Program-made: the position numbers and the translations under genes
Shown: positions 1 through 64,000 of the stretch, piece by piece
Position numbering within the stretch: the stretch's first letter is position 1
Layout of the letters: the number at the start of each line of letters is the position of its first letter
DNA from: Microbacterium sp. W4I20
GTDB lineage: Bacteria > Actinomycetota > Actinomycetes > Actinomycetales > Microbacteriaceae
NCBI RefSeq assembly: GCF_030816505.1
Contig: NZ_JAUSYB010000001.1
Span: 3,534,001 to 3,598,000, forward strand
Direction: 5' to 3'
Length of the DNA stretch: 64,000 nucleotides
The notes under the pieces: model-generated
Seen by the model: the letters and a program-made list of their open reading frames with translations, nothing else
Told to the model about the DNA's origin: nothing
The model's database searches: none

Positions 1-1
1 G

Positions 2-265
2 CGTCGGGCCGGCGCCCTGCCCGCCCGACGGCTGCCGGCCGCGCGGGGCGGATCGATGCACGACGCCTGGCACCGGGCGAGCGTGCTCGGACGTGAGGAT
101 CGGACGCTGCAGGGGGCGGCGGCGCTCGCGCTCGGGGTGCCGGCCACTCGTGCACTCGCCGCCTTGCGCCGACGCCGTGAGCCCTCCGAGGGCGGCACCT
201 GGGCCGACGCCTCGACCGACTTCACGCTCGAGCCGAACCCGTTCCACGACTCGATGAGGCGCTGA
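2..265 (+). CDS. C-terminal end of an unidentified protein (5' end outside window)
   Basis: An open frame enters from the left edge and stops at TGA 263-265, giving about 87 codons with no stop and typical high third-position GC. The visible tail is Arg/Ala-rich and ends in an acidic stretch closing with NPFHDSMRR. No motif was recognised, so the function is unknown. An internal ATG lies at 56, but the frame is open back to base 2, so this is more likely the 3' end of a longer gene. A long stem-loop (292-368) follows and separates it from the convergent ABC permease. Confidence 0.45.
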   Translation, partial: RRAGALPARRLPAARGGSMHDAWHRASVLGREDRTLQGAAALALGVPATRALAALRRRREPSEGGTWADASTDFTLEPNPFHDSMRR

Positions 266-291
266 GCCGCCGCACGGTCTGCACCCCTCGT

Positions 292-368
292 AAAACCCAG
301 ACCACGTCACCCGCTCGCGGCGCGCCGGATGCCGACACACCTCTAGCGGGCCGCGGCGTCTGGGTTTT
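292..368. terminator. Bidirectional stem-loop terminator
   Basis: AAAACCCAGAC (292-302) is perfectly complementary to GTCTGGGTTTT (358-368). A nested CCCGCT/AGCGGG pair lies inside at 310-315 and 345-350. The A/T ends give a U-run on either strand, as expected between the convergent genes ending at 265 and 397. Confidence 0.65.
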
Positions 369-396
369 CCCACGCCACGGCCCGCCCGCCACCCGC

Positions 397-1176
397 TCAG
401 TTGCTGCGCGTGATCGCCCGCACTCCGACCACGAGCCCGACGACCGCCACGGCCAGCGCCGAGACCCAGCCCCAGAGCACGGTCGCATTCCCGAGGTCTC
501 CGGCGAACAGGGCGCGTTCGGCCTGCACGACCCAGTTCACGGGGTTGACCGAGGCCACGACCCGCATCCAGTCGGGGGCGTCGTCCAGCGGCAGCAGCAT
601 GCCCGACAGGATCAGCAGCGGGAAGATGAGCGCCTGCTGCACGCCCCAGAACAGCCACTCCCGGTCCTTCGTGGCCAGCGCCAGCGAGTACGACAGCGAC
701 CCGAGGCCCACACCGAACACGGCGAGCAGCGCCAGGCCGATCAGTAGTCCGGGGATGTCGGCCGCGAAGCCGAACGGCCAGGCGATCAGGACGATCACGA
801 GCGCCTGCACCACGATCGGTGCGATCTCCTTGAGCGCCCGGCCGACGAGCAGCGACGAGCGCGCGAGGGGCGCGACGAGCGTGCGCTCGTGCGAGCCGGT
901 CATCATCTCGTACTGCAGGTTCGACCCGGTCGCACCGGTGCCGAACAGCACGATCATCACCAGCACCCCGGGCACGAACCAGGCGAGCGTCTCGCCGGCC
1001 GGCTGACCGGAGCCGCCGATCAGCAAGGGCGCGAACAGCCCCAGGAAGACCAGCGGTTGCAGCAGGCTGAAGATCAGCGTGAACGGATCGCGGAGCACCG
1101 GCTTGAGCTCGCGGGTCAGCACGTTCCGGGTGTCGCGCGCGAGGTTGGGGCGCACGGGGGCGGTGGTCGAGGTCAT
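397..1176 (-). CDS. ABC-2 type transporter permease (DrrB-like)
   Basis: Integral membrane subunit of a drug or lipid exporter, 259 aa. About six hydrophobic segments can be seen (around residues 33-53, 68-86, 119-140, 147-170, 178-200 and 230-255), which is the ABC-2 membrane topology. The loop after the second segment (GSNLQYEMMTGSHERTLVAP) resembles the conserved cytoplasmic loop of DrrB-type permeases. The ATG at 1174-1176 overlaps the stop of the upstream ATPase (ATGA), so the two are translationally coupled. The frame stays open upstream, but that part is shadow coding of the ATPase gene. Substrate unknown. Confidence 0.9.
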   Translation of the reverse strand: MTSTTAPVRPNLARDTRNVLTRELKPVLRDPFTLIFSLLQPLVFLGLFAPLLIGGSGQPAGETLAWFVPGVLVMIVLFGTGATGSNLQYEMMTGSHERTLVAPLARSSLLVGRALKEIAPIVVQALVIVLIAWPFGFAADIPGLLIGLALLAVFGVGLGSLSYSLALATKDREWLFWGVQQALIFPLLILSGMLLPLDDAPDWMRVVASVNPVNWVVQAERALFAGDLGNATVLWGWVSALAVAVVGLVVGVRAITRSN

Positions 1177-2228
1177 GAGAGGACTCCTGTCTTGCTGGTC
1201 TCGGATGCGGTGGGCGCGTCGGTCGCCTCGGAATCGGATGCTTCGCCTCCGGCATCCGTCCCCTCTCCGGCTTCGCGCAGGGTGCGCCCGGTGAGCGCGA
1301 GGAAGACATCGTCGAGAGTCGGAGGCACGCCGGTCGCACGGCGGACGAGGATACCGGCGGCGTCGAGGTCCCGGACGATGACCGGGAGCAGCCGGTCGCC
1401 GTCCGGCACCGAGAGTGAGACGGCATCGCCGTCGACGGTGACCTCGGCCGAGCTCAGCCGGGCGACGACGGGACGGGCGGATGCTGCAGCGGCGGCATCC
1501 GAGAACCCGAACGTCAGCACGTCGCCCGCGAGAGTGGCCTTGAGGGCGGTGGCGTCGTCGTCGGCGATGATGCGTCCCTTGTCCATGACCATGACGCGCT
1601 CGGCGTAGCGGTCGGCCTCCTCCAGGTAGTGCGTCGTGAGGAAGACGGTCGTGCCGTGCTGAACCCGCAGGTCGAGGATGTGCTCCCACAGATTCGCCCT
1701 GCTCTGCGGGTCGAGTCCGGTGGAGGGCTCATCGAGGAAGATCAGCGGTGGGGCGTGCATCAGGCCGAGCGCGATGTCGAGCCGGCGCTTCTGCCCGCCA
1801 CTCAATTGCTGCACGCTCCGCGTCGCGAACGAGGACAGGTCGAGCGATTCGATGAGCTCGTCGGCCCGCCGCACGCTCGCCTTCTTCGACATCCCGTAGA
1901 ACGCGCCCTGGCTCAGCAGCTCGTCGCGCACGCGCTGCGAGAAGCTGCCGCTGGTGAGCTGGCCGACGTAGCCGATGCGGGAGCGCACGCCCGCGGCATC
2001 CGTCCTGATGTCGTGTCCGACGACCCGCGCCGTGCCGGAGGTGGGCGGGATGAGGGTGGTCAGCATCCGGAGGCTGGTCGACTTCCCGGCGCCGTTCGGT
2101 CCGAGGAAGGCGACCAGCTCGCCGGCGGTCGCTGCGAAGGAGAGGTCGGTGACAGCGTGCACCGGCTTCTTCTTGACGGTGAAGACCTTGGACAGGCCCT
2201 CGGCTTCGATGATGGATTCGTTCGTCAT
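1173..2228 (-). CDS. ABC transporter ATP-binding protein (DrrA-like)
   Basis: ATPase partner of the permease that follows, 351 aa. Walker A GPNGAGKS is at residues 43-50, followed by signature LSGGQKRR, Walker B LIFLDEPSTGLD and the switch histidine in TTHYLEEAD. After the ~230-residue nucleotide-binding domain comes a ~90-residue domain typical of the DrrA family and then an acidic Ala/Thr-rich tail. The start is fixed by TACCTT exactly 6 nt upstream, which implies a leaderless mRNA. It diverges from the WYL regulator across a 62-bp gap containing a 17-bp palindrome, so local control by that regulator is likely. The family exports antibiotics or lipids; the substrate here is unknown. Confidence 0.93.
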   Translation of the reverse strand: MTNESIIEAEGLSKVFTVKKKPVHAVTDLSFAATAGELVAFLGPNGAGKSTSLRMLTTLIPPTSGTARVVGHDIRTDAAGVRSRIGYVGQLTSGSFSQRVRDELLSQGAFYGMSKKASVRRADELIESLDLSSFATRSVQQLSGGQKRRLDIALGLMHAPPLIFLDEPSTGLDPQSRANLWEHILDLRVQHGTTVFLTTHYLEEADRYAERVMVMDKGRIIADDDATALKATLAGDVLTFGFSDAAAAASARPVVARLSSAEVTVDGDAVSLSVPDGDRLLPVIVRDLDAAGILVRRATGVPPTLDDVFLALTGRTLREAGEGTDAGGEASDSEATDAPTASETSKTGVLS

Positions 2229-2234
2229 GCCTCG

Positions 2235-2240
2235 AAGGTA
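2235..2240 (-). promoter_or_regulatory. -10 box of the ABC exporter operon (leaderless)
   Basis: TACCTT on the minus strand is separated from the ATG at 2228 by exactly 6 nt, so transcription should begin at or beside the start codon. Confidence 0.55.
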
Positions 2241-2250
2241 GGAGCCAACC

Positions 2251-2267
2251 CGGACAGATCCTGTCCG
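2251..2267. promoter_or_regulatory. Palindromic operator between exporter and WYL regulator
   Basis: CGGACAG-ATC-CTGTCCG is a perfect inverted repeat with 7-bp arms. It covers the expected -35 region of both divergent promoters: minus -10 at 2235-2240, and plus -10 candidate CAATCT at 2278-2283. It is the obvious binding site for the adjacent regulator. Confidence 0.6.
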
Positions 2268-2290
2268 CGATCTCTGGCAATCTGTGAGAC

Positions 2291-3277
2291 ATGTCCGACA
2301 CCACCTCGCGAGCGCTGGCCCTGCTGAACCTCCTGCAGACGCACCGGCATTGGCCGGGCACTGAACTGGCCACCCGCCTCGGGGTGACCGAGCGCACGGT
2401 ACGCCGCGATGTCGATCGGCTGCGCGACCTCGGTTACCGCGTCGAATCGACCCCCGGCGCTGCCGGCGGTTATCGACTCGAGGCGGGGAGCGCCGTGCCG
2501 CCGCTGCTGCTCACCGACGACGAGGCGGTCACGATGGCGATCGGATTGCGGGTCGCGGCCACGCAACAGCTCGTCGGCGGACCCGAGGTCACGCTCACCG
2601 CGCTCGCCAAGCTCGAACAGGTGCTGCCGTCGGCGCTGCGTCAGCGGGTCAACGCGCTCGCCGCATCCGTGCAGCCACCGCGCATCGGCGACGCTCCGGT
2701 CGTCTCACCCGTCGTGCTCGGCGAGATTGCCATGGCCACCCGCGACACCGAGCGCCTGCGCCTGCGATACGTGGATGCGGCGGGGGAGGAGAGTGTCCGC
2801 CGCGTCGAACCTCACGCCCTCGCGCCTTCCGGGCGCAAGTGGTTCCTGCTCTGCTGGGACCTCGATCGCGAGGACTGGCGCACGTTCCGCGTCGACCGGA
2901 TCGCCTCGGTGGAGCACGCCCGGGTACTGTTCGCGCGGCGGGAGATCACCGAGGCCGAGATCGAGGAGCGGGTGCTCATCGCCTCGTCCTGGTCGCCGCA
3001 GAAGGTCGAAGGGGATGCCGTGATGGAGCTGCCGCTCGAGGAGATGCAGGACCGTTTCGGCCCGTGGTCGCAGGGAGCGACCGCCGAGGGCCCGGAACAT
3101 ACGCGCTGGCCGATCGGCGGCTCGGACTGGCGAGAGGCGATGTATGCGTTCCTCTGGATCCCGGCGGGCGTCGAGTACGCGATGACCTTTCCCGAGCCGG
3201 ATCGCGCCGAGCTGCGCGAGGCGGCGGAGCGGATGCTGCGCGCGATCGACGCGCCGGTTCCGGTGGCGCGGGGGTGA
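2291..3277 (+). CDS. HTH/WYL-domain transcriptional regulator
   Basis: DeoR-type winged helix-turn-helix at residues ~8-55 (LATRLGVTERTVRRDVDRL) joined to a WYL ligand-sensing domain (residues ~145-225, ending ...FRVDRIASV) and a C-terminal WCX-like extension; 328 aa, normal for the family. WYL domains sense small molecules or nucleic acids. The gene diverges from the DrrAB-like exporter and shares its palindrome, so it probably regulates that exporter and itself. It begins 7 nt after a CAATCT box, consistent with a leaderless message. A terminator follows at 3363. Confidence 0.92.
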   Translation: MSDTTSRALALLNLLQTHRHWPGTELATRLGVTERTVRRDVDRLRDLGYRVESTPGAAGGYRLEAGSAVPPLLLTDDEAVTMAIGLRVAATQQLVGGPEVTLTALAKLEQVLPSALRQRVNALAASVQPPRIGDAPVVSPVVLGEIAMATRDTERLRLRYVDAAGEESVRRVEPHALAPSGRKWFLLCWDLDREDWRTFRVDRIASVEHARVLFARREITEAEIEERVLIASSWSPQKVEGDAVMELPLEEMQDRFGPWSQGATAEGPEHTRWPIGGSDWREAMYAFLWIPAGVEYAMTFPEPDRAELREAAERMLRAIDAPVPVARG

Positions 3278-3362
3278 GAAAGCACACCGGACAGCGCTGG
3301 TGGAACAGCCGAGAGTCGGGTAGCCTTGTGACAAGTGGATCGGGAATGCTCGATCGGCGTGC

Positions 3363-3396
3363 GGCCTCCGGGAATCTCGGGGGCCTTTCGCTTTTT
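3363..3396 (+). terminator. Rho-independent terminator after the WYL regulator
   Basis: GGCCTCCG (3363-3370) pairs with CGGGGGCC (3378-3385), allowing one G-T pair, around a 7-nt loop. TTTCGCTTTTT follows. The T-run is on the plus strand, so it serves the regulator gene. Confidence 0.75.
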
Positions 3397-4136
3397 CAGG
3401 GATAGACCTTGAGACCGTACCCGTTCATGCGCCCGCTTTGAGAGCGGACGAGCTTGGTGCTGATCAGGTCCCACGCACGGTTCTCCTGCTCTGGGCGCAT
3501 CACGTGAATGCCGATCGGTCGAGCCGTCATGTCCGCGATCTGCAGACCTGAGCTGTTGGCGCTTTTCGGAGCGCAGTGGAATGCAAGTGTCTCTGGCATG
3601 CCGCGCATCCGAGTGGTGTCCATGATGCGCCGAAACTCAAGCTCAAGATCCCGATCCTCTCTCGCGCCTCGGCTCTCGAACACGACGCGCGCGGTCCGAT
3701 GAGCTTGGCCGCGTTGCTGAAGCTGGAGGAAGATTCGTTCGAGACCGAATTCAAGAGCGACGTGATACGGATTCACCTGGCCGCCTCGTCGATCTCGGAA
3801 GCGCGTCTTGTCGATCACGCATGCCACGATGCCGAAGCGAGAGGTCTCGATGATGCTGTTCATGCGCTGCATGAAAGCCTCGCGGACACCCTCGTTCAAG
3901 AGGATGTCGAAAGGCGGGGCCGACTTCCGGATCTCGCGCTCGTGGAGGATGACCATGTCGTGTCCGAAGAACTCGAACTTCAACGCCTGGACTTTGGGAA
4001 CAACAGTCGAGATGTAGTCGCTGACCGGGAACATGCAGAACGACAATACGAACATGGGGAACTGCGGATTGATGTTCGTGAGGCTGTGGTCGCCGCTCTC
4101 GTCGACGTAGATCACATAGTCGCTGAAGTCTGGCAT
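3396..4136 (-). CDS. DUF3800 domain protein
   Basis: 246-aa protein with the DUF3800 opening motif YVDESGD near residue 10, the conserved QIADM stretch late in the protein and a basic C-terminus. DUF3800 proteins are widespread, often near mobile or defence genes; their biochemical role is not settled. The start is chosen because TACGCT lies exactly 6 nt upstream of the ATG; a further in-frame ATG 7 codons upstream lacks this. The gene is visibly poorer in GC than its neighbours, suggesting acquisition by transfer. It lies alone between the WYL terminator and the 3' end of the siderophore operon. Confidence 0.88.
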   Translation of the reverse strand: MPDFSDYVIYVDESGDHSLTNINPQFPMFVLSFCMFPVSDYISTVVPKVQALKFEFFGHDMVILHEREIRKSAPPFDILLNEGVREAFMQRMNSIIETSRFGIVACVIDKTRFRDRRGGQVNPYHVALEFGLERIFLQLQQRGQAHRTARVVFESRGAREDRDLELEFRRIMDTTRMRGMPETLAFHCAPKSANSSGLQIADMTARPIGIHVMRPEQENRAWDLISTKLVRSQSGRMNGYGLKVYP

Positions 4137-4142
4137 CGCCCC

Positions 4143-4148
4143 AGCGTA
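4143..4148 (-). promoter_or_regulatory. -10 box of the DUF3800 gene (leaderless)
   Basis: Minus-strand TACGCT, 6 nt (ggggcg) and then the ATG at 4136. Confidence 0.5.
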
Positions 4149-4230
4149 CGGTCGCATCAATGGGGCGAATCGGACACGCCCGCGGACTCCGCGGTATATA
4201 GCGTTTCGCCGCCGAGGGTCGGCCGCCTTC

Positions 4231-5122
4231 TCACAATCCGAGCTGATCGAGCTTCTCCTCGAACCGCACCTGCACGTCTTCCGGCTCCACGTCGTCGAGC
4301 TCGGCCCAGATCGCATCCAACTCCTTCTGCACCGAGTCGGGGAGGGCGGCGAACTTCTCATCCCAGGAGTCGATGGGTGTCCAGTAGCCGACGACCTTGA
4401 AGCGGGTCGCGGGCAGTCCCAGCTCCCGGCGCAGGTACTTTCGCACGTCGCGCAGGGCGACCGTCTCTCCGGCGACCCAGACGTACCCCTCGTCGAGGGG
4501 GAGGGCGGGCGTCGACGATGCCGCGGACGAGCTGGCCGAGGGCACTCGGGCCGTGGCCGTTGCCGCCGACCATCCAGGTGACCTCGACGTCGGGGCCGGC
4601 GGTGAACTCGATCCGGTCCGCTTCGCTCGGCACCTCGAGCACGACGCGGGTGCGCACCCCGGCCGGCGCCTCGGCGACGAGGCGTGCGACGGCGGGCAGG
4701 CCGGTGAGGTCCGCGGCGAGCACCTGCCAGGTGATCCCCTCCGGCGGCGAGTAAAGACCGGTCGGGGTGTTGAGGCCCAGCACGTGCCCGGGCTCGGCGC
4801 GTGCAGCCCAGGGCCCTGCGACTCCGGCCTCGTGCACCACGAAGTCGATGTCGAGCTCACCGGCATCCGGTCGTACGCCGCTGATCGTGTACGTGCGCAT
4901 CGGCGCCGCGGGCGCGCCCTCCGGCGTCTCCCACCAGTCACCCGCGGGCACGGGGAGCGACACATCGGTCGGATCGTCGCCATGCGGGAAGAACACCCGC
5001 ACGTACTCGTCGCCGATCCCGGTGCTGAGGAACTCGGCGACTCCCTCACCGCCGAGCGTGACGCGGATCAGGGTCGGCGTGAGGGCGGTGGTGCTGCTGA
5101 CGATGCCGCGGTGGATGTTCAC
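4231..5122 (-). pseudogene. Siderophore-interacting protein (SIP, FAD/NAD(P)H ferric-siderophore reductase family), frameshifted
   Basis: The N-terminal two thirds (MNIHRGIVSS... through the FAD-binding RTYTISGVRP and the NAD-binding region with MVGGNGHGPSAL) and the C-terminal third (VWVAGETVALRDVRKYL... to the stop at 4231) are in different frames. They join at the G-rich run 4496-4509. Removing one C from the coding-strand CCCCC restores a continuous ~296-aa protein reading ...ARPPLDEGYVWVAGE, the normal family length. SIPs release iron from imported ferric siderophores by reduction. The GTG start overlaps the upstream ABC stop (GTGA), making this the last gene of the siderophore operon. 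It may be a true pseudogene or, more likely, a base-call error. Confidence 0.85.
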
Positions 5123-6981
5123 GGAGTCTCCGTCTCTTCGGTCGGGGGTCGGTGGTCGGACGAGGCGCTGTCTGTCGGGGCGATATCGGGCTGGGCGAGA
5201 TCGGGCTGGGCGAGCCAGAAACGGCGGTACAACCCGTCGCTGGCGAGGAGTTCGTCGTGCGTGCCGTGCTCGGCCGCCTCTCCGTCGGCGAACACGATGA
5301 TCTGCTCGGCCGTGGCGGCCTGCTGCAGCCGGTGGGCGATGAGCACGGCTGTGCGATCTCGCCGCAGCACCGTGATGGCCGCTTCCACGGCGTCGCGATG
5401 GTGCAGCCCCACGTCAGCCGTCGCCTCGTCGAGGATCACGACCGCCGGATCGGCGAGGAACGCCCGCGCGACCGCGAGCTGTTGGATGCGGCCTTCATCG
5501 AGCGGCGCGGAATCGGAGGATGGATGCCGTGCGGCTCCGGCGCCGGCTCCGGCCTCGTCCTCCACCGTCACCGCCTCGACGGCCCAGTCGGCGCCGACGG
5601 CACGCAGCGCGGCGACCAACTCGACGTCGCTCGCCTCGGGGGCGACCAGCCGCAGGTTGTCGGCGACGCTCCCGCGGAAGTGGTGCAGCTCCTGCGAGAG
5701 GTAGTACGGGGCCGACGCGTCCGGAGGCAGCTGGATCCGACCGGCGGTCGGAGCGTGATGCCCCGCGATCACCCGGGCCAGGGTGCTCTTGCCCGAACCC
5801 GACGTGCCCACGAGCGCCGCGGTCGTCCCGGGCTCCACGCGGAGCGTGACGTTGCGGATCCCGCGGCCGGTGGTCGGGTAGTGGAAGTCGACGTCCTGCA
5901 GGTCTATTCCGGCGGGTGCCCGGCGTGCGGCATCCGCTCTTCCGGCATCCGCTCTCTCGGCAGCGCCGGTCGCGGTCGGCGCCAGATCGATGACGCCCAC
6001 GAGCCGGGCGAGTCCGATCGCCGCGCGCTGGATGTCGTCGAGCCCGAAGATGAGCTGGCCGACGGGGTCGAACAGGCGGTGGAAGACCAGCGCTGCCGTG
6101 GTCACCATGCCGACCGTGATCGCCCCGTCGGCCTGCAGCAGGAAGCCCGCCGCGAGGATGGCGGCCAGGCCGACCAGCTCGCCGCCGTTGATCCAGCGGA
6201 ACAGCCGGTTGGTCAGCCGCACTCCCTCGACCTGCATGCGGATCGACGCCTCGGCGCGTTGCTGCACCCGCTCGAGCGCGTGCTCCTGCTCGTTGAACGC
6301 GGTCAGCGTCTCGAGACCCTCCACAGCCTCGAGCACGGCCTGGCTGCGGGCGGCTTCACGCACGCGCACCTCGCGGAACACCACCCGGGATCGGCGGAGG
6401 AAGGCGCGGGTGCCGAGCAGGTAGAGCGGCGCGGATGCGATGCCGGCGAGTGCGAGCCAGGGATCGAGTGCGGTCAGGGCGATCAGCGAGACTCCGATCG
6501 CGAAGCCCGCCGACAGCAGGGTGGGTGCGACGTCGCCGCCGGCCTCGGCCACCGCGTCGACGTCTCCGGTGACGCGGGAGAGCAGGTCGGCGCTCTCGCC
6601 GTCGTCGACCGCGCTGACCGGCAGTCGCATCGCGGAGGCGAACACGTCTTCCCGAAGGCTCGCCAACACGTCCTGCACCAGGGAGATGAGCACACGATTC
6701 GCCCACAGCATGACCAGTGCGGCGCCGATGGCCCCGGCCCCTGCACCGGTTACCCAGGCGGCGATGGTCGGCCCTCCGGCGTCGGTGGAGACGGCGTCGA
6801 CGATCCGCCCCAGACAGGTCGGCATCACGATCCCGAGAGCGGATGCCGTGAGGAAGAGCGCCGCGACCGCCGTCATCCGGCCGGGATGCCGGCGCAGCAG
6901 CATCCCGACGACCGCGCGCACGCGGGCAGCGGTGGCGATCGGCAGAAGAGTCGTCTGCGCGCCGTCAGTCACGTCGTTCAT
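5119..6981 (-). CDS. ABC half-transporter (membrane domain + NBD) with degenerate signature motif
   Basis: 620 aa: six-helix transmembrane domain (residues ~35-310), then a nucleotide-binding domain with Walker A GTSGSGKST (392-400), Q-loop Gln430, Walker B VVILDEAT (514-521) and switch His550. The LSGGQ signature is replaced by LDEGRIQQ (494-501). An ~80-residue stretch between Q-loop and Walker B carries an Ala/Gly-rich insert. It overlaps the preceding half-transporter by 17 nt and must form a heterodimer with it. Sitting between a siderophore ABC importer and a SIP gene, it matches the IrtAB arrangement of mycobacteria, so ferric-siderophore import is likely; siderophore export is the alternative. 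Confidence 0.9.
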   Translation of the reverse strand: MNDVTDGAQTTLLPIATAARVRAVVGMLLRRHPGRMTAVAALFLTASALGIVMPTCLGRIVDAVSTDAGGPTIAAWVTGAGAGAIGAALVMLWANRVLISLVQDVLASLREDVFASAMRLPVSAVDDGESADLLSRVTGDVDAVAEAGGDVAPTLLSAGFAIGVSLIALTALDPWLALAGIASAPLYLLGTRAFLRRSRVVFREVRVREAARSQAVLEAVEGLETLTAFNEQEHALERVQQRAEASIRMQVEGVRLTNRLFRWINGGELVGLAAILAAGFLLQADGAITVGMVTTAALVFHRLFDPVGQLIFGLDDIQRAAIGLARLVGVIDLAPTATGAAERADAGRADAARRAPAGIDLQDVDFHYPTTGRGIRNVTLRVEPGTTAALVGTSGSGKSTLARVIAGHHAPTAGRIQLPPDASAPYYLSQELHHFRGSVADNLRLVAPEASDVELVAALRAVGADWAVEAVTVEDEAGAGAGAARHPSSDSAPLDEGRIQQLAVARAFLADPAVVILDEATADVGLHHRDAVEAAITVLRRDRTAVLIAHRLQQAATAEQIIVFADGEAAEHGTHDELLASDGLYRRFWLAQPDLAQPDIAPTDSASSDHRPPTEETETP

Positions 6982-8611
6982 CCGATCCTCGGGAGGGCAG
7001 GTCCACGACCCGATCGCAGGCGTCGAGCAGCAGGGGAGACGTGGTGATCACGATGGTCGTCGTTCCGTGCCGCGCGAGCGCTCCGGCGATGTGCGCCTCG
7101 GTGACGGCGTCGACCGCCGAGGTCGGCTCGTCGAGCACGAGCACCTCGGCGTCGGCGTGCAGTGCGCGCGCGAGCCCGATGCGCTGCCGCTGCCCGCCGG
7201 AGAGCCGACGACCGGCCTCGCCGACCGGGGCATCCCACCCGCCGACCTGGTCCACCGTGTCGTGTAGGGCCGCCGCATCGATGAGGTCGGCTCGAGGCAG
7301 ATCGGTCGTGCGGTGGCCGCGCACCGCCTCGCGCAGCGTTCCGTTCACGATCGTCTGGCCGTGCGGCGGGGCGACGACGCGTCGGCGGTAGTCCTCCGGG
7401 TCCAGCTCGCCCGCATCGAGGAGCGTGCCGCCGACCGAGATCGCCAGTCCGCCCCGCGGCGGAACGGTGCGCATGCCGAGCAGCCGGGAGAGGGCGCGTG
7501 CGGCGTCGCTGTCGGATGGACGGATGCCGACGAGTTCGCCGACGCGCACGTCCACCTTCGGCGCATCGGGGTCAACGCGGAACCGCAGCACCACATCTTC
7601 GGGCACGGCCGGACGATCCGGGCGATCCATGGGCGCGGCGGGCGGTTCGAGGAGGTCTTCCGCGTCGATCACCGCGGCCAGCCTCTGGGCGGAGGCGAGC
7701 TTGTGGATCCAGTTCGAGGGGAACGTGCCGGCGAAGGCGAGGGAACCGCTGATGAATTGGGCGAGTCCCAGCACCGTCACCAGTTCGCCGATGCTGATCC
7801 GCCCCTCGGCGGCGAACCATGCCGACAGGCCGGCCAAGGCGGTCGTCGCCACGGCGGCGAGGGTCGCGCTCACGGCCTCGGAGGCGGCGAGGGATCGTCC
7901 GGCGGTGGTCGCGGCCACCCGGGAGACGTCGCTGGCCGCGGCGTAGCGCCGTACCGCCTCTTCGCGTGCGCCGATGCCGACGAGCACCCGGAACCCGGTC
8001 ATGAAGTCGGCGGCGACGGCCCCGGCCTCGGTCGCTGCGCGCTGCTCGGCGTGTCCTCGACGCTCGAGCGGACGCGAGACGACTCGCATCACGAGCATCA
8101 TCACGGCGGTCGACGCGAAGACCACGAGGGTCGCGACGGGGGAGATCACGAGCATGGCCAGTGCCGCCCCGATGATCGCCGCGATCGTGGCGCACTGCTG
8201 GGCGACCGACCATGCGACGCCGGCCACCCGGTACGTGTCGGAGGTGACGAAGGTCAGCGCCTCGCCGGGACTCAGCGCGCGGCGGGAGAGTCGTGGGCGC
8301 AGCATGCGGGAGAGCGCGAGGTGACGCAGCGCCTGCTCGCCGTGGCCGTAGACACCGACCATCAGCCGGGAGGCACCCTGGTAGCTCGAGCTCAGCACCA
8401 GGAACGTGGCGACCAGCACTCCGATCCAGAGCGCGAGCGCGAGCGGGTCGGCGGGGAGGACGGCGCGGTCGATCGTGGCGCCGATGATGACCGGGATCGT
8501 CGCCTCCGCCAGTGAGTGCAGCACGAGCAGCGCGGTGGCCGCGGTCAGCGAGAGCCCGCGCCCCTGGGCTGTGAGGGCGATCCGGAAGAGCCGGCGCGGA
8601 GTGTTCGTCAC
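6965..8611 (-). CDS. ABC half-transporter with lost Walker A and switch histidine
   Basis: 548 aa: transmembrane domain (residues ~20-310) and an NBD whose Walker A has decayed to RPSDSDAAR (364-372), with no lysine. The Q-loop reads PPHGQ and the switch histidine is Thr (VITTSP, ~524). The signature LSGGQRQR (470-477) and Walker B VLVLDEPT (490-497) are intact. It therefore supplies the signature for the partner's ATP site but cannot bind ATP normally itself. GTG start overlapping the upstream ATPase stop (GTGA). See the partner gene ending at 5119 for the complementary losses. Confidence 0.9.
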   Translation of the reverse strand: MTNTPRRLFRIALTAQGRGLSLTAATALLVLHSLAEATIPVIIGATIDRAVLPADPLALALWIGVLVATFLVLSSSYQGASRLMVGVYGHGEQALRHLALSRMLRPRLSRRALSPGEALTFVTSDTYRVAGVAWSVAQQCATIAAIIGAALAMLVISPVATLVVFASTAVMMLVMRVVSRPLERRGHAEQRAATEAGAVAADFMTGFRVLVGIGAREEAVRRYAAASDVSRVAATTAGRSLAASEAVSATLAAVATTALAGLSAWFAAEGRISIGELVTVLGLAQFISGSLAFAGTFPSNWIHKLASAQRLAAVIDAEDLLEPPAAPMDRPDRPAVPEDVVLRFRVDPDAPKVDVRVGELVGIRPSDSDAARALSRLLGMRTVPPRGGLAISVGGTLLDAGELDPEDYRRRVVAPPHGQTIVNGTLREAVRGHRTTDLPRADLIDAAALHDTVDQVGGWDAPVGEAGRRLSGGQRQRIGLARALHADAEVLVLDEPTSAVDAVTEAHIAGALARHGTTTIVITTSPLLLDACDRVVDLPSRGSDERRD

Positions 8612-9399
8612 GGGGTGCGCCGTCGGCCGAGCGGAAGCACGAGCGGGGTGCCGGCGACCGGGTCGACGATCACCCGGCAGGGCAGGTCGTACACGGCCTC
8701 GACGAGCTCGGCGGTGATGATCTCGCGCGGGTCGCCCTGCGCGACGATCGCTCCCTCGCGCATCGCCACGAGGTGCGTCGCATAGCGGGCCGCGTGATTC
8801 AGGTCGTGCAGCACCGCCACCAGAGTCGTCCCGTTGCGGTGGAGGTCGGCGAACAACTCCATCAGATCGATCTGGTGCGCGATGTCGAGGAACGTCGTCG
8901 GCTCGTCGAGCAGCAGGTGCTTCGTCTGCTGGGCGAGGGCCATCGCGACCCAGACGCGTTGGCGCTGCCCACCGGACAGCTCATCCACGAGGCGCCGCGA
9001 CAGGTCGGTCACCCCGGTGGCGGCCATGGCGTCCGACACGGCACGCTCGTCGGTGCTGCTCCAGGTGCGCAGGGCGCTCTGGTGCGGGAACCGGCCGCGG
9101 CCCACGAGGTCGGCGACGGTGATGCCGTCCGGGGCGATCGACGACTGGGGGAGGAGCCCGAGCTTCCTGGCCGCCTCCTTCGGCTTGAGCGCGCGCAGCT
9201 CCGCGCCGTCGAGGAGCACGGTGCCGGTGGTCGGACGCAACAGGCGTGCGAACCCGCGCAGCAGCGTCGACTTGCCGCACGCGTTCGGGCCGATGATGAT
9301 CGTGAACGAGTCATCCGGAACCTCGAGCGAGAGCGCGGAGACGACCGGGGTGTCCCCGTATCCCAGCGTGATGTCGCGGGCCAGCAGTGAAGCGGTCAT
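8608..9399 (-). CDS. Ferric-siderophore ABC importer ATPase (FepC/FhuC-like)
   Basis: 263-aa cytoplasmic ATPase: Walker A GPNACGKST (37-45), Q-loop LGLLPQ, signature LSGGQRQRVWVAMALAQ, Walker B LLLDEPTTFLD and switch histidine in VAVLHDLNHAARY. The TTFLDIAHQ and HDLNHA stretches are characteristic of the iron-siderophore/B12 ATPase subfamily. It starts at ATG 9397-9399, 11 nt after the permease stop; the open frame upstream is shadow coding. It powers the two FecCD permeases encoded immediately before it. Confidence 0.95.
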   Translation of the reverse strand: MTASLLARDITLGYGDTPVVSALSLEVPDDSFTIIIGPNACGKSTLLRGFARLLRPTTGTVLLDGAELRALKPKEAARKLGLLPQSSIAPDGITVADLVGRGRFPHQSALRTWSSTDERAVSDAMAATGVTDLSRRLVDELSGGQRQRVWVAMALAQQTKHLLLDEPTTFLDIAHQIDLMELFADLHRNGTTLVAVLHDLNHAARYATHLVAMREGAIVAQGDPREIITAELVEAVYDLPCRVIVDPVAGTPLVLPLGRRRTP

Positions 9400-9410
9400 G
9401 GGTGTTCCTT

Positions 9411-10514
9411 TCACGCGCGGCGCGCGTACTGCGCGGCGAGCAGCCAGGCCAGATAGATTCCGCCGACCGAGACCGTCACGACGCCGACGGGCACGGCGAC
9501 GAGCTGCCCGACAGCATCCGACACCACGACGAGTGCGGCGCCGGTCAGCATCACGGGCACCGTGCCCATCGGGGTGTTCGAGCGGGTGAGCCGCTGCGAG
9601 ATCTGCGGTGCGGCGAGAGCGATGAACGAGATGGGGCCGGCGGCGGCGGTGACGAGCGCGATCAGGGCGACGCCGAACACCATCGCGGCGAGGCGGGTGC
9701 GGCCCGGGCTGATGCCCAGCGACGTCGCGGCGTCGTCGCCCATCTCCAGCACGGGGAGGGTGCGGTTGAGGGGGAGGGAGAGCAGCGTGACGATCCCGAA
9801 CACGATCGCGGCGGGGATGAGTTGGTCGAAGCCGAGGGAGGCGAGCGAGCCGGCCCCCCACGTCGCCGCCATCATCGCTTTCTCGACGCTGACCGAGATC
9901 AGGATCCACGAGGTGAGCGAGCCGAGACCGGCGGACACGCCGATGCCGACGATGATCAGGCGGAACGACGACAGGGTGTTCTTGCTGGCGAGCACGTAGA
10001 CGAGCAGCGCCGTGAAGAGTCCCCCGATCAGCGCGCCGGCCGCCTTGAACATGTAGGTGTTCAGCTCGAGCACGACCATCGTCAGGGTCACGCCGAACTG
10101 CGCGCCGACGCCGAACCCGATGATGTCGGGGGAGCCGAGCGGGTTGCGCGTGAGCGACTGGAAGATGCCGCCGGCCAGGGCGAGCGCCGCGCCGCACAAC
10201 ACCGCGAACAGCACGCGCGGCAGGCGCCACTCCAACACGACCTGGCGGATGTCGGGATCCGACGACGGATCCACCACGGCGCGGAGCACGGCGCCGAAGT
10301 CCACCTCGTAGGCGCCGATCGTCATCGAGGCGAGCCCGGTGCCGACGATCACAACGGCGAGAGCCGCGCACACGACGACCGCGCGCAGCGGGATCAGGCC
10401 CGCGATCCGTGCGGTCTCGATGCGGAGCTGGCGGCGGCCGAAGTCGACCGGTGCGAATTCCGCGGCGGCGACGTCGGAATCCTGCCCGGTGGCAGACCGC
10501 TGATCGACGGTCAC
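9411..10514 (-). CDS. FecCD-family siderophore ABC importer permease (second)
   Basis: 367-aa membrane permease of the BtuC/FecCD fold. An N-terminal cytoplasmic stretch of ~40 residues is followed by about ten hydrophobic helices. Family marks include GGIFQSLTRNPLGSPDIIGFG, the GAxxG motif in WGAGSLASLGF, and GPISFIALAAPQISQRL near the C-terminus. The GTG start overlaps the stop of the first permease (GTGA). It forms the channel together with that permease. Confidence 0.95.
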   Translation of the reverse strand: MTVDQRSATGQDSDVAAAEFAPVDFGRRQLRIETARIAGLIPLRAVVVCAALAVVIVGTGLASMTIGAYEVDFGAVLRAVVDPSSDPDIRQVVLEWRLPRVLFAVLCGAALALAGGIFQSLTRNPLGSPDIIGFGVGAQFGVTLTMVVLELNTYMFKAAGALIGGLFTALLVYVLASKNTLSSFRLIIVGIGVSAGLGSLTSWILISVSVEKAMMAATWGAGSLASLGFDQLIPAAIVFGIVTLLSLPLNRTLPVLEMGDDAATSLGISPGRTRLAAMVFGVALIALVTAAAGPISFIALAAPQISQRLTRSNTPMGTVPVMLTGAALVVVSDAVGQLVAVPVGVVTVSVGGIYLAWLLAAQYARRA

Positions 10515-11599
10515 AGTCCACTCACCCGCTTGCGTCGGACGAGCATGATCAGGATCGGCGCACCCAGCAGGGCGGTGACGATCCCGACGCGCAGCTCACC
10601 GCTGGGGAGCACGATGCGTCCGAGGACATCCGCGAGCAGCAGGAACGCCGGTCCGACGATCATCGAATAGGAGAGCACCCAGCGCTGATCGGGGCCGGTG
10701 AACCAGCGGACGACGTGCGGGATCATGAGGCCGACGAAGGCGATGGGGCCGGCGGCCGCGACGCTCGTTCCGGCGAGCAGAGTGACGGCGATGATCACCA
10801 GCACTCGCGTCACGCGGACGCGCGCCCCAAGGGCCTGCGCCAGGTCGTCGCCCAGCGCCAGCGCGTTCAGTGAGCGCGCGCACAACAGGCCGATGAGGAG
10901 CCCGAGGGCGATCAGCGGTCCCGCCCAGGCGAGCTGGTCGATGGTGCGTCCGCCGATCGAGCCGACGCCCCAGAAGCGCATGACCTGGAGCGTCCCGAGG
11001 TCGCGCAGCACGATCGCGGTGGTGAAGCCGGTGAATGCGGCACCGAGCGCGACGCCGGCGAGCGTGAGCTTCATCGGGGTGGCACCGGACCGGCCGAAGG
11101 AGCCCAGGGTGTAGACCAGCAGCGTCAGCACGAAGGCGCCGAGCAGGGCGAACGGGACGTAGGCCCCGGGAGTCGTGAGTCCGAGCACTCCCACCGCGAA
11201 CGTCACGGCGAAGGAGGCGCCCGCGTTCACGCCGAGGATGCCGGGGTCGGCGAGCGGATTTCGGGTGAAGGCCTGGATGAGTCCCCCGCACACGGCGAGG
11301 GCGGCGCCCACCACGATGCCGAGAAGGGTCCGGGGCACCCGCAGCTCCCGCACCATGAGGTGCAGCGGGTCGGCGTCGTCGTACGACAGCAGTGCGTTCA
11401 GCACCGTGACCGGATCGATCGCGCGGTTGCCGACGGCGAGGGAGGCGATGGATGCTGCCGCCAGCACCACCGCGGCGAGGACGAGCCCCGCCGCGAGTGC
11501 CGCGGTGCGGTGCGGGGAGTCGTCTGCGCGACTCCCCGCACCCGTGTTCGAGGTTCCGGTGGCGTCCTGGGTCGCTGCCGGGCGGGGGAGAGAGGTCAC
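10511..11599 (-). CDS. FecCD-family siderophore ABC importer permease (first)
   Basis: 362 aa with the same fold as the following permease. Marks are GGLIQAFTRNPLADPGILGVN, WGVGSIGGRTIDQL and GPIAFVGLMIPHVVRWFTG. A ~35-residue polar N-terminus precedes the first helix. Start GTG 11597-11599 overlaps the lipoprotein stop (GTGA), so coupling is expected. Pairing with the second permease as a heterodimer is standard for this family. Confidence 0.95.
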   Translation of the reverse strand: MTSLPRPAATQDATGTSNTGAGSRADDSPHRTAALAAGLVLAAVVLAAASIASLAVGNRAIDPVTVLNALLSYDDADPLHLMVRELRVPRTLLGIVVGAALAVCGGLIQAFTRNPLADPGILGVNAGASFAVTFAVGVLGLTTPGAYVPFALLGAFVLTLLVYTLGSFGRSGATPMKLTLAGVALGAAFTGFTTAIVLRDLGTLQVMRFWGVGSIGGRTIDQLAWAGPLIALGLLIGLLCARSLNALALGDDLAQALGARVRVTRVLVIIAVTLLAGTSVAAAGPIAFVGLMIPHVVRWFTGPDQRWVLSYSMIVGPAFLLLADVLGRIVLPSGELRVGIVTALLGAPILIMLVRRKRVSGL

Positions 11600-12657
11600 T
11601 TCCCTGCGATCGTGGGCTCGCCCTGCAGCGCGCCGGCGAGGTCGTCGACGTACTTCGGGAGGATGTACTTCAGCGACAGCACGGTCGGTGCGCTGATGGC
11701 GGAGGCCTCGGCGTCGTCGGCGTAGATCACGTAGGAGCCGGCCGCGATCGGCTCCCAGCGGGAGACGACCTTGTTCTCGACCGTGTACTTGCCCTCGTCG
11801 GCGCTGCCGCCCCATGCGGCGAACAGATCGGCCTGCACGTCGTAGAGCTTCTCCAGGCTGACCCCGGTGTACCAGTTGTCGCCCTCGGCGCTCGCGAGGA
11901 AGCTGTCCATCGCCGAGGTCGAGGTGAACCCCAGTGCCTCGGTGATGCGCACGCGCGGGTCGTACTCGAGGTACACGCCCAGGTCGGTCCCGCCCTCGTT
12001 CAGCGTGAGTCCCCAGACGAACGTCTTGTCGTCGAACTCGGGGTGCTCGTCGGCGAGCGAGGTGATCAGCTCCTCGGTCTCGCCGATCAGCTCCTCCGCC
12101 TTGGCTTCCTCCCACATCGCGGCGCCGACGGTGCGCGTCATCCCCTCCCAGGTGCCGGGATTCCAGGGGCCTTCGACGTACGGCACGGTCGGTGCGATCT
12201 CGGTCAGTCGCTCGTATTCGACATCCGTCACGCCCGAGTAGAGGCTGAGGATCAGGTCGGGCTTGAGCGCCTTGATCGCCTCGTAGTTCGGGCCGTCCTC
12301 GAGGAAGGGGATGATCTCGGGGGTCTCGCCGTACTCGTCGGTCACGAACTCCTCGAACCAGGGCTGGTAGCCGCTCTCGTCCGCGCCCCAGACCTCCTCC
12401 ATGCCGACCGGGTTCGTGCCGAGGGCGGCGACGATGTCGGGTGTCATCCATCCCAGGGTGACGATGCGCTGGGGCTTCTTCGAGATCACGGTCTCGCCGT
12501 GTCCGTGCTCGATGACCACGCCGTCGGCGGCAGTCGGCGCGGATTCCGCGCTGTCGGCGGATGCCGTGCAGCCGGCCAGGGCGAGGGCTGCGGCGACGGC
12601 CGCAGCGACGAGGGCGGAGCCTCGGCGGATCTTCGGGCGCGCAGAAGCGTGCGTCAT
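11596..12657 (-). CDS. Iron-siderophore substrate-binding lipoprotein (FepB/FecB-like)
   Basis: 353-aa periplasmic-binding-protein-type lipoprotein. A basic N-terminus and hydrophobic stretch end in lipobox LALAGC, so Cys30 would be lipidated after signal cleavage. Mature sequence shows PQRIVTLGWMTPDIVAALG and LKPDLILSLYSG, hallmarks of the class III siderophore-binding fold. It is the first gene of the seven-gene operon. An iron box at 12710-12728, ~53 bp upstream, indicates DtxR/IdeR-type iron repression. Confidence 0.95.
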   Translation of the reverse strand: MTHASARPKIRRGSALVAAAVAAALALAGCTASADSAESAPTAADGVVIEHGHGETVISKKPQRIVTLGWMTPDIVAALGTNPVGMEEVWGADESGYQPWFEEFVTDEYGETPEIIPFLEDGPNYEAIKALKPDLILSLYSGVTDVEYERLTEIAPTVPYVEGPWNPGTWEGMTRTVGAAMWEEAKAEELIGETEELITSLADEHPEFDDKTFVWGLTLNEGGTDLGVYLEYDPRVRITEALGFTSTSAMDSFLASAEGDNWYTGVSLEKLYDVQADLFAAWGGSADEGKYTVENKVVSRWEPIAAGSYVIYADDAEASAISAPTVLSLKYILPKYVDDLAGALQGEPTIAGK

Positions 12658-12709
12658 GATTCTCCTTCAGAGAAAGGGGGAGGGTGAGCCGCACCACCGC
12701 GGCGAGAAG

Positions 12710-12728
12710 TTAGGTAAGCATGCCCTAA
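12710..12728. promoter_or_regulatory. DtxR/IdeR-type iron box
   Basis: TTAGGTAAGCATGCCCTAA matches the 19-bp actinobacterial iron-box consensus (TTAGGTTAGSCTAACCTAA) in both outer half-sites. A minus-strand TAGCAT (12735-12740) just upstream could be the -10 it blocks. Iron-loaded repressor should shut off the siderophore operon. Confidence 0.75.
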
Positions 12729-12819
12729 CACTTCGATGCTAGGACGGATATCTCGACGTCAGTGTCGACAGAGCGACGAGTTGTGTCGGGAAAACGACGA
12801 ACCGGTGTCCGGGCCCGGC

Positions 12820-13662
12820 TCAGCGCCAGTACAGCTGGTGGGCGGAATCCGCCTGCACGCGCGACACATGCTGCCGAGGGGTGAGGCCGAAGCGCTCCTT
12901 GAAGGCGGCGGAGAACGCGCTCGTCGTGGCGTATCCGCACCGATGCGCGGCCGCGCCGATCGGGGTGCCGTCGACGATCAGCCGGGCGGCGAGCGTCATC
13001 CGCACGCCGGTGCGCCAGCGTCCGAAGCTCATGCCGATGTCGTTCTGGAAGATGCGCAGCACGGTCCTCTCGTGGAGCCCGTGTTCGATGAACAGATCCA
13101 CGGCGCCGCGCGGATCGCCCGGGTCGGCGAGGACGGCCTGCACAAGAGGCCGCACGCGCTCGTCGGTCGGCATCGGCACCTCGCCCCAGCCGTCCGCCGA
13201 CTCCGCGCTCGGCTGCTGCAGCATCTCGATGAGCACCGATTGGATGCGCACGCGCAGATCCGTCGGCATGTCGTTGATGCCGAGATGGAGCAGCATCTCC
13301 TGCACCGCACGAGGCACCAGCACCCGGGCGATCCCGTCGATCGGAGCGATCAGTGAAGCATCCGGGATGTACGTGTAGCAGCCGATCGAATCACGTTCAT
13401 GGTGCGCGGTGTGCGGTGTATGCGGCGGAATCCACACTCCCTGCCCCGGAGCGAGGCGCCAGCGGGCGTCCTGCAGATGCAGCCACACGGTGCCTCGATA
13501 GCACCAGGCGAGCATGGCATCCGGATGCGAGTGCGGAGGGGAGAGCGGCCGTGTTCCGGCGTCGTCGCCGGTCACGACGCCGGTGCCCATCAGGTACGGT
13601 GCGCTGACCGTCGACGGATGCGTGGGACTCGCGTCCCAGTCATCCTGCCGATATGAGTTCAT
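12820..13662 (-). CDS. AraC-family transcriptional regulator
   Basis: 280 aa. N-terminal cupin-like sensor (HSHPDAMLAWCYRGTVWLHL, then WIPPHTPHTAHH) and C-terminal double helix-turn-helix (residues ~185-275; AAHRCGYATTSAFSAAFKERFGLTP). Start ATG 13660-13662 begins MNSYRQDDW; an upstream in-frame start would add 24 low-complexity residues. It lies on the same strand directly upstream of the siderophore operon. By analogy with YbtA/PchR-type activators, it may switch the operon on in response to a siderophore (inference). Confidence 0.9.
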   Translation of the reverse strand: MNSYRQDDWDASPTHPSTVSAPYLMGTGVVTGDDAGTRPLSPPHSHPDAMLAWCYRGTVWLHLQDARWRLAPGQGVWIPPHTPHTAHHERDSIGCYTYIPDASLIAPIDGIARVLVPRAVQEMLLHLGINDMPTDLRVRIQSVLIEMLQQPSAESADGWGEVPMPTDERVRPLVQAVLADPGDPRGAVDLFIEHGLHERTVLRIFQNDIGMSFGRWRTGVRMTLAARLIVDGTPIGAAAHRCGYATTSAFSAAFKERFGLTPRQHVSRVQADSAHQLYWR

Positions 13663-13761
13663 CTGGTGCTCCGCGGCGCACGGCCACCGTCGTCGCCGTG
13701 GCGGGGGAGCCGCCGAGCCTGCCGTGCCCGTCAATGCTAGCCGGGTGTCGGCGGCAGGCCC

Positions 13762-14685
13762 CTAGTCGACGGTGGTGACGCCTGCCGGGTTCTCGTCGTT
13801 CCAGCGCTGGAAGGTCTGCACCCACCAGAACGCCGCGAAGAGCGCGAGTGCGAGGGCTTCGCCGATGAGCACCAGCGGGAAGCCGCCGAGCGAGTTGCGG
13901 AGGACGAAGGCGGCGACGAGCATCACCAGGTCGGCGATCATCAACCCCGCCACCCAGCGGTAGAAGACCTTCTGCCACAGCTCGGGAGTCTTCTCGGTGG
14001 GATCTGCAACTCCCCGAGCGTGAAGGATCGGCACCGCCGCGAATGTTCCGAAGAAGAGCAGGGTCGCGAGGAAGTGGAGGCTCTGCGGGAGCGGCCAGAA
14101 GTTGAGCGGGAAGGCGTCGTTCAGCCCGGGGACGAAGGTGAAAACGGCGAACACCGCCGCGGTGACGACGGCGATGCTCGAAACGAGGAGGGCGCTCGGG
14201 GTCGTGATCCCCTGGTGCTTGCGGATCCACATCATCGTGAGAACGACCACGATCACGACGATGACGTACACCGCGACCCCGAGGCGGGCGTCCTCCAGGT
14301 ACTGCCCGGGGACGCAGTCGTCGGTCCCCGGGCAGGTCAGGTCGCCGATCGGGCGCTCCGCGTTGATGCCGGTGGGGATGATCGCGATGAGAGGGGCGAA
14401 CAGCGCGGCGATGTCGAGGAGCGTCGGGGCTGGCCCGCGCCCGGAGAGGGCCAAGAGCGCGAGCGAGGCGGCGATCAGAGCCCCGGTGAAGATGCTGCGC
14501 ACCGGCGTGTAGAAGTAGTGGCTGATCGAGGGGAGCACCTGCCAGCCCACGGTGAACGGCTCCCACGACACCACGAACGACTGGACCGCCACGCTCGCCA
14601 GCAAGGTGAACACGACGAAGACCAGGGAGAGCCGGAGGTACCGGTGCGTCTTTCGGCCCGTGGGGGTGAGTGCGGCGGTGGTCAT
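13762..14685 (-). CDS. Hypothetical multi-pass membrane protein
   Basis: 307 aa with about eight hydrophobic segments and few charged residues between them. An extracytoplasmic loop contains CPGTDDC, a possible disulfide pair. No family was confidently recognised. Its ATG (14683-14685) overlaps the stop of the upstream 230-aa gene (ATGA), so the two are an operon and probably act together. The wider frame upstream is shadow coding across the M15/GH24 genes. Confidence 0.75.
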   Translation of the reverse strand: MTTAALTPTGRKTHRYLRLSLVFVVFTLLASVAVQSFVVSWEPFTVGWQVLPSISHYFYTPVRSIFTGALIAASLALLALSGRGPAPTLLDIAALFAPLIAIIPTGINAERPIGDLTCPGTDDCVPGQYLEDARLGVAVYVIVVIVVVLTMMWIRKHQGITTPSALLVSSIAVVTAAVFAVFTFVPGLNDAFPLNFWPLPQSLHFLATLLFFGTFAAVPILHARGVADPTEKTPELWQKVFYRWVAGLMIADLVMLVAAFVLRNSLGGFPLVLIGEALALALFAAFWWVQTFQRWNDENPAGVTTVD

Positions 14686-15374
14686 TGGAGTGCCAGGAAG
14701 GCGAGACTCTGCGCGAGCTGCCCCTTGTTCAGGGTGTTGATGTCGCCGACTCCTGCGACCTGGAAGGTGCGTCCGTCGACACCGTATGCGTACACCCACG
14801 GCCGGTTGAAGTTGAAAGGATTCGTGCTCACCCGCTGCACATTCCACTCGAAGCGCTGCCGAAGATCTTCGCTGATCCCGTCGACATCGACGAACAGGAC
14901 GTTGGTATTCGGCATCGTCGCGGCATTCGCCTCGATCAGCAGCGTGGCCACCTGCTTCGCGGTGTCCTTGACCCCGGCGGTGTTCAAGACCAGCGTGAGT
15001 GCTTTGACCGCGGTGTCGTCCAGCTTCAGCTTTCCCAGGTTGCCCGCGATCTGGCTCACGACGGTGAAGATGAAGTCCATGTAGCTGTCGACGGTCGCGA
15101 TGTCCAGCTCGCCCTGCCAGGCGTAGACGGGGACGATCTCGAGGTCGTGCTTGTCGAGGCGAAGATGGAGGTCCCAGAATCCCCGGAGCTTCAGCTGGGC
15201 GAGCTGACGCACGACCTCCACCCAGTTCGGGTCGTCCTGCGCGCGGGTCAGAGCGGCGTCGACCTCGGGGCCGGCGCCGGGCAAGACGAACGGCGCGGCG
15301 ACGAGCTGATCCAGCGGAACGCGGCGGAAAGCCTGCGCTTCCAGGGATCGGGTCAGAACAGGGTGCAGGTCCAT
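14682..15374 (-). CDS. Hypothetical protein coupled to the membrane protein
   Basis: 230 aa, soluble, mixed alpha/beta composition, no signal peptide or transmembrane segment. Recognisable pieces are LRGFWDLHLRLDKHDL and a C-terminal AGVGDINTLNKGQLAQSLAF. No family was recognised. It starts at ATG 15372-15374 with a purine-rich GGAGAGAGAC upstream. It is the first gene of a two-gene unit divergent from the M15 peptidase/lysozyme pair. Confidence 0.75.
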   Translation of the reverse strand: MDLHPVLTRSLEAQAFRRVPLDQLVAAPFVLPGAGPEVDAALTRAQDDPNWVEVVRQLAQLKLRGFWDLHLRLDKHDLEIVPVYAWQGELDIATVDSYMDFIFTVVSQIAGNLGKLKLDDTAVKALTLVLNTAGVKDTAKQVATLLIEANAATMPNTNVLFVDVDGISEDLRQRFEWNVQRVSTNPFNFNRPWVYAYGVDGRTFQVAGVGDINTLNKGQLAQSLAFLALQ

Positions 15375-15573
15375 GTCTCTCTCCTTTGAGAGCGATATCG
15401 CCGGGTGCGGCCCGATGTGGCCGCCCCGCCCCGATCGGCCGCATCTGCTCGTGACAGTACACCTGTGCCGCCATCCTCACCAGAGCGCAGATGGGCTCGG
15501 AATGTGCCCCTTGTTCCGTGTGATCCAGGGGAGGAGAATCCGGATCGGGGGCTGGGGAAAAGGGGACCATCGC

Positions 15574-15933
15574 ATGGCTGAAGACTTCTCGCAGGCTTCG
15601 CTCTTCATCCGCTCGTGTTCGTTCGCTGAAACGCATTTCGGGTTGAACGTCAACGAGTGCAATGCGCCGGGTGCACCGGCGCGGTGGGGGCCGGTGACTC
15701 CGGGCGCCCACTCGCGAAACTCGTACCACTATCGAGGTCGCGCTGCGGACCTCGTCGGCTCGGAGGCGAACATGCAGCGGTTCGTGACCTGGGCGATCGA
15801 CACGCACCTGGGTGAGCTGGCCGAGCTCATCCACAATCCGGGCGGATCCGTCGACAGCGGCAGGCGCGTGCCGCCGTCCTTCTGGGGTGCGGCCTGGGCC
15901 GGGCACAGGAATCACGTCCACTTCGCCATCTGA
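15574..15933 (+). CDS. M15-type peptidase (D-Ala-D-Ala carboxypeptidase/endolysin-like)
   Basis: 119 aa. Zinc-site pattern of the M15 family: His52 and Asp59 in YHYRGRAADL, then His114-x-His116 in NHVHFAI at the C-terminus. No signal peptide is present. Start ATG 15574 has AGGGGA about 8 nt upstream; the open frame further upstream has no such site. Immediately followed by a lysozyme gene, it looks like half of a phage-type peptidoglycan-degrading pair, cutting peptides while the lysozyme cuts glycan. Confidence 0.8.
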   Translation: MAEDFSQASLFIRSCSFAETHFGLNVNECNAPGAPARWGPVTPGAHSRNSYHYRGRAADLVGSEANMQRFVTWAIDTHLGELAELIHNPGGSVDSGRRVPPSFWGAAWAGHRNHVHFAI

Positions 15934-15951
15934 CGCCGGAGAGGAACGATC

Positions 15952-16413
15952 GTGGCGAACGGGAACATCAGCTCGAAAGGGCTGGACTTCATCGCGGGAT
16001 GGGAGGGCTTCCGTGCGCGGCTCTACAACGACGCCCTCGGGCACTGCACGATCGGCTTCGGACACCTCGTGCACCGCGGCGGATGCTCGGGAGCGGAGCC
16101 ACCGGGGTTCAAGGACGGCATCACTCGGGCAGAGGGCATCGCGCTCCTCCGCGCGGACAGTCAGATCGCGGTGCGCGCGGTGAACGCAGGCGTGCACGTT
16201 CCGCTCACCCAGCACAAGTTCGATGCGCTGGTCAGCTTCACGTTCAACGTGGGCACCGGCGCCTTCCAGGGATCGACGCTGCTGCGGGTCGTGAACGAGG
16301 GGCGTCATGCCGACGTCCCCGCGCAGCTCTCGCGCTGGACGAACAAGGGACTGCCCGGCCTCGTCAATCGCCGGCGGGCGGAGTCGAACCTCTACGTGCA
16401 CGGCACATACTGA
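15952..16413 (+). CDS. GH24 lysozyme (phage T4/P21-type endolysin)
   Basis: 153 aa. Catalytic triad Glu18, Asp27, Thr33 in WEGFRARLYNDALGHCTIGFGH has exactly the spacing of T4 lysozyme Glu11/Asp20/Thr26. The downstream ALVSFTFNVG and NRRRAES stretches are also family features. GTG start with a GGAGAGG site upstream and 18 nt after the M15 stop. There is no signal peptide, so release would need a holin or lysis. Probably a prophage-derived lytic pair, perhaps kept for other use. Confidence 0.9.
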   Translation: MANGNISSKGLDFIAGWEGFRARLYNDALGHCTIGFGHLVHRGGCSGAEPPGFKDGITRAEGIALLRADSQIAVRAVNAGVHVPLTQHKFDALVSFTFNVGTGAFQGSTLLRVVNEGRHADVPAQLSRWTNKGLPGLVNRRRAESNLYVHGTY

Positions 16414-16509
16414 TCGACGCGAGCCGCTGACGTCATTCTTCGACTCATGGTGTTATCCCAGGCAACGGTCCTGGCGGCGAAGGTCACGGCCGGGTAACGT
16501 CGTCCTCAT

Positions 16510-16585
16510 CGCGGCGATCCGGGCGGTCCCGGGCCTCAGCTCATACCTGATGGCGTGGCGGGTTCGACTCCCGCCGTCGCGTCCA
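16510..16585 (+). tRNA. tRNA-like sequence, anticodon CAU (degenerate or unusual)
   Basis: These 76 nt fold as a cloverleaf. The acceptor CGCGGCG/CGTCGCG has 7 pairs with one G-U; the D arm is CCGG/CCGG with a 6-nt loop; the anticodon stem is TCAG/CTGA with loop CTCATAC (U33, anticodon CAU, A37); the T arm is GCGGG/CCCGC with loop TTCGACT; CCA is encoded. Odd points: no U8 or A14, a short D loop, 6-nt variable region and a mismatch at 27-43. It may be a decayed tRNA-Met/Ile2-like gene. Its 3' end is duplicated at 19319-19348. Confidence 0.4.
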
Positions 16586-16594
16586 CTTCCCCTC
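16565..16594 (+). repeat. 30-bp direct repeat, copy 1 (tRNA-like 3' end)
   Basis: Identical to 19319-19348 except one base (C/A at the sixth position). It covers the T loop to CCA end of the tRNA-like sequence plus 9 bp beyond. This is the usual form of an integration (att) site. Confidence 0.7.
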
Positions 16595-16634
16595 GACGGG
16601 GTTCCCGCGTTCAGATCATGTGCGGGGTGGCTGC

Positions 16635-17633
16635 TCAGCCGCCCTCGCCCGCCAGACGGGCGCGGCGCTCCTCTTCGCGCTTCGAGTACGTGGCGGCGCG
16701 GATGGCTTCGTCCGACTCCAGGCCCGTTCCGAGCGCCCCGCCGAGCGTGGCCACCGATGCGACGAACCAGGTGAGTACGAACAGATCGCCGTGGGTGATC
16801 GTTCTGCCGAGCGTTTCGCTGATCACCTCCGGATCGAGCACGAACAGGGCCCATGCGAGATTGACGATGTACAGGGCCAGATAGCAGATGACTACTCCGA
16901 AGATCAGAGTCAACAGGGTCGAGGTGTTGTAGAGCCTGGACCGGTCGCGCGCCTCGGGCGAATCGTCGTCGGGGCGGTCCCAGAGTTTGCCGTCGATCAC
17001 GATCCAGGCGATGACGATCGCGATGGACGCGAAGGTCGCGGCGGCGAGCCGCCATCCCGAAAGGGAGTCGGCGAGCGACCAGATCGTCGACTGTATCGTC
17101 GCCGCAGCCCCCGTGGCCAGGGCTGCGACGAGTGCGGACTTGAGTCCTGCCGCGAGTCGCCACGGACGGTTGGCGAGCACCATGCCGAGGAGCACGCGCC
17201 AGCGGGCGCTCGGCCCGGGGAGGGGCAGGAGCTGCTCTTCCGGCGTGGTGGGCTCGGCCATGTCGTTGACCAATCCTCGCACTGCGCGGCGGGCGCGGTC
17301 CTGCACACGGAAACCGCCGAGTGCGGGCAGCGAGAGGACTGCGGATTGTCGTTGGGGGTCGATCGCGGCCAGGAGGTAGCGGCCGTCGTCGTCGCGAAGC
17401 GGGAGCTCGGTCACACCGACGACGAGTGCCCAGTCGTTCTTATCGGCATGTGCTCGGAGCCGTTCCAACGCGGTGTCGACGGCCTCAGACCCCAGGGTGA
17501 AGGGCTCGCTGACGAGATCGATGGACCAGTCATCCGCTTCCGCTCTGGGCGGCGGCGAGAGGTCGGTTATGCGACGCGCGACGAGGGTGGGCGAAGCCGG
17601 ATCGGCCACGAGACCCACGCGGATGGTATGCAT
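16635..17633 (-). CDS. Hypothetical membrane protein with N-terminal soluble domain
   Basis: 332 aa. A ~150-residue cytoplasmic domain (MHTIRVGLVADP...) is followed by about four transmembrane helices (around residues 168-190, 197-216, 243-270 and 285-310) and a short charged tail KREEERRARLAGEGG. No family was recognised. The start at 17633 is supported by TACGTT exactly 6 nt upstream; an in-frame GTG 5 codons earlier would overlap this box. It lies inside the segment bounded by the 30-bp direct repeats. Confidence 0.75.
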   Translation of the reverse strand: MHTIRVGLVADPASPTLVARRITDLSPPPRAEADDWSIDLVSEPFTLGSEAVDTALERLRAHADKNDWALVVGVTELPLRDDDGRYLLAAIDPQRQSAVLSLPALGGFRVQDRARRAVRGLVNDMAEPTTPEEQLLPLPGPSARWRVLLGMVLANRPWRLAAGLKSALVAALATGAAATIQSTIWSLADSLSGWRLAAATFASIAIVIAWIVIDGKLWDRPDDDSPEARDRSRLYNTSTLLTLIFGVVICYLALYIVNLAWALFVLDPEVISETLGRTITHGDLFVLTWFVASVATLGGALGTGLESDEAIRAATYSKREEERRARLAGEGG

Positions 17634-17639
17634 CTTCGC

Positions 17640-17645
17640 AACGTA
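17640..17645 (-). promoter_or_regulatory. -10 box (leaderless) of the 332-aa membrane protein gene
   Basis: Minus-strand TACGTT, 6 nt (gcgaag), ATG 17633. Confidence 0.5.
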
Positions 17646-17724
17646 CACCCGCGCCGTTCTCGGCGCAGCGAAGCCGCGACCCCTCCGTGGCGAGATCGCG
17701 GCTCCGATCGTGCAGTGCTGCAGA

Positions 17725-19113
17725 TCAGTTCAGCGTGAACGTGGTGGTCTGCGTGTTGCCCGCCACGTCGTACACGACCAGCGTGTTCACCCCGACCACC
17801 GCGCCGAACGTGCCCGGCTTGATGAAGTTGACGTCGGACCAGGCGTTGTTCGTGAGGTCCTTGACCTTGCCGTTGATGGTGACCTTGTCGATCTTTCCGG
17901 CATCCGACAGCTTGAAGCTCACGAGGTCGTAGACGCCGTTCGCGCCGATCGTGAACTTCTCGCCCGTCTTCACGGTCGCCTTCGGCGCGGTCGCGTCGAT
18001 CGTGAAGGTGAACGACTTCGTCTGCGAGATCTTGCCCGTGACATCCTGCGAGTTGTACTTGACGGTGTACTCGCCGTCGGCCAGGGCGACCGTCGCCGTG
18101 TGCGATGCACTCGTGCCGGTGACCGCGGTCTGCGTGCTCTTGATGAGCGTGCCGCCCTGATAGACGTTGGCGACGATGCGCTTCAGGCCCGTGTCATCGG
18201 TCGCATCGACCCGCACGTTCAGCGCCGAGAACGGACCGGCGGTCGTGGGGGAGACGAGGGTCGCGGTGGGCTTGTGCACGTCCGGGATCGGCTCGAGGGC
18301 GACCGTGAAGGCGGGGTTCCAGAAGTAGTTCCACACCTGGGTCGAAGAGAACCAGTAGGCGCCGCCGCGCTCGGTCACGGTGAAGGCGCTGTTGTCTCCC
18401 GCGGTGACGTCGGCGACCCGGAAGCCGGCAGGAGGCGTGACCCGCACCCCGAGCTCGCCGGGGAGGTGACGGATGTACCCCGAGGGCTGGAATGCCTCGT
18501 AGGTGCCGGGCTGGAAGTCGTACTCCGTCGCCGGGTACCAGTCGTCGCCCGAGCCGAGCTCGACGGTCGCGAGACCGGAGGCGGGAGTTCCTTCGGCGTT
18601 CACGACGTTCGCGACGAGCCGCAGGGCCGACATGCCGATCAGGCGCTCCTCGCCGTCCGCGTCGATCTCGATGTCGAGCACGCCCTGCGGACCGAAGTAC
18701 TCGGCCGTCGCGAGGCGGGTGATCTCGGTCGCGTCCGTCGCTCCGGTGGCGTCGAACAGCACCTCGCCCGGAGGGTTGTTCGGGTAGCCGAGGTAGAGCT
18801 TCGCCGGACCGACCGGGATGTCGGTGAAGCGGTACAGGCCGTCGGCATCCGCGCTCAGGTAGTGCCGGGTGCCGTCGACATCGATCAGCTGCGCCGCGTG
18901 CGACGTGTTGAGGCGGTCGACGTCGCCGCTCGACGCCGTCTTGCTCGTGTCGTACAGGCCGTCGGCATAGCGGTCGTCGAACCGCGTGACCGTCAGCGAG
19001 CCGGTCGTGGCGTCAGTGGCGTCGGTGTCTTGTGCGAGCGCGGGCAGCGGTGCCGCGATCAGGGCGGTGGCCAGGCCTGCGGCCGCCCACCCCGTCATCT
19101 TGCTGATTCTCAT
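17725..19113 (-). CDS. Secreted surface protein with prealbumin-like and Ig-like domains
   Basis: 462 aa. A classical signal peptide (MRISKMTGW...LPALA|QD) is followed by a CnaB/SD-repeat-like domain (GSLTVTRFDDRYADGLYD... TDIPVGPAKLYL), a middle region, and two Ig-like beta domains at the C-terminus (PTATLVSPTTAGPFSALNVR; DATAPKATVKTG). No LPxTG or membrane anchor, so it is probably secreted or loosely bound. ATG 19111-19113 is chosen because CTGGGG lies 6 nt upstream; the ATG two codons earlier abuts it. Function unknown; adhesion or carbohydrate-associated roles are possible. Confidence 0.8.
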   Translation of the reverse strand: MRISKMTGWAAAGLATALIAAPLPALAQDTDATDATTGSLTVTRFDDRYADGLYDTSKTASSGDVDRLNTSHAAQLIDVDGTRHYLSADADGLYRFTDIPVGPAKLYLGYPNNPPGEVLFDATGATDATEITRLATAEYFGPQGVLDIEIDADGEERLIGMSALRLVANVVNAEGTPASGLATVELGSGDDWYPATEYDFQPGTYEAFQPSGYIRHLPGELGVRVTPPAGFRVADVTAGDNSAFTVTERGGAYWFSSTQVWNYFWNPAFTVALEPIPDVHKPTATLVSPTTAGPFSALNVRVDATDDTGLKRIVANVYQGGTLIKSTQTAVTGTSASHTATVALADGEYTVKYNSQDVTGKISQTKSFTFTIDATAPKATVKTGEKFTIGANGVYDLVSFKLSDAGKIDKVTINGKVKDLTNNAWSDVNFIKPGTFGAVVGVNTLVVYDVAGNTQTTTFTLN

Positions 19114-19318
19114 GTGCATCCCCAGTGTCGAGCATGGCGTGCAGCCGGACGGTCGCCGGCCCATTCCTGAACCTAGGCGTGCAGTATTCCGGTCTCCAGC
19201 GACTTCCCGCTTGTTCACCCAGCCTTCAGACCCGGCGCCCTCGCGTTCACCTGGCGGTCACAGGCGTGCCCCGATCGCCGTGAGTCGAGCCGCCCCGAGA
19301 ACGCCGCGATCTCGGCAG

Positions 19319-19348
19319 CGACTACCGCCGTCGCGTCCACTTCCCCTC
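19319..19348 (+). repeat. 30-bp direct repeat, copy 2
   Basis: Second copy of 16565-16594 with one mismatch, 2754 bp away, with no tRNA body upstream of it. Placed between a divergent pair of genes. Confidence 0.7.
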
Positions 19349-19371
19349 TGGTCCGATCGTGACCGGCGGCG

Positions 19372-19377
19372 TACGGT
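19372..19377 (+). promoter_or_regulatory. -10 box of the DUF899 gene
   Basis: TACGGT, 7 nt before ATG 19385; probable leaderless start. Confidence 0.45.
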
Positions 19378-19384
19378 TCGATGC

Positions 19385-20176
19385 ATGACGACACCGATGG
19401 GAAACCTGCCCGCGGTCGTCTCCGCAGACGAGTGGCTCGTCGCGCGGAAGGCGCTGCTGGCCCAGGAGAAGGAGCTCACGCGGGCTCGTGACCGGCTCAA
19501 CGCCGAGCGTCGACGACTGCCGATGGTGCGGGTCGAGAAGGAGTACCGCTTCACGGGGCCGGACGGCGAGGTCTCGCTCGACGACCTGTTCGACGGGCGG
19601 CCGCAGCTGGTGATGCATCACTTCATGTTCGCGCCCGACTGGGATGCCGCGTGCGCCAGCTGCTCGTCTGCTGCCGACCAGATCGGAAACCTGCGTCAGC
19701 TGCACGTGCGCAACACGACCCTCGTCGCCGTCTCGCGTGCGCCGTTCCCCCAGATCGCCGCCTACCGCGAGCGGATGGGGTGGGGGTTCCCGTGGTTCTC
19801 GTCGTACGACAGCGACTTCAACTGGGACTTCCATGCCACTCTCGACGACCGCGTCGCACCCGTGCAGCTCCACTTCCGCGACGAATCGGAGCTCGAGAGC
19901 ACCGGCACGCCGTGGACCGGCGCCGGCTGGACCGCCGACATGCGCGGCGAGGAGATGCCCGGCATCAGCGTGTTCCTCCGCGTCGACGACGACATCTTCC
20001 ACACCTACTCGACCTTCGGCCGCGGCATCGAGGAGTTCCACAACGGCTACCCGCACCTCGACCTCACGCCGCTGGGGCGCCAGGAGGAGTGGGAAGAGCC
20101 GGCCGGACGGGCGCAGTCGCTGGGGCTGCAGGTCGGCGGACCGTCCATGCGCCCGCCCGACGAGTACGACGTCTGA
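19385..20176 (+). CDS. DUF899 thioredoxin-like family protein
   Basis: 263 aa, the usual length for DUF899. Family marks are a thioredoxin-fold core QLVMHHFMFAPDWDAACASCSSAADQIGNL with CASC, then RMGWGFPWFSSYDSDFNWDF and the C-terminal HTYSTFGRGIEEFHNGYPHLDLTPLGRQEEWEEP. Its reaction is not established; a redox role is inferred from the fold. Start ATG 19385 is 7 nt after a TACGGT box. The open frame to the left runs through the repeat region and is not coding. Confidence 0.92.
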   Translation: MTTPMGNLPAVVSADEWLVARKALLAQEKELTRARDRLNAERRRLPMVRVEKEYRFTGPDGEVSLDDLFDGRPQLVMHHFMFAPDWDAACASCSSAADQIGNLRQLHVRNTTLVAVSRAPFPQIAAYRERMGWGFPWFSSYDSDFNWDFHATLDDRVAPVQLHFRDESELESTGTPWTGAGWTADMRGEEMPGISVFLRVDDDIFHTYSTFGRGIEEFHNGYPHLDLTPLGRQEEWEEPAGRAQSLGLQVGGPSMRPPDEYDV

Positions 20177-20215
20177 ACCGCGGCGCGTCCCCGCAGACCG
20201 AGTGGCTCCCCGGCG

Positions 20216-21037
20216 TCAGAGGCTCGACCAGAACGCCACGATCTCGGCCGCGAGCTCGGCCGGCCGCTCGACCGGTATGAGTGTCCGCGATCCTGCGATG
20301 ACCCGGGTTCGAGCATCTGGAATCCGGGCGGCCGCGGCCTCCATGATCTCGGGCGTCCATTCGCCGCGGTCGTCTCCGCTGACGAGCAGAGCCGGGGCCG
20401 CGATGCGCGGAAGCCGGTGCGTGGCATCCCCTCGATTGATGATGAACGAGGTCACGGTCGCGGCGATGCTCCGCCGGGGCGCCCGCGTGAGGGCATCGTC
20501 GATGACATCGGTCATGCCGCGATCCTTCGCGTGCGCGGGGATCAGCTGCGCATCGTGGATCACATGCTTCAGGTGCGGGATCGGACCGAAATGCGCGAGC
20601 ACCTGATTGGCGATGATCAACTTGATCCGGAAGACCGGGTCGATCGGCTCCACCGGGGAGCTGATCGCCACCAGCGAGCGGATGCTGTCGGGGAAGAGCG
20701 CGGCAGCGGCCATCCCCACATGGCCTCCCCAGGCCGCGCCCACCCAGTCGACGCGCCCACCCGCGTCCAGCTGCTCGATGATCTGCGCGCCGACCTCCGC
20801 GCACTCCTCGATCGAGCTCACCCGCCCCAGCGGTGCACTCGCCCCGTAGCCCGGCCCGTCGATGACGACGAGCGTGCGGTGGGGGGCGAGATCGTGGATG
20901 ACGCGTCCCCAGGAGTCGCCGTCCACGAACATGCCGTGCCACAGCAGGGCGTGGGGTCCTTGTCCCACCACCGTCGCAGCGATGTCGCCGAGCGAGGTGC
21001 GGAATCGGGTCTGAATCGGTGCATCGGTGTGTTCCAT
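20216..21037 (-). CDS. Alpha/beta-hydrolase fold protein lacking catalytic Ser and His (pseudoenzyme)
   Basis: 273 aa with clear fold landmarks: oxyanion loop LLWHGMFVDGDSW, nucleophile elbow, acid-strand LLVSGDDRGEW and the helix-linked IPVERPAEL. The elbow reads VGAAWGGH where GxSxG is expected (Ser to Ala), and the usual GxGH before the ERP segment reads GSRTLIPVERP (His to Thr). It therefore cannot use the standard triad. Start ATG 21035-21037 is 6 nt after CAGGCT. It diverges from a large SARP-type regulator with 74 bp between, suggesting a sensing or regulatory role (inference). Confidence 0.85.
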   Translation of the reverse strand: MEHTDAPIQTRFRTSLGDIAATVVGQGPHALLWHGMFVDGDSWGRVIHDLAPHRTLVVIDGPGYGASAPLGRVSSIEECAEVGAQIIEQLDAGGRVDWVGAAWGGHVGMAAAALFPDSIRSLVAISSPVEPIDPVFRIKLIIANQVLAHFGPIPHLKHVIHDAQLIPAHAKDRGMTDVIDDALTRAPRRSIAATVTSFIINRGDATHRLPRIAAPALLVSGDDRGEWTPEIMEAAAARIPDARTRVIAGSRTLIPVERPAELAAEIVAFWSSL

Positions 21038-21111
21038 GTGTTCAGCCTGGCTGTGTGGATCGGTCGGTCCCGGCATCCATCCGCTCTGCAACGTTCGTGC
21101 AATGATGCAGC

Positions 21112-23802
21112 GTGGGCTCCGTGCATCTGCAGCTTCTCGACGAGGTCGTCGTCACGGCCGATGGCGTGCGCGTCGACGTCGGCGGGCCCCGGCCGCGCGC
21201 ACTCATCGCACGGCTCGCCCTCGAACGCGGCCGCTCCGTCACGCTCGATGATCTGATCGATGACCTCTGGGGCACGGGATCGCCGCAGCTGCGCACCACG
21301 CTGCGCGCGTACATGTCGCGTCTGCGTGCGACGGCACTCGGTCCCTGGCTCGACGGCGGCAGGGCCGGATATCGACTCGCGGCGGACCCCGGTCTGTCGG
21401 TGGACCTCTGGATGCTGGAAGACGCGCTCTCCGGACGCGACGCCGTGCTGGGTGATTCCGAGCGAGGACTGATCGAACACTGGCGTGCGGCGCCACTGCA
21501 GGGCATCGGCGAGCCCCCGTTCGCCGATGCCGCCCGCTCCCACATCCGCGACGCCGTCGACACCCTTCGCCTTCGCGACGCGAGGGCACACCTCGAGGCC
21601 GGACGCGTCGACCGCGCTCTCGCGGTGCTGCACTCCCTGCGCGCCGCGCATCCGGACGACGACGACGTACTCGCGCTCGCGAGGATCGCGCAGACACGTG
21701 CGGCGCCCGCCGACCGGGCGCTGGCCCGGTTCGCCGCCGCGAGCTCGAATGCCGTCACGACCCCGGATGCCGTCGCGCCCGCTGATCGATCCGGCCGCGC
21801 TCTCCACCGAGGCGAGCCCTCCCGCGCGCCCCATCCGGCGAGCATCGCCCGCCGTCGCGGCATCCCCGCCCCGATCGCCGGGATCGTCGGACGTCGTGAC
21901 GAGCGCGCGGCGCTCACGGCCGCCTTCGATGTCGCCCGTCTCATCACACTCACCGGTCCCGCCGGTGTCGGGAAGACCAGACTGGCGGTCGACTGGGTGG
22001 GCAGCGAGGCCGTCGCGGGCGAGGAGCACATCTGGTTCGTCGGCCCCGGGGCCTCGGCTGATGAGCAGGTCGGCGAGCGGATCGCCGCCGTCGTCGGCGC
22101 AGCGGAGTCGACTCCGCACAGCATCGCGACGCACCTCGCGGACCGTCGCGGCATCCTCGTGATCGACGGCGCCGACGCATCAGCGCCGGAGGTCGCAGCG
22201 ATCGCGGTGGCGGTGCTCACTGCGGCTCGGGGTCTCGCCGTGCTCTGCACCTCGCGACGCGCACTCGGGGTTCCGGGGGAGAGCGTGCTCCGCATCGAGC
22301 CGCTTGCGATCGCGGAGGCGCGACAGCTGTTCGCGGACAGATACCTGGCCGATCCGCCGCCGGCCGACGCGGTCGCACGGCTCGTCGAGAAGCTCGGCAG
22401 ACTGCCTCTGGCGATCGAACTCGCCGCGGCACGTGCTGCCGTGATGCCGCTGGACGAGGTCGCCGAGTCCATGCTGCGCGATCTCCATCCGTCGGGAGAT
22501 TCCGAGCAGGTTCCCCTCGCCTCGGCACTCCGTTCGTCGCTGGCCCTGCTCACCGCCGAGCAGCGCGAGACACTGCGCGAGGTCTGCGGCTTCGCGGGCC
22601 CCTTCGATCGTGCCGCCGTCGCGGCGGTGTGCGGAGAGCGCCGACGCGACGCCGATCTCGATCAGCTCGTCTCCTTCTCCCTCATCGCCGCGGAAGACGG
22701 CGGCGCGGGCCCGGTCTTCCGCGTCTCCGAGATCGTCCGTCGCGCGACCCTCGCGGGTGAGACTCCGGGCGAGGAGTGGTCGCGACGGCATCGCGAGTGG
22801 TTCGCCGCCGAAGCGAGCCGCGCATCCGTCGAGCTGACGACGGAAGGCTCCGACATGCGCATCCGTAGCCTCCGTGGCGAGTGGCCCGACATCTCCGCAG
22901 CCTTCACCTCGGCCGAGCGTGCCGGAGACACGGCCACGGCCGCGGTCATCGCCGGCAGTCTCCTCTGGTTCGCCGTCCGGGCGGGAAGGCAGCAGGAGTT
23001 GCTCGCGCTGACCCGCAGAGCGGCCGGGATGCCGGGGGTGGTGAATGCCGCCGTCCAGGCGCAGCTCGCTCTGACCCGCGGTTTCCTCGCCTACCAGCTG
23101 GGCAGCATGCAGGAGGCTGCCCGAGAGATCTCCGCCGCCCGCGATCCGGCGGAGCGCTCCGCAGATCCCGTGCTTCGGGGCGTTGCCCGCGCCTTCGCGG
23201 CGTACCTGCTCACGCTCGATCCGCGCTCGGTCGCCGATCCCCAACGCGACCTCGCCGCAGCCCTGCAAGAACTGGATCGGATGCCGCCCGCCGCGGCGGC
23301 GATGGTCATGCTGATCGGCGGCCAGGTACATCGGGGATCCGGCCGCGCCAGGGAGGCGATCGCCCTCCTCGAGCGTGCCGGTGCGCTCGCGACGCGGTGC
23401 GGGCACGACTGGGTCGCGCTGATGGCGCCGGTGGTGGCGGCGAAGGTGCACCTCGACCTGCGGCAGGGATCCGCAGCGATCGCCGCACTCGTGCCCGCCG
23501 TGCGGCGCAGCGCCGAGGCCGGTGATCCGGTGTCTCTGCTGATCGCCGCATCCGTCGCGGCCGGAGCCGCAGCGGCACTCGGCGACGATGCGACCGGCGC
23601 TCGGATCATCGGAGCCGTCGATGCGATCGGTCGGCGCTACGGCTTCGATCCGCGCGCGAACGAGCCGGCCGACTTCGAGCTGTACCTGCACCGGGTCAGG
23701 GAGGGGCTGACACCCGCGGAGTGGCGCGACGCCTATGCGCAGGGCCTGCGCTGTGATGTCGAGGAGCTCGTGGAGCTCACGGTCTCCATCGCCGACCGCT
23801 GA
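21112..23802 (+). CDS. SARP/AfsR-like transcriptional regulator with NB-ARC ATPase and TPR-like region
   Basis: 896 aa. An OmpR-type winged helix (residues ~5-90; RPRALIARLALERGRSVTLDDLIDDLWG), a short BTAD-like helical region to ~210, then an STAND/NB-ARC module starting at IVGRRDERAAL with P-loop GPAGVGKT and Walker B ILVIDGAD. The C-terminal ~350 residues are helical and TPR-like. Such proteins are ATP-dependent activators of secondary metabolism or stress genes. GTG 21112 follows AATGAT by 5 nt; a second in-frame GTG at 21121 is possible. Its target may be the divergent pseudo-hydrolase gene. Confidence 0.88.
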   Translation: MGSVHLQLLDEVVVTADGVRVDVGGPRPRALIARLALERGRSVTLDDLIDDLWGTGSPQLRTTLRAYMSRLRATALGPWLDGGRAGYRLAADPGLSVDLWMLEDALSGRDAVLGDSERGLIEHWRAAPLQGIGEPPFADAARSHIRDAVDTLRLRDARAHLEAGRVDRALAVLHSLRAAHPDDDDVLALARIAQTRAAPADRALARFAAASSNAVTTPDAVAPADRSGRALHRGEPSRAPHPASIARRRGIPAPIAGIVGRRDERAALTAAFDVARLITLTGPAGVGKTRLAVDWVGSEAVAGEEHIWFVGPGASADEQVGERIAAVVGAAESTPHSIATHLADRRGILVIDGADASAPEVAAIAVAVLTAARGLAVLCTSRRALGVPGESVLRIEPLAIAEARQLFADRYLADPPPADAVARLVEKLGRLPLAIELAAARAAVMPLDEVAESMLRDLHPSGDSEQVPLASALRSSLALLTAEQRETLREVCGFAGPFDRAAVAAVCGERRRDADLDQLVSFSLIAAEDGGAGPVFRVSEIVRRATLAGETPGEEWSRRHREWFAAEASRASVELTTEGSDMRIRSLRGEWPDISAAFTSAERAGDTATAAVIAGSLLWFAVRAGRQQELLALTRRAAGMPGVVNAAVQAQLALTRGFLAYQLGSMQEAAREISAARDPAERSADPVLRGVARAFAAYLLTLDPRSVADPQRDLAAALQELDRMPPAAAAMVMLIGGQVHRGSGRAREAIALLERAGALATRCGHDWVALMAPVVAAKVHLDLRQGSAAIAALVPAVRRSAEAGDPVSLLIAASVAAGAAAALGDDATGARIIGAVDAIGRRYGFDPRANEPADFELYLHRVREGLTPAEWRDAYAQGLRCDVEELVELTVSIADR

Positions 23803-23808
23803 CGCCGG

Positions 23809-24429
23809 TCACTCGGATTGCCCGTCGCGAGCGATCCGTTCCTCGATGGGCGCCCAGCCCGTCTCCAGGACGGAGAACCCTGCCTCCAGGGTGCCGAGCG
23901 GATCTTCGCTCTCGTTGACGAGCAGCTGCAGCTGCAGCATGAACCGCGAATAGACGCGGATCTCGGCGGTGGGCTCGGAGAGCCCGAGCTCGTCGGCGAT
24001 GGCGTCGGAGAGAGCGTCCTCGTGCCGGAGCCACATCTTCGCGGCATAGTCGCGCAGCGCGGGCGTCTCGTTGAGGAAGCGCATGAAGGTGCGGGTGACC
24101 TCGTCGCCGTGCTCCACGACGTTCGCTGTCATCTCGGTCGCGTAGAAGTCGTGGATGGCGCGATTGATGGTGCTGCCGTCGGGGCGGTCGCGCACGGCGG
24201 AGACCAGCCGGTCCCGTTGCTCGTCGTCTTCATCGAACACCAGCGCCTCCTTCTGGGCGAAGTGGGCGAAGACGGTGGTGGGAGAGACGTCGGCGGCATC
24301 GGCGACCTCGCGGATGCTGACGTTGTCGAAACCGCGCTCGAGGAACATCATGGTCGCCACATCCGAGATCGCTTTGCGCGTCGCGGCCTTCTTCCGCTCG
24401 CGGCGGCCGAGGGGTTCCGATGTCGTCAT
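23809..24429 (-). CDS. TetR-family repressor
   Basis: 206 aa. N-terminal TetR helix-turn-helix (residues ~10-60; GFDNVSIREVADAADVSPTTVFAHF) and a ligand domain ending at Glu206. It diverges from an MFS efflux gene across 68 bp holding repeated CAAAACTGG/CCAAAA elements. TAGACT exactly 6 nt upstream of the ATG marks a leaderless start. Likely autoregulated and repressing the efflux pump until a ligand binds. Confidence 0.95.
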   Translation of the reverse strand: MTTSEPLGRRERKKAATRKAISDVATMMFLERGFDNVSIREVADAADVSPTTVFAHFAQKEALVFDEDDEQRDRLVSAVRDRPDGSTINRAIHDFYATEMTANVVEHGDEVTRTFMRFLNETPALRDYAAKMWLRHEDALSDAIADELGLSEPTAEIRVYSRFMLQLQLLVNESEDPLGTLEAGFSVLETGWAPIEERIARDGQSE

Positions 24430-24435
24430 GCCTGC

Positions 24436-24441
24436 AGTCTA
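24436..24441 (-). promoter_or_regulatory. -10 box of the TetR gene (leaderless)
   Basis: Minus-strand TAGACT, 6 nt (gcaggc), ATG 24429. Confidence 0.55.
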
Positions 24442-24448
24442 GCGAAGT

Positions 24449-24497
24449 CGATACAAAACTGGCTTGACACCAAAACTGGTATGGATACACTTTTGGT
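24449..24497 (+). promoter_or_regulatory. MFS promoter with TetR operator elements
   Basis: TTGACA (24464-24469), 16-nt spacer, TACACT (24486-24491), then 6 nt to ATG 24498: a strong leaderless promoter. ACCAAAACTG (24469-24478) is inversely repeated, with one mismatch, as CACTTTTGGT (24488-24497). A third CAAAACTGG lies at 24454-24462. These flank or cover -35 and -10, as expected for a TetR operator. Confidence 0.65.
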
Positions 24498-25781
24498 ATG
24501 ACTTCAACCATTTCCTCGATCCGCCGCGCCAACCGCGCGTGGATCATGCTCATCGTGCTCACGATGCTCACCGTCATCGGTATGACGGTCGTACTCCCGG
24601 TACTCCCGTTCGTCGTGCTGCAATATGTGTCCGAAGAGAAGGACCTCGCCATCTGGGTCGGCGTGCTGGAGGCCGTCAACGGGCTCTGCGCCTTCCTCGT
24701 CGCACCGTTCCTCGGCCGTCTGTCCGACCGGTTCGGTCGTCGTCCCGTGATCATCGGCGCCGCGTTCGGGGCCGCATTCGCCATGGTGCTGTTCGGCATC
24801 GGCGGCGCGATCTGGGTCCTCGTCCTCGCCCGGGTCATCCAGGGCCTGACGGCCGGCGACCTGCCCGCTCTGTTCGCCTATCTCGCCGACATCACGCCGC
24901 CCGAACAGCGGGCGAAGCGATTCGGTCTCCTCGGCGCTCTCTCCGGCATCGGGATGATGATCGGACCGGCCGTCGGCGGACTGCTCGCGGCGATCAGCAT
25001 TCAACTCCCCGTCTTCCTCACCGCCGCGGTCGGCCTCACGATCGCGATCCTCAGCATCTTCCTGCTGCCCGAGAGCCTGAAGCCGGAGAACCGCATCTCG
25101 GCGATCACCCTGCGCGACGTGCAGCCCTTCGCCGTGTTCAGGAACGCGTTCCGACGCGTGGAGCTCCGCGGCCTGCTCATCGGCTTCGCGCTGCTCGCCC
25201 TGCCGTTCGGCTTCTTCGTGAACAACTTCAGCGTGCTGGCGCTCGACTCCATCCAGTGGGGACCGACCCAGATCGGCCTGCTCACCGCCGCCGTCGGCAT
25301 CATCGACATCCTCATCCAGGGCGTGCTGCTCGGCATCCTGCTCCCGCGCATCGGAGAACGCGGCGTGATCGTGAGCGGAATCGTCGCGCAGATGATCGGA
25401 CTCGCCGCTCTCGCCATCGTGGCCTCGGTCTTCGCCCAGCCGTGGGTGTTCATCATCGGTGCCCTCATGCTCGCCGCGGGTCAGGGCGCCGCGACCGCGG
25501 CGATGGACGGTGCGATGTCGAACGCCGTCGGCGATGACGAGCAGGGCTGGCTCGGCGGGGTCACCCAGTCGCTGAACGCGGCGATGGGGACGGCCGCGCC
25601 GCTCATCGCCGGGGCGCTCTACGCGTTGGTCAGCCCCGCCGCCCCGTACTGGCTCGGCGTCGCGCTGATGATCCTCGCCATCATCGTGGTCGCCCGCGCG
25701 CACATCGCGAACACCGCCAAGGGTGCGCCGATCGACGCGCCGGATGCTCCGGCCGAGGCCCTGCCCGCGCCCACTCGCTGA
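24498..25781 (+). CDS. MFS drug/metabolite efflux transporter
   Basis: 427 aa, twelve predicted helices. MFS motif A is visible after helix 2 (FLGRLSDRFGRRPVIIGAAFG), and the RVIQGLTAGDLPALFAY helix and GPAVGG motif C (IGMMIGPAVGGLLAA) indicate the DHA1 antiporter class. A soluble tail rich in Ala/Pro closes the protein. Leaderless start directly downstream of the promoter at 24464-24491. Paired with the divergent TetR repressor, it is most likely an inducible proton-driven exporter. Confidence 0.95.
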   Translation: MTSTISSIRRANRAWIMLIVLTMLTVIGMTVVLPVLPFVVLQYVSEEKDLAIWVGVLEAVNGLCAFLVAPFLGRLSDRFGRRPVIIGAAFGAAFAMVLFGIGGAIWVLVLARVIQGLTAGDLPALFAYLADITPPEQRAKRFGLLGALSGIGMMIGPAVGGLLAAISIQLPVFLTAAVGLTIAILSIFLLPESLKPENRISAITLRDVQPFAVFRNAFRRVELRGLLIGFALLALPFGFFVNNFSVLALDSIQWGPTQIGLLTAAVGIIDILIQGVLLGILLPRIGERGVIVSGIVAQMIGLAALAIVASVFAQPWVFIIGALMLAAGQGAATAAMDGAMSNAVGDDEQGWLGGVTQSLNAAMGTAAPLIAGALYALVSPAAPYWLGVALMILAIIVVARAHIANTAKGAPIDAPDAPAEALPAPTR

Positions 25782-25797
25782 AAACGTCGCAGGACGA

Positions 25798-25840
25798 CAC
25801 GAACCTCGCAGCAACCCCCGGGATTCCTGCGAGGTTCGTG
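25798..25840. terminator. Stem-loop between MFS gene and arfB
   Basis: CACGAACCTCGCAG (25798-25811) is perfectly complementary to CTGCGAGGTTCGTG (25827-25840) with a 15-nt loop. There is no T-run, so termination may be Rho-assisted. Confidence 0.5.
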
Positions 25841-25884
25841 CTGTGCTGCGCGTCTTCTGCACGGGCGAAGAGGATGATGGATGC

Positions 25885-26325
25885 ATGGCCGCTCCTCACC
25901 GCCCCGGTCTCCGGGTGAACTCGGGGGTCACGATCCCGGAGTCGGAGCTGTCGTGGCGGTTCTCCCGGTCGTCCGGCCCCGGCGGACAGGGCGTGAACAC
26001 CGCGGACTCCCGCGTCGAACTCCTCTGGGATGCCGCGCGATCGGCGGCGCTGTCGCCGGTGCAGCGCGAACGGCTCCTCGAACGGCTCGCCGGTCGCCTC
26101 GTCGACGGGATGCTGACGATCGCGGCATCCGAGCACCGTGCGCAACTGCGAAACCGGGAAGCCGCCCGCGAACGGCTGGCCGCGCTGGTCGCCGAAGCCC
26201 TGCGTCCGCCGGCATCCTCGCGGCGTGCGACCAAGCCGAGTCGAGGTTCGAAGGAGCGCCGGCTGAAGGCGAAGCAGCGCCGCACCGACGTCAAGCAGCT
26301 CCGGCAGCGGCCCCGCGACTCCTGA
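25885..26325 (+). CDS. arfB: Alternative ribosome-rescue factor ArfB (peptidyl-tRNA hydrolase, YaeJ-like)
   Basis: 146 aa. RF1-type catalytic domain with SSGPGGQGVNTADSRVEL (GGQ, residues ~30-47), then a linker and basic tail (SKERRLKAKQRRTDVKQLRQR) that enters the mRNA tunnel of stalled ribosomes. It hydrolyses peptidyl-tRNA on non-stop ribosomes. Length matches ArfB, not the ~360-aa release factors. ATG 25885 lies 6 nt after GATGAT, a weak -10-like box. It converges with the MprF-like gene, ending 5 nt before that gene's corrected stop. Confidence 0.93.
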   Translation: MAAPHRPGLRVNSGVTIPESELSWRFSRSSGPGGQGVNTADSRVELLWDAARSAALSPVQRERLLERLAGRLVDGMLTIAASEHRAQLRNREAARERLAALVAEALRPPASSRRATKPSRGSKERRLKAKQRRTDVKQLRQRPRDS

Positions 26326-26329
26326 CCCG

Positions 26330-28407
26330 CTAGTCCGTCCCGCCGCGCACGAGCTCGAGACCTGCCCCCGCGAACTGCCGCAGGGTCGCATCCGGCAGGA
26401 AGGCCCGGGTGAGTGCGCCGCCGATGCGGGTGAGGTCGCTCTCGTCGCGGAACAGGAGATACATGGTCTCGTACCGCGGGTGGAACTTCTGCTTGAAGCG
26501 GTGTGCAGCGACCCGAAGCCGTAGACGGGCTCGAGGGCGTCGGCGAGCTTGTCGCTGAGGGCCGCGATCACACCGGCATCCGGTGGATAGTCGTGCGCGA
26601 GCGGGGCGCCGGAGAGGGACATGATCTCGGCGCCCTCCTCGGAGAACTGCTTCGCCGAGGAGCCGATCAGGTACTCCATGACCGGGCCGAAGCCGCCGTC
26701 GCGCCGTCGCATGAGGTCGAGTGTCCAGCCGCGCACGACGCCGTCACCGCCGTAGACGGGAAGCCAGGAGAGGAACCCGTCGACGTCGCCGTTGGGTGCG
26801 AGCGCCAGTGCCAGCCGCACGGCCGGGTCCTCGGCCTCGTCGAGGGTGCCGAGGGTGAAGCGCATCTCGGGCAGGTCCTTATCGCCGACCCAGGCCTCCG
26901 AGATCGCCCGCACCTGCTGCTGCACACCCCACGGCTCGACCTTCAGCTGCGTCATCCGGAAGGTCATCGACTCGCGGCCCGCCCGGTTGAGGGAGGAGCG
27001 CACGGAGTTCCACCGCTTGCCGGTGAACTCCAGTCCTGCGAGGTCGACGATGGTGTCGTCCGCGACGACGATGCTCCGCCAGGTGGAGGGGACCGCGGCG
27101 CGCGTCGCCTCGTCGGCGCTGAAGTAGCAGGGCACGAGTCCCGCCTGCTCGGCCGCGCGGATGAACTCCGCGACAGCATCCGCCCTGTCTGCCGCCGGCC
27201 CGATCGGATCCGCGAGGGCCAGCGCGACCCCGTTCCGGCGCTGGTAGGCGACCACGCCGCCGGCGACCCGCGCGTAGCTGTTGCCCTCCCAGGTCGTCAT
27301 CCACGACAGCGTCCCTCCGCCGTGGGCGCGCAGTTCAGTCTTCACCTCGTCGATGGTCGGCGCGGGCTGGATGCCGAGCGTCGACTTGCGTTTGGCATGG
27401 AACGCACGCCGCACCCACACCAGGTACACGAGCATGATCAGCCAGAGGAAGCCGTTCGCCAGCGGCAGCTCGGTCTCGCCGTCCCAGCGCACGTCGAGCT
27501 CGGCCTGACTGGTCAGTGTGATGAGCGCCAGCACCAGCGCGGCGGTCAGGAGGTTGTAGAGCCCGAGCAGGATCGCCATGATCCAGGCCCACCGGCGCCC
27601 TCGACGCAGGCCGGTGACGAGCAACAGGATGACGACGAGGTCGACCGCGAGATCGATGAACCCTCCGGATGCCGGCTCCGTCGGACCGAACGGGCCGTCC
27701 GTGGGGACGAACACGCTGATGATCTCGATCGCCCCGAGGACCATCACGGCGACCACGGCGATCAGGCGCTGCTCGCGGACGGTCGTGCGCCGCACGCGCA
27801 GCGACCGATCGACGACCAGGATCAGCAGCACGGCCAGCAGGTGCTCGAGGTCGGCGACCTTGCCCCAGAACAGCATCGCGATGAACACGAAGCCGAGCAG
27901 GATGAGCCAGCCGCGCACGCGCCACGGCGGCCGGAACAGTCCGACCGCCGCCGCGATACAGGCCATCGTGCCGCCGGAGGCGCCGACATCCAGCGCCTGC
28001 GCCTGTGTCGCCGCCCACGCCCACGGAACCTGCGAGGCCAGCAGCAGCACGAGCGCGGTGGCGAGGATCGCGAACAGCTGCCCGATCCAGTAGTACGCGA
28101 GCGCCACGCGCGAGCCGCGGACGAACTCCAGGTACGCCATGCCCCAGAAGCCGGAGATCGTGAACACGTACACCCACGGCTCGTTCACGAAGAAGGTTCC
28201 GGTCAGCGGCGTCCACCACTTCCCGTCGGTCAGATTCGGCAACCCGTAGGCCACGTTCCGGAACAGCGCGGTGTCCTCGAACGGCGCCCACAGACCCTGC
28301 CAGATCACTCCGACGGCGAGGATCAGCAGCACCATCGTCACGGTCGCCGGAATCCGCCGCACGACCGAGAGGACGGGGTGGGTCGTGCGCGCGGGGGCCT
28401 CGTTCAT
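26330..28407 (-). pseudogene. Rhomboid-like membrane / DUF2156 (MprF-type aminoacyl-phospholipid synthase) protein, frameshifted near C-terminus
   Basis: Seven to eight N-terminal helices, including a rhomboid-like GASGG in VGASGGTMACIAA and His in VADLEHLLAV, then a DUF2156 acyltransferase domain (from ~residue 335; YARVAGGVVAYQRR, NSVRSSLNRAGRE, MSLSGAPLA). After GFGSLH the frame breaks at 26501-26505 (coding CACAC). Deleting two bases gives RFKQKFHPRYETMYLLFRDE... and a stop at 26330-26332, about 691 aa in total. As sequenced, the frame instead runs on through arfB to 25681. TACGCT 6 nt upstream of ATG 28407 fixes the start. Likely role: lipid modification; the indel may be a sequencing error. 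Confidence 0.85.
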
Positions 28408-28413
28408 GCGCTC

Positions 28414-28419
28414 AGCGTA
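28414..28419 (-). promoter_or_regulatory. -10 box of the MprF-like gene (leaderless)
   Basis: Minus-strand TACGCT, 6 nt (gagcgc), ATG 28407. Confidence 0.55.
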
Positions 28420-28518
28420 GCGAGGGCGGGGCGGCCGTTCGGAGAATTCGGCCGCGGCTGTGGACGTTTCGCCCGGTGCTGCACATATACAGGTATGGAA
28501 CGCATCGAGGAGAACACC

Positions 28519-29148
28519 ATGTCGGGGGATGGCGAGGATCAGGGCGACCGTGCCCTGCGCGACGCAGGCGCGCTGATCGCACCGCGCTCGCCAGAGCTAG
28601 AGGAACAGCTCGCGCGCCTGACGGTCGCCACGAGGTCGGCGGCTCGGTCGCATCGATACCGTCGCCCCGGCATGGTGGCCGCCGGGGCAGGTCTCGCCCT
28701 GCTCTTCGCCGGCGGCGCCGTGGCAGCGGCGGCGACCGGACTCTGGCACCCTTGGGCGGAGAGTCCGGACGGCACGTTCCGATACAGCCTCCCGAGCGGT
28801 GTCTCGTGCGAAGAGCGAGTGGGCGACATCCGCGCCGAGAACCCCGAGGTGCAGACCGCGATCCAGGAGATCTTCCGGTCCATCGACGTGGTGGCCGCCG
28901 CCGACGTCGAAGGAGCCGAGAAAAGGCTGCGCGGCGAGCCGGAAGCGATCGCGATCGCCGAGGACTGGATCGACGCGGGGCACACCGAGCTCACGACCAC
29001 AGACGACGTGCTGGCGCAGATGGCCACGTCCCGCGCGGTGAACGACGTCGTGATGGCCGAGCTCGAAGAGCGCGGATTCGACACCGATGTTCCGGAGAAC
29101 ATGATCTCCGTCCGCGGTCAGGCGATCTGCGACGGGGGAGCGCAGTGA
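28519..29148 (+). CDS. Membrane-anchored protein upstream of an ECF sigma factor (possible anti-sigma)
   Basis: 209 aa: ~45-residue acidic/basic cytoplasmic N-terminus, one transmembrane helix (residues ~46-72; GMVAAGAGLALLFAGGAVAAAATG) and a ~135-residue extracytoplasmic domain with two cysteines. ATG 28519 has GAGGAG 6 nt upstream. ATG 28495, 3 nt after TATACA, is the alternative and adds 8 residues. Its stop overlaps the GTG of the sigma factor (GTGA), so the pair is coupled. The topology suits an anti-sigma factor or sensor, but no ZAS motif is seen, and an upstream position is uncommon. Confidence 0.75.
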   Translation: MSGDGEDQGDRALRDAGALIAPRSPELEEQLARLTVATRSAARSHRYRRPGMVAAGAGLALLFAGGAVAAAATGLWHPWAESPDGTFRYSLPSGVSCEERVGDIRAENPEVQTAIQEIFRSIDVVAAADVEGAEKRLRGEPEAIAIAEDWIDAGHTELTTTDDVLAQMATSRAVNDVVMAELEERGFDTDVPENMISVRGQAICDGGAQ

Positions 29149-29684
29149 TCCGGCCTGCCTCCCGCGACTCCTCGCCTCGCGGGCTCGACAGCATCGCCGC
29201 GAACGCCTCCGACCTGCTCGCGTACTTCGAACGGCGCACGGAGCGGGCGGATGCCGCCGACCTCCTCTCCGAGACCATGCTCACGGCCTGGCGACGCATC
29301 GATACCCTGCCCGACGACGAGACCGAGGCGCGGATGTGGCTGTTCGGGGTCGCCCGGGGCATCCTCGCCAACGCTCAGCGCGCGTCGGTGCGTCGGTGGA
29401 AGCTCGCGGAGCGGTTGCGCGGTCACCTGGAGTCGCACCCGGCGCACCACGACGATGCCTCGGCGATCGACGTGCGGGATGCCGTACGCCGACTGCCCGA
29501 TGATCTGCGCGACCTCATCGGCCTGGTGCACTGGGAGGGGTTCACGATCGAGGAGGCGTCGACGATCATCGGCATCCCGTCGTCGACGGCGCGGGGGCGG
29601 TATCAGAATGCGCGACGACTTCTGGCGCAGACGCTGTCGCCGGCGCTCACCGACTCAGGTGCTCCCTCGCCGGGAGGCGCCTGA
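29145..29684 (+). CDS. ECF-type RNA polymerase sigma factor
   Basis: 179 aa. Sigma region 2 (residues ~20-80; ADLLSETMLTAWRRIDTLPDDETEARMWLFGVARGILANAQR) and region 4 (residues ~108-165; RLPDDLRDLIGLVHWEGFTIEEASTIIGIPSSTARGRYQNARRLL). GTG start overlaps the stop of the membrane protein. It converges with the DsbA-like gene, 14 nt away. The target promoters and stimulus are unknown; the partner upstream may control its activity. Confidence 0.88.
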   Translation: MIRPASRDSSPRGLDSIAANASDLLAYFERRTERADAADLLSETMLTAWRRIDTLPDDETEARMWLFGVARGILANAQRASVRRWKLAERLRGHLESHPAHHDDASAIDVRDAVRRLPDDLRDLIGLVHWEGFTIEEASTIIGIPSSTARGRYQNARRLLAQTLSPALTDSGAPSPGGA

Positions 29685-29698
29685 GCCGGTGACGCTGA

Positions 29699-30352
29699 TC
29701 AACCGTCGACGGCCTTCTCGATCGCCTGCTCGAGGTCGTCCCAGTCCTGCAGTTCGACCGGCGCCCCGTCGATGAAGAACGAGGGGGTGCTGCTCACGCC
29801 GAGCTTCTCGCCGTCGGTCTTGTCCGCCTGCACGCGCTGCAGGGTGGCCGGATCGGCGATCGCCGCGTCGTAGGCGGCCATGTCCAGTCCGAGATCCTCA
29901 GCGATGCCGCGGAATGCCGCCGGAGTCTCCACGTCGCTGTGCGCCCACTCGGTCTGGGTCTCGAACAGTGCGTGATACATGTCCTCGAAGCGATCCTGCT
30001 GCGCTGCCGCCTCGGCCGCGAGCGCCGCTTGGGTGGAGTTCACGTGACCGGGCAGCGGGAAGTAGCGCACGACGTAGGTGATGTCGCCCTCGAAACTCGC
30101 GCGCAGGTCTTCGACGATCGGATAGAAGGCCGCGCAGGCCTCGCACTCGAAGTCGAGGAACTCGACCACGGTCACCGCATCCGCCCCTCCCTCGTCGAGC
30201 ACGTGCGAGTCGGTGCGGACGGTCTGCAGCTGCCCGCCCTCGGGCGATTCAGGGGTGGCGGCACGTTGGCTGAGGGCGTAGACGATGCCGACGATCAGCA
30301 GTACGACCGCGACGGCGATGGCGATCAGGGTCGCCTTGACAGAGGTTTTCAT
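29699..30352 (-). CDS. DsbA-like thiol:disulfide oxidoreductase (membrane-anchored)
   Basis: 217 aa. An N-terminal signal anchor (residues ~8-27) is followed by a thioredoxin/DsbA fold with active site CEAC in FLDFECEACAAFYP, the large helical insert, and cis-Pro loop SSTPSFFIDG. It acts outside the membrane, forming or reshuffling disulfides. Start ATG 30350-30352 has a GGAGACC site upstream. It probably forms a transcription unit with the 140-aa gene upstream on the same strand. Confidence 0.92.
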   Translation of the reverse strand: MKTSVKATLIAIAVAVVLLIVGIVYALSQRAATPESPEGGQLQTVRTDSHVLDEGGADAVTVVEFLDFECEACAAFYPIVEDLRASFEGDITYVVRYFPLPGHVNSTQAALAAEAAAQQDRFEDMYHALFETQTEWAHSDVETPAAFRGIAEDLGLDMAAYDAAIADPATLQRVQADKTDGEKLGVSSTPSFFIDGAPVELQDWDDLEQAIEKAVDG

Positions 30353-30420
30353 GAGGTCTCCAGACACAGGGTTCGACGAGGAAGGATGCCGCGCGGGCGG
30401 CCCGATGCATTCGTCGACGT

Positions 30421-30843
30421 TCAGGTGCGGGAGATCGAGAGCTGCGTGAGGGTGAGTGCGGAGAAGAAGGATGCCGGACCGGCGCGCCTCAGCCGGATCG
30501 CGACGATCCGCGGGCGACCGCGCTCGCCCATGCCGCGTCCGCGGAGCATCCGGTACAGCAGCACGAGCGCGACCACGCAGAGGATGGCGACCAGGCACAG
30601 AGCCGTATCCGGCGTCGGCAGGTCGACCGCGGCGCCCGCGTGATCCTGATCCCCGGCGGAGACGCCGGAGTGGGAGACACCGGCCGCGAGGCAGAGCGAC
30701 GCGTGCACGTGTGCCTTCCCGTGCGCGGTCGACCATGCGCCGACGACCAGCAGGAGTGCGAGGCCGACGGCGATGACGATCCGAGCGATCAGCATCCGTT
30801 CGGCACGCACCCGCGGCAGGGGATCAGGCGAGGGAGGGAGCAT
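30421..30843 (-). CDS. Small two-helix membrane protein (DUF6153-like)
   Basis: 140 aa. A hydrophobic helix (residues ~18-37), an extracytoplasmic loop rich in His/Cys (AHGKAHVHASLCLAAGVSHSG... DQDHAG) and a second helix (ALCLVAILCVVALVLLYRML) followed by a basic tail. The pattern resembles DUF6153 actinobacterial proteins. The His/Cys loop next to a DsbA-like gene hints at metal or thiol chemistry (inference). TAGACT lies 9 nt before the chosen start; an internal ATG at codon 17 is an alternative. Confidence 0.65.
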   Translation of the reverse strand: MLPPSPDPLPRVRAERMLIARIVIAVGLALLLVVGAWSTAHGKAHVHASLCLAAGVSHSGVSAGDQDHAGAAVDLPTPDTALCLVAILCVVALVLLYRMLRGRGMGERGRPRIVAIRLRRAGPASFFSALTLTQLSISRT

Positions 30844-30904
30844 GTGCGGCGCAGTCTAGCAACGCCGCCTCTGCCCGACGCGGACCGACCCCTTCCCGCA
30901 CGCT

Positions 30905-30910
30905 TACACT
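30905..30910 (+). promoter_or_regulatory. -10 box of the PLDc_N gene/menD unit (leaderless)
   Basis: TACACT, 6 nt (ggaagg), GTG 30917. Confidence 0.55.
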
Positions 30911-30916
30911 GGAAGG

Positions 30917-31267
30917 GTGGCGAGACTACTGATCATCGGCGGCTTCCTGGCGGCGGTGTTCTGGGTGTTCAGCATCGTGGACTGCGCCGTACAGCCGGCG
31001 ACGCGGCACCGTGGCGTGCCCAAGGCCGCCTGGATCGCGATCGTCGTGCTCATCCCCGTGATCGGCGGCATCCTGTGGTTCGTGATCGGCCGTCGCCGCA
31101 CGAACGACCAGGGCACCCGCCGGGTGCTCGCCCCCGACGACGATCCCGCGTTCCTGAACAGCATCAGCAAGACCGAGCAGGACGCCCGCATCAAGCGCCT
31201 CGAAGAGGAACTCGCCCGCCTGGACGAGGAGACCGACGAGCCTCCCGCCGCGGACCCGCGCCCGTGA
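30917..31267 (+). CDS. PLDc_N domain small membrane protein
   Basis: 116 aa. Two transmembrane helices (residues ~4-24 and ~38-58) with the PLDc_N signature FWVFSIVDCAVQP... VPKAAWIAIVVLIPVIGGILWFVIGRR, then a charged coiled-coil-like tail. Such proteins resemble the N-terminus of cardiolipin synthases but lack a catalytic domain; their role is unknown. Leaderless GTG start. Its stop overlaps the menD GTG, so it heads the menD transcript, an arrangement inferred to aid membrane-linked menaquinone synthesis. Confidence 0.85.
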   Translation: MARLLIIGGFLAAVFWVFSIVDCAVQPATRHRGVPKAAWIAIVVLIPVIGGILWFVIGRRRTNDQGTRRVLAPDDDPAFLNSISKTEQDARIKRLEEELARLDEETDEPPAADPRP

Positions 31268-32931
31268 CCTCATCACCGGCGACGGATGCTGCGGCATCCC
31301 TGATCGCCGATCTCGTCGCGCACGGCGTGCGCGACATCGTGCTCTCGCCGGGTTCGCGTTCTCAGGCGCTCGCGCTCGCCGCGGTGCGGTTCGCCGGTGA
31401 CGGAGCACTGCGCGTGCATGTGCGCGTCGACGAGCGGGTCGCCGGATTCACCGCGCTGGGCATCGGTCGCGAAAGCGGTGTGCCGGCGGCCGTGATCTGC
31501 ACCTCCGGCACCGCGGTGGCGAATCTGCTGCCCGCGGTCATGGAGTCGTTCCACTCCGGCGTGCCGCTGCTGCTGCTCACCGCCGACCGCCCGCCGGAAC
31601 TGCGCGGCGTCGGGGCGAACCAGGCGACCCTGCAGGTCGGCCTGTTCGACCGCTGGGTGCGGGAGCAGATCGATGCTCCGGTCCCCGGCGAGGGCGATTG
31701 GACCGGTCTCGCCGCGCGCGCCGTCGCCGCTGCCCTGGGCGCGACGGATGCCGCGGGCAAGGTGCCGGGCGTCGCCGGACCCGTGCACCTGAACCTTCCG
31801 TCGCGCGAACCGCTCTCCGGTGTTCTGCCTGACATCGCGGCCGCGCCGGGCGATGCCCCGCGGTCTGCAGCGCCCGAGCCATTCCTGCTCGAGCGCGGGC
31901 CCCGCACAGTCGTCGTCGCGGGTGCCGATTCCGGACCCGACGCCGAGGAGATCGCCCATGCGGGCGGCTGGCCGCTGATCGCCGAGATCGTGAGCGGCGC
32001 ACGGTTCGGACGGCAGCTCGTGCACGGCTACCGCTCACTGCTGCGCCGTGAAGAGCTGGGCGGACGGATCGAACGCGTCGTCGTGCTGGGCCATCCCACG
32101 CTCAGCCGCGAGGTCACCGGTCTGCTGTCCCGCGCCGAGGTCGATATCGTCGCGGTGCGCCACGGTGGGGAGGAACTCAACCTCAATGGACGCACCCGCG
32201 CGGTCGCGGCCGTCGCCGTCGAGCCGGGCGCGACCGATCGGGAATGGCTCGGCGAGTGGCTGGCAGCCTCCGCCGCAGAGGTCATCGACCTGAGCGAGCA
32301 CGCGCCCGATGCGGATGCCCTCGCCTCGAAGGACTTCAGCGCTCGCCGGGAGGCCGTCAAGGCGGAGCTCGATGCGGTCCGCCGCCCCCTCGACCGAGAG
32401 CTGCTCGTCGATGCGGTGTGGCGCGCGACCTGGCCGCACGACCGGCTGATGTTCGGATCGTCGCGGCTGGTTCGGGTCGCCGACGCCGTGCTCGGCGGCA
32501 AGAAGGTCCCGGTGCACGCGAACCGCGGTCTCGCCGGCATCGACGGCACCATCGCCACCGCCACCGGCATCGCTCTCGCCAGCCAGGCGGCCGGAGCCCC
32601 CGGGATCACTCGTGTGCTGCTGGGCGACCTCGCGTTCCTGCACGACGTCGGCGCCCTGATGCTCCCGCCCGACGAGACCGAACCGCGGCTGCAGGTCATC
32701 GTCGGCAACGACGGCGGCGGCACGATCTTCGACGCGCTCGAGGTCGCGGCATCCGCGGCACCGGCCGATCTCGACCGCGCCTTCTACACCCCGCACACCG
32801 TACGACTCGAGCAGCTCGCCCTCGCCTACGGCTGGGAGTATCAGCGGGTCACCACGCGCACGGCTCTCGACCAGGCGCTGACAGCGCCGCGCGGCGGTCG
32901 CCAGATCATCGAGGTCCCGCTGGCCCGATGA
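31264..32931 (+). CDS. menD: MenD, SEPHCHC synthase (menaquinone biosynthesis)
   Basis: 555 aa, ThDP-dependent: joins 2-oxoglutarate-derived succinic semialdehyde to isochorismate. N-terminal Pyr domain with DIVLSPGSRSQALALA and GIGRESGVPAAVICTSGTA; C-terminal PP domain with NRGLAGIDGTIATATG and the metal/ThDP stretch GDLAFLHDVGAL...IVGNDGGGTIF. GTG start overlaps the stop of the PLDc_N gene. Its substrate is supplied by the isochorismate synthase encoded 1 kb downstream on the other strand. Confidence 0.96.
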   Translation: MTSSPATDAAASLIADLVAHGVRDIVLSPGSRSQALALAAVRFAGDGALRVHVRVDERVAGFTALGIGRESGVPAAVICTSGTAVANLLPAVMESFHSGVPLLLLTADRPPELRGVGANQATLQVGLFDRWVREQIDAPVPGEGDWTGLAARAVAAALGATDAAGKVPGVAGPVHLNLPSREPLSGVLPDIAAAPGDAPRSAAPEPFLLERGPRTVVVAGADSGPDAEEIAHAGGWPLIAEIVSGARFGRQLVHGYRSLLRREELGGRIERVVVLGHPTLSREVTGLLSRAEVDIVAVRHGGEELNLNGRTRAVAAVAVEPGATDREWLGEWLAASAAEVIDLSEHAPDADALASKDFSARREAVKAELDAVRRPLDRELLVDAVWRATWPHDRLMFGSSRLVRVADAVLGGKKVPVHANRGLAGIDGTIATATGIALASQAAGAPGITRVLLGDLAFLHDVGALMLPPDETEPRLQVIVGNDGGGTIFDALEVAASAAPADLDRAFYTPHTVRLEQLALAYGWEYQRVTTRTALDQALTAPRGGRQIIEVPLAR

Positions 32932-32947
32932 CTGGCAGGATGTGCGT

Positions 32948-33790
32948 ATGGACGCGCACACCTGGACCCAGACGCTGCGAGTCGGCGACGGATTCCGCCT
33001 CGCCGACATCGACCCCGACGGCAAGCCGGGGTACGACCGGGGCAAGTCCCACGGGGTGAAAGACCTCGCCGCGGGCCTCGAGAAGCTCAACGTCCTGCAG
33101 GAGCGCCTCTTCGCCGAGAGCCGCGTCGGCGTGGCGAAGGACTCCGTGCTGCTCGTCCTGCAGGCGATGGACTCCGCCGGCAAGGGCGGCATCGTGCGGC
33201 ACGTGGTCGGCGGCGTCGATCCGCAGGGCATCTCGCTCGCCGCCTTCAAGGCGCCGACCGAGGAGGAGCGCGCACACGACTTCCTCTGGCGCATCGAGAA
33301 GCGCCTGCCGGAGCCCGGATTCATCGGGGTCTTCGATCGGTCGCACTACGAGGACGTGCTGATCGGACGCGTGCGGCAGCTGGCCGAACCGGTCGAGATC
33401 GAACGCCGCTTCGGCGCGATCCGCGAGTTCGAGGCGCGAGTCGCCGCATCCGGCACCCGCATCATCAAGGTCATGCTGCACATCTCGCCCGACGAGCAGA
33501 AGTCGCGGCTGATGGAACGCCTCGAGCGCCCGGACAAGTACTGGAAGTACAACCCCGGCGATGTCGACGAGCGGATGCTGTGGCCGCAGTACATGGAGGC
33601 CTACCAGGCCGTGTTCGATCGCACCTCGACCGACGACGCACCCTGGTACGTCGTGCCGGCGAACTCGAAGTGGTTCGCGCGCCTCGCGGTGCAGGAGCTG
33701 CTGCTGGCCACCCTCGAGGACATCGACCCGCAGTGGCCGGGAGCCGACTTCGACGTCGAGGCCGAGAAGAAGCGCCTCGCCGCCAGCTGA
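32948..33790 (+). CDS. Polyphosphate kinase 2 family protein (PPK2)
   Basis: 280 aa. P-loop kinase core with Walker A AMDSAGKGG, Walker B VFDRSHYEDVL and lid-region basic residues (ISPDEQKSRLMERLERPDKYWKY), then NSKWFARLAVQELL. PPK2 enzymes transfer phosphate between polyphosphate and nucleotides; the class (NDP or NMP phosphorylating) cannot be set by eye. ATG 32948 has AGGA 7 nt upstream; a GTG two codons earlier is also in frame. It lies 16 nt after menD. A long inverted repeat follows the stop. Confidence 0.92.
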   Translation: MDAHTWTQTLRVGDGFRLADIDPDGKPGYDRGKSHGVKDLAAGLEKLNVLQERLFAESRVGVAKDSVLLVLQAMDSAGKGGIVRHVVGGVDPQGISLAAFKAPTEEERAHDFLWRIEKRLPEPGFIGVFDRSHYEDVLIGRVRQLAEPVEIERRFGAIREFEARVAASGTRIIKVMLHISPDEQKSRLMERLERPDKYWKYNPGDVDERMLWPQYMEAYQAVFDRTSTDDAPWYVVPANSKWFARLAVQELLLATLEDIDPQWPGADFDVEAEKKRLAAS

Positions 33791-33814
33791 TCCTTCGTCT
33801 CGCGGAGACTCGCG

Positions 33815-33880
33815 CTGAGCGAGCGGAGCGAGACGAAGTGTCGCTCAGGAACCGCCCTTCGTCTCGCTGCGCTCGCTCAG
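33815..33880. repeat. 24-bp inverted repeat / terminator-like element
   Basis: CTGAGCGAGCGGAGCGAGAC (start of 33815-33838) and its inverted copy at 33857-33880 pair over 24 bp with one mismatch around an 18-nt spacer. Partial copies of the same text (CCTTCGTCTCGC; CGCTCAGGAACCG) flank it. It separates convergent PPK2 and isochorismate synthase genes, so it can act as a two-way terminator and resembles a REP-like element. Confidence 0.65.
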
Positions 33881-33895
33881 GAACCGGAGTGCAGG

Positions 33896-35149
33896 TCAGG
33901 CGAGGGCGTCGACCAGCGGGCGGAACTTCACCCGGGTCTCCAGCAGCTCCGACTCGGGGTCGGAGCCGGCCACGATGCCCGCCCCGGCGTAGGCCGTCAC
34001 GCGGATGTCGTCGGCCGCGGTCGTGAACTGGGCGCACCGCAGCGCGATCGCCCACTCGCCGTTGCCCGCGGCATCCACCCATCCGACCGGTCCGGCGTAA
34101 CGGCCGCGGTCGAAGGGCTCCAGGTCGCGGATCGCGGCGATCGCCGCCGAGGTCGGCGTGCCGGCGACGGCCGCCGTCGGATGCAGCGCACGCACGAGGT
34201 CGAGCGCCGATTCGCCAGTCGCGAGCTCGCCCTCGACGTCGGTCGCGAGATGGAACAGGTTCGGCAGCTTCAGCAGGAACGGCTGCTCGCTCGCGGCGAG
34301 GGCGCGAGTGTGCGGTCGCAGCGATGCCAGCACGCTCTGCACGGCGTACCCGTGCTCGTCGAGGTCCTTGGTGCTCGACGCCAGATGAGCGGATGCCGCG
34401 GTGTCGGCATCCGCATCCGCGCCGCGCCCGATCGTGCCGGCGAGCACCCGTGCCGTCACCGTGCCGCCCTGCACGGTGACCAGGGTCTCCGGGCTCGCGC
34501 CGATGAGTCCGTCCACGGCGAACGCCCACGTGTCGGGGTAGCCGGTCGCGAGCGCGCGCACGAGCCGTCGCAGATCCGAGCCGGCGGGGATGCTGCCGGT
34601 GAGGTCGCGCGCGAGCACGACCTTGCTCAGCTCGCCGTCGGCGATGCGGTCGAGGGCGCGGCGCACCGAGTCCTGGTAGCCCTGCGGGCTCTGTGCCCCG
34701 GGTCCGACGGTGCCCGCCCAGTGCGGTCCGTACGGCTGCTCGGCGAGTGCCTCTCCGCTCGCGGGCATCGAGGCGAGGCGGATGCGCGTGCGCCAGAAGC
34801 GGTCGCCGTGGCGTCCGAGCACCTGCGTCGGCACGATCAGCACACTGTCGGCGGCCGAGTCCTCGTCGAATGCGAAGGCTCCGAAGGCGACGAGGCCAGA
34901 CCCGGGCAGTCCGACGGCGTCGTCGATCTCGGCGTCTGCCGCCATGTCGCGCCAGAGTGTCGCGAGCGCCGCCCCGCGTGACTCGTCGGCTCCGGTCTGC
35001 GGACGGATCTCGGCGAGCGGCTCACCGACCGCGACGATGCCGTCGCCGCGCCGCAACCAGGCGAGCGGCCGGCCGGGATCCGCGTAGGCCAGGAGGTCTT
35101 CGACCGGGTCTATCTCGCGGGTCTCCACGACCAGATGGGAGGTGTGCAC
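33896..35149 (-). CDS. menF: Isochorismate synthase (MenF/EntC family)
   Basis: 417 aa. The C-terminal chorismate-binding domain shows DSVRRALDRIADGELSKVVLARDL, SPETLVTVQGGTVTARVLAGT, and the LHPTAAVAGTPTSAAIAAI and GPVGWVDAAGNGEWAIALR segments of the active site. It converts chorismate to isochorismate. With menD, menG and a polyprenyl synthase close by, menaquinone rather than siderophore synthesis is the likely use, though isochorismate could feed both. GTG start is 6 nt after TAGGCT (leaderless). Confidence 0.93.
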   Translation of the reverse strand: MHTSHLVVETREIDPVEDLLAYADPGRPLAWLRRGDGIVAVGEPLAEIRPQTGADESRGAALATLWRDMAADAEIDDAVGLPGSGLVAFGAFAFDEDSAADSVLIVPTQVLGRHGDRFWRTRIRLASMPASGEALAEQPYGPHWAGTVGPGAQSPQGYQDSVRRALDRIADGELSKVVLARDLTGSIPAGSDLRRLVRALATGYPDTWAFAVDGLIGASPETLVTVQGGTVTARVLAGTIGRGADADADTAASAHLASSTKDLDEHGYAVQSVLASLRPHTRALAASEQPFLLKLPNLFHLATDVEGELATGESALDLVRALHPTAAVAGTPTSAAIAAIRDLEPFDRGRYAGPVGWVDAAGNGEWAIALRCAQFTTAADDIRVTAYAGAGIVAGSDPESELLETRVKFRPLVDALA

Positions 35150-35155
35150 GCTCCC

Positions 35156-35161
35156 AGCCTA
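35156..35161 (-). promoter_or_regulatory. -10 box of the isochorismate synthase gene (leaderless)
   Basis: Minus-strand TAGGCT, 6 nt (gggagc), GTG 35149. Confidence 0.55.
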
Positions 35162-35193
35162 AGCGGCGCGACCGACGTGCCATCACGCGGTCG

Positions 35194-35199
35194 TAGGGT
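35194..35199 (+). promoter_or_regulatory. -10 box of the DUF402 gene (leaderless)
   Basis: TAGGGT, 6 nt (gggcgg), ATG 35206. Only 32 bp separate it from the divergent -10 box at 35156-35161. Confidence 0.5.
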
Positions 35200-35205
35200 G
35201 GGCGG

Positions 35206-35769
35206 ATGAGCGATGCACGTCCCGCGGTCGGCGCCGAGATGATCTTCCAGTGGCGCAAGTGGGACGGCTCGCCGCACTGGCGGCACGAGTGCATCTACCT
35301 CGGTGCGGACGAGTGGGGCGACTGGATCGGCCAGCCGATCGGATGGCGCAGCGCCCGCCCGGGCGCGGAGTTCGTCGCGGCCGGACCCAACGTCACACTC
35401 GTCCCGCCGGCCGGAGACTACGCGCTCACGGTGAATCGCGACCATCCGAAGGGCATGCGCATCTACATCGACCTCGGATGGGACATCCGATGGTCGGACG
35501 ACCCGTTGCTGGCCACCGGCATCGACATGGACCTCGACGTCGTGCGGGTCGAGGGGGAGCGCGGCACCTGGGTCGACGACCGCGACGAGTGGGCGGAGCA
35601 CAGCATCCGCTACGGGTATCCGGCCGACGTCATGGCGCGTCTCGAGGCCCTCGCTCTCGACCTCGAGGAGCGCGTGCGGGCGCAGGTCGCGCCCTTCGAC
35701 GATGCCACCGCCGATCCGTGGCTCGATCGCCTCGAGCGACTCGCCCTCGCGCCTAGACTGGACCCGTGA
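35206..35769 (+). CDS. DUF402 domain protein
   Basis: 187 aa. DUF402 beta-barrel with acidic metal-binding residues in YIDLGWDIRWSDD...GIDMDLDVVRVEG and a C-terminal helix region. Relatives include nucleoside-di/triphosphate phosphatases and FAU-1-like RNA-binding proteins; the activity here is not established. Leaderless ATG. Its TGA overlaps the menG GTG, and the last codons contain the menG -10 box. Confidence 0.85.
   Translation: MSDARPAVGAEMIFQWRKWDGSPHWRHECIYLGADEWGDWIGQPIGWRSARPGAEFVAAGPNVTLVPPAGDYALTVNRDHPKGMRIYIDLGWDIRWSDDPLLATGIDMDLDVVRVEGERGTWVDDRDEWAEHSIRYGYPADVMARLEALALDLEERVRAQVAPFDDATADPWLDRLERLALAPRLDP
35754..35759 (+). promoter_or_regulatory. Internal -10 box for menG inside the DUF402 gene
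   Basis: TAGACT, 6 nt (ggaccc), GTG 35766. It lies within the final DUF402 codons. Confidence 0.5.
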
Positions 35770-36485
35770 CCTCGAACGAGAAGAACCGCGCCGATCTGGG
35801 CAAGGACCCCGCTCGCGTGAGCGGCATGTTCGACCAGGTCGCCGCCGGCTACGACCGCACGAACACCGCGATGACCTTCGGCAACGACGCCCTGTGGCGT
35901 GCGGCCACGACGCGGGCCGTCGCACCGAAGCCGGGGGAGCGCATCCTCGATCTCGGAGCCGGAACTGCCTCATCGTCGGCGTCGCTGGCTCGCAGCGGGG
36001 CGCAGGTGGTCGCCGCCGACTTCTCGCCGGGGATGCTCGCCGAAGGCCAGCGTCGGCACGGCGCCCTGCGCAATCTCTCGTTCGTGCAGGCAGACGCCAC
36101 CGATCTGCCGTTCGACGACGCCCAGTTCGACGCCGTCACGATGTCGTATGCGCTCCGCAACGTGAGCGACCCGAAGAAGGCGCTGCGCGAGCTGCTACGC
36201 GTCACGAAGCCCGGCGGCCGACTCGTGATCAACGAGTTCTCCACCCCTCCGGGCAAGCTCTTCCGCGGGGCCTACCGCTTCTACAACGACCAGGTGCTCC
36301 CGCGGGTGGCGCGGGTCGCCGGCACCAACGGCGAGGCCTACGACTACCTGAACGAGTCGATCAGGGACTGGCCGAACCAGAAGAAGCTGTCCGCGTGGAT
36401 CCGGGAAGCCGGGTGGACGGACGTCGCCTATCGCAACCTCTCGTTCGGCATCGTCGCCCTGCACAGAGCCCGTAAGCCCGAGTGA
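35766..36485 (+). CDS. menG: Demethylmenaquinone methyltransferase (MenG/UbiE family)
   Basis: 239 aa. Class I SAM-dependent methyltransferase: motif I ILDLGAGTASSSASLA, post-I VVAADFSPGML, and UbiE-type marks FDQVAAGYDRTNTAMTFGND near the N-terminus and DAVTMSYALRNVSDPKKALREL. It performs the final C-methylation of menaquinone. GTG overlaps the DUF402 stop and has its own -10 box. It is followed after 47 bp by the polyprenyl synthase. Confidence 0.95.
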   Translation: MTSNEKNRADLGKDPARVSGMFDQVAAGYDRTNTAMTFGNDALWRAATTRAVAPKPGERILDLGAGTASSSASLARSGAQVVAADFSPGMLAEGQRRHGALRNLSFVQADATDLPFDDAQFDAVTMSYALRNVSDPKKALRELLRVTKPGGRLVINEFSTPPGKLFRGAYRFYNDQVLPRVARVAGTNGEAYDYLNESIRDWPNQKKLSAWIREAGWTDVAYRNLSFGIVALHRARKPE

Positions 36486-36520
36486 CACCGCCCGGCGCAG
36501 ATCGCCGCGCACGACGAAGG

Positions 36521-36526
36521 TAGGCT
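36521..36526 (+). promoter_or_regulatory. -10 box of the polyprenyl synthase gene (leaderless)
   Basis: TAGGCT, 6 nt (gggacc), GTG 36533. Confidence 0.55.
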
Positions 36527-36532
36527 GGGACC

Positions 36533-37594
36533 GTGACTTCGAGCCCCATCGCCCCGGGTTCGCGACTGGCGAGCCGACTGGGCTTCAGCGACCGTGTCTT
36601 CATCGGTCCTGCCGCCCGTCGCGTCGCGCGCGCCATCGAAGACGGCCTCGAGCGGGTCGAGACAGGACTGGCGGACGACGTGCGGGTCGCTGATCCGCTG
36701 GCCGACGCCGCGAGCCGGTACCTCTACGAGGCCGGTGGCAAGCGCATCCGTCCGGTCCTGACCCTCCTCGCAGCCCAGCTGGGCGACGGCAACACCGATG
36801 AGGTGATCGACGTCGCCAAGGCGCTCGAGATCACGCACCTCGGGTCGCTGTACCACGACGACGTCATGGACGGTGCCGACCGCCGCCGGGGGGTTCCCGC
36901 GGCGCACGCGGTCTGGGGCAACAGCATCGCCATCCTCACCGGCGACATCCTTTTCTCCCGGGCGAGCCAGCTCATGTCGCGACTCGGTGAGCGGGCGATC
37001 CGCCTGCAGGCCGACACGTTCGAGCGCCTCGTGCTCGGGCAGATGCATGAGACCCTCGGTGCGCAGCCCGACGACGATCCCATCGCGTTCTACATCCAGG
37101 TGCTCGCTGACAAGACCGGCTCCCTGATCGCCGCGGCGACCCAGGGCGGTGTGATCTTCTCGAACGCTCCGAGCGAGTACGAGGAGCCGATGCGGCTCTA
37201 CGGCGAGAAGATCGGGGTGGCGTTCCAGCTGCTCGACGACGTGATCGACCTGTCGGCCAAGCCCGAAGACACCGGCAAAGTGCCCGGCACCGACCTGCGC
37301 GCCGGTGTCCCGACCATGCCGTACCTCCTGCTGAAGGCCGAATCCGACGCGGCATCCGTCGACCTCGCCGCACGCATCGACGACGGCGTCGCGCTGATCG
37401 CCGACGGCGCCGACCCGGCGATCCTCGACGGCCCCCTCGACGAGCTGCGCGACCACGCAGTCACGCAGAAGACCCTGGAACTCGCCCACTCGTGGACTCA
37501 GGGCGCGATCGACGCGCTCGGACCCCTGCCGCGCGGCACCGTGCGTGAGGCGCTGACCCGATTCGCAGAGACCCTCGCCGAGCGCTCCAGCTGA
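36533..37594 (+). CDS. Polyprenyl diphosphate synthase (menaquinone side chain)
   Basis: 353 aa. First Asp-rich motif DDVMD in LGSLYHDDVMDGADRRRG and second DDVID in FQLLDDVIDLSAKPEDTGK, plus GGKRIRPVL for IPP binding: an all-trans prenyltransferase. Its position beside menG suggests it makes the isoprenoid tail of menaquinone; chain length cannot be set reliably by eye. Leaderless GTG start. Confidence 0.94.
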   Translation: MTSSPIAPGSRLASRLGFSDRVFIGPAARRVARAIEDGLERVETGLADDVRVADPLADAASRYLYEAGGKRIRPVLTLLAAQLGDGNTDEVIDVAKALEITHLGSLYHDDVMDGADRRRGVPAAHAVWGNSIAILTGDILFSRASQLMSRLGERAIRLQADTFERLVLGQMHETLGAQPDDDPIAFYIQVLADKTGSLIAAATQGGVIFSNAPSEYEEPMRLYGEKIGVAFQLLDDVIDLSAKPEDTGKVPGTDLRAGVPTMPYLLLKAESDAASVDLAARIDDGVALIADGADPAILDGPLDELRDHAVTQKTLELAHSWTQGAIDALGPLPRGTVREALTRFAETLAERSS

Positions 37595-37654
37595 TCCTGC
37601 TCGCGCGGCCGGATGGCTGCGTGACGGACGCGCCGGCATACGAAAGGACCTCCC

Positions 37655-39028
37655 ATGACCAAGCTCAGACTGGCCATCGTCGGTGCGGGCCCCGCCGGCA
37701 TCTATGCGGCGGACATCCTGCTGAAGGCCGAGCGCAAGTTCGACGTGTCCATCGACCTGTTCGAGCAGCTGCCGGCACCGTACGGACTCGTCCGCTACGG
37801 CGTCGCACCCGACCACCCGCGCATCAAGGGCATCATCTCGGCTCTGCGTGACGTGCTGGACCGCGGTGACATCCGCCTGTTCGGCAACGTCCGCTTCGGT
37901 GAGGACATCACCCTCGACGACCTCAAGCACCACTACAACGCCGTGATCTTCGCGACCGGCGCGATCCGCGACACCTCGATGGAGATCCCGGGCGTCGATG
38001 CCGTCGGTTCCTACGGCGCCGCCGACTACGTCAGCTGGTTCGACGGCCACCCGGATGTGCCGCGCGAGTGGCCGTTGGACGCCGAATCGGTCGCCGTGAT
38101 CGGCAACGGCAACGTCGCTCTCGACGTGGCCCGGATGCTGGCGAAGCACGCCGAGGATCTGCTCGTCACCGAGGTCCCGGCGAACGTCTACGAGGGGCTC
38201 AAGGCCAGCGCCGTCACCGATGTGCACGTGTTCGGTCGCCGCGGCCCCGCGCAGGTGAAGTTCACCCCACTGGAGCTCCGTGAGCTGGGCGAGCTGCGCG
38301 ACGTCGACATGGTCGTCTACGACGAGGACTTCGACTACGACGAGGCTTCGAAGGAGGCCGTCGCCAGCAACAAGCAGGTCATGGTCATCGACCGCGTGCT
38401 CCAGTCGTGGCGCAAGCGGGACTCGGTGAACAATGCCGGCGGCACGGCCTCGCGTCGCCTGCACCTGCACTTCTGGGCGCGCCCCGTCGAGGTGCGCAAG
38501 GACGAGAACGGCCGGGTCGCCGCCCTCGTCTACGAGCGCACGCAGCCCGACGGCGAAGGCGGTGCGGTCGGCACCGGCGAGCTGCGTGAGGTCCCGATCC
38601 AGGCGCTCTACCGCGCGATCGGCTACTTCGGGTCGCCGCTGCCCGGCGTCCCATTCGACAAGCGGCACGGCGTGATCCCGAACCGCGAGGGCCAGGTGCT
38701 CGCGAAGGACTCCAACGAGCGGGTCTCCGGCATCTACGCGACCGGCTGGATCAAGCGCGGCCCCGTCGGCCTGATCGGGCACACCAAGTCCGACGCCATG
38801 GAGACCGTCCGTCACATCATCAACGACCAGGGTTCCTGGTGGCACCCGGAGGACCCGTCCGAGGAATCGATCCCGGCACTGCTGCAGGAGCGCGGCGTGA
38901 AGTGGACCGATCTGGAGGGGTGGCACCGGCTCGACGAGCACGAGATCGCCCTCGGCGCTCCCGACGAGCGTGCTCGCGTGAAGGTCGTTCCGCGCGACGA
39001 GATGGTGCGGGTCTCACGCGGCGAGTGA
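37655..39028 (+). CDS. fprA: FAD-dependent ferredoxin/adrenodoxin-type NADP+ reductase (FprA-like)
   Basis: 457 aa. N-terminal FAD site VGAGPAGIYAAD, FEQLPAPYGLVRYGVAPDHPRIKGI, NADP-binding VIGNGNVALDVARMLAK and GRRGPAQVKFT, and C-terminal YATGWIKRGPVGLIGHTKSDAMETV. These are hallmarks of the mycobacterial FprA/adrenodoxin reductase group, which passes electrons from NADPH to ferredoxin. ATG with GAAAGGA upstream. It stands as a single gene after the menaquinone cluster. Confidence 0.94.
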   Translation: MTKLRLAIVGAGPAGIYAADILLKAERKFDVSIDLFEQLPAPYGLVRYGVAPDHPRIKGIISALRDVLDRGDIRLFGNVRFGEDITLDDLKHHYNAVIFATGAIRDTSMEIPGVDAVGSYGAADYVSWFDGHPDVPREWPLDAESVAVIGNGNVALDVARMLAKHAEDLLVTEVPANVYEGLKASAVTDVHVFGRRGPAQVKFTPLELRELGELRDVDMVVYDEDFDYDEASKEAVASNKQVMVIDRVLQSWRKRDSVNNAGGTASRRLHLHFWARPVEVRKDENGRVAALVYERTQPDGEGGAVGTGELREVPIQALYRAIGYFGSPLPGVPFDKRHGVIPNREGQVLAKDSNERVSGIYATGWIKRGPVGLIGHTKSDAMETVRHIINDQGSWWHPEDPSEESIPALLQERGVKWTDLEGWHRLDEHEIALGAPDERARVKVVPRDEMVRVSRGE

Positions 39029-39107
39029 CTCTTCGGATCCGCGCGGGTGCCTGTGCGGCCCGCGCCCTGTGAGGGGCCTCGGCTAGCCTGGCAGCGGGGG
39101 TGACCGC

Positions 39108-40148
39108 ATGACCGAGTGGATGGCCGACGTGCTCGGCGACGAGTTCGAACAGCTCACGCTCGAGCTCGGCGACGACGAGCAGGGTCCGGTCGTCGCGACC
39201 CTGGTGCGCGCGCTGCCGCCCGAGCAGGAGTGGTGGGACCGCGTCCGTGGGCACCGTCGTCTCCTCGAAGATGTCGACGTGCTCTACGTGCACGGCTGGT
39301 CGGACTATTTCTTCCAGAAGCGCCTCGCCCGGTTCTGGACCGCGAGAGGGGCGCGCTTCTTCGCCCTCGACCTGCGCAAGTACGGGCGCAGTCTGCGCGA
39401 CGGGCAGACCCCTGGTTACATCGCCGACCTCACCACCTACGACGAGGACATCGCGGCGGCTCTCGCGGCGATGGGCCACTCCGCCGAGGGCTCGGGAGGC
39501 GGTCGGCGGCTCGTGCTGCTCGGGCACTCGACGGGCGGTCTGACCCTCAGCCTCTGGGCGTCTCGCCATCCGGATGCCGTCGACGCGGTCATCCTGAACA
39601 GTCCGTGGCTGGAGTTCCAGGTCGCGCCCGTGCGCGCGGCGATCGCCCCGATGGTCGAGTTCCAGGCGCGGATCCGGCCGCTCGATGTGGCTCCGCAGAT
39701 CGACCTGGGCTTCTACACGAGGGCGCAGCAGGAGGTGGCGGATGCCGATGATCCGGTCGAGGTCAATCCGCTCTGGCGTCCCGCGCAGACGATGGCCGTG
39801 TACGCCGGGTGGCTGCATGCGATCCTGTCCGGCCACAAGAAGGTCGCGGATGGACTCTCGATCGCGGCGCCCGTGTGCGTGCTGCTCTCCGCCCGGTCAG
39901 CGCCGCCCACCCGATGGTCCGAGGAGCTCACGTCCGTCGACTCCGTCCTGGTCGTCGATGACATCGCGCGTGCCGCGCTCCGGCTGGGGTCTTCCGTCAC
40001 GGTCGAGCGGATCGACGGGGCGTTGCACGACGTCTTCCTGTCGCGGCACGACGCCAGAGAAGACGCCTATCGACGCCTGGATCGCTGGGTCACGGGATGG
40101 CGCGCGGTCGACGGGACGCCGGTCACACGTAGTGCATCGCGCGGGTGA
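39108..40148 (+). CDS. Alpha/beta hydrolase (serine hydrolase/lysophospholipase-like)
   Basis: 346 aa. Oxyanion stretch VLYVHGWSDYFFQKRLARFW, nucleophile elbow LLGHSTGGLTLSLWA (intact GHSTG), and a C-terminal His in DGALHDVFLS. DLRKYGRSLRDGQTP and NSPWLEFQ recur in monoacylglycerol-lipase-type actinobacterial proteins. ATG is preceded by GGGGGTGA; TAGCCT (39084-39089) is a likely -10. Its end overlaps the convergent GntR gene by 26 nt. Substrate unknown. Confidence 0.87.
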   Translation: MTEWMADVLGDEFEQLTLELGDDEQGPVVATLVRALPPEQEWWDRVRGHRRLLEDVDVLYVHGWSDYFFQKRLARFWTARGARFFALDLRKYGRSLRDGQTPGYIADLTTYDEDIAAALAAMGHSAEGSGGGRRLVLLGHSTGGLTLSLWASRHPDAVDAVILNSPWLEFQVAPVRAAIAPMVEFQARIRPLDVAPQIDLGFYTRAQQEVADADDPVEVNPLWRPAQTMAVYAGWLHAILSGHKKVADGLSIAAPVCVLLSARSAPPTRWSEELTSVDSVLVVDDIARAALRLGSSVTVERIDGALHDVFLSRHDAREDAYRRLDRWVTGWRAVDGTPVTRSASRG

Positions 40149-40755
40149 GGCGCTCGGCTTCGATCCCGTCTCCGCGGAGGACCGCCTCGCGGAAGTCGAC
40201 ATAGATCTGCAGCATGCGCTCGCGGTCTTCGACCGGCACCGTCCACTCGCGCAGGTTGCGGAGCAGTGCCATGGTGTTCTCCTCGATCAAGACGCAGTGC
40301 TGCGCGTTTCCGCTGTGCTCGCCGAGGAAGGCGAACACTGCCCAGCGCGTGTCCATCGTCCGGGTGCTGTCGGCGAGCGAGTCGTACATCTGCTCGATGA
40401 GCTTCGCGGCGTACTGGCGCTGCGGAGCCGTGAGGCGCGGAACGGCGAGGCGTGCGGCGATGCCGGCCTGGTAGCCGCCGAAAGCCAGCGACTGGGCGAC
40501 GGTGTCGGATGTGACTTCGGTGACCTCCGTGTACCGGCTGGGGTACATCATGACCATGCCGAGGCGCTCGAGTCGCTGCAGCGCTTCGCGCACCGGCGTG
40601 CGTGACACATGGAGCTGCTCGGCGACGTCGAGGTCGCGGATGCGCTGCCCCGGCCCGAGGGTTCCCTCGACGATCTGACTTCCGATGTGGTGGAAGACCT
40701 CTTCGGCGAGCAGTTGCTTGCTCTCGCCGATGTTCTTCGCTGCCAGGTTCTCCAT
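40123..40755 (-). CDS. GntR-family (FadR/FCD type) transcriptional regulator
   Basis: 210 aa. N-terminal winged helix (residues ~18-75; RIRDLDVAEQLHVSRTPVREALQRLERLGMV) and an all-helical FCD effector domain. Start ATG 40753-40755 gives the usual length. It is the rightmost member of a convergent pair; a 434-bp gene-free region follows. Ligand and targets unknown. Confidence 0.9.
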   Translation of the reverse strand: MENLAAKNIGESKQLLAEEVFHHIGSQIVEGTLGPGQRIRDLDVAEQLHVSRTPVREALQRLERLGMVMMYPSRYTEVTEVTSDTVAQSLAFGGYQAGIAARLAVPRLTAPQRQYAAKLIEQMYDSLADSTRTMDTRWAVFAFLGEHSGNAQHCVLIEENTMALLRNLREWTVPVEDRERMLQIYVDFREAVLRGDGIEAERLTRAMHYV

Positions 40756-41189
40756 GGGTCCGCCCCCAGTTGCACTCTCCGCCCGAGCGCCCCGTGATGC
40801 GCCCGGGAGGGCAACTACATCACAGAGCGCGCAGGAAACCAACACTCCACGCGCACCACCGTAGCCGCGCGCAGATGCCCGCGGAGACGACGTCGTGCCG
40901 CATTACATACCAAGCTCTCTGTGGCCGACGGACGCGGAGCGCCCGCCGACCACAGACGACGCGAACGCGCGGAACCACCGTGAACCCCGTCCCCACGGGG
41001 GGAGGCCCACAATTCGTAGAGCGTGGAGCCGTTCGACGGCAGTGCGTCACATCGGACGCGTCGTCGGCCGCATCGAGAAGCGACCTTGACCAGTCTTGAC
41101 CACTTGTTCCGATATATCAGAATGCAATTTCTTTGCGACAAACACGATCTCCGGAGGGTGCCGACAGATCGTGCTTGTAGAGTGCCCGC
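40756..41189. other. 434-bp gene-free region with AT-rich regulatory island
   Basis: No convincing ORF on either strand. The left part should hold the GntR promoter. At 41086-41122, two TTGACC copies 10 bp apart (41086-41091 and 41096-41101) precede a near-palindrome TTCCGATATATCAGAA (41107-41122; 7 of 8 pairs), unusually AT-rich for this DNA. TAGAGT at 41178-41183 is the -10 of the next gene. Confidence 0.5.
41178..41183 (+). promoter_or_regulatory. -10 box (leaderless) of the 81-aa gene
   Basis: TAGAGT, 6 nt (gcccgc), ATG 41190. Confidence 0.5.
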
Positions 41190-41435
41190 ATGAGCGACTC
41201 GATCACACTCGAAGACCTTCCCGACCGCGTGACCGAATGGAGCAACGCCAACAACACCTACCGGTTCACCAACGTCGCGCCGGGCGTGTGGGACGTGCAC
41301 CGGGCGCACGACATCGACTACGTCGCCCACCTCCGACGCTCGGGCGACCTCTACGACTTCGAGGTCGAGGAGGGCGATCCCGCCGGCAGCGGCCTGACGA
41401 TCTCCCTCGATGATCTGAAGAAGCTGCTCCTCTGA
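41190..41435 (+). CDS. Small conserved-looking hypothetical protein, 81 aa
   Basis: 81 aa, acidic, no signal or membrane segment: MSDSITLEDLPDRVTEWSN... ISLDDLKKLLL. The strand-loop pattern with Trp/Tyr (YRFTNVAPGVWDVHRAH) suggests a small beta-rich domain. No family was recognised. Precise -10 spacing supports expression. A second small gene with an identical TAGAGT box starts 31 bp after its stop. Confidence 0.7.
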   Translation: MSDSITLEDLPDRVTEWSNANNTYRFTNVAPGVWDVHRAHDIDYVAHLRRSGDLYDFEVEEGDPAGSGLTISLDDLKKLLL

Positions 41436-41454
41436 TAGGGGCGGTCTTCGTCGG

Positions 41455-41460
41455 TAGAGT
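41455..41460 (+). promoter_or_regulatory. -10 box (leaderless) of the 64-aa gene
   Basis: TAGAGT, 6 nt (acggac), ATG 41467. Confidence 0.5.
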
Positions 41461-41466
41461 ACGGAC

Positions 41467-41661
41467 ATGCGCGAACACGACCCGGAAGAGCTCGAAGGCC
41501 TCGACGAAGCGATCGCGGAGCGCCTTCGCGACGGTACTGCTACGAAGCTCGACGAGATCGCGAAACTCGAGCACCTGCGGCAGGCTGCGATGGATCACGG
41601 AGACGCCGCGCGGGTGCAGGAACTCGACGTGCAGCTGAGCACGATGCGCATCGGCGAATAG
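41467..41661 (+). CDS. Small hypothetical protein, 64 aa, helical
   Basis: 64 aa, highly charged and predicted almost wholly helical (ELEGLDEAIAERLRDG... KLEHLRQAAMDHGDAARVQEL). Possibly a coiled-coil dimer. No family was recognised. Support comes from coding-like composition and a -10 box 6 nt before the ATG. It converges with the YajQ gene. Confidence 0.65.
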   Translation: MREHDPEELEGLDEAIAERLRDGTATKLDEIAKLEHLRQAAMDHGDAARVQELDVQLSTMRIGE

Positions 41662-41704
41662 CCCTAGGTGCTCGCCGGTATGCCCCGGGTAAGGCCGGCG
41701 GGCT

Positions 41705-42193
41705 CTACCGGTAGTTGATGAACTGCAGATCGACGTCGAGGTCCGATCCCCGAAGCAGCGCCATGACGGCCTGCAGATCGTCGCGGCTCTTGGACTGCAC
41801 CCGCAGCTCATCGCCCTGGATCTGGCTCTTGACGCCCTTCGGGCCCTCGTCGCGGATGATCTTGTTGATCTTCTTCGCGTTCTCCGACGAGATGCCGTCC
41901 TTGAGGGTGGAGACGATCCGGAAGAGCTTACCGCTGGCGAACGGGTCGCCGGACTCGAGGCTCTTGAGCGAGATGCCGCGGCGGACCAGCTTCGACTGGT
42001 ACACGTCGAGGACGGCCTTCGCGCGCTCCTCGGAGTTGGCGATGATGAGCACCTGCTCGCCGCTCCACGCGATCGAGGCCTCGGTGCCCTTGAAGTCGTA
42101 GCGCTGCTCGATCTCCTTGCGCGTCTGATTGAGGGCGTTGTCCGCCTCCTGGTGGTCGACCTTGGAGACGATGTCGAAAGAACTGTCAGCCAT
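41705..42193 (-). CDS. yajQ: YajQ-family (UPF0234) nucleotide-binding protein
   Basis: 162 aa, full length. Start [41 protein letters not shown] and the internal [28 protein letters not shown] are diagnostic. Some YajQ proteins bind cyclic-di-GMP, but activity in actinobacteria is not proven. ATG is 6 nt after TAGACT (leaderless). Confidence 0.96.
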
Positions 42194-42199
42194 GCCGAG

Positions 42200-42205
42200 A
42201 GTCTA
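42200..42205 (-). promoter_or_regulatory. -10 box of yajQ (leaderless)
   Basis: Minus-strand TAGACT, 6 nt (ctcggc), ATG 42193. Confidence 0.55.
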
Positions 42206-42280
42206 CCGAGCGCAGCGTTTTCCCGGAGGCCCGGCGGCTGATTCCGCCGGCTGCAGATCGTGCAGGGCTATCCGAGAGCA

Positions 42281-42303
42281 GGTAGCATGCGTGGCATGCT
42301 ACC
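42281..42303. promoter_or_regulatory. PadR operator 1: perfect 10-3-10 inverted repeat
   Basis: GGTAGCATGC-GTG-GCATGCTACC is a perfect palindrome just upstream of the PadR gene. The expected reading is autorepression. Confidence 0.7.
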
Positions 42304-42304
42304 T

Positions 42305-42318
42305 TGTCATGCATGACA
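42305..42318. promoter_or_regulatory. PadR operator 2: perfect 14-bp palindrome
   Basis: TGTCATGCATGACA, one base after operator 1, has the ATG...CAT core spacing typical of PadR sites. It overlaps a possible early ATG at 42313. Confidence 0.65.
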
Positions 42319-42336
42319 GCCGATGTCGGAGCGCAG

Positions 42337-42645
42337 ATGCGCAAAGGGGTGGTCGAGTACTGCGTGCTCGGCCTTCTCGCGGGCGAGCCGATGTACGGCT
42401 GGCAGCTCTCCGACGCGCTCACCCGCGCCGGACTGATCGCCAGCATCGGCACGCTCTACCCCCTGCTCGGCCGGTTGCGCGACAACGGTTGGGTGAGCAC
42501 CTTCGACCTGCCGTCCGAGAGCGGCCCGGTGCGCAAGTACTACCGCCTCACGGATGTCGGGATCGAGCAGCTCGAGCGCTTCCGCATGCAGTGGAGCCCA
42601 TTCGCCCGTGTCGTCACGGGCATCGTCGGAGAGGGACGACCATGA
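42337..42645 (+). CDS. PadR-family transcriptional regulator
   Basis: 102 aa, a PadR core of normal size: MRKGVVEYCVLGLLAGEPMYGWQLSDAL, then the winged helix SIGTLYPLLGRLRDNGWVSTF and YYRLTDVGIEQLERF. ATG 42337 has CGGAG 6 nt upstream; ATG 42313 inside the palindrome is an alternative leaderless start adding 8 residues. The stop overlaps the ATG of the HAAS-type membrane gene, forming the common PadR-HAAS pair. Confidence 0.92.
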   Translation: MRKGVVEYCVLGLLAGEPMYGWQLSDALTRAGLIASIGTLYPLLGRLRDNGWVSTFDLPSESGPVRKYYRLTDVGIEQLERFRMQWSPFARVVTGIVGEGRP

Positions 42646-43286
42646 CAGACACCACCGCTGAACAGCTCCGTGCGGACTACCTCGCTCGGCTCGACGAGGC
42701 CATGCGCCACCTGCCGCACGGCGTCGCGTCCGACATCCGCGGCGGAATCATCGAAGAGCTCGAAGGGCTGGATGCCGACGCCACGGCTGCGAAGATCGCG
42801 CAGCTGGGCCATCCCGAGAGCATCGCGGAAGAGGCGCAGCGCGAGGTGCCGGCGGGCACCGCCTACGCGGCCGCACCGCCCGTCGCCCCGGCGGTGCGGC
42901 GCCTGCCCGCCACCGCCACGAGAGGATTCGCGATCACGGCCGCGCTGACGCTCAGCTTCGGCGGTTTCGTGCTGCCCGTGCTCGGATGGATCGTGGGGAT
43001 CGCCCTCGTCACCTCGGCGACGCTGTGGAGGAGATGGGAGAAGGCCGTCGCGATCGCGGTGCCGTTCGCGTTCACGGGGCTGTCGCTCTTGATCTCCTGG
43101 ATCGTGTCCGGCGTCACGGGCGCGGGGCCGGGCGGCGCCTCGTCGGGCGCGTTCGAGGCCCCGGGGAACAATCCGCTCGTTCCCGGCCTGGGGGAGTGGC
43201 ACCTCCTGATCCTTCTCGGGTTCCTGCTCATCCCGGCATCCGGACTCTGGCTGCTGTGGCGGCTGCGAGGACGCGCCGCCCGCTGA
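42642..43286 (+). CDS. HAAS-domain membrane protein (PadR partner)
   Basis: 214 aa. N-terminal helical HAAS-like domain (LRADYLARLDEAMRHLPHGVASDIRGGIIEELEGL... KIAQLGHPESIAEEA) and four to five transmembrane helices. Such proteins are usually encoded after a PadR regulator and are thought to be its membrane-side target or sensor. ATGA overlap with the PadR gene. Confidence 0.85.
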   Translation: MTDTTAEQLRADYLARLDEAMRHLPHGVASDIRGGIIEELEGLDADATAAKIAQLGHPESIAEEAQREVPAGTAYAAAPPVAPAVRRLPATATRGFAITAALTLSFGGFVLPVLGWIVGIALVTSATLWRRWEKAVAIAVPFAFTGLSLLISWIVSGVTGAGPGGASSGAFEAPGNNPLVPGLGEWHLLILLGFLLIPASGLWLLWRLRGRAAR

Positions 43287-43322
43287 CCGGCGTTGCTCCC
43301 CGATGACCGCGGGCGTCCGTCG

Positions 43323-43328
43323 TACCGT
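43323..43328 (+). promoter_or_regulatory. -10 box of the 50-aa gene
   Basis: TACCGT, 6 nt (ggagac), ATG 43335. Confidence 0.45.
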
Positions 43329-43334
43329 GGAGAC

Positions 43335-43487
43335 ATGGCACGCGTCGCGGGACGGAACCTCGGGTTCAGCTGGTTCGTCGGCGTGCTGTGCGCGGGCATC
43401 ATCGCGGGGCTGATGTGGCTGTCGCTGCCCATGCTCCCGTTCCTCGCCGAGTTCGCCGGGAATGCTCTGCGCAGCGCGCTTCCCTGA
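43335..43487 (+). CDS. Small single-pass membrane protein, 50 aa
   Basis: 50 aa with one hydrophobic segment (FVGVLCAGIIAGLMWLSLPML) and a basic N-terminus MARVAGRN. Similar short proteins occur in other actinobacteria; no function is known. A -10 box 6 nt upstream and coding-like third positions support it. Confidence 0.6.
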   Translation: MARVAGRNLGFSWFVGVLCAGIIAGLMWLSLPMLPFLAEFAGNALRSALP

Positions 43488-43602
43488 CCAAGACCGCGGC
43501 GCCAGGGCGGTGCCGAATGGCGACACGTCGGCACGCCTCCGGGAGCCGCTGCATGCGCGGCGGTAATCTCACAGAGCACATACCCGATGAGAGGCGCACC
43601 CC

Positions 43603-44670
43603 ATGAGCGATCCTGAGGTTCACAAGACCGACAAGCCGGCGAACGTCGACGACGTGGTCGGCAGCGCCAACGCGAGCCTCGACGACGCCGCAGCCGCAGG
43701 TGCGGACGTTCCGGGCGCCGGCGCCGACGCGCCGCAGAGCACGCCCGCCGACCCGGACCTCGCCGCCTTCGAAGAGGCCGAGCGGGACCACCCCGGCCTG
43801 TTCTCCTCTGCGACCCCCGCGGCAACGCCTCCGTCCGACGCGAGCGATCGCTACGCCGACGCCGACGCGACGGCGGTATTCGCTGCGCCCTCCCGCGACG
43901 AGTACCGTGCCCCGTCCGCCGACGAGTACCGTGCCCCCGCCGCGAACGAGTACCGAGCTTCGGCGGATGACGAGTACCGCGCCCCGGCGGCCCGCGACCA
44001 CGAGGACTCGACGCTGGCAGGCAGCGCCTACTCATCGACGGCCGACGACACCGAGACCCGCATCGTCCCGTCCGAGCCGCTGGTCGTCGCCACCTCGCAG
44101 GCGCCGCAGCCGATCTTCGTGCAGGCGCCCGAGCCGCCGCGCGACCGGGGCAACCGCGGCACCGCCGGTGCGATCGGGCTCCTCGCGACCCTCGTCTTCG
44201 CGATCCTGTACCTCGGCGCCACCCTCGGTCTCGGCGCCCTCGCCGGTGACGTCACGGGCGAGAACATCGGCGAAGCCGTGGTCGCTCCGCTCGTCACCTG
44301 GGGCTTCTGGACGCCCGTGGTCGTCTTCTTCCTCGGGTTCTGGCTGCTCGGTGCGATCATCAACCGAGGACGCTGGGGCCTCTGGGTCGTGTTCGGCATC
44401 CTGGTCGGTGTCATCGCGTATGCCGGGCATATCCTCGGGCAGCTGTTCGAGGAGCCCTTCTGGAAGCTCACCTCCGCCCAGGGCCTCGAACTCGTCGGCA
44501 CGCAGCTGCTGGCCCCGCTGGCGATCGCCGCGTTCGTGTTCGCCCGGGAGCTGACCATCTGGTTCGGCGCCTGGGTCGCACGCAGTGGCGCCCGCAAGAC
44601 CGAGCTGAACGCCGAGGCGCAGCGCGAGTACGAGCGCACCCTCGAAGCCGGTCCGACGCTGGCGAGGTAA
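43603..44670 (+). CDS. Membrane protein with long disordered, repeat-bearing N-terminus
   Basis: 355 aa. Residues 1-185 are acidic, low-complexity and probably disordered, with four EYRA(P/S) units at about residues 98-130. Four to five transmembrane helices follow (GAIGLLATLVFAILYLGATL onward) and a short charged tail. No family was recognised. ATG with GAGAGG upstream; TAATCT may be the -10. A strong terminator hairpin follows the stop. Confidence 0.8.
   Translation: MSDPEVHKTDKPANVDDVVGSANASLDDAAAAGADVPGAGADAPQSTPADPDLAAFEEAERDHPGLFSSATPAATPPSDASDRYADADATAVFAAPSRDEYRAPSADEYRAPAANEYRASADDEYRAPAARDHEDSTLAGSAYSSTADDTETRIVPSEPLVVATSQAPQPIFVQAPEPPRDRGNRGTAGAIGLLATLVFAILYLGATLGLGALAGDVTGENIGEAVVAPLVTWGFWTPVVVFFLGFWLLGAIINRGRWGLWVVFGILVGVIAYAGHILGQLFEEPFWKLTSAQGLELVGTQLLAPLAIAAFVFARELTIWFGAWVARSGARKTELNAEAQREYERTLEAGPTLAR
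43897..43990 (+). repeat. Tandem ~24-bp coding repeat (DEYRAPxA)
   Basis: Four imperfect copies encoding DEYRAPSA, DEYRAPAA, NEYRASAD and DEYRAPAA lie in the disordered region of the 355-aa protein. Confidence 0.6.
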
Positions 44671-44692
44671 TCACGGACTCCACCACGCCCGA

Positions 44693-44721
44693 CCCCCGCG
44701 GACCCGAGTCCGCGGGGGTTT
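44693..44721 (+). terminator. Terminator hairpin overlapping the region before the next ORF
   Basis: CCCCCGCGGAC (44693-44703) pairs perfectly with GTCCGCGGGGG (44708-44718) around CCGA, followed by TTTCGG. It lies directly after the 355-aa gene. Confidence 0.65.
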
Positions 44722-44738
44722 CGGCTGTCCTCGCGCTG

Positions 44739-45170
44739 GTGCTGGCCACAGTCGGCTACTTCGCTCTCGCGGTCTTCGGACTCGGAGCGCTGAGCCTGCT
44801 GACCGACGCCGACATCATCGCGGTCCCCGGATTGGGCCAGATGCCGGGAGTCATCGGCATGCTGGCGTCGGTCGTCGCGTTCGCTGCGATGCTCTGGTCG
44901 ACCCTCCGACGCGGGAAGCCGTCCTTCCTCGCCGCGATCACGATCTCGCTGACGGCTGCCCTCGCCCATCTCATCGGCGTGTGGGTCGCCGTCCTCGCAG
45001 GTGTTGGCAACGCGGTGATCGCCACGGCGGTCGCCGGCGACCTCGTGCGAGGCGGGGCGAGCGCCGTGCTTCTCCTGGCCGCGGCGGTCGCCGCGTGGGG
45101 CGGGATCGCTCTGCGACGGACCCGCGCGGAGAGGCCGCGCTGGCGGTGGGAGCGCGACGACGAGGAATGA
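44739..45170 (+). CDS. Hypothetical membrane protein (start uncertain)
   Basis: 143 aa from GTG 44739, with four hydrophobic segments and a charged tail RWRWERDDEE. No family was recognised. There is no ribosome site before the GTG. The frame is open upstream through the hairpin to an ATC at 44670 that touches the preceding TAA, and the upstream reading (TDSTTPDPRGPESAGVSAV) looks like a normal polar N-terminus. The true start may therefore be non-standard or the ATC a changed ATG. Confidence 0.65.
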   Translation: MLATVGYFALAVFGLGALSLLTDADIIAVPGLGQMPGVIGMLASVVAFAAMLWSTLRRGKPSFLAAITISLTAALAHLIGVWVAVLAGVGNAVIATAVAGDLVRGGASAVLLLAAAVAAWGGIALRRTRAERPRWRWERDDEE

Positions 45171-45217
45171 CGCCCCGCCGCGACGGGGAAATCGCGACGG
45201 TGGCGGGCGACGCGCCG

Positions 45218-45223
45218 TACGCT
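45218..45223 (+). promoter_or_regulatory. -10 box fixing the GTG 45230 start
   Basis: TACGCT, 6 nt (ggtggg), GTG 45230. Confidence 0.5.
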
Positions 45224-45229
45224 GGTGGG

Positions 45230-45877
45230 GTGGAGCGCTCGTTGGAGACGCAGGTGGACCAGGCCGTCGAGGCCTGGCTGCGCTGGGTGCCGCGCTGGGA
45301 GCCGGCGACTCATCGCGGCCGCGTCGCGCCCTGCCGTCGCTGCCTGGGATCCCCGATCCTGTCCGCGGCGGGCATCGGCGCCAACACCCCGCACGGCGTG
45401 CAGCACGGACTCTCCACCCGCATGAAGACGATCGTCGATCATGCCGTCGCCGATTACACGGCCCGCAACCTTCCGATGCTGCAGCGCGAGCTCGATCAGC
45501 AGGCCGCGCGCAATCGTGCGCGGAGCTACCGTCCGGCGGAGAACCTGGAGCCCGAGTTCGACGGGCTTCCGCTCGACCCCGAACCGGTGCCGGGGGCGCC
45601 CTTCCTCTTCACGATCGCCGGGATGGCGGACGAGGCAGCCGACGAACTCCCGCCGCTCCCGCCGCTGACCGAGGAGGCCAAGGTCGCGCTGCGGCAGGAG
45701 GTGGCCCTCGCCGACGAGTACGCCAACATGATCGGACGCGAGATCTGCGGCATCCTGCTGCGGCATCGGCTGTACATCCAGGCCGCCATCTCACAGCACA
45801 TCGAGCCGCAGATCGAAGCCCTTCTGGCTGAGCTCACCCAGTCCCTGGACTCGCCCTTCGACCCCGAGGCGCCCTAG
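45230..45877 (+). CDS. Hypothetical protein, 215 aa
   Basis: 215 aa, soluble, Pro/Glu-rich. It contains CRRC in RGRVAPCRRCLG, a helical middle and an acidic end. No family was recognised. The GTG at 45230 is favoured by the TACGCT box 6 nt upstream; an ATG at 45167 overlapping the previous stop (ATGA) would add 21 residues. It is the last gene before the str operon promoter. Confidence 0.7.
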   Translation: MERSLETQVDQAVEAWLRWVPRWEPATHRGRVAPCRRCLGSPILSAAGIGANTPHGVQHGLSTRMKTIVDHAVADYTARNLPMLQRELDQQAARNRARSYRPAENLEPEFDGLPLDPEPVPGAPFLFTIAGMADEAADELPPLPPLTEEAKVALRQEVALADEYANMIGREICGILLRHRLYIQAAISQHIEPQIEALLAELTQSLDSPFDPEAP

Positions 45878-45895
45878 TCGCGCCCTGGCGCTCAT

Positions 45896-45924
45896 TTGAC
45901 CGCCAGGTTACGCGGCATTACACT
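45896..45924 (+). promoter_or_regulatory. Promoter of the rpsL-rpsG-fusA operon
   Basis: TTGACC (45896-45901), 17-nt spacer, TACACT (45919-45924): close to the housekeeping sigma consensus. It leaves a ~160-nt leader containing the hairpin GCACGCCG/CGGCGTGC (46012-46031), a candidate for leader control. Confidence 0.75.
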
Positions 45925-46091
45925 TGTTCAGGTGTGTGCACGTCTTGACGTGCGCACTGGGCGTCGGCACCTTGCCGGTCCGCCTCCACGGCATACCCAC
46001 CACACGAAAAAGCACGCCGATTCCGGCGTGCCGGTGGGGCATGATGTGAAACCCATCACGCTGTCACCGTGCAGCACTATGAGGAGAGAAC

Positions 46092-46460
46092 GTGCCAACC
46101 ATTCAGCAGTTGGTTCGCAAGGGTCGCTCGCCGAAGGTCACCAAGACCAAGACGCCTGCCCTGAAGTCGAACCCGCAGCAGGCCGGGGTATGCACCCGCG
46201 TCTACACCACCACCCCGAAGAAGCCGAACTCGGCGATGCGCAAGGTCGCTCGTGTGAAGCTCCGCAACGGGACCGAGGTCACGGCCTACATCCCCGGTGA
46301 GGGCCACAACCTCCAGGAGCACTCGCTGGTGCTCGTCCGCGGCGGTCGTGTGAAGGACCTCCCCGGTGTGCGTTACAAGATCGTCCGCGGCGCCCTGGAC
46401 ACCCAGGCTGTCAAGAACCGTAAGCAGGCTCGTTCCCGCTACGGCGCGAAGAAGGGTTGA
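46092..46460 (+). CDS. rpsL: 30S ribosomal protein S12
   Basis: 122 aa. Conserved [39 protein letters not shown] and [10 protein letters not shown] loops are present. Both Lys residues of the streptomycin region (KPNSA and GRVKDLPG) are wild type. GTG start with GGAGAG upstream. First gene of the str operon. Confidence 0.98.
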
Positions 46461-46465
46461 GTTAG

Positions 46466-46939
46466 ATGCCTCGTAAGGGTCCCGCCCCCAAGCGCCCCGT
46501 GGTCAACGACCCGGTATACGGCGCCCCGATCGTCACCTCGCTGGTGAACAAGATCCTCGTCGACGGCAAGAAGTCGATCGCCGAGGCCATCGTCTACGGC
46601 GCCCTCAGCGGCGTCGAGGCGAAGAACGGCGGCCAGGACGCCGTCGCCACCCTGAAGAAGGCGCTCGACAACGTGCGCCCGACTCTCGAGGTCCGCAGCC
46701 GCCGCGTCGGTGGCTCGACCTACCAGGTTCCGATCGAGGTCAAGCCGCACCGCGCGAACACCCTCGCGCTGCGCTGGCTCGTGAGCTACGCCAAGGGTCG
46801 TCGTGAGAAGACGATGACCGAGCGTCTCCAGAACGAGATCCTGGACGCGTCGAACGGCCTGGGTGCCGCGGTCAAGCGCCGCGAGGACACTCACAAGATG
46901 GCCGAGTCGAACCGCGCGTTCGCTCACTACCGCTGGTAA
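46466..46939 (+). CDS. rpsG: 30S ribosomal protein S7
   Basis: 157 codons. [19 protein letters not shown] start and the conserved [17 protein letters not shown] and [15 protein letters not shown] segments. It nucleates the 30S head. Starts 5 nt after rpsL; a 12-bp hairpin follows before fusA. Confidence 0.98.
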
Positions 46940-46947
46940 ACACTTCG

Positions 46948-46976
46948 CCCGCTCCCGGCCGATCGCCGGGAGCGGG
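46948..46976 (+). terminator. Hairpin between rpsG and fusA
   Basis: CCCGCTCCCGGC (46948-46959) pairs perfectly with GCCGGGAGCGGG (46965-46976), 5-nt loop, no U-run: an attenuator or processing site. Confidence 0.55.
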
Positions 46977-47023
46977 CACCCCCTCCGCGCAGTACCCCTG
47001 CACGAAAAGATAAGGACACTCCT

Positions 47024-49141
47024 GTGGCACAAGACGTGCTCACCGACCTGAGCAAGGTCCGCAACATCGGCATCATGGCGCACATCGATGCCGGCAAGAC
47101 GACGACGACCGAGCGCATCCTGTTCTACACGGGCGTCAACCACAAGCTCGGCGAGACGCACGATGGCGCCTCGACCACGGACTGGATGGAACAGGAGAAG
47201 GAGCGCGGCATCACGATCACGTCTGCCGCCGTCACCTGCTACTGGGACAAGAACCAGATCAACATCATCGACACCCCCGGTCACGTGGACTTCACGGTCG
47301 AGGTGGAGCGCTCGCTCCGCGTCCTCGACGGTGCCGTCGCCGTCTTCGACGGCAAGGAGGGCGTCGAGCCCCAGTCCGAGACCGTCTGGCGTCAGGCCGA
47401 CAAGTACAACGTCCCCCGCATCTGCTTCGTCAACAAGATGGACAAGCTCGGCGCGGACTTCTACTTCACGGTCGACACGATCATCAACCGTCTCGGCGCC
47501 AAGCCGCTGGTCATCCAGCTGCCCATCGGTGCGGAGAACGACTTCATCGGCGTCGTCGACCTCGTCGAGATGCGCGCGCTCGTCTGGGCGGGTGACTCCA
47601 AGGGTGATGTGACCATGGGCGCCTCCTACGAGATCCAGGAGATCCCGGCCGACCTCAAGGAGAAGGCAGACGAGTACCGTCAGACCCTTCTCGAGACCGT
47701 CGCCGAGACCGACGACGCTCTGCTGGAGAAGTTCTTCGGTGGCGAGGAGCTCACGGTCGCCGAGATCAAGGGTGCGATCCGCAAGCTCACCGTGGCTTCG
47801 GAGATCTACCCGGTCCTCTGCGGCTCGGCGTTCAAGAACCGCGGCGTGCAGCCGATGCTCGACGCGGTCGTGGACTACCTCCCGAACCCGCTCGACGTGG
47901 GCTCGATCGAGGCGCACGACCCCAAGGACTACGACACGATCATCGAGCGTCACCCCGACGCCAAGGACCCGTTCGCGGCCCTGGCGTTCAAGGTCGCGGT
48001 GCACCCGTTCTTCGGTCGTCTCACCTACGTGCGCGTCTACTCGGGTCACCTCGACTCCGGCGCGGCCGTCATCAACTCGACCAAGGGCAAGAAGGAGCGC
48101 ATCGGGAAGATCTTCCAGATGCACGCCAACAAGGAGATCCCGGTCGCCTCGGTCACCGCGGGCAACATCTACGCGGTCATCGGTCTGAAGGACACCACCA
48201 CCGGTGACACCCTGACCGACCCGGCGCACCCGGTCGTCCTCGAGTCGATGACGTTCCCCGAGCCCGTCATCGAGGTCGCCATCGAGCCGAAGACCAAGGC
48301 CGACCAGGAGAAGCTGGGTGTCGCCATCCAGAAGCTCGCTGAAGAGGACCCGACCTTCCGCACGGAGCTCAACCCCGAGACCGGTCAGACGACCATCAAG
48401 GGTATGGGCGAGCTGCACCTCGACATCCTCGTGGACCGCATGAAGCGCGAGTTCAACGTCGAGGCGAACGTCGGCAAGCCGCAGGTGGCGTACCGCGAGA
48501 CGATCAAGAAGGCCGTCGAGAAGCACGACTACACGCACAAGAAGCAGACCGGTGGCTCCGGCCAGTTCGCGAAGATCCAGTTCACCATCGAGCCGATGGA
48601 CCTGGACTCCGAGAAGACCTACGAGTTCGTGAACGCCGTCACCGGTGGTCGCATCCCGCGTGAGTACATCGGCTCGATCGATGCCGGTTTCCAGGACGGG
48701 ATGAACGTCGGCGTGCTCGCCGGCTACCCGATCGTCGGAGTGAAGGCCACCATCGTCGATGGTGCCGCTCACGACGTCGACTCCTCGGAGATGGCGTTCA
48801 AGATCGCAGGTTCGATGGGCTTCAAGGAAGCCCTCCGTCGCGCGAACCCCGTGCTCCTCGAGCCGCTCATGGCGGTCGAGGTGCGTACTCCGGAGGAGTA
48901 CATGGGTGACGTCATCGGCGACCTGAACTCGCGTCGTGGTCAGATCCAGTCGATGGAGGACGCCGCAGGCGTCAAGGTCGTCCGCGCACACGTCCCGCTG
49001 TCCGAGATGTTCGGATACATCGGCGACCTGCGCTCGAAGACCTCGGGTCGCGCCGTCTACTCGATGGAGTTCAACAGCTACGCTGAGGTTCCCCGCAACG
49101 TGGCCGACGAGATCGTCCAGAAGCACCAGGGCGGCGAGTAG
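47024..49141 (+). CDS. fusA: Elongation factor G
   Basis: 705 aa, full length. G1 [14 protein letters not shown]2 with RGITITSA, G3 DTPGHVDF, G4 [10 protein letters not shown], then domains II-V. It drives translocation on the ribosome. GTG start with AAGGACA upstream. Only minor A/T codon use, as in other highly expressed genes here. Confidence 0.98.
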
Positions 49142-49148
49142 TCATCTT

Positions 49149-49196
49149 CCTGGGAGCCGGGTTACTCCTGAGCCTGTCGAAGGGCCGGCTCCCAGG
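49149..49196 (+). terminator. Hairpin with REP-like insert between fusA and tuf
   Basis: CCTGGGAGCCGG (49149-49160) pairs perfectly with CCGGCTCCCAGG (49185-49196). The loop carries CCTGAGCCTGTCGAAGG (49167-49183), a dispersed repeat also seen at 51584 and, in variant form, at 58377. Confidence 0.6.
49167..49183 (-). repeat. Dispersed REP-like 17-mer, copy 1
   Basis: Reverse complement of CCTTCGACAGGCTCAGG. Confidence 0.6.
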
Positions 49197-49306
49197 TCCC
49201 CTACAACTTCACATTCCCTCTCTACTAAACTGAGATTCACACCCGTAGAGAACCGGTCGCAAACCAGTGCCCGGCACCCTCTACATGACGTCCTGAGGAG
49301 GACCTA

Positions 49307-50497
<1,191 letters not shown>

Positions 50498-50512
50498 GCA
50501 TCTGCTTCCTCG

Positions 50513-50546
50513 CAGAGGGGTCGGGCCTTCGGGCCCGGCCCCTCTG
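50513..50546 (+). terminator. Terminator after tuf
   Basis: CAGAGGGGTCGGGCC (50513-50527) and GGCCCGGCCCCTCTG (50532-50546) pair over 15 bp with one G-T pair around TTCG. Confidence 0.7.
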
Positions 50547-50657
50547 TCGTGCCCGGACCAGCTTCGAAGACTCAGAGGTTCCGTTTCTCCGGGCCTGCGG
50601 GCACAATGAGTGGTGCCGCCCCTCCCGGTCGGCGGAACACACCTGAGAAGGGGAATC

Positions 50658-50870
50658 ATGGGTATCGACGACGCCGTGAACAAGGGCAAGGACCTGTACG
50701 AGCAGAACAAGGACAAGATCGCCGAGGCCGTCAAGAGCGACCAGGCCGAGGACATCAGCGACAAGGTGCTCGACGGCGTCGCCGACTTCGCCAAGAAGAT
50801 CGCCCCGGGTGCGGCCGACAAGATCGACGAGATCCGCGACAGCGCGGACAAGTCCATCGGCAACGAGTAG
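50658..50870 (+). CDS. Small MT0933-like (Rv0909-type) antitoxin-family protein
   Basis: 70 aa, charged and helical: MGIDDAVNKGKDLYEQNKDKIAEAVKSDQAEDISDKVLDGVADFAKKIAP... SIGNE. The composition and the repeated DKI/DKV pattern match MT0933-type antitoxin-annotated proteins. No toxin gene is adjacent, so another role (stress or CsbD-like) is possible. ATG with GAAGGGG upstream; a terminator follows. Confidence 0.75.
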   Translation: MGIDDAVNKGKDLYEQNKDKIAEAVKSDQAEDISDKVLDGVADFAKKIAPGAADKIDEIRDSADKSIGNE

Positions 50871-50888
50871 ATCTCGACGCAGCCTCCG

Positions 50889-50920
50889 AACGGCGGTCCA
50901 CCTCACGGTGGGCCGCCGTT
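50889..50920 (+). terminator. Terminator after the small antitoxin-like gene
   Basis: AACGGCGGTCCACC (50889-50902) pairs with GGTGGGCCGCCGTT (50907-50920), 4-nt loop TCAC. Confidence 0.65.
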
Positions 50921-51340
50921 CCTGCATCCCACCAGCGCGCCGGTTCGACCGGACTCGCATTTTGGGTGCCGAACCACGTAGGATGTTCGGGACCGCCTGG
51001 GGATCTTGCGGTCGGGGTAGCCGAAGGGGTTCGGCTCCCGAAACACGCGGCTTCCGCGTACAAACTGGGGATAAACGATCTTGGGGATCATCGTGCGACG
51101 CGCGCACTCCGTGCGCCTGAGCGTCTCCCTGCCTGCGCGGCGGGTACTCCGCCGCGCCCTCGAACGAGGATCCTGGCGTCCCTTCACGCCGGCATCCTCG
51201 CGTTCGGTGTGCCCCCTCGCACTGAACGTCCTCCCCAAGCGGGGCGAGGCATGGGGATGCCTCGCCCCGCTCTCCTTCGCTTCCTGACGCGCAGGCGGGC
51301 GCTTTCCGAGGACCTCGGACGGAGCGCGACACGCCCGGGT
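50921..51340 (+). ncRNA. Hairpin-rich region, candidate structured RNA
   Basis: No convincing ORF. Successive stems: GACCGC/GCGGTC (50991-51013), AGCCGAA/TTCGGCT (51019-51036), CGCGG/CCGCG (51046-51058), GCGCGGCGG/CCGCCGCGC (51135-51157), and a strong T-rich terminator (51239-51284). A transcript must come from the left to need that terminator, but no clear promoter was seen. Confidence 0.3.
51239..51284 (+). terminator. Strong orphan terminator
   Basis: GCGGGGCGAGGCAT (51239-51252) and ATGCCTCGCCCCGC (51257-51270) pair perfectly over 14 bp around GGGG. TCTCCTTCGCTTCC follows. No coding gene lies directly upstream on this strand. Confidence 0.7.
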
Positions 51341-51720
51341 TTGCAGAAGTGAAATCAGGCATGGCAGAATAGACAGGTTCGATATTCCGTCTGCGCTGTG
51401 CGCGTGATGGATCACTGCCAGGGCAGTGCATAGACGGCGTCTCCTCCGGGAGGTGCAGGGTTCTAGGCCGCGGGTAGCAGAACAAATCCCCGACACCTTC
51501 TTCCGAGGAGGTTCGCCGTGCGCGGCGGAGGTCGGCATCCGCACGTCCCCGATGTGCGGCTGATACAAGAACAGTGGTGCAGCCCTTCGACAGGCTCAGG
51601 AACCCCGGTCCCTGGCCCGAGAAGACGAGTGCCGAAGGCGCGAACAGCGCCGACGTGCGTCCAATGCCCCTGGGTCACCCGGCTCAGGACGGTAAGACGC
51701 TTAAAGAGAGTGAGCAGACA
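51341..51720 (+). promoter_or_regulatory. S10 operon promoter/leader region
   Basis: TTGCAG (51341-51346), then AGAATA/TAGACA around 51366-51375, form a possible promoter. The ~345-nt leader before rpsJ has stems such as CACTGC/GCAGTG (51413-51428) and CCTCC/GGAGG (near 51443), and a REP-like copy at 51584. A long leader fits autogenous control of the S10 operon, but no known leader class was recognised. Confidence 0.4.
51584..51600 (+). repeat. Dispersed REP-like 17-mer, copy 2
   Basis: CCTTCGACAGGCTCAGG, identical to the reverse complement of 49167-49183. Confidence 0.6.
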
Positions 51721-52029
51721 ATGGCGGGACAGAAAATCCGCATTCGCCTGAAGTCGTATGACCACGAGGTCATCGACTCGTCGGCACGCAAGATCGTCGA
51801 CACCGTGACCCGTGCGGGCGCGACCGTCGTCGGGCCCGTGCCGCTTCCGACCGAGAAGAACGTCGTGTGCGTCATCCGGTCGCCCCACAAGTACAAGGAC
51901 AGCCGCGAGCACTTCGAGATGCGCACCCACAAGCGCCTCATCGACATCGTCGACCCGACGCCCAAGGCCGTCGACTCGCTGATGCGCCTCGACCTTCCTG
52001 CCGATGTCAACATCGAGATCAAGCTCTGA
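51721..52029 (+). CDS. rpsJ: 30S ribosomal protein S10
   Basis: 102 aa, exact family length: [28 protein letters not shown]... [19 protein letters not shown]. First gene of the S10 operon. The ATG follows GAGAGTGAGC; the open frame upstream is leader sequence. Confidence 0.98.
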
Positions 52030-52037
52030 GGCCCGGC

Positions 52038-52697
52038 ATGGTTGACATCAACTCCAAGATCTCCAAGGGAATGCTGGGCACGAAGCTCGGTATGACCCAG
52101 GTGTGGAACGAGAGCGGCAAGCTCATTCCCGTCACCGTCATCGAACTCGCACCCAACGTGGTCACGCAGGTCCGCACCCCCGAGAAGGACGGCTACAACG
52201 CCGTTCAGATCGCGTACGGCCAGATCGACCCGCGCAAGGTGAACCAGCCCCTCACGGCTCACTTCGAGGCAGCCGGCGTCACGCCGCGTCGCCACGTCAC
52301 CGAGATCCGTACGGCTGACGCTGCTGACTACTCACTCGGTCAGGAGCTCACGGTCGACGGCACGTTCGAAGCCGGCCAGCTCGTCGACGTCGTCGGCACG
52401 AGCAAGGGCAAGGGCTTCGCCGGTGTCATGAAGCGTCACAACTTCAAGGGCGTCTCGGCATCGCACGGTTCGCACCGCAACCACCGCAAGCCCGGCTCCA
52501 TCGGCGCATCGTCGACCCCGAGCCGCGTCTTCAAGGGCATGCGCATGGCCGGCCGTATGGGTGGCGAGCGCGTGACCGTCCTCAACCTCACGGTGCACGC
52601 CATCGACATCGAGAAGGGTCTGCTGCTCGTCAAGGGCGCCGTCCCCGGTGCTCGTGGCCGCATCGTCTACGTCCGCAACGCAGTGAAGGGTGCCTGA
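52038..52697 (+). CDS. rplC: 50S ribosomal protein L3
   Basis: 219 aa. [15 protein letters not shown] start motif and the central [30 protein letters not shown] loop that reaches the peptidyl-transferase region. Eight nt after rpsJ. Confidence 0.98.
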
Positions 52698-52699
52698 TC

Positions 52700-53362
52700 A
52701 TGGCTGACTCCACTCTCGCGCTCGACGTCCTCAAGGCAGACGGCAAGAAGGCAGGCTCCATCGAGCTTCCCGCCGCTCTGTTCGACGTCAAGACGAACAT
52801 TCCGCTCATCCACCAGGTCGTGGTCGCGCAGCTCGCTGCGGCCCGTCAGGGAACCCACTCGACCAAGCGTCGCGGTGAGGTCTCCGGTGCCGGCCGCAAG
52901 CCCTTCAAGCAGAAGGGCACGGGTAACGCCCGTCAGGGCTCGATCCGCGCGCCGCACATGACCGGCGGTGGCATCGTCCACGGCCCGAAGCCGCGCGACT
53001 ACTCGCAGCGCACGCCCAAGAAGATGATCGCTGCCGCCCTCCTGGGTGCGCTGAGCGACCGCTTCCGCGGCGACCGCATCCACGCCATCGAGTCCTTCGG
53101 GATCGACGGTGCGCCTTCGACCAAGACCGCGGTGAGCTTCCTCACCAACGTCGTGTCGTCGAAGAACGTGCTCGTCGTGATCGAGCGCGACGACGACGTG
53201 ACGCTGAAGAGCATCCGCAACCTGTCGAACCTGCACGTGCTGACGTTCGACCAGCTCAACGCCTACGACGTGCTCGTCTCCGACGACATCGTCTTCACCC
53301 AGGCCGCTCTCGAGGGCTTCGTCGCCTGGAAGACCGGCGCCAACCAGGAGGTCTCCGCATGA
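52700..53362 (+). CDS. rplD: 50S ribosomal protein L4
   Basis: 220 aa. The extended loop [26 protein letters not shown] lines the exit tunnel (macrolide-contact region looks normal). In many bacteria L4 autoregulates this operon. Stop overlaps the rplW ATG. Confidence 0.98.
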
Positions 53363-53682
53363 GCGAGCAGGCATCTGTTCTCCAGACGGCCCTGAACAAG
53401 GACCCGCGCGACATCATCCTGAAGCCGGTCGTGTCCGAGAAGAGCTACGGACTCATCGACGAAGGCAAGTACACCTTCCTCGTCGACCCGCGCGCTTCGA
53501 AGACCGAGATCAAGCTCGCCATCGAGAAGATCTTCGGCGTCAAGGTCGCGGGGGTCAACACCCTCAACCGCGTCGGCAAGGCTCGCCGCACCCGCTTCGG
53601 CACCGGCAAGCGCAAGGACACCAAGCGCGCCATCGTCACCCTGAAGTCGGGCACCATCGACATCTTCACGGCAATCGGCTGA
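53359..53682 (+). CDS. rplW: 50S ribosomal protein L23
   Basis: 107 aa. [49 protein letters not shown]; docking site for trigger factor and SRP at the tunnel exit. ATGA overlap with rplD. Confidence 0.98.
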
Positions 53683-53702
53683 TCCGGGGGATAAGGACAA
53701 TA

Positions 53703-54542
53703 ATGGCTATTCGCAAGTACAAGCCCACGACCCCGGGCCGTCGCGGCTCGTCGGTGGCTGACTTCGCCGAGATCACTCGATCGACGCCGGAGAAGTCGCT
53801 GCTGCGCCCGCTCTCGAAGACCGGTGGTCGCAACAACCAGGGCCGCATCACGACCCGTCACATCGGTGGTGGCCACAAGCGCCAGTACCGCGTCATCGAC
53901 TTCCGTCGCAATGACAAGGACGGCGTGGACGCCCGTGTCGCTCACATCGAGTACGACCCCAACCGCACCGCGCGCATCGCGCTGCTGCACTACTTCGACG
54001 GCGAGAAGCGCTACATCCTCGCGCCGGCGAAGCTGAAGCAGGGCGACGTCGTCGAGTCGGGTGCCGGGGCGGACATCAAGCCGGGCAACAACCTCCCGCT
54101 GAAGAACATCCCCACGGGTACCGTCATCCACGCGATCGAGCTCCGCCCCGGTGGCGGCGCGAAGATGGCTCGTTCGGCGGGCGCCTCCGTGCGTCTCGTC
54201 GCGAAGGACGGCAACTACGCCCAGCTGCGTCTGCCCTCGGGTGAGATCCGCAACGTCGATGCGCGCTGCCGCGCGACCATCGGTGAGGTCGGAAACGCCG
54301 AGCAGTCGAACATCAACTGGGGCAAGGCCGGCCGCATGCGCTGGAAGGGCGTCCGCCCGACCGTGCGTGGTGTCGCCATGAACCCGGTCGACCACCCGCA
54401 CGGTGGTGGTGAGGGCAAGACGTCCGGTGGACGTCACCCCGTCACCCCCTGGGGCCAGGCTGAGGGTCGTACCCGTCACGCCAACAAGGAAAGCGACAAG
54501 TACATCGTGCGTCGTCGTAACGCCGGCAAGAAGCGTAAGTAG
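53703..54542 (+). CDS. rplB: 50S ribosomal protein L2
   Basis: 279 aa. [21 protein letters not shown] and the conserved C-terminal [23 protein letters not shown] with the histidine near the peptidyl-transferase centre. Confidence 0.98.
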
Positions 54543-54554
54543 GAGTAAGAGAAG

Positions 54555-54836
54555 ATGCCTCGCAGTCTTAAGAAGGGCCCCTTCGTCGACGATCACCTGC
54601 TTCGCAAGGTGGTCGTGCAGAACGAAGCCGGTACCAAGAACGTCATCAAGACCTGGTCTCGCCGGTCCATGATCATCCCGGCCATGCTGGGTCACACGAT
54701 CGCGGTCCACGACGGACGCAAGCACATTCCTGTGTTCGTGTCCGAGACCATGGTCGGTCACAAGCTGGGCGAGTTCGCGCCCACCCGCACCTTCCGCGGC
54801 CACGAGAAGGACGACAAGAAGGGGCGGCGCCGCTAA
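54555..54836 (+). CDS. rpsS: 30S ribosomal protein S19
   Basis: 93 aa. [19 protein letters not shown] and [17 protein letters not shown] are diagnostic. Its TAA shares a base with the rplV ATG. Confidence 0.98.
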
Positions 54837-55234
54837 TGGTCGAATCGATCGCACGCGTGCGACACATCCGCGTGACCCCTCAGAAGGCTCGTCGTGTCGT
54901 CGCGCTCATCAAGGGCAAGCAGGCCCAGGAGGCTCTCGCGATCCTGAAGTTCGCGCAGCAGAGCGCCAGTGAGCCGATCTACAAGCTTGTCGCGTCGGCC
55001 ATGGCCAACGCGCAGGTCAAGGCGGATCGCGACGGCGAGTTCCTCGACGAGCAGGACCTGTACGTGGCTAACGCCTACGTCGACGAGGGCACGACGCTCA
55101 AGCGTTTCCAGCCCCGTGCACAGGGTCGCGCTTTCCAGATCAAGAAGCGCACGAGCCACATCACGGTCGTGCTCTCGACGCCTGAGGCGGCTCCGGCCGC
55201 TACGGGCGACAGCAAGAAGAAGGCGAGCAAGTAA
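54836..55234 (+). CDS. rplV: 50S ribosomal protein L22
   Basis: 132 aa. [22 protein letters not shown] and the beta-hairpin [23 protein letters not shown] that lines the tunnel. A ~15-residue Ala/Lys tail. TAATG junctions on both sides. Confidence 0.98.
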
Positions 55235-55989
55235 TGGGACAGAAGGTAAACCCGTACGGCTTCCGCCTCGGCATCACGACGGACCACGTCTCGCGTTGGT
55301 TCTCTGACTCGACGAAGCCGGGTCAGCGTTACGCCGACTACGTGGCCGAAGACATCAAGATCCGCAACCTGCTCAAGACGCAGCTCGACCGCGCCGGAGT
55401 CTCGAACATCGAGATCGAGCGCACCCGTGACCGCGTCCGCGTCGACATCCACACCGCCCGTCCGGGCATCGTGATCGGTCGTCGTGGAGCCGAGGCCGAG
55501 CGCATCCGCGGCGACCTCGAGAAGCTCTCGGGCAAGCAGATCCAGCTGAACATCCTCGAGGTGAAGAACCCCGAAGCTGACGCTCAGCTCGTCGCGCAGG
55601 GCGTCGCCGAGCAGCTCTCTGCTCGCGTGGCTTTCCGTCGTGCGATGCGCAAGGGCATGCAGGGTGCACAGCGCGCAGGCGCCAAGGGCATCCGCATCCA
55701 GGTCGCCGGCCGCCTCGGCGGCGCCGAGATGAGCCGGTCGGAGTTCTACCGCGAGGGTCGTGTGCCGCTGCACACGCTCCGTGCGAACATCGACTACGGC
55801 TTCTACGAGGCGAAGACCACCTTCGGCCGCATCGGCGTGAAGGTCTGGATCTACAAGGGCGACCTCACCGCGAAGGAGCTCGCTCGCGAGCAGGCCAACG
55901 CACCCAAGGCTCGTCGTGACGACCGTGGTGGCGACCGCCGCCGTGCCCCGCGCAACGAGGCACCTGTTGCAGAAGGAGCGTCTGCCTGA
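55234..55989 (+). CDS. rpsC: 30S ribosomal protein S3
   Basis: 251 aa. [20 protein letters not shown] domain with [17 protein letters not shown]-terminal [19 protein letters not shown] and an Arg/Ala-rich tail. TAATG junction with rplV; its stop overlaps the rplP ATG. Confidence 0.98.
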
Positions 55990-56408
55990 TGCTTATCCCC
56001 CGCAAGGTCAAGTACCGCAAGCAGCATCACCCCAAGCGTGATGGTGCGGCGACCGGTGGCACGAAGGTCTCCTTCGGCGAGTTTGGCATCCAGGCTCTGA
56101 CGCCCGCGTATGTCACGAACCGTCAGATCGAGTCCGCTCGTATCGCCATGACCCGTCACATCAAGCGTGGCGGCAAGGTGTGGATCAACATCTACCCCGA
56201 CCGTCCGCTCACGAAGAAGCCGGCCGAAACCCGCATGGGTTCCGGTAAGGGTTCGCCGGAGTGGTGGGTCGCGAACGTCAAGCCGGGCCGCGTCCTCTTC
56301 GAGGTCGCCGGTGTCAACGAGGAACTCGCTCGTGAAGCACTGACCCGAGCAATTCACAAGCTGCCGCTCAAGGCACGCATCATCAAGCGCGAGGAGGGCG
56401 ACGCGTAA
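55989..56408 (+). CDS. rplP: 50S ribosomal protein L16
   Basis: 139 aa. [17 protein letters not shown], GFGxxG-type [20 protein letters not shown], and [24 protein letters not shown]. Stop overlaps rpmC. Confidence 0.98.
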
Positions 56409-56725
56409 TGGCGATCGGCACCAAGGAGCTCGCTCCGGCAGAGCTCGACACGTTCGAAGACCAGCGCCTCGTTGAGGAGCTGCGCAAGGCCAAGGAGGAG
56501 CTGTTCAACCTCCGTTTCCAGTCGGCCACCGGCCAGCTGGAGAGCCACGGCCGCATCCGCGCCGTCAAGCGCGACATCGCGCGCCTCTACACCGTGATCC
56601 GCGAACGCGAGCTGGGCATCCGTGCGACGCCCGCTCCCGTCGAGGCTCCGGCCAAGAAGGCGACCAAGTCGAAGGCGAAGAAAGCGGATGCCGCTGACGA
56701 CGCCGTGAAGGAAGAGGCTGAGTGA
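56408..56725 (+). CDS. rpmC: 50S ribosomal protein L29 with long C-terminal tail
   Basis: 105 aa. Core [47 protein letters not shown] (residues ~20-70), then a ~35-residue Pro/Ala/Lys tail ending in [10 protein letters not shown]29 is usually 60-80 aa, so the tail is extra. TGATG junction with rpsQ. Confidence 0.96.
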
Positions 56726-57058
56726 TGGCCACCAAGAAGGAAGCGACTGTGGAGACGCAGGCCGCAGGACACGAGTCGTCCGCACACGATGTGCGCGACG
56801 AGGCGGCCCGCGGTTACCGCAAGACGCGTCGCGGCTATGTCGTCAGCGACAAGATGGACAAGACCATCGTGGTCGAGGTCGAGGACCGCGTGAAGCACCC
56901 GCTTTACGGCAAGGTCATCCGCCGCACCTCGAAGGTCAAGGCGCACGATGAGGCGAACACCGCCGGCATCGGCGACCTGGTCCTGATCAACGAGACCCGG
57001 CCCGCTCAGCGCCACGAAGCGCTGGCGTCTGGTGGAGATTCTGGAGAAGGCCAAGTGA
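56725..57058 (+). CDS. rpsQ: 30S ribosomal protein S17, frameshifted near its C-terminus
   Basis: The core [36 protein letters not shown]...INETRP is intact. At 57001-57003 the run CCC contains one base too many: with two Cs the frame reads [21 protein letters not shown] and stops at 57056-57058, the normal S17 end. As sequenced, the frame instead reads [18 protein letters not shown] and enters rplN without a stop, giving a 232-residue S17-L14 fusion from this ATG. An essential gene is unlikely to tolerate this, so a base-call error is the first explanation. Confidence 0.9.
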
Positions 57059-57423
57059 TTCAGCAGGAGTCCCGCCTCAAGGTCGCCGACAACACCGGCG
57101 CCAAGGAGCTGCTCACCATCCGTGTTCTCGGCGGTTCCAAGCGCCGTTACGCGGGTCTGGGCGACACCATCGTCGCGACCGTCAAGGACGCGATCCCGGG
57201 CGGCAACGTCAAGAAGGGCGACGTCGTCAAGGCGGTCATCGTCCGCACCAAGAAGGAGACGCGCCGTCCCGACGGCTCGTACATCAAGTTCGACGAGAAC
57301 GCCGCCGTCATCCTGAAGACCGACGGGGAGCCCCGCGGCACCCGTATCTTCGGACCGGTCGGTCGTGAGCTTCGCGACAAGAAGTTCATGAAGATCGTCT
57401 CGCTCGCGCCGGAGGTTATTTAG
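57055..57423 (+). CDS. rplN: 50S ribosomal protein L14
   Basis: 122 aa, exact family length, from GTG 57055: (M)[27 protein letters not shown]... [28 protein letters not shown]. The GTG overlaps the corrected S17 stop (GTGA). As sequenced, the S17 frame runs directly into this gene. Confidence 0.97.
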
Positions 57424-57425
57424 TC

Positions 57426-57785
57426 ATGGCGAAGATCAAGAAGGGTGACCTGGTTCAGGTCATCACCGGAGCCACGCAGGAGCGTGGCGGCGATCGCGGC
57501 AAGCAGGGCAAGGTCCTCGAGGTCCTCGCCGAGAAGAACCGCGTCATCGTCGAAGGCGTGAACTACGTCACCAAGCACACCCGCGTCGGCCAGACGCAGC
57601 GTGGCACGAAGACCGGTGGCCTCGAGACCGTCGAGGCCTCCATCCACATCTCGAACGTCGCAGTCGTCGACCCCTCGACCAAGAAGCCGACCAAGGTCGG
57701 CCACCGGGTCGAGGAGCAGACCAAGGACGGCGTCAAGCGCACCGTCCGCGTGCGCTTCGCGAAGAAGAGCGGTAAGGACCTCTGA
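57426..57785 (+). CDS. rplX: 50S ribosomal protein L24
   Basis: 119 aa. KOW motif [31 protein letters not shown] followed by [11 protein letters not shown] and [17 protein letters not shown]. Starts 2 nt after rplN; stop overlaps rplE. Confidence 0.98.
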
Positions 57786-58375
57786 TGAGCACCGACACTG
57801 CCGCGCCGGCTGGCAAGATCCAGCCGCGCCTGAAGCAGAAGTACAACACCGACATCAAGAAGGCACTGCAGGAAGAGTTCGGCTACTCGAACGTCATGCA
57901 GATCCCCGGCTTGGTCAAGGTCGTCGTGAACACCGGTGTCGGTGAAGCGGCACGTGACAGCAAGGTGATCGATGGTGCGGTCGACGACCTCACCAAGATC
58001 ACCGGCCAGAAGCCGATCGTGACGAAGGCCCGCAAGTCCATCGCGCAGTTCAAGCTGCGCGAGGGCCAGGCCATCGGCGCGCACGTCACCCTCCGTGGTG
58101 ACCGCGCGTGGGAGTTCGTGGACCGCCTGGTCTCGCTCGCCCTGCCGCGCATCCGCGACTTCCGCGGCCTGTCGCCGAAGCAGTTCGACGGCAACGGCAA
58201 CTACACCTTCGGTCTCCAGGAGCAGAGCGTGTTCCACGAGATCGATCAGGACAAGATCGACCGCGTTCGCGGTTTCGACATCACTGTCGTCACCACCGCG
58301 AAGACGGATGACGAGGGTCGGGCACTGCTCCGCCACCTCGGCTTCCCGTTCCGCGCGGACGACGCACAGGCGTAA
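57785..58375 (+). CDS. rplE: 50S ribosomal protein L5
   Basis: 196 aa. [51 protein letters not shown] and the 5S rRNA-binding [20 protein letters not shown]. No rpsN follows; the next gene is rpsH after 131 bp. Confidence 0.98.
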
Positions 58376-58376
58376 G

Positions 58377-58416
58377 CCTTCGACGGGCTCAGTGGTCACT
58401 GGTCACTGAGCCCGTC
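58377..58416. terminator. Inverted repeat between rplE and rpsH (REP-like variant)
   Basis: GACGGGCTCAGTG (58382-58394) pairs perfectly with CACTGAGCCCGTC (58404-58416), 9-nt loop. The left flank CCTTCGACGGGCTCAG is a one-base variant of the REP-like repeat at 49167 and 51584. TACAAT at 58427-58432 could be an internal promoter -10 for the spc half. Confidence 0.6.
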
Positions 58417-58506
58417 GGTCTGCACGTACAATTGAAGATTGCGTGTCATCGCAGGCCGTCTGTCGTGTAACGGCAGCCGGAACCTCATGAACAAAGGAAA
58501 ACAACA

Positions 58507-58905
58507 ATGACAATGACAGACCCGGTCGCAGATCTGCTGACCCGTCTGCGCAACGCGAACTCGGCGCACCACGATTCCGTGACCCTGCCGTCGAGCAAGC
58601 TCAAGACGCACATCGCCGAGATCCTCCAGCAGGAGGGCTACATCGCCGGCTGGGAGACCTCCGACGCACGCGTCGGGAAGAACCTCACGCTTTCGCTGAA
58701 GTACGGCCCGAACCGCGAGCGCTCGATCGCAGGCATCAAGCGTGTCTCGAAGCCCGGCCTCCGCGTCTACGCGAAGTCCACGGAGCTCCCCAAGGTGCTC
58801 GGCGGTCTCGGCGTGGCCATCCTGTCCACTTCCTCCGGTCTTCTCACCGACCGTCAGGCTGAGCAGAAGGGCGTGGGCGGAGAAGTTCTCGCCTACGTGT
58901 GGTAA
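58507..58905 (+). CDS. rpsH: 30S ribosomal protein S8
   Basis: 132 aa. [25 protein letters not shown] and C-terminal [21 protein letters not shown]...GGEVLAYVW. It binds 16S helix 21 and in some bacteria represses the spc genes. AAAGGAAAACA lies upstream of the ATG. Confidence 0.98.
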
Positions 58906-58911
58906 TCCCTC

Positions 58912-59448
58912 ATGTCGCGTATTGGACGACTTCCCATCGACGTGCCTGCGGGCGTCACCGTTTCGGTCGACGGCCGCGAGGTCGCGGTGAAGGGCCCCAA
59001 GGGTGAACTCACCCTCACGGTGGCCGAGCCCATCGAGGTCGCGGTCGAGGAGAACCAGGTTCTGGTCTCTCGTCCCGACGACGAGCGCGAGTCGCGGTCG
59101 CTTCACGGCCTGACCCGCACGCTCATCAACAACAACATCATCGGCGTGACCCAGGGGTACACCAAGGGTCTCGAGGTCGTCGGAACCGGTTACCGCGTCG
59201 CGCAGAAGGGGAGCTCGGTCGAGTTCGCCCTCGGCTTCTCGCACCCGGTCCTGATCGACCCGCCCGCCGGCATCACGCTTACGGTCGAGGGCACCAACAA
59301 GCTCACCGTCAGCGGGATCGACAAGCAGGCTGTCGGCGAGGCAGCTGCCAACATCCGCAAGATCCGCAAGCCCGAGCCGTACAAGGGCAAGGGTGTGCGC
59401 TACGCCGGCGAGAACGTGCGTCGCAAGGCCGGAAAGAGTGGTAAGTAA
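58912..59448 (+). CDS. rplF: 50S ribosomal protein L6
   Basis: 178 aa. [33 protein letters not shown] and the C-terminal [23 protein letters not shown]. Confidence 0.98.
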
Positions 59449-59450
59449 CC

Positions 59451-59810
59451 ATGGCTCTCAAGTCAAAGTCTGACGCCCGCGCGCGTCGTCACGCCCGCCT
59501 TCGCAAGAAGGTCGTCGGCACCGAGGTGCGTCCGCGCCTCGTCGTCAACCGTTCGGCCCGCCACGTCTTCGTGCAGCTGGTCGACGACAGCAAGGGTCAC
59601 ACCGTCGCGTCGGCTTCGACGCTCGAGACCGACCTGCGCTCGCTCGAGGGTGACAAGACCGCCAAGGCACGCAAGGTCGGCGAGCTCCTCGCCGAGCGCG
59701 CGAAGGCCGCAGGCGTTTCCGAGGCAGTGTTCGACCGTGGCGGCAACCGCTACGCCGGTCGTGTCGCCGCCATCGCCGACGGCGCCCGCGAAGGGGGTCT
59801 GGCACTGTGA
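59451..59810 (+). CDS. rplR: 50S ribosomal protein L18
   Basis: 119 aa. [47 protein letters not shown] and C-terminal [24 protein letters not shown]; 5S rRNA binder. Stop overlaps the rpsE GTG. Confidence 0.98.
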
Positions 59811-60523
59811 GTGACAACAAGGAGAACGAAGTGACCGATACGGCTGCTGCCGCTCCCGAGACGGCTCCTGTCGTCTCCGAGACGGCCGCCGGTACGACCC
59901 AGGCCGAGCCGGCTCGCGAGGGCCGCCGCGGCGGCGGTCGCGATCGCAACCAGGGTGGCGGCCGTGACCGCAACTCGCGTGACCGTGGCGACAACCAGTT
60001 CCTGGAGCGCGTCGTCACCATCAACCGCGTCTCGAAGGTCGTCAAGGGTGGTCGTCGCTTCAGCTTCACCGCTCTCGTGGTCGTCGGTGACGGCAACGGT
60101 CTGGTGGGCGTCGGCTACGGCAAGGCCCGTGAGGTCCCTCTGGCGATCTCGAAGGGTGTCGAAGAGGCCAAGCGCAACTTCTTCCGCGTCCCGCGCGTCG
60201 GCAGCACCATCCCGCACCCCGTGCAGGGTGAGGCAGCCGCCGGTGTCGTGCTGCTGCGTCCGGCTGCCGCCGGTACCGGTGTCATCGCCGGTGGTCCCGT
60301 CCGCGCCGTGCTCGAGTGCGCCGGCATCCACGACGTGCTGTCGAAGTCGCTCGGCTCGTCGAACACGATCAACATCGTGCACGCGACCGTCGCTGCCCTG
60401 AAGCAGCTCGAGGAGCCCCGTGCGGTCGCCGCACGTCGTGGCCTCGAGTTCGACCAGGTTGCTCCGGCGCGTCTCGTCCGTGCGGAGGCCGACGCCATCG
60501 CCGCACAGAAGGTAGGTGCCTGA
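59807..60523 (+). CDS. rpsE: 30S ribosomal protein S5 with N-terminal extension
   Basis: 238 aa. The core begins at [37 protein letters not shown] (~residue 65). The first ~60 residues are an Ala/Thr/Glu then Arg/Gly-rich extension ([20 protein letters not shown]), likely disordered. GTGA overlap with rplR; TGATG junction with rpmD. Confidence 0.97.
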
Positions 60524-60708
60524 TGGCTTCGCGCCTCAAGGTCACGCAGATCAAGTCCAAGGTGAGCGAGAAGCAGAACCAGCGTGACACGCTGCGCAGC
60601 CTCGGTCTGAAGCGCATCGGTGACAGCACCGTGCGCCCCGACGACGCGCAGAATCGCGGGTACGTCAAGACCGTCGCACACCTCGTCAAGGTTGAGGAGA
60701 TCGACTAA
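60523..60708 (+). CDS. rpmD: 50S ribosomal protein L30
   Basis: 61 aa. [57 protein letters not shown]. Its TAA shares a base with the rplO ATG. Confidence 0.97.
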
Positions 60709-61361
60709 TGGCTGAGAAGAACGACGCCGTCGAGGCCGAGAAGAAGGCCCCGAAGAAGGCTGCTGCTCCCAAGGCTGCCGCCGAGAAGAAGCCGGCTGAG
60801 AAGAAGCCCGCCGCGAAGAAGGCGCCGGCCAAGACCGCCGCTGCCGACGCCAAGGCCGACGCTCCTGCCAAGAAGCCCGCCGCCAAGAAGGATGCGCCGA
60901 AGAAGGATGCTCCGGCATCCCGCCCCGGCGTCCTGAAGGTGCACCACCTGCGTCCGGTCCCCGGATCCAACACCGCCAAGACTCGCGTCGGCCGTGGTGA
61001 GGGTTCCAAGGGTAAGACCGCTGGTCGTGGAACCAAGGGCACAAAGGCTCGCAACACCGTTCGCGTCGGTTTCGAGGGTGGGCAGATGCCTCTGCACATG
61101 CGCACCCCGAAGCTGCGCGGGTTCAAGAACCCGTTCCGCGTCGAGTACCAGGTCGTGAACCTGGAGAAGCTCGCCGAGCTGTACCCGAAGGGCGGAGACG
61201 TCACCGTCACCGACCTGGTCGCCAAGGGTGCCGTTCGCAAGAACGAGAAGGTCAAGGTTCTCGGAAACGGCGACATCGCCGTCAAGCTCACCGTCGCGGT
61301 CGACAAGGTCTCGGGTTCCGCCGAGCAGAAGATCGTGGCTGCGGGCGGTTCCGTCAAGTAA
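60708..61361 (+). CDS. rplO: 50S ribosomal protein L15 with long Lys/Ala-rich N-terminal extension
   Basis: 217 aa against ~145-150 in most bacteria. Residues 1-~70 are a histone-H1-like [21 protein letters not shown] tract. The true L15 core begins near [36 protein letters not shown]. The reading frame is continuous from ATG 60708, and the junction with rpmD (TAATG) shows the extension is translated. It may bind rRNA or nucleic acid more widely; function unknown. A terminator follows. Confidence 0.95.
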
Positions 61362-61367
61362 CCACTG

Positions 61368-61404
61368 CACAAGAGGGGCCGGAGATTCTCCGGCCCCTCT
61401 TGTG
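61368..61404 (+). terminator. Terminator after rplO
   Basis: CACAAGAGGGGCCGGAG (61368-61384) pairs perfectly with CTCCGGCCCCTCTTGTG (61388-61404), 17-bp stem and ATT loop. It separates the ribosomal genes from secY. Confidence 0.7.
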
Positions 61405-61514
61405 GTTACACCACGCGGGTCAGGTTCGGCCCACGCAGTCCGGGGTTCCCGGATGGGTTACCCTGGTCTTTCAGCCGTCCTTCGGGAATCGGCAACTTTT
61501 CAGGAGGAACGTTC

Positions 61515-62837
61515 TTGTTCAGCGCCATCGCGCGGATCTTCCGCACGCCCGACCTGCGTCGGAAGATCGGTTTCACTCTCGCCATCGTCGCGATCTACCG
61601 ACTCGGGTCCAACGTCCCCGCACCGTTCGTGAACTTCCCGAACGTCGAAGAGTGTCTGGCGGCCAACAACGGCGCCGACGGCCTCCTCGGGCTCGTCAAC
61701 CTCTTCTCCGGTGGCGCGCTCCTCCAGCTCTCGATCTTCGCGCTCGGAGTGATGCCGTACATCACCGCGACGATCATCACGCAGCTGCTGCGTGTGGTCA
61801 TCCCGCACTTCGAGGCACTGCACAAGGAGGGCCAGGCCGGTCAGGCGCGGCTCACCCAGTACACGCGGTACCTCACCATCGCGCTCGCTCTGCTCCAGTC
61901 GACCACGCTCGTCACGGTCGCGCGCAGCGGTCAGCTCTTCGGCTCGACCGATCTCGCCGCCTGCCAGCAGCTGCTGACCAACGACGTCTGGTGGGCGCAG
62001 CTGCTCATCATCATGGCGATGACCGCCGGCACCGGCCTGATCATGTGGTTCGCCGAGCTCGTCACCGAGCGCGGCATCGGCAACGGCATGTCGCTCCTGA
62101 TCTTCACGTCGATCGCCGCCACCTTCCCCGGCGCCATGGGTCTCATCTGGCAGACCAAGGGCTTCGAGGTGTTCCTCCTGGTACTCGCGGTCGGCATCAT
62201 CGTGATGGGTCTCGTCGTCTTCGTCGAGCAATCGCAGCGCCGTATCCCCGTGCAGTACGCCAAGCGCATGGTCGGACGCCGCACCTACGGCGGCACCAAC
62301 ACCTACATCCCGATCAAGGTGAACATGGCGGGTGTGATCCCCGTGATCTTCGCCTCGTCGCTGCTCTACATCCCGGCGCTGATCGCGCAGTTCAACACGC
62401 CTCAGGACGGCTCCGTGCCGGCACCCTGGGTGACGTGGATCAGCGCGAACTTCACGACCGGCAACCACCCCGTGTACATGGCGGCGTACTTCCTGCTGAT
62501 CATCGGGTTCACCTACTTCTACGTCGCGATCACGTTCAACCCGGTCGAGGTCGCCGACAACATGAAGAAGTACGGCGGCTTCATCCCCGGCATCCGCGCA
62601 GGACGCCCGACGGCCGAGTACCTCGACTACGTCCTCACCCGCATCACGCTTCCCGGCTCGCTGTACCTCGGCCTGATCGCGCTCATCCCGCTGATCGCCC
62701 TGGCCACCGTCGGCGCCAACCAGAACTTCCCGTTCGGTGGCGCATCGATCCTGATCATCGTGGGCGTCGGCCTCGAGACGGTCAAGCAGATCGATGCACA
62801 GCTGCAGCAGCGTCACTACGAAGGGCTCCTCCGGTGA
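61515..62837 (+). CDS. secY: Protein translocase subunit SecY
   Basis: 440 aa, ten helices. N-terminal ARIFRTPDLRRKIGFTLAIVAIYRLGSNVPAP, plug region SGGALLQLSIFALGVMPYITATIITQLL, and NPVEVADNMKKYGGFIPGIRAGRPTAEYL in the late cytoplasmic loop. TTG start supported by AGGAGG (61502-61507) 7 nt upstream. Stop overlaps adk. Confidence 0.98.
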   Translation: MFSAIARIFRTPDLRRKIGFTLAIVAIYRLGSNVPAPFVNFPNVEECLAANNGADGLLGLVNLFSGGALLQLSIFALGVMPYITATIITQLLRVVIPHFEALHKEGQAGQARLTQYTRYLTIALALLQSTTLVTVARSGQLFGSTDLAACQQLLTNDVWWAQLLIIMAMTAGTGLIMWFAELVTERGIGNGMSLLIFTSIAATFPGAMGLIWQTKGFEVFLLVLAVGIIVMGLVVFVEQSQRRIPVQYAKRMVGRRTYGGTNTYIPIKVNMAGVIPVIFASSLLYIPALIAQFNTPQDGSVPAPWVTWISANFTTGNHPVYMAAYFLLIIGFTYFYVAITFNPVEVADNMKKYGGFIPGIRAGRPTAEYLDYVLTRITLPGSLYLGLIALIPLIALATVGANQNFPFGGASILIIVGVGLETVKQIDAQLQQRHYEGLLR

Positions 62838-63430
62838 CCTCATCCGCACGTCTTCTCATCGTCGGCCCGCAGGGCTCGGGCAAGGGCACGCAGGGCGTGC
62901 GCATCGCCGAGACCTACGGCATCCCGGTCGTCTCGACCGGAGACATGTTCCGCGCGAACATCAAGGAGGGGACGCCGCTCGGCCAGCAGGTCACGGCCAT
63001 CCTCGACTCGGGTGATCTCGTGCCGGATGAGCTGACGAGCGAGATCGTGCGCGATCGCCTGGCTCAGGCGGATGCCGCGAACGGTTTCCTGCTCGACGGG
63101 TACCCGCGCAACGTCGCCCAGGTGGCGCACCTCGAGGAGTTCCTGGCGGGCCGGGGCGAGTCGCTCGACGCGGTCATCGTGCTCGACGTGCCGCGTGACG
63201 AGAGCATGTCGCGCCTCGCGCTGCGTGCTTCCGAGCAGGGGCGATCGGATGACACCATCGAGGCCATCGCGCACCGTCTCGACATCTACGAGCACGAGAC
63301 GGCCCCGATCATCGAGGTCTACGGCGCTAAGGGCATCGTCGACCGCATCGACGGCGTGGGCTCGCTGGATCAGATCACCGAGCGCATCTCGGCGGCCCTG
63401 GCCGCTCGCGGCCTGCGCCTCGCGGCCTGA
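62834..63430 (+). CDS. adk: Adenylate kinase (short-lid type)
   Basis: 198 aa. P-loop GPQGSGKGTQ, AMP-binding STGDMFRANIKEGTPLG and DGYPRN, and a short lid (RASEQGRSDD) without the Zn-finger insert. GTG start overlaps the secY stop (GTGA). It interconverts ATP+AMP and 2 ADP. Confidence 0.97.
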   Translation: MTSSARLLIVGPQGSGKGTQGVRIAETYGIPVVSTGDMFRANIKEGTPLGQQVTAILDSGDLVPDELTSEIVRDRLAQADAANGFLLDGYPRNVAQVAHLEEFLAGRGESLDAVIVLDVPRDESMSRLALRASEQGRSDDTIEAIAHRLDIYEHETAPIIEVYGAKGIVDRIDGVGSLDQITERISAALAARGLRLAA

Positions 63431-63440
63431 GGCTCGTGTG

Positions 63441-64000
63441 ATGTTCCGCCGGTCGATCTACAAGACCCCGGCTCAGCTGAAGGCCATGGTCGAGCCCGGG
63501 CTCATCACGGCGGCGGCGCTCGACGCCGTGCGCCCGCTGATCCGTCCGGGAATCACGACGCTCCAACTCGATGAGGCCGCGAATCGCGCGATCGTCGAGC
63601 GCGGGGCGGAGTCGAACTTCCAGCTCGTGCGCGGCTACCACCACACCATCTGCGTGTCGGTGAACGAGCAGGTCGTCCACGGGATCCCGGGGGAGCGGGT
63701 GCTGCAGGCCGGCGACATCGTCTCGGTCGACTGCGGCGCACAGTTCCAGGGATGGAACGGCGACAGCGCCATCAGCGTGGTCGTACCCGACCCGGAGCGC
63801 CCGCAGCTCGTCGCACAGCGCGAGGAGCTGTCGCGGGTGACCGAGGGGTCGATGTGGGCCGGGATCGCCGCGATGGCGTCGGCGTCGTACATCGACGAGA
63901 TCGGCGCCGCGATCCAGGGCTACATCGAATCTCAGGGGCTGTCCGCGGTGTCGGGGGAGCCGTACGGCATCCTCCGCGAGTACGTCGGCCACGGCATCGG
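63441..64000 (+). CDS. map: Methionine aminopeptidase type I (3' end outside window)
   Basis: The first ~186 codons are visible: MFRRSIYKTPAQLKAMVEPGLITAAALDAV, then GYHHTICVSVNEQVVHGIPG (substrate His), DCGAQFQGWNGDSAISV with the first metal-binding Asp residues, and a terminal VGHGIG carrying a metal His. ATG 63441 comes 10 nt after adk. It removes the N-terminal Met co-translationally. Truncated only by the window edge. Confidence 0.95.
   Translation, partial: MFRRSIYKTPAQLKAMVEPGLITAAALDAVRPLIRPGITTLQLDEAANRAIVERGAESNFQLVRGYHHTICVSVNEQVVHGIPGERVLQAGDIVSVDCGAQFQGWNGDSAISVVVPDPERPQLVAQREELSRVTEGSMWAGIAAMASASYIDEIGAAIQGYIESQGLSAVSGEPYGILREYVGHGI

Follow-up and report, generated by a model that had tools for sequence, protein, structure and literature searches.

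Two half-transporters encoded side by side in Microbacterium sp. W4I20, here called subunits A and B, probably form an obligate type IV heterodimer that works with one ATP site and pumps siderophores, most likely outward; we put the probability of this joint reading at roughly 0.6. Judged from the motif residues, one composite site (site 1) is complete, with B giving Walker A, the Q-loop, the Walker B Glu, and the switch His and A giving LSGGQ and the D-loop, and the opposite site (site 2) lacks both a P-loop and a consensus signature. In the window, the 64,000-nt stretch of DNA that was analysed (GCF_030816505.1, NZ_JAUSYB010000001.1:3,534,001-3,598,000; window coordinates are used throughout), site 1 contained 13 of the 13 canonical residues and site 2 contained 3 of 13, in agreement with the original prediction that complementary losses leave one complete and one dead composite site. 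The ORFs and Pfam domains showed two TMD-NBD half-transporters encoded together as two genes, with the TMD preceding the NBD in each (Pfam and structural models) and the ORFs overlapping by 17 bp (Table 1).

Table 1. Features of the A/B locus and of the two subunits, in window coordinates.
Feature	Position	Strand	Basis
SIP (siderophore-interacting protein) gene, downstream of B, with a frameshift close to 4500	4231..5122	-	SIP profile split over two frames
Subunit B, ABC half-transporter, full Walker set, no consensus signature, 620 aa, ATG start	5119..6981	-	ORF and Pfam
D-loop of B, Gly525 replacing Asp (TADVG)	5407..5409	-	Alignment
Degenerate signature of B, LDEGRIQQ, residues 494-501	5479..5502	-	Alignment
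Walker A of B, GTSGSGKST, residues 392-400	5782..5808	-	GxxGxGK[ST]T in 142/142
Subunit A, ABC half-transporter (TMD-NBD) without P-loop, 548 aa, GTG start	6965..8611	-	ORF
Switch position of A, Thr524 replacing His	7040..7042	-	His in 0/142
Walker B and D-loop of A, VLVLDEPTSAVD, residues 490-501	7109..7144	-	Alignment
Signature of A, LSGGQRQR intact, residues 470-477, serves site 1	7181..7204	-	SGG in 142/142
Q-loop position of A, His417 replacing Gln	7361..7363	-	Alignment
Erased Walker A of A, PSDSDAARA, residues 365-373	7493..7519	-	Aligned to GTSGSGKST of B, no indel
Fec-type siderophore import ATPase	8608..9390	-	ABC_tran; stop overlaps start of A
FecCD-family permease	9411..10514	-	PF01032
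FecCD-family permease, coding part of longer ORF	10511..11500	-	PF01032 in 10514-11500; start position approximate
Siderophore-type substrate-binding protein (SBP)	11596..12657	-	PF01497

The family searches were seeded with P-loop-less proteins, and the motif table comprised 148 loci: 28 of 56 from one search, 84 of 111 class-level places (the window itself excluded), all 19 family-level loci, and 17 of 37 genus-level loci. The other 28 of the 56 were unrelated ABC loci and served as controls; 20 further genus-level loci, which were close orthologs seen as short loci only, lie outside the motif table. Six loci that were cut short or broken or had no partner next to them (L010, L011, L016, L096, L159, and L188) were omitted from the residue counts, leaving 142 pairs, and these reduced to 137 distinct pairs because five contigs had been fetched twice; the window's own pair is outside the 142. 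Site 1 was complete (13/13) in 136 of the 137 distinct complete pairs, and site 2 held at most 4/13. The partner gene was adjacent in 147 of the 148 loci and located across an NRPS gene in the remaining one. The family was present in 93 of the 394 genomes sampled in the class, the own genome included, and its members were annotated as, for example, 'ABC transporter ATP-binding protein'. Near its limit, query P0123 returned classic pairs with intact P-loops (5 of the 20 phylum-level loci fetched; A lacked the P-loop in the other 15), and therefore the absence of intermediates is not simply a cut-off effect; closer relatives with an intact P-loop may exist.

The 548-aa subunit had been predicted to lack Walker A, the Q-loop Gln, and the switch His while keeping LSGGQRQR and Walker B, and the 620-aa subunit to keep Walker A, the Q-loop, Walker B, and His with LDEGRIQQ as its signature; both descriptions were borne out by the alignments. 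Pfam recognized ABC_membrane at residues 24-291 of A; the match to ABC_tran was confined to the latter half of that profile (positions 60-137). The window protein had lost the Walker A Lys with all three glycines, the Q-loop Gln, and the switch His, and showed a gap in the A-loop column; LDEP and the D-loop Asp were intact. Across the family, the Walker A Lys was found in 0/142 A subunits and the glycines at positions 1, 4, and 6 in one, two, and one of 142, two never occurring together. The Q-loop position was occupied by His in 123/142 pairs and by Gln in 0/142, and this His was invariant in the 73 rows of alignment A3. The D-loop Asp was retained in 142/142, the Walker B Asp in 51/142, and the Walker B Glu in 76/142. 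A P-loop displaced or hidden by an indel in the 548-aa protein, which had been named as the case that would speak against the prediction, was found neither by pattern search nor by alignment: GxxxxGK[ST] after residue 300 occurred in 0/148 related A proteins versus 144/147 B proteins, the three remaining B proteins (L016, L096, and L159) being cut or broken, and a bare GK[ST] occurred in two of 148 A proteins, both times outside the P-loop place. In the AlphaFold2 monomer model of A (mean pLDDT 90.2), the P-loop position comprised a strand (360-364), a turn (365-367), and a helix from residue 368, which aligned to Gly395 of B; in the monomer model of B (mean pLDDT 88.7), the helix started at Lys398. 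As modelled, A has no phosphate loop, and a helix begins at the P-loop position.

In B of the window, Walker A, the Q-loop, DE, and the switch His were intact. Each of the four Walker A residues (G, G, G, and K), the Q-loop Gln, and DE was conserved in 142/142 B subunits, and the switch His in 141/142, the exception (L207) having Arg. The signature of B retained Ser in 11, the first Gly in 5, and the second Gly in 40 of the 142, and its D-loop position was Gly in 123/142 and Asp in 19/142. The loss of this D-loop Asp and the A-loop gap in A were details absent from the original prediction.

The operon of A and B included a full Fec-type importer, whose ATPase had iron-enterobactin ATPase as its best NCBIfam match, below that model's cut-off. 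Neither A nor B contained a SIP domain by Pfam, SIP being a separate downstream gene. Its reading frame changed at about 4499-4503 (tblastn) and was single and open in 5/5 orthologs compared; this frameshift in the own genome counts against the proposed reading. Of the 35 close loci, 24 had the order SBP-FecCD-FecCD-FecE-A-B-SIP, and four more had it without SIP. The predicted siderophore context was real for most loci seen: iron/siderophore markers lay beside 87 of 143 distinct loci versus 0/28 control loci, counts that are inflated by shared ancestry and compared with controls that were shorter and of mixed taxa. By group, the markers were found in 33/35, 7/7, and 52/106 loci, and in 3/19 of the pairs whose B retains the D-loop Asp. 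This test was a blastp with the window's own proteins and two probes, and it misses other siderophore genes; an all-against-all clustering of neighbouring ORFs was dominated by overlapping high-GC frames and served solely for choosing the monooxygenase and NRPS probes.

The pair was also found inside one hydroxamate and one catechol siderophore cluster. In G538, a probable Streptomyces (L257 and L188), the order was monooxygenase-FecCD-FecCD-FecE-SBP-B-NRPS-A, with the NRPS gene splitting the pair, A lacking the P-loop, and B lacking the signature. We take SCO0492 of S. coelicolor to be an NRPS and SCO0498 a monooxygenase. In the available text of one study, CchCDEF correspond to SCO0494-0497, and CchGI, the presumed coelichelin exporter, to SCO0491 and SCO0493 (PMC12161575). 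The G538 gene order fits this numbering, a likeness to CchG/CchI in order and numbering, and the pair fits the place where CchGI would lie; by this analogy, the family may include the presumed coelichelin exporter. Such a placement, with an NRPS gene between the two ABC genes, was seen in one relative, G538, and is absent at the window locus.

We propose that ATP would be bound and hydrolysed at site 1 only, and that site 2 would be a nucleotide-free protein interface that holds the NBDs together or guides them; the 'ATP glue' of known degenerate sites would therefore be replaced by protein contacts. With less certainty, the genomic context suggests that the pump acts on siderophores, most likely outward. 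Within biosynthetic clusters, a home-made siderophore may be exported; in the own genome and its close relatives, an emptied siderophore may be returned after Fec-type import and SIP reduction. Export would be favoured, by analogy, by the pairs inside hydroxamate and catechol clusters and by the cch-like order in G538, and recycling by the lack of matches to IucA/IucC and to an NRPS condensation domain in the own genome.

The association with SIP and the missing synthetases would also fit an importer of the IrtAB/YbtPQ kind that has one ATP site and delivers ferric siderophore to the SIP reductase, a reading that we regard as tentative at best. The original prediction had favoured such an IrtAB-like importer, which was not sustained: each of the two sites of IrtAB is described as having a catalytic Glu and as being occupied by ATP (PMC10246721), IrtAB was absent from the 60 best-scoring PDB sequences listed with the A and with the B profile (an absence that is no proof), and the operon itself encodes a complete Fec-type importer. 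The occurrence of A/B pairs inside siderophore biosynthetic clusters also speaks against import. Filing the pair as IrtAB-like was rejected on the grounds of its NBDs and of its nearest relatives among the matches listed.

It is unlikely that A and B are an ordinary degenerate-site heterodimer whose site 2 retains ATP by means of the Walker B Asp/Glu, loops of B, and non-motif residues in a TM287/288- or Pdr5-like cycle. The fold and closest relatives are those of degenerate-site transporters, and the Walker B Asp and Glu are both retained in A of the window and of 52/148 relatives; such residues need not persist at a wholly unused site and would speak against one. ATP may occur at site 2 through other residues, by analogy with the deviant site of Pdr5, which is reported to hold ATP despite its Lys to Cys replacement. 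Against this, the Lys, Gln, and His of A were missing in 142/142 pairs and the loop glycines nearly so, the signature Ser of B was missing in 131/142, the loop in A was modelled as a helix start, and Walker B was His-Asp instead of Asp-Glu in A of 53/148 relatives.

A multidrug or other exporter with incidental proximity to iron genes appears rather unlikely. Consistent with it, the closest solved relatives include multidrug exporters, all four markers were missing within about 7.5 kb at 54 of the 106 distant loci (contig ends cut some of these), and an Arthrobacter plasmid copy had no iron genes annotated nearby, among seven of nine plasmid records examined, of which only three had annotated genes at the locus. 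However, markers were present at 92/148 family loci versus none of the control ABC loci, and the FecE-A-B order was conserved in most close loci.

The A sequences and the B sequences were each set apart by a single branch (SH-aLRT 100 and 99; 100 and 100 in a second tree), and their distances were correlated (r = 0.905; 0/1000 permutations). These data were consistent with one origin, after which the two were kept as a pair. In the trees, which retained the motif columns, A grouped with classic first subunits (support 93); a topology placing B with classic second subunits was acceptable (p-AU 0.558), and an A-B sister topology (duplication inside the family), although 19 log units worse, was not rejected (p-AU 0.219). 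The median dN/dS was 0.335 for the NBD of A (291 overlapping ortholog comparisons) and 0.201 for the TMD, ratios that are rough because dS was high (medians 0.78-0.84) and the ortholog pairs overlap. Chance or decay is unlikely because the pattern recurs in 137 distinct pairs and the dN/dS of the A NBD is below 1. A reading in which gene A is decaying and B functions as a homodimer is highly improbable. The higher dN/dS of the NBD than of the TMD would suit decay, as would the C-terminus of A after the switch position, which is shorter in the clade of the window (median 24 residues) than in distant members (41); but SGG and the D-loop Asp of A are invariant (142/142), A and B co-diverge, both subunits are present in G538 despite the intervening NRPS gene, and, with B lacking a consensus signature, no site would be complete in a B homodimer. 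Beyond the pair in the window, we lean slightly towards an ancient actinobacterial family that uses one ATP per cycle, in which site 2 is never nucleotide-bound, the P-loop has become a helix cap, the partner signature has become a fixed protein contact, and the NBD dimer is held by protein.

As read from the sequences, outright erasure of the P-loop from one site of a bacterial exporter-fold heterodimer would be a variant of the known degenerate-site theme. The reason why heterodimeric exporters retain a dead site is debated; one proposal is that ATP is retained there as glue (PMC12038006), and this family offers a natural test of that proposal, with no need for engineered mutants. Should a pump of this kind prove to run with a single ATP bound, protein can serve as the glue, and if the one-ATP reading is true, a natural exporter-fold pump would be able to do without the second ATP of the canonical sandwich. 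The family is common and, if CchGI is included, bears on how actinomycetes move siderophores. In the PMC open-licence literature (titles and abstract starts of the papers listed), no bacterial ABC exporter subunit without a P-loop was described, and the available text of PMC11109279 (OmrDE) and PMC13293324 does not concern such a pair. SCO6426, another S. coelicolor ABC protein without ATP-binding residues, is taken as a remnant in the available text of PMC12161575.

In searches of the PDB, profile A scored 293.6 bits with TM287 and 285.5 bits with TM288, and the best 60 sequences listed for profile B included TM288 and TmrA and not TM287 and TmrB. The nearest solved heterodimers thus appear to be TM287/288 and TmrAB, with the same polarity, and the classic pairs of the phylum share the polarity of TM287/288. 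By these profiles, A resembles the impaired-Walker-side subunit and B the altered-signature subunit of degenerate-site heterodimeric exporters. Like TM287/288, BmrCD, TmrAB, and MsRv1273c/72c, which are among the best fold matches of A and B, the pair consists of two half-transporters. Those four retain Walker A in both subunits, and the degeneracy of TM287/288-type heterodimers consists of a Glu to Asp replacement and the signature, whereas in A the P-loop itself is gone. A Walker A fit to hold ATP at the degenerate site, a trait of the class, thus appears to be absent here. Like IrtAB and YbtPQ, the pair would be an exporter-fold heterodimer, and it has a connection to a SIP-type domain, but this domain is fused to IrtA and encoded here by a separate gene, and the two catalytic sites described for IrtAB contrast with the 3/13 canonical residues at site 2. 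In MsRv1273c/72c, ATP is reported to be bound in both sites (PMC12038006).

The predicted rarity of P-loop loss stands in that the loss exceeds the usual degenerate site, and is qualified by precedents for a damaged Walker A combined with a damaged partner signature. In Pdr5, the deviant site is described as having Cys for the Walker A Lys, Asn for Glu, Tyr for His, and a partner signature LNVEQ (PMC7756269); it still binds ATP, and its D-loop is said to be unaltered (PMC8421411). ABCG5/G8 is described with the Walker A GSSGCGRAS and the partner signature ISTGE (PMC7756502). Like Pdr5, the A/B pair has lost the Walker A Lys together with the partner signature; unlike the pair, Pdr5 is a single chain with the NBD before the TMD, and only the Lys of its Walker A is named as changed in the available text. 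Like ABCG5/G8, the pair combines a bad Walker A in one subunit with a bad signature in the other, but ABCG8, a member of the ABCG family, is described as retaining the loop glycines that A has lost.

The minus-strand operon of the window is ordered substrate-binding protein, FecCD, FecCD, Fec-type ATPase, A, B, and siderophore-interacting protein (SIP) gene, where A denotes the ABC half-transporter subunit lacking a P-loop and B its partner lacking a consensus signature. Overlaps of a few bases link the genes for the Fec-type ATPase, A, B, and SIP. The genome comprises two contigs (4.31 Mb in total), and the named organisms closest to the window by the A-type protein were Microbacterium. The SIP reductase was a single open frame in all five orthologs compared, versus the frameshift in the window, which represents either a sequencing error or a recent loss, the two being indistinguishable.

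Features of the iron operon and its surroundings in the window
Feature	Position	Strand	Remark
Substrate-binding protein	12657-11596	minus	first gene of operon
Subunit A, ABC half-transporter, 548 aa	8611-6965	minus	
Subunit B, ABC half-transporter, 620 aa	6981-5119	minus	
SIP gene	4231-5122	minus	split by one frameshift near 4500
DUF3800 protein	3396-4361	minus	immediately downstream of iron operon
WYL-domain regulator	2291-3277	opposite	adjoins ABC-2 type exporter
ABC-2 type exporter (ATPase and permease)	397-2228	minus	

The Pfam ABC_tran model was matched at positions 2-137 in B; in A, only positions 60-137 of 137 were matched, with the Walker A half missing. An in-register alignment placed PSDSDAARA of A against GTSGSGKST of B at Walker A. 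We scored 13 canonical residues per composite site, namely the three Walker A Gly, Lys, Ser/Thr, Q-loop Gln, Walker B Asp and Glu, and switch His on the Walker side, and the signature Ser-Gly-Gly and D-loop Asp on the partner side. Site 1 (Walker side of B, signature side of A) contained 13/13 of these residues and site 2, the converse site, 3/13, upholding the complementary motif loss described in the original prediction. Two features absent from that description were a Gly replacing the D-loop Asp of B and a gap in A at the A-loop column.

Homologues of A, counting its own genome, were found in 93/394 genomes sampled from the class and 17/249 from the family (both E ≤ 1e-45), and in 31/198 from the genus (E ≤ 1e-60). 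Among 148 loci (28 named and 120 from sampled genomes), A was directly upstream of B in 146, downstream in one, and not adjacent to its partner in one. A pattern search for GxxxxGK[ST] after residue 300 matched none of the 148 A proteins and 144/147 B proteins, the remaining three being cut or broken. In the 142 complete pairs (137 after removal of five twice-fetched contigs), A never carried the Walker A Lys, Q-loop Gln, or switch His (each 0/142); its Walker A loop glycines occurred in 1, 2, and 1 pairs, never two in one protein, and the signature SGG and D-loop Asp were invariant (142/142). The Q-loop position of A, residue 417, was His in 123/142. B retained the three Walker A glycines and Lys, the Q-loop Gln, and Walker B DE in 142/142 and the switch His in 141/142; its signature Ser, first Gly, and second Gly remained in 11, 5, and 40 pairs, and its D-loop Asp in 19. 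Site 1 was complete (13/13) in 136 of 137 distinct pairs, and site 2 never exceeded 4/13. These data demonstrate sequence complementarity, conservation, and pairing of A and B. Walker B of A varied, being Asp-Glu, the form in the window, in 52/148 loci, His-Asp in 53, and other in 43. The C-terminus of A (window 6965-7040, minus strand) is short in the clade of the window: 32 close pairs have a median of 24 residues past the switch position, and 103 distant pairs a median of 41. His433 of B, three residues past the Q-loop Gln, was invariant in all 60 aligned B sequences.

In a 170-row tree, A and B (60 rows each) each formed one side of a branch, with supports of 100 and 99, respectively, and their pairwise distances were correlated (0.905; 0/1000 permutations as high); the P-loop-less pair likely had one origin. 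Classic degenerate-site heterodimers of the same phylum, found at five loci near the limit of a wider search, have intact P-loops in both subunits, with Glu replaced by Asp in the first and LSGGQ missing in the second. Their first subunits clustered with A (support 93), and grouping of their second subunits with B was permitted (p-AU 0.558), as was an A and B sister relationship (p-AU 0.219). At two loci (L254, 1-7100; L256, 2050-9000), a classic pair stands in tandem with a P-loop-less pair as four consecutive half-transporter genes, possibly a trace of tandem duplication or a joint module. In PDB profile searches, two-half proteins such as P-glycoprotein ranked on top because their two halves sum. 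Half-transporters among the matches listed were MsbA (296.7 bits), TM287 (293.6), TmrB (292.1), BmrC (YheI; 287.8), and TM288 (285.5) for A, and TM288 (395.4), TmrA (390.2), and then MsRv1273c/72c chain B and MsbA (387.6) for B. The subunit polarity of TM287/288 and TmrAB agrees with that of A/B; together with the grouping of the classic pairs, this makes it likely that a classic heterodimer later lost the P-loop from an already impaired site.

Iron or siderophore markers (SIP, FecCD, siderophore-type binding protein, or N-monooxygenase within ~7.5 kb of the pair) occurred at 33/35 close, 7/7 intermediate, and 52/106 distant loci (28/30, 7/7, and 52/106 on distinct loci), and at 0/28 unrelated ABC loci under the same test. 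The exact gene order of the window, SIP included, was found at 24/35 close loci. Pairs retaining the D-loop Asp of B had markers in 3/19, indicating that motif loss is independent of iron genes. Nine records were plasmid-borne; a Streptomyces copy lay inside a hydroxamate NRPS cluster, a Rhodococcus copy had isochorismate and SIP genes as neighbors, and iron genes were not among the annotations around an Arthrobacter copy. One relative's genome, probably a Streptomyces, has the order monooxygenase, FecCD, FecCD, FecE, binding protein, B, NRPS, A. The gene order of the coelichelin locus, where SCO0492 is the NRPS, agrees with this. PMC12161575 assigns CchCDEF to SCO0494-0497 and presents CchGI (SCO0491 and SCO0493) as the presumed coelichelin exporter.

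Among 28 genomes with close orthologs, four encoded IucA/IucC and five a condensation domain; searches for both in the genome of the window found neither. Export of a siderophore made there by these routes is unlikely; the pair in that genome would instead recycle a borrowed siderophore or serve as an importer. For A/B in general, siderophore export or recycling would be the transport function. The pair represents a genuine variant of the heterodimeric exporter, clearly delimited and common, and the earlier comparison with an IrtAB-like importer does not stand. One ATP would be used per cycle, with site 2 presumably empty of nucleotide. ATP at the degenerate site of MsRv1273c/72c is proposed to act as glue (PMC12038006) and the deviant site of Pdr5 retains ATP (PMC8421411). 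Both options are closed to the P-loop-less site 2 unless other residues substitute; speculatively, the common His at the Q-loop of A and the Gln-rich segment replacing the signature of B may provide such a contact.
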